Below, piece after piece: positions 1 to 20,305 of a DNA stretch of 20,305 nt. The stretch comes from a virus: positions 1 to 20,305 of the IMG/VR virus record IMGVR_UViG_3300028103_000382, one strand, 5' to 3'. The position numbers were made by a program, and so were the translations under genes. The notes beneath the pieces were generated by a model. It did not search any database, was not told where the DNA came from, and was given only the letters and a program-made list of their open reading frames with translations. Within the stretch, counting starts at the first letter, position 1. Each line of letters begins with the position of its first letter.

Positions 1-562
1 TGCTACCTGGAACGGTAATGCCAACATCGTTAACTTGATTAACAAATGCCTGAGCAGATGCTGTACTATAACTATCCATAGTTGCAGAACAGGTTACTGA
101 TCCTGCCGGTGCAGCCCAATCTGCTGTAGATCCACGCAGAATTCCGCCTTGTGGGTAGATTTTATTATCGCCGTAATAGGCAGTATTAGTTGTCCAGGTA
201 ATTGGACGAACAGGCTGTTCAAATTGGAATTCGATTCTTACCAGTCCGTCTTCAAGTTTGGCACCTCGGTGTTGCTCCACTGCGCCTGTTCTTTCGATGA
301 ACTTGAACTTGTTGCCTTCTGTGAGATTGCCGTTTTTGACTGATCGCTCGAGGTCGACTTCTTGTCCAGCGTTAAGAACAATGCCACCAGGGACCATATC
401 ATCACCGTCGATATATACGTTAACGACAGCACGGGTCGTATGTAGATTCTTAAGTAGTATTGAATATTCTGATCCAAACGGAACATAAACGGTGTCCTTA
501 AATTCTCTTAGGACTTTGCCTTTAACTTTGATAGCCGCGGCTAATTTTGATTCGTACATCAT
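1..562 (-). CDS. hypothetical phage protein, C-terminus beyond window
   Basis: An open minus-strand frame starts at two consecutive ATGs (562 and 559) and runs off the left edge after 187 codons without a stop. A good Shine-Dalgarno GGAG lies at 569-572, six bases before the first ATG. The N-terminal part (about residues 20-110) is beta-rich, with a GSEYSILLKN...RAVVNVYIDGD...GGIVLNAGQEVDL pattern. From memory this resembles small beta-sandwich proteins of phages, possibly virion-associated. The next part is rich in Tyr, Thr, Gly and Ser. It is served by its own perfect late promoter (640-647), which fits an abundant late, possibly structural product. Function is unknown and the family assignment is an inference. 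Confidence 0.75.
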   Translation of the reverse strand, partial: MMYESKLAAAIKVKGKVLREFKDTVYVPFGSEYSILLKNLHTTRAVVNVYIDGDDMVPGGIVLNAGQEVDLERSVKNGNLTEGNKFKFIERTGAVEQHRGAKLEDGLVRIEFQFEQPVRPITWTTNTAYYGDNKIYPQGGILRGSTADWAAPAGSVTCSATMDSYSTASAQAFVNQVNDVGITVPGS

Positions 563-583
563 TACTTTCTCCTTTTACGGTAC

Positions 584-634
584 ACACTCTAAGTACCTAT
601 CATTTAAAGAGTGTTGGTTGTGGGACCTTCCCAC
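584..634 (-). promoter_or_regulatory. structured 5' leader with two stem-loops
   Basis: Between the late promoter and the gene starting at 562 there are two inverted repeats. One is GTGGGA (620-625) with TCCCAC (629-634), a perfect 6-bp stem with a 3-nt loop. The other is ACACTCT (584-590) with AGAGTGT (608-614), a 7-bp stem with a 17-nt loop. The first stem would sit at the extreme 5' end of the transcript if initiation is about 6 nt after the octamer. A role in mRNA stability is an inference. Confidence 0.45.
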
Positions 635-639
635 GCATC

Positions 640-647
640 TATTTATA
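640..647 (-). promoter_or_regulatory. T4-type late promoter TATAAATA
   Basis: The minus strand reads TATAAATA, an exact match to the T4 late promoter octamer, 78 nt upstream of the gene starting at 562. It overlaps the stop codon of the gene ending at 643, as is common in compact T4-like genomes. The expected start site is near 634. Confidence 0.7.
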
Positions 648-879
648 GATACTGCTCTATAAACGGATCTTCTTCTGGGAAATAATGCACATCGTACATT
701 ATTCCGCCAATGTTGTATTCTGCACACCAGCTATGTTGATTGTTAGTCTCTCTGACCGGTTCTGTCATTTGCAGCATTAACCAAACTCGATCGTGTTCAG
801 CACCTTCTAGCCTACGCTTAGGAGGTCCCATGATCTTGCGAACGAATGCTTCTGCTTCTTCTTTGGTTTTAAACTGCAT
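643..879 (-). CDS. hypothetical phage protein, 78 aa
   Basis: A small soluble protein beginning MQFKTKEEAEAFVRKIM. The open frame extends upstream to 951, but that extension runs through the tRNA at 890-965. I therefore place the start at 879, where AAAGGA sits 5-6 nt before the ATG. The first part looks like a helix that begins with a KTKEEAEAF motif typical of proteins built around an alpha/beta fold. The C-terminal half has HSWCAEYNIGGIMYDVHYFPEED. Its stop TAA lies inside the late promoter of the next gene. No family is recognised. Confidence 0.7.
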   Translation of the reverse strand: MQFKTKEEAEAFVRKIMGPPKRRLEGAEHDRVWLMLQMTEPVRETNNQHSWCAEYNIGGIMYDVHYFPEEDPFIEQYL

Positions 880-889
880 ATAAATCCTT

Positions 890-965
890 TGGTGCGCTAG
901 GTGAGAATCGAACTCACGCTTCTGGAGTTTTAGAGGCTCCTGCCGTTCCACTTGGCTACTAGCGC
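890..965 (-). tRNA. tRNA with anticodon CUA (amber-decoding, suppressor type)
   Basis: A complete 76-nt cloverleaf with encoded CCA (890-892). The acceptor stem GCGCTAG pairs perfectly with CTAGCGC and the discriminator is A. U8 and A9 are present. The D arm has GCC/GGC with GG in the loop. The T arm is GTGAG-TTCGATT-CTCAC. The anticodon stem is GGAG/CTCC plus a C-A mismatch closing a seven-base loop CTCTAAA, which places U33, anticodon CUA (931-933) and A37. A nine-base loop reading centres on the same triplet. The variable loop is short, so Leu, Ser or Tyr type is unlikely. CUA pairs with UAG. The charging amino acid cannot be told; the D arm resembles tRNA-Gln but the A73 discriminator does not. 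Confidence 0.85.
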
Positions 966-985
966 ATAGGGTAATTATGCTACCG

Positions 986-1288
986 TTAAGCAGTTAAGTC
1001 AAGTTTTTCTTCTTCTTTTTGGCTAAGTTTGTTTGGACGAAGAGGCTCAAGCCAAGTGTCCGGGATGTATGCTTTGGGTGTATCGCCTAGCATATTTTGG
1101 AGTCCGTGGTCGGTGCTAATCCACCAATAATGATCTGTAATCTGTGCTTTACATATAATACCACGAAAATCAAATTCTTCACCTTGTTTAAAGTGTCCAA
1201 TATAATTTTCTACCAAAACGGTTTTGCCTATGTTTTGTGGACGAAGGCTCATAATGATTTTGGCAATGTCGCCTTGTTCGCATTTCAT
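986..1288 (-). CDS. conserved hypothetical phage protein, 100 aa
   Basis: A small soluble protein starting MKCEQGDIAKIIMSLRPQN and containing a conserved-looking block TDHYWWISTDHGLQNMLGD followed by AYIPDTWLEPLRP. From memory, a block of this type (DHYWW...PDTWLEPIRP) recurs in small unannotated proteins of tailed phages. The overall pattern (short beta strands, QGD and EFDFRGI turns) suggests a small beta-barrel. The ATG overlaps the stop of the upstream oxygenase gene (ATGA), so translation is probably coupled. The C-terminus is lysine/glutamate rich. Function is unknown. Confidence 0.75.
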   Translation of the reverse strand: MKCEQGDIAKIIMSLRPQNIGKTVLVENYIGHFKQGEEFDFRGIICKAQITDHYWWISTDHGLQNMLGDTPKAYIPDTWLEPLRPNKLSQKEEEKLDLTA

Positions 1289-1914
1289 ATTTTTAACGTG
1301 TTTATAGAACCGCCCAATGTTCCTCTTGGAAATACATTAAAGGCTAAACTATACCTTATTTTGGTTGATTTATTTTCACTTACTGAATGATATAACAAAG
1401 AAGGAAACATAACAAGATCGTTCTTCTTTGGAATAACATCCCAAGTTTGAGCATTAAAAAAATTTAATTTTGTTTGATCAATTTCAACGTCGATCATTTC
1501 AGGCCAAAGATTATAATGACTTTTATCTTTTAAAAAGGTTATTGCACCAGATTCGTCATTAACATCGATATAATAAACTCCACTGATGAGGCTGTTGTTA
1601 TGCCTATGCGATTCTGCCCAGTCATTCAATTGATGTCTATTGATCCAGCTGTTCTGTATTTGAAATTGTAAATTTTTATCGCAACCCAAAACTTCATAAA
1701 GAAAATTATCTACGTGCTGTTGTATTCTTTTCTTTAGCGGAGCAAATTGTTCCTGATCTAAAATATATTTGTTAACGGTGTAATGTCCGTTTTTAGAAGG
1801 CATCTCTTCAAATTCAAGAGTATTAATTAATTCTCTAATATGTTTTTCTAAACTACCCAACGGAGTTCTGTAAAGAGGAACAGGGAACAAGGGTGTAACA
1901 GAATAATCCATCAT
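1285..1914 (-). CDS. putative 2OG-Fe(II) oxygenase, paralogue B (209 aa)
   Basis: Resembles the putative 2OG-Fe(II) oxygenases of the TIGR02466/2OG-FeII_Oxy_5 type: an N-terminal FPVPLYRTPL segment, then SWINRHQ, then SHRHNNSLISGVYYID (about 102-117), GAITFLKD, and DLVMFPSLLYHSVSENKS...RYSLAFNVFPRG at the end. His103/His105 and the distal His176 are candidate iron ligands, and Arg187 is placed to bind 2-oxoglutarate. An H-x-D/E motif is not seen; the residue two after His105 is Asn107. The length equals that of the upstream paralogue, which it overlaps by ATGA. Such enzymes are common accessory genes in aquatic T4-like phages. The substrate is unknown. Confidence 0.75.
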   Translation of the reverse strand: MMDYSVTPLFPVPLYRTPLGSLEKHIRELINTLEFEEMPSKNGHYTVNKYILDQEQFAPLKKRIQQHVDNFLYEVLGCDKNLQFQIQNSWINRHQLNDWAESHRHNNSLISGVYYIDVNDESGAITFLKDKSHYNLWPEMIDVEIDQTKLNFFNAQTWDVIPKKNDLVMFPSLLYHSVSENKSTKIRYSLAFNVFPRGTLGGSINTLKI

Positions 1915-2540
1915 AGTGTAATTTCACTATTTCCGCCTTGCCCAATTATTCCTCGAGGAAAAACATTAAATGCTAGACTATATCTTTCTTCTTTAGATTT
2001 GTTTTGTGCAACATTGTGATTTAATAAAGAAGGAAACATAAGCAATTCGTTTTCTACAGGTTCAATAGAAACAGGAGATTGATAGGTTGTGGTTTTTTCA
2101 AAGTCTATACAAAATGTATCACGCCAAAGATTTGTATGCCCGCGATCTTTATGAAACTCTATATCTCCACAATCCTTAGGAGCCTTCATATACCAAACAC
2201 CACTAATTAATGCATTACTATGCCAATGATTGGGATGATAACCATTAGGGAAAGATTTGTTAATCCAACTAGTTGTAATTTCCCATTTTTGATTCCGGCT
2301 CGCTCCTATTACATCGTGAACAAAATAATCTATATGCTCTTGTATCTGAGATTTTAGTTTGTTTAATTTTGGTAAGTTTAATAAAAATCTATTTGGCGTT
2401 TCCAAGTGTGTAAAACTTTCATCGCCAAAATTACTAAATTCTTGATTAACTAGATATGCATAGGTAATAGGATCAACTGGATCTAACCGAGATTGATAAA
2501 GAGGAATGGGCCAGACATGATGCACACTCCCCCTAATCAT
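1911..2540 (-). CDS. putative 2OG-Fe(II) oxygenase, paralogue A (209 aa)
   Basis: Same architecture and same length as the downstream gene at 1285-1914: VWPIPLYQSRL at the N-terminus, TSWINKSFPNGYHPNHWHSN (91-109), LISGVWYMKAP, GDIEFHKD, and ELLMFPSLLNHNVAQNKS...RYSLAFNVFPRG. Candidate iron ligands are His105/His107 and the distal His175; Arg186 fits the 2-oxoglutarate carboxylate site. As in the neighbour, H-x-N replaces the textbook H-x-D/E. The shared C-terminal block RYSLAFNVFPRG shows a tandem duplication. ATGA-type overlaps with both neighbours put it in one operon with the DUF454 gene. The substrate is not predictable. Confidence 0.78.
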   Translation of the reverse strand: MIRGSVHHVWPIPLYQSRLDPVDPITYAYLVNQEFSNFGDESFTHLETPNRFLLNLPKLNKLKSQIQEHIDYFVHDVIGASRNQKWEITTSWINKSFPNGYHPNHWHSNALISGVWYMKAPKDCGDIEFHKDRGHTNLWRDTFCIDFEKTTTYQSPVSIEPVENELLMFPSLLNHNVAQNKSKEERYSLAFNVFPRGIIGQGGNSEITL

Positions 2541-2947
2541 TTAATCCATCCTATTTTTTTTCCTTCAGCTTTTCTACGATCATGTTCTTCAACGCTGTTA
2601 GGATAACGACAAGCCCAAACAGCCACAAGGGCCATAAAGATAGCAGTTGAGATAATTCCAATTGGTTTAACTCCTCCTGTATACATTAACACAAGACTTA
2701 GACTCATCATAAAAAACATTAGATAACGCATCTTCTGTGGGAACACACGTTTCTCGTTCCAATTAGTAAGGAACGGTCCAAAGATCTTATGATTGTAGAT
2801 CCACTTGTGCATACGTTCGCTGCCCTTGCTAAAACAATAGGCAGAAAATACTACAAAGGGACTATAAGGAATACCGGGAGTAACAACTCCGATATAGGCC
2901 ATCCCCAATGATAAAAACCCTAATACATTCCAAAAAAACTTTTTCAT
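2537..2947 (-). CDS. DUF454 (YbaN-like) inner-membrane protein
   Basis: A 136-aa membrane protein matching the DUF454/YbaN pattern: N-terminal hydrophobic helix with SLGMAYIGVVTPGIPYSPFVVFSAYCFSKGSERMHKWIYNHKIFGPFLTNW split across residues 12-63, then RVFPQKMRY and two further hydrophobic segments (about 73-90 and 93-112). The family is widespread in proteobacteria and has no established biochemical role. Its presence in a phage suggests acquisition from a host. It begins 2 nt after the stop of the PAAR gene (TAA, then TATG) and overlaps the following oxygenase gene by 4 nt. Confidence 0.8.
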   Translation of the reverse strand: MKKFFWNVLGFLSLGMAYIGVVTPGIPYSPFVVFSAYCFSKGSERMHKWIYNHKIFGPFLTNWNEKRVFPQKMRYLMFFMMSLSLVLMYTGGVKPIGIISTAIFMALVAVWACRYPNSVEEHDRRKAEGKKIGWIK

Positions 2948-2948
2948 A

Positions 2949-3212
2949 TTAACCTGCTTTCACATCTCCGCTACCGCTAGCAGCATGACCGCATGTGGCG
3001 GTATCGCCTGCTCTGCAAATTGCAATGCCGTTTGCTTTTACCGTTCCCGAAGAACCCGACATAACTGGACTAGAGTGAGGTGATCGTCCGTGTCCAGATA
3101 CCGCAGCACCTTTAACCGCAACAGGAGATCCGTTTACCTTAACCGTAGGTGCAAGGTTTCCTACAATAGTTCCTCCGGCTGCATCAACTCCTACTCTAGA
3201 TATCCCTGGCAT
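2949..3212 (-). CDS. PAAR-motif spike-tip protein (87 aa)
   Basis: A glycine/alanine-rich repeat protein with the PAAR layout: MPGISRVGVDAAGGTI, then VKVNGSPVAVKGAAVSGHG, SPHSSP, GTVKANGIAICRAGDTATCGHAASGSGDV. His41, His46, Cys74 and His76 could form the zinc site at the tip of the cone. In T4 the equivalent protein (gp5.4) caps the central spike of the baseplate. An upstream extension of the frame to 3317 overlaps the preceding gene; the ATG at 3212 has GGAG seven bases before it and starts one base after the previous stop, so it is preferred. Confidence 0.85.
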   Translation of the reverse strand: MPGISRVGVDAAGGTIVGNLAPTVKVNGSPVAVKGAAVSGHGRSPHSSPVMSGSSGTVKANGIAICRAGDTATCGHAASGSGDVKAG

Positions 3213-3213
3213 A

Positions 3214-3510
3214 TTAAACTCCAGCCAATGCAATCCCCGTAGTACTTTGTAGATACTGGTTTGCAAAATCTTTTTCTGTAGGCACAAGAGCCATAATAGT
3301 TGCAGAATTAAAAACAATTTCTTTATCTGGGTGTACCGTAAAAATATAAGGCATCATTCCAATACCTTTTTGCGAAACACTCAAGACCATAGGTCTTTTA
3401 ACCTTATGTCCATTTGGAGTACCTTCAACATATGTTGCTAAAAGCTCTTCACCTGTTGACATTTTAATTGTTACAACTTCACCTTCTGATACACCTTTAT
3501 CAATTAACAT
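3214..3510 (-). CDS. conserved phage protein, Sm-like fold suspected (98 aa)
   Basis: A small beta-rich protein: MLIDKGVSEGEVVTIKMSTGEELLATYVEG, KVKRPMVLSVSQKGIGMMPYIFTV, then EKDFANQYLQSTTGIALAGV. The E-V-V-T-I-K...T-G-E-E-L-L-A strand pattern followed by K-R-P-M-V-L resembles the Sm/Lsm-like strand order, and I recall similar unannotated proteins in marine T4-like phages; this is from memory only. It overlaps the glutaredoxin gene by 11 nt. Its stop is followed one base later by the PAAR start, so the three are co-translated. A virion-assembly or RNA-binding role would be speculation. Confidence 0.75.
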   Translation of the reverse strand: MLIDKGVSEGEVVTIKMSTGEELLATYVEGTPNGHKVKRPMVLSVSQKGIGMMPYIFTVHPDKEIVFNSATIMALVPTEKDFANQYLQSTTGIALAGV

Positions 3511-3730
3511 TTTCTAACCTTTTCTTTAATTCTTGGAAACCACCAACTAATTCTTCATCTAAAAAGATTTGAGGAACGGTTCGAGCTGTGGGTACAGCTT
3601 CTAACAAGTCTTCCCTTGTATAACCATCTCCAATTTTTCTTTCTTCAAACTGAATTCCTTTTTGTGTTAACAATGCCTTTGCTTGATCACAATAAGGGCA
3701 ATGATATTTGCTCCATACTACCGCTTTCAT
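3500..3730 (-). CDS. glutaredoxin
   Basis: A 76-aa glutaredoxin with the full dithiol active site CPYC (Cys11, Cys14), the cis-proline TVP motif (51-53) and the GG pair (63-64) of the glutathione-binding fold. Its length is typical of small phage and bacterial glutaredoxins. It sits just downstream of nrdB, so the likely role is to re-reduce the C-terminal cysteines of NrdA during dNTP synthesis, as T4 NrdC does for the T4 reductase. AAGGA lies in good position before the ATG. The stop overlaps the next gene by 11 nt. Confidence 0.92.
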   Translation of the reverse strand: MKAVVWSKYHCPYCDQAKALLTQKGIQFEERKIGDGYTREDLLEAVPTARTVPQIFLDEELVGGFQELKKRLENVN

Positions 3731-3743
3731 TTACACTTCCTTT

Positions 3744-3911
3744 TTAATTTGTAAAAACTACACTTCCAGATTTATCAGTTACACGCACTAGCAATGCTCC
3801 TTGTTTTTTCTTATTCATTGCTGCGGCGATAGCTGATTGCTCTGAACCATAGGTCCCAACTGCTTGCCAATTTTCATATGGCGATCTTTTTTTATAAAAA
3901 ACTTTATACAT
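3744..3911 (-). CDS. small hypothetical protein, 55 aa
   Basis: A short complete frame (MYKVFYKKRSPYENWQAVGT at the start, VVFTN at the end) fills the gap between nrdB and glutaredoxin, starting 2 nt after the nrdB stop and ending 13 nt before the glutaredoxin ATG. It is basic (many Lys), with a GSEQSAIAAAMNKKKQGA helix followed by two strands, LLVRVTD and SGSVVF. This composition and its tight fit into the operon argue that it is a real gene. No clear Shine-Dalgarno is seen, so translation is probably coupled to nrdB. Function is unknown. Confidence 0.65.
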   Translation of the reverse strand: MYKVFYKKRSPYENWQAVGTYGSEQSAIAAAMNKKKQGALLVRVTDKSGSVVFTN

Positions 3912-3913
3912 GA

Positions 3914-5014
3914 TTATATAGTCGGTAATTCCGAATAGTCAATTGCATCTGACATAACACCAATTACATAACTTGTTGATTCAGTTTCTTGTAACGCACT
4001 TTGTTTTTTACTTGTGTCGCTATGTTTATTGAACCAAGGAATTGGTGTTGTTTTTGGTGCAGATGCCCAATATTTAATTCCAATTTCTTTTAATGATACA
4101 GAAGCAGTATAATCCACAAAGTCTTTAAGAATGTTTGCGTTCAATCCAATGACAGGGCCTTTCTGAAATAGATAGTCTGCCCATTCTTTTTCTTCTTTAA
4201 TAACATCCTTATAGATCTGTATTACTTCTTCTTGGCAGTCTTGTGCTGCCTTGGCAAATCGAGGGTCTTCCTTGACCACTTGATTGATTAAGAAAGCAGT
4301 CCATCCTTTATGTAGCAATTCATCTTGTAGGATCAAACTGATAATGTTGCCATTACCAATAAAGATTTTATTCTCTACCATTGCTAGACTTGTTGCAAAT
4401 GATACCATAAAGCGGAATGCTTCTAAGGCATAACTTGCGTGTAGTGCTAGGTAGATAGCATTGATGTGTTCAAATTCATCAACATGGAATCCTGCTTCTT
4501 TGTTGCAGTTTAGAACATGCAATTTATCGTAGTAGTTGCCAACACTTGATGCCATGTCTACAATCTCTTTAGTGTCATGGATGGTGTTAAACACTTCCTT
4601 AGGCACGTTGTAGATGTTACGGATGATGTGGCTGTAACTACGGCTGTGAATATTAGTTTCAAAGAATGTCCAGTTGTAGACTAGAGCTTCTAGTTCTGGC
4701 AGGCTTACAACAGGTGTAAAGATTTGGCTAGGACCACGTCCTTGCAAACTATCTAATGCTGTCTGACGTAACAAGTTAGACGTAAAGATATGTTTAACTG
4801 CATCACTTGATTCTTTAAAATCCTGTGCATCTTTGGTTAGACTGATTTCCTCTGGCACCCAAAAGAAGCCACGTGCTGTTTTTTCAAAGTCAGCAATCTT
4901 GTTATACTTAACTTCTTCAAATCGTTGAATTGTAACTGGTCCAGCCGGATCCAAAAACATCTTACGATGTAAGTAGTCTGTCTTTGTGTTTAAATTATAT
5001 TGTTGTTTACTCAT
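3914..5014 (-). CDS. nrdB: ribonucleotide reductase class Ia small subunit (R2)
   Basis: A 366-aa beta subunit that supplies the diiron-tyrosyl radical for reduction of ribonucleotides to deoxyribonucleotides. Ferritin-like ligands are visible: Asp88 in ALDSLQG, Glu119 and His123 in FFETNIHSRSYSHI, Glu198 in ALEAFRF, and Glu232/His235 in QDELLHKGW. Tyr127 is the radical tyrosine. The C-terminal tail ending DYSELPTI is the expected NrdA-binding peptide. Compared with E. coli NrdB as I recall it (ETIH), there is one extra residue between the Glu and His of helix C (ETNIH). The gene starts immediately after iscA. It is separated from nrdA by sod, iscU and iscA. Confidence 0.96.
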   Translation of the reverse strand: MSKQQYNLNTKTDYLHRKMFLDPAGPVTIQRFEEVKYNKIADFEKTARGFFWVPEEISLTKDAQDFKESSDAVKHIFTSNLLRQTALDSLQGRGPSQIFTPVVSLPELEALVYNWTFFETNIHSRSYSHIIRNIYNVPKEVFNTIHDTKEIVDMASSVGNYYDKLHVLNCNKEAGFHVDEFEHINAIYLALHASYALEAFRFMVSFATSLAMVENKIFIGNGNIISLILQDELLHKGWTAFLINQVVKEDPRFAKAAQDCQEEVIQIYKDVIKEEKEWADYLFQKGPVIGLNANILKDFVDYTASVSLKEIGIKYWASAPKTTPIPWFNKHSDTSKKQSALQETESTSYVIGVMSDAIDYSELPTI

Positions 5015-5016
5015 TA

Positions 5017-5343
5017 TTATACTCTAAAACTTTCTCCGCAACCGCAACGGTCACGTTCATTTGGATTGACAAAATCAAACCCTTCATTTAATCCATTTTT
5101 TACCCAGTCTATAGTTAATCCGTCTAGATATACTAACGACTTTGCATCTACTAATATTACAAAATCATCTGTAGCAAAATTTGTAACGCCAACTTCTGCT
5201 TCATACTCGTCTACATATTCTAACACATATGCCAAACCACTGCAACCAGTAGTTTTAACTGCTAGTCGAATTCCCACACCTTTGCCTCTATTCTTAAGCA
5301 GGTGTTTGATTTTAGTTTTGGCTGTGTCGGTTACGGTAATCAT
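5017..5343 (-). CDS. iscA: A-type iron-sulfur carrier, IscA/HesB family
   Basis: A 108-aa protein with the three signature cysteines of A-type carriers: Cys34 in TTGCSGLAY and Cys100/Cys102 in the C-terminal CGCGESF. The domain order (MITVTDTAKTKIKHLL, GIRLAVKTTGCSG, then NEGFDFVNPN) and length match IscA. It accepts Fe-S clusters from IscU and hands them to apo-proteins. It starts inside the last 32 nt of iscU, in another frame, so the two are translationally coupled, and nrdB starts 2 nt after its stop. No iscS, hscA, hscB or fdx is present in the window. Confidence 0.93.
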   Translation of the reverse strand: MITVTDTAKTKIKHLLKNRGKGVGIRLAVKTTGCSGLAYVLEYVDEYEAEVGVTNFATDDFVILVDAKSLVYLDGLTIDWVKNGLNEGFDFVNPNERDRCGCGESFRV

Positions 5344-5701
5344 TTACGGCCGCTTTGATCGCATCTTCTGCAAGTATTGAACAATGAATCTTAACAGGGG
5401 GAAGGGCAAGCTCAGTAGCAATCTCGCTATTTTTAATCTGTTGCGCTTCGTCAAGCGTTCTGCCTTTGAGCCACTCAGTAACGAGCGAACTCGACGCAAT
5501 CGCGCTTCCACAACCATACGTTTTAAATTTGGCATCTTGTATAATTCCTGTGGTTTCGTCTACTTTAATTTGTAGCTTCATTACGTCACCACAAGCAGGT
5601 GCACCGACCATGCCTGTACCTACGCTAGGATCAGCTTTATCAAAGCTACCAACGTTACGTGGATTTTCGTAATGATCAATAACCTTGTCTGAGTAAGCCA
5701 T
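5312..5701 (-). CDS. iscU: Fe-S cluster assembly scaffold IscU
   Basis: A 129-aa complete IscU: Cys37 with Asp39 in GAPACGD, Cys64 in YGCGSAI, and His106/Cys107 in KIHCSILAEDAIKAA. The LPPVK motif recognised by the chaperone HscA is at 100-104. All cluster ligands are present, so the scaffold should be functional and could interact with the host IscS and HscA. It overlaps the sod gene by 26 nt and has its own GGGAG ribosome binding site eight bases before the ATG, inside the end of sod. It resembles bacterial IscU closely and is probably host-derived. Confidence 0.95.
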   Translation of the reverse strand: MAYSDKVIDHYENPRNVGSFDKADPSVGTGMVGAPACGDVMKLQIKVDETTGIIQDAKFKTYGCGSAIASSSLVTEWLKGRTLDEAQQIKNSEIATELALPPVKIHCSILAEDAIKAAVNDYRNRHSQN

Positions 5702-6233
5702 TTATTTTCTCCCAGTTAATGATTTTCCATTGGTTCTCTAAATATTTTTTCTTGTCTGCTTGGTAGTCTAATGCCCACGCATGTTCCCACCAATCGACTA
5801 AAACTAAAATATCTTTTTTTATTTCGTGATTTTTTATTGTTTTAATTTCGCCAGATTTAGTTAAGTATACCCACCCACTGCCTTGAATGCTCATGGCAAT
5901 TTTAAAAAATTCTTCTTTAAATTTATCAAATGTAGAAAAATGCTCTTCAATGAATTCTAAAGATTTTCCTGTAGGTTTATTTGCAGAATTATATTCTTGA
6001 TATTGTTGAAACAAAATGTTATGTAGGAAAACTCCAGCTTCGTTAAAGTCAGGATCACCTTCACCGGCATTATATCTTTCAGCATAAGCCTTGGCTAATT
6101 TACCATAGTGATATTCGATTGTATTTTTTGATATAGCAGGATTTAGTTCATTAGAATCGTAAGGAAGACTTTCAATTTCTAATTTATGAGCTTTACCTTC
6201 TTTGAGTACATTTCGAATAAAACTAAATGTCAT
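5676..6233 (-). CDS. iron/manganese superoxide dismutase
   Basis: A 185-aa SodA/SodB-family enzyme. Metal ligands are His42 (TIEYHYGK), His71 (VFLHNILF), Asp147 and His151 (VDWWEHAW). Tyr50 matches the active-site gate tyrosine. Differences from E. coli FeSOD: Leu46 replaces the gate histidine (His30), Gly67 is at the FeSOD Gln69 site, and His136 falls where MnSOD carries its Gln146. An N-terminal extension of about 15 residues precedes the usual start. The loop before Asp147 is short. It starts within the nrdA stop (ATGA). Metal preference cannot be decided from sequence, so no sodA/sodB symbol is given. Likely role: protecting radical and Fe-S enzymes during infection. Confidence 0.92.
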   Translation of the reverse strand: MTFSFIRNVLKEGKAHKLEIESLPYDSNELNPAISKNTIEYHYGKLAKAYAERYNAGEGDPDFNEAGVFLHNILFQQYQEYNSANKPTGKSLEFIEEHFSTFDKFKEEFFKIAMSIQGSGWVYLTKSGEIKTIKNHEIKKDILVLVDWWEHAWALDYQADKKKYLENQWKIINWEKINGLLRQGY

Positions 6234-8566
6234 AGTTTGCAGGCCTCGCAGTCTTCATCTTCATAATCGGGTTCTATTTCTCTTTCATGAAATCCATTGT
6301 AATGAACTTCTGGAGTTTTGTCTTCGTGTTTTGCGCCTTGTTTATTAATCAAACTATAATAGAATGTTTTAATTCCCCACATGTGTGCTTGCATTAAATT
6401 TTTAGCAATCAATGTAGTAGGTACCTTGCGGTCTGGGAAATGAGCAGGATTATAAAAAGTATTAGTACTAATGCTTTGATCAACATAAGCAGCCAACACA
6501 GCAGCAGTCTTAAGATATCCGGCACAATCAGTTTGCTCCCACATTAATTGATATTTGTTTTTTAACTTATGATAATCTGGTACAACTTGTGTAAATGATC
6601 CTGCTTTTGATTCCTTTGTGCTAATCAAACTCATAGGCATTTCAATTCCGTTAGTTGAGTTAATAACAACGCTAGAACTTTCTACAGGAGCAATAGCCAT
6701 TAGTGTGGCGTTTCGAACACCGTGTTGTTTCATTTCTGCACGTAGAGACTCCCAATCAAGTTCTGGAGTGAAATCAGTTAAATCATTTACACCATTTGCT
6801 CTATGTTCCCAAGGAAACTCTCCCTTGCCGTATCGGGTATGTGAGCTATGCTGACAAGCACCTCTTTCTTTAGCAAGTTCTACGGTAGCTTCGGTTAGAT
6901 AATAGGCTTGATGTTCCATCCATGACTTTACCTCTGCTAGTGCATCTTTCTCACCGTACTTCAATCCACGCTTGGCATGCCAGTAGGCTAGGTTAGTAAC
7001 ACCAATGCCCAATGGCTGAATCTCGTCATTGCTCAGTTTACTTTGTATTGACAAGAAGTCTTGGTAGTCTAAGATATTACATAGACTACGCTGTAATATG
7101 CGACATGCTCTACGCATGTCTTCTGGGTTACGGAACGCACCCCAGTTAATGGATCCCAGTGTACATAACGCTATGCGTCCCTCCTCGTCGTCTAATCTCT
7201 TAAATGGACGGGTTGGTAATAAGATCTCACAGCACAAGTTACTTTGATAAATGGTATGGTACTCAGGATCAAATGGTCCTTGATTCATAACATTGTCAAT
7301 AAACACCAAATAGATGCGACCTGTATCTGTACGCTCCTTAAGGATGCCAGCTTTGAATACTTCTTCAGCCGACATTGTTTTCTTTCTTAGGTCTTTACGT
7401 TTTTCATACTTAACGTATAGTTCTTCAAATTGAGATGTATTTTTGTAAAATGCTTCGTATAAATCTGGTACTTCATTAGGATCAAAGAAAGTAATGTCTT
7501 CTTTATTTTTAAAACGTCTCCAGAAGAAAGCCGATAAGACCACACCATAGTCCATGTGCCTTACCCTAGTCTCCTCAGTTCCTTGATTGTTCTTAAGTAC
7601 GATGAGATCATCAAACTGATGATGCCAAATAGGATAAAAAACCGTCGCACTAGCATTACGAATACCTCCTTGACTGCATGAACGCAAATCACCAAACCAT
7701 TTCTTTAAGAATGGTATCATGCCTGTGTGCATGATCTCACCACCGCGGATGGGACTGCCCAATGGACGTAGTCGTCCAATCTCTAAACCAATGCCAGCAC
7801 GTTTGCTAGCATACTTGGCCATCATTTCTCCCGACGCAAAAATACTATCAAGGTCGTCATCGCTGCGAATAAGAACGCAACTCGAAAATTGCTTAGTAGG
7901 AGTCCCCAGGCCAGCCAGAACGGGAGTAGCCAGAGTAAAAAGTCCATCACTTGCCGCATTATAATACTCCTTAATGCATCGCATACGAGCCGTATTAGGC
8001 TCTTCTTTGTGGAACACCGTAGCGGCTGCGACCATGTAACGCACTTGGGGTGTTTCGTAAATTTCTTTTGTAGCACGATTACGTACTAGATACTTTTCAA
8101 TTAATTGCTCAATTGCAGCATAAGAATATTCTTCGTCCTTTGAATGATCGATCATTTCATTCATTTTATCCCAGTCTTCTTTACTATACCATTCAAGAAG
8201 TTCTGGAGTGTATAATCCAACTCCTATATTCTTTTTTATGATTTCATAGAGGTGGGGAGGTTGATACGAACCATATACATCTTTACGTAACATGCTAAGT
8301 CTTTGCTTGCCTGCTACATATTGATAATTAGTATGTCCTACATCTGGATTTTGTTCTACATCGATTAGATCAACAATAGCACGTAGTGTGATGCCATCAA
8401 TTTCTTTTGTTGTGATGTTATCGTAAAAATGAAGTTGAGCTTTAATCTCAATCATACTCTGACTAACATCGGCTATACCTGCACAAACTTTCGCTACCTG
8501 TGCCTGCCATTTTTCAACTGCTAATGGTTCTTTATTTCCGCTTCTTTTAATTACCGTAATTGTCAT
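6230..8566 (-). CDS. nrdA: ribonucleotide reductase class Ia large subunit (R1)
   Basis: A 778-aa catalytic subunit. An ATP-cone domain covers about residues 1-95, so dATP feedback control may be retained. Active-site residues: Cys230 (FSSCVLI) and Cys468 (ALCTLGSINWG) form the redox pair; Asn443, Cys445 and Glu447 (SNLCCEILLP) hold the thiyl-radical cysteine. The radical-transfer Tyr pair is in IKTFYYSL, and the C-terminal shuttle cysteines are Cys773/Cys776 in CEACKL. Cys446, directly after the radical cysteine, is a leucine in E. coli. It is the first gene of the run nrdA-sod-iscU-iscA-nrdB and has a late-type octamer just upstream. Length is normal for the class. Confidence 0.97.
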   Translation of the reverse strand: MTITVIKRSGNKEPLAVEKWQAQVAKVCAGIADVSQSMIEIKAQLHFYDNITTKEIDGITLRAIVDLIDVEQNPDVGHTNYQYVAGKQRLSMLRKDVYGSYQPPHLYEIIKKNIGVGLYTPELLEWYSKEDWDKMNEMIDHSKDEEYSYAAIEQLIEKYLVRNRATKEIYETPQVRYMVAAATVFHKEEPNTARMRCIKEYYNAASDGLFTLATPVLAGLGTPTKQFSSCVLIRSDDDLDSIFASGEMMAKYASKRAGIGLEIGRLRPLGSPIRGGEIMHTGMIPFLKKWFGDLRSCSQGGIRNASATVFYPIWHHQFDDLIVLKNNQGTEETRVRHMDYGVVLSAFFWRRFKNKEDITFFDPNEVPDLYEAFYKNTSQFEELYVKYEKRKDLRKKTMSAEEVFKAGILKERTDTGRIYLVFIDNVMNQGPFDPEYHTIYQSNLCCEILLPTRPFKRLDDEEGRIALCTLGSINWGAFRNPEDMRRACRILQRSLCNILDYQDFLSIQSKLSNDEIQPLGIGVTNLAYWHAKRGLKYGEKDALAEVKSWMEHQAYYLTEATVELAKERGACQHSSHTRYGKGEFPWEHRANGVNDLTDFTPELDWESLRAEMKQHGVRNATLMAIAPVESSSVVINSTNGIEMPMSLISTKESKAGSFTQVVPDYHKLKNKYQLMWEQTDCAGYLKTAAVLAAYVDQSISTNTFYNPAHFPDRKVPTTLIAKNLMQAHMWGIKTFYYSLINKQGAKHEDKTPEVHYNGFHEREIEPDYEDEDCEACKL

Positions 8567-8597
8567 TTTTATATTCTCTGTGCAACATTAAGATTTT

Positions 8598-8605
8598 TAT
8601 TTATG
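8598..8605 (-). promoter_or_regulatory. late promoter-like octamer CATAAATA
   Basis: The minus strand reads CATAAATA 32 nt upstream of the nrdA start, overlapping the stop codon of the preceding gene. It matches the T4 late octamer in seven of eight positions. Late expression of nucleotide reductase would be unusual, so nrdA may also be read from upstream. Confidence 0.5.
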
Positions 8606-9017
8606 GTAACTTAGTACCACTCCATATCATGCTGGTTTGGCAGTCAATTTTACTAACATCGTCAACTAACCCGTAGTTAAAGTTTAAAACATGCGTTTTA
8701 TCAACGATTAAGCAATATTGATTAGTTTGTCTCTGCATAGACATATGTATCTCAAAATGAGTATCCATAAACCGCTTGGATAATTTTAAAGTATACAGCA
8801 TACCCAAAACAATTGCAAGATCATCGTAGCGATTATCTAAAACTAAATGCCAAGGGTCGGGCCATGAGGAGGGATCAAAGGGATCGTTGTATGGGTTAAC
8901 AAATGGAGCCTTACTCCAAAGACTAGCCACGTCTTCTAGAGGAGTTTGGCTTGTTTCTATGCTTTCACGAAATTCTTTCCATTTGGTTAACCTTTCAGTA
9001 CCAAATGTATCAAACAC
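8601..9017 (-). CDS. conserved hypothetical phage protein, 138 aa (GTG start)
   Basis: A soluble alpha/beta protein with a distinctive central block PSSWPDPWHLVLDNRYDDLA followed by IVLGMLYTLKLS, and a C-terminal half with YCLIVDKTHVLNFNYGLV. The start is a GTG at 9017, overlapping the stop of the tail protein gene by 8 nt, with no good Shine-Dalgarno, so translation is probably coupled. I recall similar proteins next to tail-fibre genes in marine T4-like phages, with no known function. Position after the tail protein suggests a virion or assembly role, but this is an inference. Confidence 0.75.
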   Translation of the reverse strand: MFDTFGTERLTKWKEFRESIETSQTPLEDVASLWSKAPFVNPYNDPFDPSSWPDPWHLVLDNRYDDLAIVLGMLYTLKLSKRFMDTHFEIHMSMQRQTNQYCLIVDKTHVLNFNYGLVDDVSKIDCQTSMIWSGTKLP

Positions 9018-10578
9018 CGTAGGAGATCGAGTATGAGATGTCTCCTGTTGATCCTGTGGCTAGGGGATTCTTATAGGAAACTAAAATTGTTTCGATTCCG
9101 CTATCGGCATCGTTATCTTTTAATTCGGCATTAAATTCAAAATTAGTCATAAGTGATCCTCCTGGGTCTGTTACCAATGATGGTGAATATTGATATTCGT
9201 CTGTTATAGCAACTACACTTAGGTCTTCGTCAATGGTAACGGTTAATCGACCTGCTCTTGTATGGCTGCTTAATTTTAATGTGTAATCTATGTATGTGAA
9301 TCTATTGAAAGCACTTAGAGCTATCAAAGGTTTAAAGCTGTCACTCAGATATATGTCGCTATAGTTTCTATCAACAAAGCGAGCTAAACTTGCTCCGCTG
9401 GCTTCTGTTGAACCAGCTGTTGTTCCTACAGAAGTAATGTTAGCTTCTTGGTGTCTGTTAGTAGTACAATTGATAATTCTATTGTTTACTGATTCACCAA
9501 ATGTTATAATATCGTATGCTGGAGTGGCTGCTGAATTTGTTCCGTTGCCGCAATTTTTAAAATTACAGCCGTCAAATAAAGTTCCTCTACCGTGAGTTGA
9601 AATAAATCCTTGTTTATATGTTTCTTCAAATGAACAATTTGTAAATGTCCAAGTGTTGGTTTGTCCAACTAATCCGCTGATGTATACTCCGATGTCGCAT
9701 ACAAAGAATTTTGTGTCAATAAATTTAACGGTAGTTTCAAACACACTAGTTTGTGTGCATTTTACTCCCATAGACAACGAATCAAATAAACATTTTTCAA
9801 ATACAATGTCTGTAGTTTTAATATCATTAATATCGTTTTGCCATTGAACCGCAGCAGATTCAGAGGCTGGCGCTAGAACAGAATCACCTAAAACGTATTC
9901 GCCTTTAAATTTAATATCTGTAAAAATACTATCTCCAAGACCAGTAAGAACTAATTGTCCTGTGCTTCTAGAAAAAGTTAAACGACCTAAAGAAACATTT
10001 CTTGGTCTATTAACACTAGTGAACCCAGATAGCTCAATGCCTGCTGATGTAACAAAACGAATATTGTTTGCACCAAAGTTTAATATGACACCGTCTCTGG
10101 TTTCACCTTGAAGAATAGCATTGCTTGGAATTCTTAAATCAGATAAAAATAGATACGTACCATTTGGAATTAATAATGTTTTTCTAAATTTTTCATCTGC
10201 GTTTCTAAACAATTGATTTAATGCATTTTCAAATGCTTCAACGTTATCTGTACTACCGTCGCCTACAGCACCAAAGTCAGCAACAGAAACGTATTCGTCT
10301 AATTTAGATTGTAAACTTCTAGAAACACTATAAGAAATAGTTGGATCGCTTTCAGCGAATTGATAACTTGAAGCAAGTTCTAAAATGTTATCGTGCTCAG
10401 TAAGAACTTTAGTATTACCTACATATGGAGCACCTTCAGCAACAGAACCGTTACCGATATATAATTCCTGAGAATCAACTGCCCATGCAAATTCTGCAGA
10501 ACTTAGTTGTGGAATCCCAATTCCTGTATTTTTTTGTCCTCTGCGGACTTGAATTTTAGAGATCTGTACGACAGCCAT
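9010..10578 (-). CDS. tail fibre/tailspike-like protein: Mtd-like N-terminus, pectate-lyase-type beta-helix
   Basis: A 522-aa protein. Residues 1-60 (VQISKIQVRRGQ, then LSSAEFAWAVDSQELYIGNG) match the N-terminal particle-attachment domain found in the Bordetella phage major tropism determinant and many tail fibres. Residues 96-112 carry VSVADFGAVGDGSTDN, the entry motif of the pectate-lyase superfamily right-handed beta-helix, and about 130-400 form short repeating strand-turn units. The C-terminal 100 residues form a separate beta domain. It probably binds or cleaves a host surface glycan. No catalytic residues can be assigned. A GATAAATA late octamer lies about 21 nt upstream. Confidence 0.85.
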   Translation of the reverse strand: MAVVQISKIQVRRGQKNTGIGIPQLSSAEFAWAVDSQELYIGNGSVAEGAPYVGNTKVLTEHDNILELASSYQFAESDPTISYSVSRSLQSKLDEYVSVADFGAVGDGSTDNVEAFENALNQLFRNADEKFRKTLLIPNGTYLFLSDLRIPSNAILQGETRDGVILNFGANNIRFVTSAGIELSGFTSVNRPRNVSLGRLTFSRSTGQLVLTGLGDSIFTDIKFKGEYVLGDSVLAPASESAAVQWQNDINDIKTTDIVFEKCLFDSLSMGVKCTQTSVFETTVKFIDTKFFVCDIGVYISGLVGQTNTWTFTNCSFEETYKQGFISTHGRGTLFDGCNFKNCGNGTNSAATPAYDIITFGESVNNRIINCTTNRHQEANITSVGTTAGSTEASGASLARFVDRNYSDIYLSDSFKPLIALSAFNRFTYIDYTLKLSSHTRAGRLTVTIDEDLSVVAITDEYQYSPSLVTDPGGSLMTNFEFNAELKDNDADSGIETILVSYKNPLATGSTGDISYSISYGV

Positions 10579-10599
10579 AGATATATACCCTTGTTAGAG

Positions 10600-10607
10600 T
10601 ATTTATC
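10600..10607 (-). promoter_or_regulatory. late promoter-like octamer GATAAATA
   Basis: GATAAATA on the minus strand, 21 nt upstream of the tail-fibre-like gene and overlapping the stop codon of the nuclease gene at 10603. Predicted initiation near 10594 leaves a short leader containing AAGGG. Confidence 0.5.
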
Positions 10608-11307
10608 TTAGACTCAAATAGTATTCCTCAACCTTGTTAAGCCACATATCTTGGTACTTGTTAAAGTCCTGCGGCAACAAATCAAATTGCTGATATTCGC
10701 AATTTCGGCTGCACATGAATACATGCCCTTCTCGAATGTCTGTTTTGTAAACTTCATTATGTGCTAATATATAAGCAATTAATTGAAGTTTGTAATCTTC
10801 AACCCATTCTTCTTTTTTAGGCTTGTTTGTTTGTTTGTAATCGCAGACGCTTGGGTTATCTTTATAAACTGCTACTAGGTCAGTAGTTCCTGAGTAGAGT
10901 CCTGGAAAGTATAAACTCTGTTCCATAGCCCAAACTTCATTTACATTGTTTAATCCGTTAATAATAATTTGATCAGCCATTGCATTAGCTTGAACGTGAA
11001 CAGGATTTTTGCCTGGCATACGCTCTAGGCCTGCAATAAACCGTTCTAGGTTGCTGTGCATAGCAGTTCCAACTCCTGCCGCTTCTGTTGTTATCTGTTG
11101 TGCTTTGGCTTCGCCCACACGCTTCTTCCATTCGTTAAGTGCCGTCATATCTTTAGTAGCACTTAGAATAGTTGTCACGCTAGGAAGACTTTCTCCGTCA
11201 GGAGTTAGATAGACCCGTTTTCTAGTTACCGGATCATTGATTTGTTGGCAGTTTTTGTATTGAAACTTTTCAACAAACGGAGGAGGTGTAAATTGATTAA
11301 TTGTCAT
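10603..11307 (-). CDS. PD-(D/E)XK nuclease, RecB/MGME1-like
   Basis: A 234-aa nuclease of the RecB/Cas4/MGME1 type. Motifs in order: GTAMHSNLE (His84), a Glu near 129 in AMEQSLY, YSGTTDLVAV with Asp143, CDYKQTNK with Asp156 and Lys158, and the downstream QLIAY (Gln175). A conserved LPSVTTILSATKD stretch near residue 41 is typical of the MGME1-like phage exonucleases. It probably degrades or processes DNA ends during replication or recombination. The start ATG lies inside a perfect hairpin (11305-11328) and has no clear Shine-Dalgarno, so translation may be restrained. Confidence 0.88.
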   Translation of the reverse strand: MTINQFTPPPFVEKFQYKNCQQINDPVTRKRVYLTPDGESLPSVTTILSATKDMTALNEWKKRVGEAKAQQITTEAAGVGTAMHSNLERFIAGLERMPGKNPVHVQANAMADQIIINGLNNVNEVWAMEQSLYFPGLYSGTTDLVAVYKDNPSVCDYKQTNKPKKEEWVEDYKLQLIAYILAHNEVYKTDIREGHVFMCSRNCEYQQFDLLPQDFNKYQDMWLNKVEEYYLSLR

Positions 11308-11328
11308 TCTGTATATATTAACAGAATG
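11305..11328 (-). promoter_or_regulatory. hairpin that sequesters a start codon
   Basis: CATTCTGT (11305-11312) and ACAGAATG (11321-11328) are a perfect 8-bp inverted repeat separated by 8 nt. On the minus-strand RNA the 3' arm ends exactly in the ATG of the nuclease gene, so the start codon would be base-paired. It could alternatively be a weak terminator; no U-run follows. Confidence 0.55.
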
Positions 11329-11334
11329 TTTTAA

Positions 11335-11721
11335 TTAGGTCAAGTCCTGAGCAGGGGCAGTTTGGTTGGCCTGCGCCATTTGTGCAGGAGCCGCACTTGC
11401 TGCGGCTTTATCTAGTTTTTCCTGACTAGTTTCACCATCTTGTTGTGGTTTTTCTGCATCAGGTGCTCCCGGGACGTTTAGTTCGATTCCGCTGGCATTA
11501 AAATTTTTAACCATTTGTTGAATAGCAGGACTAGCATCATACATTGCTTTGAATGTTTCGTAGTCAGTGCCTAATTCAAAACCACTGGTTTGAATAACTT
11601 TATTAATTCCGGCCCAATTCAATTTGGCAGGCGCTTTTTTTGATGAAGCGCGACCTATATAGTTTCTAAGAACCATAATAAGTTTATCAACGCCATCACC
11701 TTCAAATTCAAAAAATCTCAT
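11335..11721 (-). CDS. conserved hypothetical phage protein, 128 aa
   Basis: The N-terminal half (MRFFEFEGDGVDKLIMVLRNYIG, KLNWAGINKVIQTSGFELGT, DYETFKAMYDASPAIQQMVKNF) looks like a folded helical domain. The C-terminal 50 residues are low complexity, rich in Ala, Gln, Pro and Asp, and probably disordered. It overlaps the upstream gene by ATGA and belongs to a three-gene set with 11718-11993 and 11993-13114, all with Ala/Pro/Gly-rich segments. Similar sets occur, as I recall, in marine T4-like phages. Function is unknown; structural or scaffold roles are possible. Confidence 0.75.
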   Translation of the reverse strand: MRFFEFEGDGVDKLIMVLRNYIGRASSKKAPAKLNWAGINKVIQTSGFELGTDYETFKAMYDASPAIQQMVKNFNASGIELNVPGAPDAEKPQQDGETSQEKLDKAAASAAPAQMAQANQTAPAQDLT

Positions 11722-11993
11722 TTAATTGCTGCCAGTTGTTTTTGTAAATCGGCTAGTTCTGCCTGCTTTTGTTTAATTAACTCTTGTATTTCTTTTTTCT
11801 GATTAGCTCTATCTAATGCTTGTTGAGCCATCATTTTTTGTTGAGCCTGTGGGTCTTGAGATACTTGTTGACCAGGTGCCATAGTAGTAGCACCAGCGCC
11901 AGGAGCAGCGCCAGGAGCAGGAGCACCTAAGGTTGGGGCAAGCTCTCTAATTTTTAGAAAGTCGCCCTCATAAGCAACGTCTTGGAATCTCAT
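11718..11993 (-). CDS. conserved hypothetical phage protein with coiled coil, 91 aa
   Basis: A three-part protein: a short N-terminal segment (MRFQDVAYEGDFLKIRELAP), an Ala/Pro/Gly linker (about 21-50) and a C-terminal coiled coil (about 58-90, KKEIQELIKQKQAELADLQK). It shares the MRF start and overlap pattern of its downstream neighbour. The stop of the 373-aa gene and this ATG share one base (TAATG), so translation is coupled. The long coiled coil suggests oligomerisation or a binding partner in the virion. No function can be named. Confidence 0.75.
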   Translation of the reverse strand: MRFQDVAYEGDFLKIRELAPTLGAPAPGAAPGAGATTMAPGQQVSQDPQAQQKMMAQQALDRANQKKEIQELIKQKQAELADLQKQLAAIK

Positions 11994-13114
11994 TAGCCTG
12001 CCAATACTCTTAGTAAGCTATTGCCACGCTCAATGCTTTCACGCTTTTCACGACCAGCTGCTTCTAATCCGCCTGCTGCTGCATCACTTGCGCCAAAGTC
12101 ATCAGTTGGTTCAGCTGGAGCAATATCTCCACCTTCGTCTCCACCTGCATTCATCATATCTGGTTCGGCTGCTCCGCCAAATTCGTCGCCGCCTTCTGCA
12201 CCTGGCTCAGCACCTAACATTTCTGCGCCTTGTTCTTCGCCTGTTAACTGGCGAACACCTGTTGCTAGAGTTTCGCGTGTTGCTTTAAGATTTTCTAATG
12301 CCTGTTGAATTGCAGGAGCAACTGCGCTGATAAAGCTCTTGGCTTGTTCTGAACCCATTTCATCACGGATAGAATCACCAAGTTGTAGAAGTGTATCGTT
12401 CTCCATACCAGATAGTTCTTCAATCCAACGGCCAACTCTGTCTACCATTGTCTTAGCGTTAACGATCGCACTGGCCTGCTGGATCTCGCCTTCTTTTAGC
12501 TTAGTCATATTATCTCCTGTATTGACTGATTCGTTTTTGTTGTGATGCTTCCACGCTGTTGCGTAGGCTATCGACTTTTCTTTATCTGTTAGTTTACCAT
12601 CTTTTGCATACCCTTTTTTGATATGCTTTACCATTCTTTCCCCTTTGGCTGTAGGAGGTGCTTTTTCCGATACAGCTTCTTCTCCAAAATGTCTTTTATA
12701 AGAATCTTGTCCATCGTCATAATTCTTTGCTGATGGTGACCCTGGATTATATGGGTTCTTTTTCTTTCCTTGAGAAGCATCTTTATAACCAGCATCGTGG
12801 GCTGCTTTAGTTTCTTGATCAGCTCCTTCTGCTTGATATTCCTCTATTGGATCTACAATAAATTCTTCGCGTTCTGCAATTTCTGCATTAATGGCATCAA
12901 GCATCCACTGAGCTTGTGTAAATGCTTCGTTTTCTAATGTTTCGTTAAACGCAGATTCGCTACGTACTTGACTTATTTGGGTACGTAGTTTGTTTCTAGC
13001 ATCCTGCAATTGATCTAGGGTAAAAGATTCAAGATTGATCTTTTTACCAAATATTTGCTCAATGCTTTCGTTGATCTTTGCGGAAGATCTTTTAAAAATA
13101 TCAGATGTTTTCAT
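11993..13114 (-). CDS. conserved phage protein, 373 aa, with internal translation start
   Basis: An acidic protein with several regions: a helical N-terminal domain (about 1-110, MKTSDIFKRSSAKINESIEQ, LDQLQDARNKLRTQISQVRS), a lysine-rich middle (KHIKKGYAKDGKLTDKEKSI, AYATAWKHHN), a second helical domain (about 210-290, MVDRVGRWIEELSGMENDTL) and a Gly/Glu/Asp-rich disordered tail ending RESIERGNSLLRVLAG. An internal ATG at 12508 with AGGAG six bases before it could yield a separate 171-aa C-terminal protein. An AATAAATA late octamer is upstream. Resembles unannotated, possibly structural proteins of aquatic T4-like phages. Function is unknown. Confidence 0.78.
   Translation of the reverse strand: MKTSDIFKRSSAKINESIEQIFGKKINLESFTLDQLQDARNKLRTQISQVRSESAFNETLENEAFTQAQWMLDAINAEIAEREEFIVDPIEEYQAEGADQETKAAHDAGYKDASQGKKKNPYNPGSPSAKNYDDGQDSYKRHFGEEAVSEKAPPTAKGERMVKHIKKGYAKDGKLTDKEKSIAYATAWKHHNKNESVNTGDNMTKLKEGEIQQASAIVNAKTMVDRVGRWIEELSGMENDTLLQLGDSIRDEMGSEQAKSFISAVAPAIQQALENLKATRETLATGVRQLTGEEQGAEMLGAEPGAEGGDEFGGAAEPDMMNAGGDEGGDIAPAEPTDDFGASDAAAGGLEAAGREKRESIERGNSLLRVLAG
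12506..12518 (-). promoter_or_regulatory. internal ribosome binding site and ATG
   Basis: Minus strand AGGAGATAATATG in frame inside the 373-aa gene. The spacing and sequence are better than those at the annotated start (13114), so a 171-aa product (11993-12508) starting MTKLKEGEIQQASAIV is likely made as well. Confidence 0.5.
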
Positions 13115-13142
13115 ATGTTCATAGCACCTAGGGGTAGTTTAA

Positions 13143-13150
13143 TATTTATT
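13143..13150 (-). promoter_or_regulatory. late promoter-like octamer AATAAATA
   Basis: AATAAATA on the minus strand, 28 nt upstream of the 373-aa gene start and overlapping the stop of the preceding gene. Seven of eight positions match the T4 late octamer. Confidence 0.5.
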
Positions 13151-13590
13151 CAAATTGAAGCCAAAGACTCTGCTCGAGATTTGGCCTGTAGTGCTTTTCC
13201 TTTGCTCTCTAAGTACTTAGCCCATAATACATCGGCCTTGTCGTGATCTTTAGTATGTAGTGCTTTGTGATATTGCGCAACCAACATTTGGCTGTCCAAA
13301 TACCATTTTCCATAGTCCTGATCTTCGCTGTAAAGTTTGTCCATGGTAACATTTCGTATATTTCTGGCTAATAGGTTAGCTAATCTAATAGCGACCTTGT
13401 TTAGATAAACATCTTTATATATAAGCTCTTCATGTTTAAACAAATGCTTTACGGTGCCCTCATTAACAATAACCACATTTCCAACCAAAATTCCGCCCTC
13501 AACCTTAACAGGCATGATTTGGTTTTCATTTATTAATTTCTTTTGAGCTGCGTTAATAACGCTGGCTAACTTTTTGGAAATCTCAGTCAT
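13150..13590 (-). CDS. conserved hypothetical phage protein, 146 aa
   Basis: A helical protein: MTEISKKLASVINAAQKKLI, then NQIMPVKVEGGILVGNVVIV, a middle VYLNKVAIRLANLLARNI, and DYGKWYLDSQMLVAQYHKAL near residue 92. From memory it corresponds to a conserved unannotated protein of T4-like aquatic phages, in which the MPVKVEGGILVG motif recurs. The start ATG directly follows the U-run of a terminator-like hairpin (13591-13613), and the only good Shine-Dalgarno (AAAGGA) lies in the 5' arm of that hairpin, so expression may be controlled. Function is unknown. Confidence 0.75.
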   Translation of the reverse strand: MTEISKKLASVINAAQKKLINENQIMPVKVEGGILVGNVVIVNEGTVKHLFKHEELIYKDVYLNKVAIRLANLLARNIRNVTMDKLYSEDQDYGKWYLDSQMLVAQYHKALHTKDHDKADVLWAKYLESKGKALQAKSRAESLASI

Positions 13591-13613
13591 AAAAAAAGGA
13601 CCTATGGTCCTTT
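13591..13613 (-). terminator. intrinsic terminator-like hairpin abutting a start codon
   Basis: AAAGGACC and GGTCCTTT (13595-13602, 13606-13613) form a perfect 8-bp stem with a 3-nt loop. On the minus strand it is followed by a run of seven U that runs straight into the ATG at 13590. It would end transcripts of the upstream gene (13646-13888). Confidence 0.7.
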
Positions 13614-13620
13614 ATTTAAC
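13613..13620 (-). promoter_or_regulatory. weak late promoter-like octamer GTTAAATA
   Basis: GTTAAATA on the minus strand matches the late octamer at six of eight positions. Initiation near 13607 would start the RNA inside the loop side of the hairpin at 13595-13613, giving a leader without the terminator stem. Speculative. Confidence 0.3.
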
Positions 13621-13645
13621 TGCGTATATAATATACTAAAAATTA

Positions 13646-13888
13646 TCAACCTCGCATAAGCATGGTAATGATAATACTTAATACACCTGCAATTACGGTA
13701 CCAGCGGTACCAACAATGACTTTGGTCATCGACTTCTGACCTTCAACAATGTCATTGTGAATAGAATCAACTTTGTTTTCAAGGTTTGTCAATCTTGTGT
13801 CAAGTTGGAGGTAGCGCATAGCGCACAGGTCCACGTGAGCTTCAAGACTTTCTTTTTCTAATTTAGTAGTCTGTGCTAATTCAGACAT
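13646..13888 (-). CDS. coiled-coil protein with C-terminal membrane anchor, XhlA-like (80 aa)
   Basis: The N-terminus is a helix (LEKESLEAHVDLCAMRYLQL), continuing as a coiled coil (about 28-48, DTRLTNLENKVDSIHNDI). A single hydrophobic segment follows (about 57-78, VIVGTAGTVIAGVLSIIITML) and a short basic end. This layout (coiled coil then one membrane helix) is that of XhlA-type haemolysin/holin-associated proteins of phages. A clear GGAGA lies before the ATG, and a GATAAATA late octamer at 13963. A role in lysis or membrane anchoring is plausible but unproven. Confidence 0.7.
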   Translation of the reverse strand: MSELAQTTKLEKESLEAHVDLCAMRYLQLDTRLTNLENKVDSIHNDIVEGQKSMTKVIVGTAGTVIAGVLSIIITMLMRG

Positions 13889-13961
13889 AATGATATATCT
13901 CCAATATATAAAAACTGGATGCCTTAAAACTATGCCTGTAGAGCCTTAATAAATTTATATT

Positions 13962-14288
13962 TTATTTATCTTCTTTCTTTAAGACTTCTATAACAATGTT
14001 CTTCATGTGTTTAACATCAATAAGAACATCGTGTACTTTATCTCTAGTATCATCCCAGTGTTTAACCAGATTTCGAAGAACATACATAGCCCACCACCAC
14101 CACGATACAGCAACGCCAAACATAATAGTTTCGCCCGATATCATAACATAACCTAGTGTTGAATGGTCAAAGAATTTCCATATAAAAAATATGCCTGCTA
14201 GTGCCGTTAGAGGAAGGACAGCCGCTGCCCAAGCCCAAAGCCTGATTTGAGAAATTGTTTTGTTTTTAAAATTGTTGAAGTTTTCCAT
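13962..14288 (-). CDS. small membrane protein, 108 aa
   Basis: Two hydrophobic segments: about 17-39 (LWAWAAAVLPLTALAGIFFI) and 47-72 (YVMISGETIMFGVAVSWWWW, then AMYVL). A hydrophilic helical tail follows (KHWDDTRDKVHDVLIDVKHM). A run of four tryptophans sits in the second segment. Such proteins with a soluble helical tail occur in T4-like phages as uncharacterised membrane proteins. Next to the XhlA-like gene, a holin or antiholin role is a reasonable guess. The start follows a terminator-like hairpin (14291-14315), as at 13590, and has no clear Shine-Dalgarno outside it. Confidence 0.7.
   Translation of the reverse strand: MENFNNFKNKTISQIRLWAWAAAVLPLTALAGIFFIWKFFDHSTLGYVMISGETIMFGVAVSWWWWAMYVLRNLVKHWDDTRDKVHDVLIDVKHMKNIVIEVLKKEDK
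13963..13970 (-). promoter_or_regulatory. late promoter-like octamer GATAAATA
   Basis: GATAAATA on the minus strand, 74 nt upstream of the XhlA-like gene and overlapping the stop of the membrane protein gene. The 60-odd nt leader ends with GGAGA before the ATG. Confidence 0.5.
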
Positions 14289-14290
14289 GA

Positions 14291-14315
14291 TAAAAATAGC
14301 CCTTAAGTGAGCTAT
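14291..14315 (-). terminator. terminator-like hairpin before a start codon
   Basis: ATAGCCC (14296-14302) and GAGCTAT (14309-14315) can pair over 7 bp (one G-U) with a 6-nt loop, followed on the minus strand by five U and then ATC just before the ATG at 14288. Weaker than the hairpin at 13595 but with the same geometry. Confidence 0.5.
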
Positions 14316-14349
14316 AGTATTTAAAATGGAATACTAGGAAATTTAACTC

Positions 14350-14742
14350 CTAGATAATTTCAACAAAAATGTTTGACTTGTCGCCTTTACTTTGAAATGC
14401 AGGCGGATCTATATCTGCGGTGTTTGTTAAATTTTCTATCACAGGCACACCATGTAGATCGTCAAGTAGTAGACCTACAGGATTATTTCCTTTAAGAAAC
14501 TCGTCAACTCTTTCAGTATCAAATTCCCATATCCAATAAGTTGCCTTGCCTTTCCAAGGGTCGGGTAACGTTCCATTGTTAACCACAGGATCTTTTACCC
14601 AAGAAATATTGGCTCTTAATCCTATAGCCTGGATCAACGAATTGAAATTAGATTGTTGTCCAATTTTAATTTTATCCGTTTCAGTCCTTGGAGGATTAGA
14701 TCTTGTTATATCGACTAAGGTGGTAATTCTATATCGTGCCAT
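14350..14742 (-). CDS. conserved hypothetical phage protein, 130 aa (only TAG stop)
   Basis: Begins MARYRITTLVDITRSNPPRT and contains GQQSNFNSLIQAIGLRANIS, then a TYWIWEFDTERVDEFL block and PVGLLLDDLHGVPVIENLTN. I recall similar proteins in marine T4-like phages, without function. It is the only gene here ending in TAG. The stop lies in a perfect stem CTAGGA/TCCTAG (14334-14353), and reading through it would add 27 codons before TAA. A CATAAATA octamer ends only 11 nt before the ATG, so the mRNA would be almost leaderless, and no Shine-Dalgarno is seen. Confidence 0.75.
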   Translation of the reverse strand: MARYRITTLVDITRSNPPRTETDKIKIGQQSNFNSLIQAIGLRANISWVKDPVVNNGTLPDPWKGKATYWIWEFDTERVDEFLKGNNPVGLLLDDLHGVPVIENLTNTADIDPPAFQSKGDKSNIFVEII

Positions 14743-14752
14743 AATGTGCTAC

Positions 14753-14760
14753 TATTTATG
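14753..14760 (-). promoter_or_regulatory. late promoter-like octamer CATAAATA
   Basis: CATAAATA on the minus strand between the terminator at 14764-14791 and the gene starting at 14742. The placement just after a strong terminator supports a real promoter. Expected initiation near 14747 leaves about 5 nt before the ATG. Confidence 0.55.
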
Positions 14761-14763
14761 GCC

Positions 14764-14791
14764 AAAGAAAAAGGGCGGAAAAAATCCGCCC
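14764..14791 (-). terminator. strong intrinsic terminator
   Basis: GGGCGGA (14773-14779) and TCCGCCC (14785-14791) form a perfect GC-rich 7-bp stem with a 5-nt loop. The minus strand continues with TTTTTCTTT. It closes the single-gene unit 14815-15165. Confidence 0.9.
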
Positions 14792-14814
14792 CCACTTCCC
14801 ATCCCTAGGAAATA

Positions 14815-15165
14815 TTAAACAGCTAGGCTGAATGTAGCAACAATAGATACGGTGATATCTGAACCGTAGTCGCCGCTTGTAGTACCTAGTGTACCTGTAC
14901 CGTTCAATAGAACGTATGCTGGGTCTGTACCTAAAGTAGCTGCGTTGAAACCAACAACGTTGAAAGCGTCATTTGTTGCGCCAACGTCTGTACCGTTGCA
15001 AATTTTCTTTAGAACTGCTACTAGTTCTGCTTCAGTAGCTGAACCTGTACCTTTGCTGATAGAAGCAACGATAAGATTACCGCTAAGACCTTGTGTGTTT
15101 ACTAATTGCTCGTAGTTCGCACCAAATGTTGTGCTGCCTACTGCTAATGATGTTACGTCTGCCAT
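14815..15165 (-). CDS. small virion-like protein, probably highly expressed (116 aa)
   Basis: A low-charge, Gly/Thr/Ala/Ser/Val-rich protein with no Trp, made of short strand-like segments (SLAVGSTTFGANYEQLV, NLIVASISKGTGSAT, YVLLNGTGTLGTTSG, DITVSIVATFSLAV). It stands alone between a late-type promoter (15212-15219) with a strong ribosome binding site (AAGGAG) and a strong terminator (14764-14791). The coding sequence also has higher GC and more regular codon choice than its neighbours. This fits an abundant structural protein such as a capsid decoration or tail protein, but no family is recognised. Confidence 0.75.
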   Translation of the reverse strand: MADVTSLAVGSTTFGANYEQLVNTQGLSGNLIVASISKGTGSATEAELVAVLKKICNGTDVGATNDAFNVVGFNAATLGTDPAYVLLNGTGTLGTTSGDYGSDITVSIVATFSLAV

Positions 15166-15189
15166 GATATTTTCTCCTTAAATCAATGA

Positions 15190-15219
15190 CCTCGCTCAGA
15201 GGCCGGCATAATATTTAGC
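15190..15219 (-). promoter_or_regulatory. late promoter-like octamer GCTAAATA with 5' stem-loop
   Basis: GCTAAATA (15212-15219, minus strand) is followed by CCTC/GAGG (15190-15193, 15199-15202), a 4-bp stem near the predicted RNA start (about 15206), and then by a strong AAGGAG ribosome binding site for the gene at 15165. The octamer is an imperfect match. Confidence 0.4.
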
Positions 15220-15254
15220 CGTTTTGGATAAAACTAGGAGTTTACTGCGTCTTT

Positions 15255-15581
15255 TTAACTAATTGCTTCCATCATTCTACGAAACCATGCTACGGTTCCT
15301 ATTTGGAAACTTTCAATAGTGTTTTGCTTGGGCAATTCTATTTCTTTGCGAGCTGCTTCAATTAGCTTTTCGTAATTGGGAAGTTTAATAATAACATTAA
15401 CAATAGATTCAACGGTGGCTAAATCTTTGTCTGTGGTCATTTGTCCTAGCAAACGTTTGGCAATTTGATTTTCGTCAGTAATGTTGATATCATTTTCAAC
15501 AAGACCTAGCTCAGAACTATAAGCTAGTCCTTTAGCTTCAGCAATAGACGATAAAAGTAATTCTTTATTCTTCGGATTCAT
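15255..15581 (-). CDS. conserved hypothetical phage protein, 108 aa
   Basis: A mostly helical soluble protein (MNPKNKELLLSSIAEAKGLA, QIAKRLLGQMTTDKDLATVE, ESIVNVIIKLPNYEKLIEAA) ending with SFQIGTVAWFRRMMEAIS. The ATG lies 17 nt inside the end of the upstream gene, so the two are coupled. No membrane segment or catalytic motif is seen. The pair resembles small conserved late proteins of aquatic T4-like phages. Function is unknown. Confidence 0.75.
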   Translation of the reverse strand: MNPKNKELLLSSIAEAKGLAYSSELGLVENDINITDENQIAKRLLGQMTTDKDLATVESIVNVIIKLPNYEKLIEAARKEIELPKQNTIESFQIGTVAWFRRMMEAIS

Positions 15582-15846
15582 TTAACTTATTCTTATGTTT
15601 TTTTGATTCTGAAATTTTTCTAACACCTCGCACAAATTTGGCGGGGTCTTGCCCTTTAATAGCATTAATAAGCCTACGCTCTAATTCATCTGCTTGTTCA
15701 GGGTCGTAGTGCTTATGAATACTTTCAAGTAAATTGATTGCAGAATTAATAATATTGGTGGCTCTGCTTTCGATGAGAGCATCAGTATTGCGTCGAGACG
15801 CAACTTCATTTAGTTCCTGCAAAATTGAACGAGTTCTTAGTTTCAT
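15565..15846 (-). CDS. conserved hypothetical phage protein, 93 aa
   Basis: A helical, charged protein: MKLRTRSILQELNEVASRRN, NTDALIESRATNIINSAINL, then EQADELERRLINAIKGQDPA, KFVRGVRKISES and a Lys/Glu-rich tail. I recall similar proteins in cyanophage-type T4-like phages (motif RRLxNxIKGQDPxKFxRGxRKI), function unknown. It is the first minus-strand gene after the divergent region and is followed by its partner at 15255-15581 with a 17-nt overlap. Only a weak GGAA precedes the ATG. Confidence 0.75.
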   Translation of the reverse strand: MKLRTRSILQELNEVASRRNTDALIESRATNIINSAINLLESIHKHYDPEQADELERRLINAIKGQDPAKFVRGVRKISESKKHKNKLNESEE

Positions 15847-15868
15847 CGCAATTCCAATTCGTATTATG

Positions 15869-15876
15869 TATTTAAC
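15869..15876 (-). promoter_or_regulatory. weak late promoter-like octamer GTTAAATA
   Basis: GTTAAATA on the minus strand, 23 nt upstream of the gene starting at 15846, in the divergent region. It matches the late octamer at six of eight positions. The same octamer occurs at 13613-13620. Confidence 0.35.
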
Positions 15877-15904
15877 TCAGATTAATCTATATTAAACAAA
15901 ATTG

Positions 15905-15917
15905 TTGATAAAATCAA
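15905..15917. promoter_or_regulatory. dyad TTGAT-AAA-ATCAA, possible operator
   Basis: A perfect 5-bp inverted repeat with a 3-nt spacer lies 3 bp upstream of the -35 box of the plus-strand promoter and between the divergent genes. A regulator site is possible, but AT-rich dyads of this size also arise by chance. Confidence 0.3.
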
Positions 15918-15920
15918 GTG

Positions 15921-15950
15921 TTGAAAAAATGTGCGGGTGCAGCATATAAT
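15921..15950 (+). promoter_or_regulatory. sigma70-type promoter for the plus-strand genes
   Basis: TTGAAA (15921-15926) and TATAAT (15945-15950) with an 18-bp spacer: five of six and six of six matches to the consensus. Predicted initiation near 15957 serves the genes from 16009. A GCTAAATA sequence at 15952-15959 overlaps the start site and could add a late function. Confidence 0.75.
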
Positions 15951-16008
15951 TGCTAAATATATTAGTAGAAACCATGAGTTGCTACACACACTTACAGAGG
16001 ATAGACAG

Positions 16009-16188
16009 ATGAAAATCTTATCAAGAAAGATGCTAGCCATTTTAGAGCGACTAGCAGAGATGTTCCCAGATAGCTCTTATCAAAGCCGCTTAGATCAATA
16101 TCTAAGTACCAAAGGCATTACCGATGCCGCTCAGTTAGAAAACTACATACGTGAATTCAGCTATAACAGCAAGGAGCAATATCTATGA
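16009..16188 (+). CDS. small DUF3563-like protein, 59 aa
   Basis: Starts MKILSRKMLAILERLAEMFP and continues SRLDQYLSTKGITDAAQLEN YIREFSY with a short polar end. The pattern of an amphipathic N-terminal helix followed by YLS...D-A-AQLE-YIRE resembles DUF3563, a family of short proteobacterial proteins of unknown role. The frame is open further upstream to 15931, but that part runs through the promoter. The ATG at 16009 with AGAGGA eight bases before it is preferred. It overlaps the next small gene by ATGA. Confidence 0.7.
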   Translation: MKILSRKMLAILERLAEMFPDSSYQSRLDQYLSTKGITDAAQLENYIREFSYNSKEQYL

Positions 16189-16286
16189 AATTGATCAAAT
16201 CAACTTGGAATTTTTTAATAGCTTGTGCAGAATCATTGCACGAATATCGAAATCGTAAAGGCTATAGAAACGGCGGATATTATTAA
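16185..16286 (+). CDS. very small protein, 33 aa
   Basis: MKLIKSTWNFLIACAESLHE is followed by YRNRKGYRNGGYY. The start overlaps the stop of the DUF3563-like gene (ATGA), and AAGGAG (16171-16176) lies eight bases before the ATG, a strong ribosome binding site. The amphipathic first half (W-N-F-L-I-A...E-S-L-H-E-Y-R) and basic Gly/Tyr end suggest a membrane-surface or nucleic-acid-contacting peptide. It is too short for homology to be judged by eye. Coupling and ribosome binding site make it a probable gene. Confidence 0.6.
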   Translation: MKLIKSTWNFLIACAESLHEYRNRKGYRNGGYY

Positions 16287-16327
16287 AAACTAAACAAAGG
16301 AAATTTACTCGAATGTTCGTATTTCCG

Positions 16328-16356
16328 TTGAATTTTTAGTAAAAGAGATATATAAT
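16328..16356 (+). promoter_or_regulatory. sigma70-type promoter
   Basis: TTGAAT (16328-16333), a 17-bp spacer and a perfect TATAAT (16351-16356). Predicted initiation is near 16362, upstream of the phasin-like gene at 16417. A stem-capable repeat GGAAAT/ATTTCC (16299-16304, 16321-16326) just before it may end the upstream unit. Confidence 0.7.
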
Positions 16357-16416
16357 AAAGATTACAAAGCAGGTTGCTGAGTAATCGTAAAACATACACA
16401 CACAAGGAGAAAAATT

Positions 16417-16635
16417 ATGTTTACAGCAGACTTTATCATCGACAGCGTTCAAAACGCTAAAAAGCAATTTGTTAACACTTTTGTCGTTAACAATGAATCT
16501 TTCAAAGCAGAACTTATCAAATTAGTAGATGCACAAACTGAATTTGCTAAGGGTCAGGTTAAAACTACTCTTTCAATTGCAGAAGCATTTGTTAAAAACG
16601 CATCTGATGCAGTTTACGCAAAAAAAAGCAAGTAA
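16417..16635 (+). CDS. phasin-like helical protein, 72 aa
   Basis: An all-helical amphipathic protein: MFTADFIIDSVQNAKKQFVN, then FKAELIKLVDAQTEFAKGQV, KTTLSIAEAFVKNASDAVYA and a lysine end. The LVDAQTEFAKGQV stretch resembles the core of phasins, the proteins that coat polyhydroxyalkanoate granules and influence their size and turnover, but it is shorter than most cellular phasins (about 100-190 aa). It has its own sigma70-type promoter and a strong ribosome binding site (AAGGAG). A generic membrane- or granule-surface amphipathic helix is the alternative. The family call rests on pattern memory only. Confidence 0.55.
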   Translation: MFTADFIIDSVQNAKKQFVNTFVVNNESFKAELIKLVDAQTEFAKGQVKTTLSIAEAFVKNASDAVYAKKSK

Positions 16636-16664
16636 TTTTTTAACACACACAGAGGAAAAATAAA

Positions 16665-16940
16665 ATGACAAATAACGGATTAAATGAAATGGTTAAAGCA
16701 CCAGAAGTTAAATTTAATAAAAACGGTTACGAGATTAGAACAGAAGTTTTAGCTATGGCTAAGGACTTGGTTGGTCAAGACTTCCACTATAAATATTTGG
16801 GTTGGGAAGCTACCGTTGAACGTGATAAAGAAGGTAAAGTTATTACTAAAGTTAATATGCCTGAGTTTCCTGGAATTGAAAAAGTTCTAGAAGCTGCTGA
16901 AAAGATGTATTCTTTTGTAAATACAGGCGCGAAGAAATAA
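16665..16940 (+). CDS. conserved phage protein, 91 aa
   Basis: A soluble alpha/beta protein: APEVKFNKNGYEIRTEVLAM, AKDLVGQDFHYKYLGWEATV, then a charged turn ERDKEGKV, ITKVNMPEFPGIEKVLEAAE and KMYSFVN. I recall near-identical unannotated proteins in T4-like cyanophages and other marine myoviruses, often with the FNKNGYEIRTE start. It has an AGAGGA ribosome binding site with an ACACACACA tract before it, like the two upstream plus-strand genes. It is the last gene of the plus-strand island. Function is unknown. Confidence 0.8.
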   Translation: MTNNGLNEMVKAPEVKFNKNGYEIRTEVLAMAKDLVGQDFHYKYLGWEATVERDKEGKVITKVNMPEFPGIEKVLEAAEKMYSFVNTGAKK

Positions 16941-16984
16941 TATAGTCCACCGCATAGCGGTATTATATAATTATGTACTAGAAA

Positions 16985-17008
16985 GAAAGGGCCCTTCGGG
17001 GCCCTTTC
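16985..17008. terminator. bidirectional hairpin terminator
   Basis: GAAAGGGCCC (16985-16994), loop TTCG, GGGCCCTTTC (16999-17008): a perfect 10-bp stem with a UUCG tetraloop between convergent genes. The U-richer side (TTTCTTTC) faces the minus strand. A weaker hairpin ACCGC/GCGGT (16949-16961) precedes it on the plus side. Confidence 0.9.
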
Positions 17009-17009
17009 A

Positions 17010-17714
17010 TTATGATCTAATTTTTGCTAAGTTTAATTTTTCAAGAATTTTAATATACAACCAACCTATATCAAACTCAAACCACTTGCGACTCAGTTTA
17101 GGGTTAGCGCCATCTCCGTGGTGGTTGTTATGTAATTCTTCACCGCCAATTAAAAATCCAATAGGAAAAATATTTCTGCTATTGTCCTTGACATCATAAT
17201 TACGATACCCCCACCAATGTCCTATTCCGTTCACAACTCCTGCTGCAAAGAAAGGAATCCATATCATTTGAACTCCCCACACTACTACCCCAACAAGACC
17301 AAAAAGAACAAGGTCTATGACCAACATTAAAAGAATTCCTGCTAGGGGGTGGGGAGTATAAACATTGCGTTCAATCCAATCATCTGGAGTACCAATGCCA
17401 AGTTTATCGATCATATCTCTGTCTTTACTGGCTATTCCGTAATACCGTACTCCGTTGAACACTATATTTTTAATTCCAAAAATTAAAGGGCTATGAGGAT
17501 CACCTTCTTTATCTGCATATTGATGATGTTTTCTATGTATTGCTACCCATTCTTTTGTGATCATTCCTGTAGTTAACCATAACCAAAAACGCATAAAGTG
17601 TTCAACCCAAGGATGAAATTGTACTGCTCGATGTGTTTGACCTCTATGCAAATATAGAGTAACACAGGCAATGGTAATTTGTACCATTACCAGAGTATAT
17701 ATAAATTCTATCAT
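17010..17714 (-). CDS. membrane fatty acid desaturase (delta-9 acyl desaturase type)
   Basis: A 234-aa integral-membrane diiron desaturase with all three histidine boxes: HRGQTH (23-28), HRKHH (60-64) and HNNHH (195-199), plus a GHWWGYRN histidine. Hydrophobic segments lie about residues 4-22, 42-58 and two more around 125-165. The order and spacing match bacterial DesC/stearoyl-CoA-type desaturases, though it is shorter than most. It introduces a double bond into acyl chains using oxygen and reduced ferredoxin or cytochrome. The ATG overlaps the hydrolase stop, so it belongs to the isocitrate lyase operon. Phage-encoded lipid desaturation could alter membrane fluidity during infection. Confidence 0.92.
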   Translation of the reverse strand: MIEFIYTLVMVQITIACVTLYLHRGQTHRAVQFHPWVEHFMRFWLWLTTGMITKEWVAIHRKHHQYADKEGDPHSPLIFGIKNIVFNGVRYYGIASKDRDMIDKLGIGTPDDWIERNVYTPHPLAGILLMLVIDLVLFGLVGVVVWGVQMIWIPFFAAGVVNGIGHWWGYRNYDVKDNSRNIFPIGFLIGGEELHNNHHGDGANPKLSRKWFEFDIGWLYIKILEKLNLAKIRS

Positions 17715-18295
17715 AAAAATTTCCCTATCCTGTCTAGGATAATGTTAACTACTTGATCACTAATAACAACTTCATAATGATTTAAAGGGACTTCAATTTG
17801 TTCAAAGTCTTGTCTGTAACGCATACTCTCTAGAGTAACTACCCCGTCATTGGGCTCATGTATCCAAGGACTCTGACCAACCGTGGTAACAACCTGAGTC
17901 CAATTTGGTGGGGCAGGTAAATCTCTAGCCACTATCATTGGTTTACTCATGGTGCCTACATCTTTCATTAGCCTATTAAAAGGCAGGAAGTAACGAGCAA
18001 AATCTGCTTCTTTACTTCCACCGTAGGGTGTGCTTAAACTTACACCGCCGTGTGTAGTTTCTTTATAATGATTAGCCAAATACAAAGAATAGATACCACC
18101 TAGACTATGGCTAATAAAGAACAATCGGTCAGCATCGTCGAGTTGACCTTTCATTTGATTAAGGTTGTGCATAAACCCGTCATCACTCTTATATTCAAGC
18201 ATGATGTCGGGTTCTTCAAATGTGTCTCTAACATATTGTCTAATGTGCGTAAAACTTGCGGCAGTTGCACTTGCACCATGAATATATACTATCAT
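17711..18295 (-). CDS. alpha/beta hydrolase
   Basis: A compact 194-aa serine hydrolase. The oxyanion-loop HG is at 6-7 (MIVYIHGAS), the nucleophile elbow SHSLGG contains Ser64, and the likely acid and base are Asp150 (PNDGVVTLESM) and His173 (PLNHYEVV). The GGVSLSTPYGG stretch after the elbow resembles lipase/acyl-hydrolase-like members (PGAP1/lipase type). No signal peptide, so it acts in the cytoplasm. It starts 3 nt after the isocitrate lyase stop and overlaps the desaturase. The substrate (acyl ester, thioester or polyester) cannot be decided. Confidence 0.88.
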   Translation of the reverse strand: MIVYIHGASATAASFTHIRQYVRDTFEEPDIMLEYKSDDGFMHNLNQMKGQLDDADRLFFISHSLGGIYSLYLANHYKETTHGGVSLSTPYGGSKEADFARYFLPFNRLMKDVGTMSKPMIVARDLPAPPNWTQVVTTVGQSPWIHEPNDGVVTLESMRYRQDFEQIEVPLNHYEVVISDQVVNIILDRIGKFL

Positions 18296-18298
18296 ACA

Positions 18299-19573
18299 TT
18301 AATGAAATTGTTCTTCCTCTGTGCTACCAACTAGTGCTTGAGTAGAAGCATCTGCTTCGATGGTTGTAGTAACACGATCAAAATATCCTGTTCCTACTTC
18401 TCTTTGATGTTTTACTGCCTCAAACCCTAATGCCTGATTTGCAAATTCTTGCTCTTGCATTTTTACAAAAGCGGTCATTCCTTCTCGGGCATATCCATGT
18501 GCTAATTCAAACATACCGTTGTTTAAATTATGGAATCCGGCAAGAGTAATAAATTGAAACTTATAACCCATCGCACCTAATTCGCGTTGAAACTTTGCAA
18601 TGGTTGCATCGTCTAGGTTCTTCTTCCAGTTAAATGATGGCGAGCAGTTGTAGGCTAACATTTTACCTGGATGGTGTTTGTGTACTTCTTCTGCAAATCT
18701 TCTTGCGAAATCAAGATCAGGTTTCCCTGTTTCACACCATACAAGATCGGCGTAGGGTGCGTAGGCAACGGCTCTTGAGACTGCTTGTTCAAATCCGTTC
18801 TTTGTACGATAAAATCCTTCAACGGTTCTTTCGCCAGTAAGGAAAGGACGATCATTATCATCAACATCACTAGTGATAAGATCGCCTGCTTCGGCATCAG
18901 TACGGGCAATAACCAAAGTAGGCACGCCCATGACATCAGCAGCAAGACGAGCAGCAACCAATTTGTTAATAGCTTCTCTTGTTGGTACAAGTACTTTTCC
19001 TCCCATATGTCCGCATTTTTTTACTGAGGCTAACTGATCTTCAAAATGTACACCGGCTGCACCGGCTTCGATCATAGCTTTCATTAATTCAAATGCATTT
19101 AACACTCCGCCAAACCCAGCTTCGGCATCGGCAATTATTGGAGCATAAAAATCTTGTTCTTTGCCTTCGCTCCAAGCAATCTGGTCTGCTCTTCGAAATG
19201 TATTATTAATCTTACGAACTACTGACGGGACCGAGTTAGCTGGATACAAACTTTGATCAGGGTACATTTCTCCTGCTAAATTAGCATCGCCTGCTACCTG
19301 CCATCCTGATAGATAAATTGCTTTTAATCCTGCTTTAACTTGTTGTAATGCTTGCATACCTGTTAAGGCACCAAGTGTATTAATATAATCTTCTGTGTGA
19401 AGAAGTTTAAATAATTTGTTTGCTTGTTCAACAGCGAACTGGCTCGGATGTATTTTGCTGCCTTGTAGGCGTACTACATCCTCTGCTGTGTAAGGTCGTT
19501 TAATACCGTTCCATCTTGGGTTTGTGGCCCAATCTTGTTGTAGTTCTTGCTGTCTCTGTGTACGTTGGTCCAT
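18299..19573 (-). CDS. aceA: isocitrate lyase
   Basis: A 424-aa, essentially full-length isocitrate lyase (E. coli AceA 434 aa). It cleaves isocitrate to succinate and glyoxylate, the first step of the glyoxylate shunt. Diagnostic features are the KKCGHMGGK signature with catalytic Cys187 and His189, YPDQSLYP (Asp106), [10 protein letters not shown] (metal-binding Asp149, Glu151), WCETGKPDL, and the C-terminal GSTEEEQFH tail. Alignment from memory shows only small loop deletions against AceA. All active-site residues appear intact. It has its own CATAAATA octamer and a strong AGGAGG ribosome binding site. No malate synthase or regulator is in the window. It is unusual in a phage and is probably host-derived. 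Confidence 0.96.
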
Positions 19574-19575
19574 TT

Positions 19576-19595
19576 GGATCCTCCTTCTGTGATCC
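19576..19595 (-). promoter_or_regulatory. hairpin displaying the isocitrate lyase ribosome binding site
   Basis: GGATC (19576-19580) and GATCC (19591-19595) flank a 10-nt loop that contains the AGGAG ribosome binding site of aceA. The predicted transcript start (about 19592) lies in the 5' arm, so the stem may form only in RNAs initiated further upstream. Confidence 0.4.
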
Positions 19596-19597
19596 AG

Positions 19598-19605
19598 TAT
19601 TTATG
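19598..19605 (-). promoter_or_regulatory. late promoter-like octamer CATAAATA
   Basis: CATAAATA on the minus strand, 24 nt upstream of the aceA start, in the short gap after the amidotransferase gene. Seven of eight matches to the T4 late octamer; it would drive aceA, the hydrolase and the desaturase as one late unit. Confidence 0.6.
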
Positions 19606-19620
19606 GCCCATTAAGACCTT

Positions 19621-20283
19621 TTAGGTATCTAACTGATCAACAAAATCTAACAGCAATTTATAGTGTTTTCCTTGATGATAATGCGGTTTCATCCAACTAT
19701 AATGTTCTGTATACCAATTAAGTTGACTTTCAGGGTGGCAACCTATTAATCCTATATTATTTTGAATAATAGCCATAGGATCTCCATTGGCGTATGTTGC
19801 TATTGTTTGAAATTTTTTATTATCACCGATCAATGCGCATCCATCATAGAAATACATGCGTTCTTGTTGTCCTAACCAATTAATATTAATTGCTTTTGCA
19901 TGTGGTCTACGGGTGTCGGTGTTTGGACGAGTGATATATTGAACAGCGTCAACATTATCTAAAATATCAAAATAGTGTTTGCCTGCCCAATATGCTCCCA
20001 TACATATTCCTAGATATTTTCCACCGTCTTGAATAAACTTTTTTATACGGGTCGTATGATTACGCATTAGATAATGCCAACTTTCGCTATCTCCAAAACC
20101 TCCTGGAATAGCAATCATATCAACATCATCAAAAAAGTTATCGTCAAGATCCCATTTAGTGAATAATTTAAATTTATGATATGGTTGAAGTGCTTCGAGA
20201 ATACCGTTCCCAGACTCTATTGAACATTTAGGTTGATGCACAAATAACGCTATCTTCATGCCACGGTCTTTATAAAAGCTCAC
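19621..20283 (-). CDS. class I glutamine amidotransferase-like protein (BPL_N type)
   Basis: A 212- to 220-aa protein with a type 1 glutamine-amidotransferase fold: IAIPGGFGDSESW, the nucleophile elbow LGICMGAYWAG (Cys94) and IGCHPESQ with His183 and Glu185, so the Cys-His-Glu triad is visible. The N-terminal MKIALFVHQPKCSIESGNGI and overall layout match the biotin-protein-ligase N-terminal (BPL_N) group rather than CTP synthase or GMP synthetase. The frame opens at a GTG (20283), but the ATG at 20259 starts MKIALF and is the likelier start; neither has a strong Shine-Dalgarno. Substrate is unknown. It lies upstream of the aceA promoter. Confidence 0.82.
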   Translation of the reverse strand: MSFYKDRGMKIALFVHQPKCSIESGNGILEALQPYHKFKLFTKWDLDDNFFDDVDMIAIPGGFGDSESWHYLMRNHTTRIKKFIQDGGKYLGICMGAYWAGKHYFDILDNVDAVQYITRPNTDTRRPHAKAININWLGQQERMYFYDGCALIGDNKKFQTIATYANGDPMAIIQNNIGLIGCHPESQLNWYTEHYSWMKPHYHQGKHYKLLLDFVDQLDT

Positions 20284-20305
20284 TTAGGGGACCATTCCGG
20301 GGCAC

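Follow-up and report, generated by a model that had tools for sequence, protein, structure and literature searches.

The main finding of this study is that four small genes, p1 to p4, form a plus-strand island (15847-17009) in a 20,305-base virus record, here called the window and meaning the whole stretch of DNA analysed, in which all other genes lie on the minus strand. The island recurs in relatives with its strand and both of its promoters conserved. We consider it fairly probable that it is a conserved and portable phage cassette that is transcribed rightward from two tandem promoters, a late-type promoter (P1) and a host sigma70-type promoter (P2). An original prediction had read the same island as an early or host-take-over cassette embedded in a late region. 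What it observed was mostly right and is partly confirmed here, and its interpretation proves half right and is partly supported, because of its two sigma70 boxes one marks a conserved promoter and the other adjoins a late-type core that it had missed.

The plus-strand island and its two settings

The features of the island and its flanks in the window are the following:

15565-15846, minus strand: m_93, the left flank, divergent from the island; virion structural protein, PHROG 11854 (PHROGs E 3.4e-20)
15869-15874, minus strand: TAAATA core, 28 nt upstream of m_93; putative late-type promoter of the minus strand
15932-15941, no strand assigned: dyad TGC-GGGT-GCA with a 4-nt spacer, putative P1 operator; a dyad in 26/49 relatives
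15954-15959, plus strand: TAAATA, putative late-type core of P1; NTAAATA in 49/49
16009-16188, plus strand: p1, 59 aa, DUF3563-like
16185-16286, plus strand: p2, 33 aa
16328-16356, plus strand: P2, sigma70-type, TTGAAT-17-TATAAT (TATAAT at 16351-16356), 10/12 match, conserved
16360-16386, plus strand: 5' leader hairpin of the predicted P2 transcript, -10.1 kcal/mol, z -3.48
16417-16635, plus strand: p3, 72 aa, predicted two-helix protein (helical hairpin)
16665-16940, plus strand: p4, 91 aa, highly conserved
16985-17008, no strand assigned: terminator-like hairpin GAAAGGGCCC-TTCG-GGGCCCTTTC, with a cUUCGg loop on the plus strand
17010-17714, minus strand: DesA-type fatty acid desaturase, converging on the island from the right (Pfam PF00487, NCBIfam NF049918)
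17711-18295, minus strand: alpha/beta hydrolase, with sub-threshold Pfam matches only
18299-19573, minus strand: isocitrate lyase (NCBIfam NF011645, 778.5 bits)

When viral contigs were scanned, 23 loci were obtained for p3. For p4 the number of related stretches was at least 595, and we retained the best 80. The virion gene m_93 and p4 lie on opposite strands in all 74 fetched loci that hold both, a set that is partly redundant (L003 to L007 and L009 share local sequence, for example, and L002 and L025 are one contig). The isolated plus-strand island of four small genes in the original prediction is therefore borne out. Within these 74 loci, p3 and p1 are on the plus strand wherever they were found (62/62 and 39/39, respectively) and all 41 desaturase genes lie on the minus strand. 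Relatives of the alpha/beta hydrolase occupy the plus strand in six loci and the minus strand in eight. The gene content between p2 and p3 varies, with a GNAT acetyltransferase or an alpha/beta hydrolase there in some loci; the window has its hydrolase gene outside the island.

The linkage of p1, p3 and p4 is also seen in a second genomic setting. In the 28 p4 loci that hold no virion gene, a few of which are island-type pieces ending at a contig edge, p4 has p1 and/or p3 as same-strand neighbours in 26, and both of them in 20. For one of them, L077, Pfam assignments made for this locus show the p1-p3-p4 trio flanked by a 5'-3' exonuclease gene on one side and a DNA ligase gene on the other, with one strand throughout. 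Such a neighbourhood is usually termed early or middle. TAAATA is found in 19 of 21 distinct regions upstream of cassettes without the virion gene, together with the divergent L023 and L024, mostly at 100 nt or less from the first gene and as a count that carries no shuffled control. Since 19 of these 21 regions in other settings hold TAAATA, the late-type core appears to belong to the cassette and not to its surroundings. A tblastn search of 50,697 phage records with p3 and p4 was negative, as was a megablast search with the window.

The cassette is thus very widespread, yet all four of its proteins are without annotation. The window p1 has no match in Pfam, and DUF3563 (PF12086) is absent from the matches of 18 members of its family. 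However, while the Pfam model itself misses p1, the p1 family profile reaches DUF3563 proteins: of 200 Burkholderiales genomes, three contain a protein that the profile matches (E 2e-7 to 3.8e-4). Two of these three pass the curated cut-off of DUF3563, and a p2-like small ORF follows the third. We therefore call p1 DUF3563-like by profile homology to accepted members, p1 itself being below the curated cut-off. The literature collection that was searched holds no publication on DUF3563. The p2 protein has a weak match to PHROG 14625. The AlphaFold2 model of p3 is all-helical with two helices (mean pLDDT 77) and has no match in the PDB at E 0.001; p3 matches no Pfam family at a meaningful score, and its profile brought up no relative when genomes were scanned, nor any in a set of 200 Burkholderiales genomes (0/200). 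By eye p3 had been suggested to be a phasin, and this candidate was rejected: no phasin family (PF09361, Phasin_2) is among the Pfam matches of 23 members, and hhalign against eight host phasins gave a probability of 2 percent. The alignment of the p4 family has 30 invariant columns in 19 rows, and searches of p4 in Pfam, NCBIfam and PHROGs and structure prediction (pLDDT 52) gave nothing usable as to function.

To the right of the island, the desaturase, the alpha/beta hydrolase and the isocitrate lyase form a consecutive minus-strand row (17010-19573), the last of them a phage-borne glyoxylate-shunt enzyme that is present in three of 13 related virus records searched. The window isocitrate lyase shares 72-79 percent identity with the 80 genome loci kept, mostly from Burkholderiales, and this identity suggests a Burkholderiales host for this phage. 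Other minus-strand genes of the window include virion genes and, as far as inspection of the translations by eye can tell, genes for subunits of ribonucleotide reductase. The same inspection by eye suggests, at 5017-6233 (minus strand), a pair of small genes for iron-sulphur assembly proteins of the IscA and IscU types, next to a possible superoxide dismutase gene. A tRNA with anticodon CTA, which reads amber, is at 890-965 on the minus strand (tRNA-Pyl by ARAGORN; Rfam tRNA, 56.5 bits) and is possibly an amber suppressor; among 36 genes tallied, the stop codon is TAG in one, TAA in 23 and TGA in 12.

Probable tandem promoters and the ends of the predicted transcript

The original prediction placed two right-facing promoters with perfect TATAAT boxes at 15945 and 16351. 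Both boxes are present, but only the one at 16351 is conserved in relatives. The first box (15945-15950, plus strand), with TTGAAA at a spacing of 18 nt, gives an 11/12 match to sigma70. We compared P1 across 49 distinct regions between the virion gene and the cassette, taken from the 74 loci with m_93 and p4 after identical or short regions were removed. The TATAAT is kept at its place in four of the 49, whereas a plus-strand NTAAATA is present in all 49 (shuffled mean 10.3, largest 16). The base preceding TAAATA varies, and the inner TAAATA alone is fixed. In the window, this core begins just past the first TATAAT, and the island therefore carries the octamer type that had been ascribed to the other genes only; that those other genes are all on the minus strand was correct.

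The positions 10-100 nt upstream of the minus-strand gene starts make up 2743 of the 20,305 nt of the window. This zone takes in ten of the 12 minus-strand copies of TAAATA and one of the five plus-strand copies. Exact TATAAATA is not enriched in the window (2 sites vs 2.4 expected), nor is ATAAATA (8 vs 9.6 expected), and sigma70-like sites are not in excess across it (55 found, 61.4 expected). Because exact TATAAATA is not enriched, the label late-type is based on the core, its position and the analogy with T4, by which the short TAAATA would be a late promoter core. The T4 late promoter is TATAAATA, given as 5'-TATAAAT-3' in the available part of one source (PMC3037559). P1 resembles T4 late promoters in having an A+T core of like kind shortly upstream of genes, so that the octamer-like sequence is found at P1 for the TAAATA core only. 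It differs from them in that just the inner TAAATA is fixed and in that a dyad lies 20-22 nt upstream. Among the 49 regions compared for P1, 10 also fit a loose sigma70 pattern (shuffled mean 0.73, largest 4), and because of these matches and the 11/12 match of the window, P1 may be dual, both late-type and sigma70, in some phages including the one analysed here. A hairpin in the P1 leader is seen in many relatives; it is mostly conserved in sequence and is not claimed.

The second box belongs to P2. In a set of 46 distinct regions, the pattern TTGNNN-16..18-TATANT is found upstream of p3 in 37 (shuffled mean 0.36, largest 3), with a spacer that is mostly 17 nt. Of the nine regions without the pattern, seven come from loci that lack the flanking virion gene, and the other two are L022 and L092. 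P2 thus has the conserved -35 and -10 hexamers, 16-18 nt apart, of a sigma70 promoter. Where BLAST found no p3, the sigma70 pattern is still present upstream of p4 in 14 of 27 regions (shuffled mean 0.18, largest 2). The P2 spacer, from the -35 to the -10 hexamer, contains inverted repeats in short-leader phages (L033, L040, L045, L056 and others). The sequence of these repeats varies, TATCCCtcAGGGATA being one example.

In relatives with longer leaders, the P2 transcript would begin with a hairpin, and leaders of about 30 nt are without one. Within one leader subclass of 11 sequences, seven of nine pairs change on both sides and 84.8 percent of cells pair (63.9 in shuffled alignments). The covariation score is 0.560; slid pairings reach 0.065 at most, and the shuffled control gives 0/500. 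The alignment was restricted to this subclass, and because the window leader is of another type, the covariation holds for the relatives and not for the exact stem of the window. At the other end, the UUCG terminator that had been predicted is present as the hairpin at 16985-17008, and a terminator-like hairpin also follows p4 in relatives: at least seven pairs form after p4 in 48/48 distinct relatives, 26 of them with a cTTCGg loop, both counts being given without a shuffled control.

These features are consistent with a scheme in which P1, as a phage late-type promoter with its core at 15954, would transcribe p1-p2-p3-p4 late, and P2, as a host sigma70-type promoter, would allow transcription of p3-p4 from early on. 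The P2 mRNA would have the hairpin and a strong ribosome site at its start and the UUCG-loop hairpin after p4 at its end. As to timing and activity, we infer that the cassette is probably active throughout infection and not early only. A purely early cassette, in which host RNA polymerase would use both promoters for host take-over before late transcription, seems unlikely to us. The strength and conservation of P2, the 11/12 sigma70 match of P1 in the window, the sigma70 pattern before p4 in 14 of 27 regions and the place of the L077 trio beside replication genes all argue for such a cassette, but the TATAAT of P1 is kept in so few relatives as against the invariant TAAATA, and cassettes in other settings also begin behind TAAATA. 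An early cassette inside a late region does not, as it was originally written, agree with a front promoter that has the late-type NTAAATA in 49/49 and with a trio that elsewhere is mostly behind TAAATA.

The dyad upstream of the first promoter

A dyad, TTGATAAAATCAA at 15905-15917, had been proposed as a possible operator. The dyad is present, but it is kept in only one of the 49 relatives, and it is another dyad (15932-15941) that is kept in about half. TGC-N3..5-GCA is found in 26 of the 49 distinct relatives, the window included, and is absent from 23; in 26/26 it starts 20-22 nt before TAAATA. Its spacer is 3 nt in six, 4 nt in 17, among them the window, and 5 nt in three. A strict palindrome, with one mismatch allowed, was searched for in 13 virus records: the 162-kb record (G016) has it at the island only, and the match in another record (G014) is not beside a cassette.

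The available part of the literature on Herbaspirillum gives the PhbF operator as TG[N]TGC[N]3GCAA (PMC3206438). The phage dyad has the same TGC and GCA triplets, likewise forms a dyad in a promoter and has similar flanks, but it differs from the phasin operators of PhbF/PhaR, as the available text describes them (PMC3206438), in that the host consensus spacer is 3 nt and that of most phages is 4 nt, and in that the downstream phage gene is not a phasin gene. In the host loci that we read, the strict TGC-N3-GCA precedes 15 of 28 phasin genes in one set (30 fetched, two short ones skipped) and nine of 16 in a second set (18 loci, with the short L231 skipped and L240 left out of the count), and also seven of 14 DUF3563-type genes (shuffled means 0.12, 0.05 and 0.04). 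The strict site with a 4-nt spacer is found in 0/58 of these phasin and DUF3563 loci. Among the host dyads found before the 28 phasin loci, 36 of 44 have a 3-nt spacer, and the 3-nt spacer is also found in small, lower-G+C Burkholderiales genomes, a set in which short loci were again skipped. A host operator with a 4-nt spacer was tried and rejected: the tested form is found in 7/399 Burkholderiales genomes, no more than the reversed control pattern, and in none of the loci read is it beside a phasin gene. Several of the DUF3563 host sites lie about 30 nt before the start codon, and PhaR-type TGC-N3-GCA stands just upstream in the bacterial DUF3563 loci L243, L244, L245, L246, L248 and others. 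A phage-encoded PhaR (PF07879) was also looked for in 14 phage records, with one sub-threshold match and none over the cut-off.

Two readings of the dyad as an operator can be weighed on these data. One is that PhaR of the host binds it, so that the operon would respond to the polyhydroxybutyrate status of the cell and the island would be a host-regulated storage-carbon cassette. The fixed position of the dyad and its similar half-sites, the TGC-N3-GCA sites at host phasin and DUF3563 genes together with a DUF3563-like p1, and the isocitrate lyase nearby are all in line with it. However, a 4-nt spacer in the window and in 17/26, in a form that the 58 host loci do not have, a dyad that is missing in 23 of 49 phages and a p3 that is not a phasin make it rather improbable. 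The other reading, that a phage-encoded regulator specific to P1 alone among the late promoters binds the dyad, we regard as possible but doubtful. It would account for the exact palindrome at the island only in the 162-kb record and for a spacer that differs from that of the host, but no candidate regulator was found, PhaR being the sole family tested in the 14 phage records. The capture of both gene and operator is an attractive idea, because p1 is DUF3563-like and the TGC...GCA dyad is at a fixed place. We nevertheless do not claim membership of the PhaR operator family, because of the 4-nt spacer in the window and in 17 of the 26 dyads and because 4-nt host sites are not beside phasins in the loci read; by its sequence the dyad is a candidate site.

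Wider meaning for phage and host

Beside the preferred reading of a portable cassette with tandem promoters, a weaker option is that the dyad before the P1 core would be an operator for a PhaR/PhbF-type regulator, and that the cassette and the neighbouring isocitrate lyase would act on host carbon storage; this role in storage carbon is a specific and testable guess. Extended to a large T4-like phage family of betaproteobacteria, it would mean that a portable cassette came partly from the host DUF3563 family, which is apparently PhaR-controlled, and that a late promoter received a copy of the operator at a fixed position. A late operon would thereby read the carbon-storage state and, with isocitrate lyase, turn stored polymer into phage biomass. 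We hold this larger picture to be speculative and unlikely. Phages are known to touch host storage-polymer metabolism, since phage-borne genes for polyhydroxyalkanoate metabolism, including phaC, phbB and fadJ among the seven named in the available text, have been described (PMC12013262). The cassette would share this target, but none of those seven named genes is seen here, and it consists of small proteins only. Cyanophage genes under NtcA or Pho boxes (PMC3037559, in its available part) offer a parallel, in that a phage promoter may carry the site of a host nutrient regulator, but there both the regulator and the kind of site are different, and the P1 dyad is a candidate by sequence.

On the side of the hosts, the PhaR-type sites in front of Burkholderiales DUF3563 genes suggest that the polyhydroxybutyrate regulon includes this uncharacterised family, and they are a first hint at the role of the family. 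If the dyad is indeed a host operator, the idea from NtcA and Pho boxes, that phages plug into the nutrient regulators of their hosts, would extend to carbon storage. For the phage family itself, the conserved tandem promoters and the covarying 5' hairpin suggest that the proteins of the cassette are wanted in quantity during the whole of infection.
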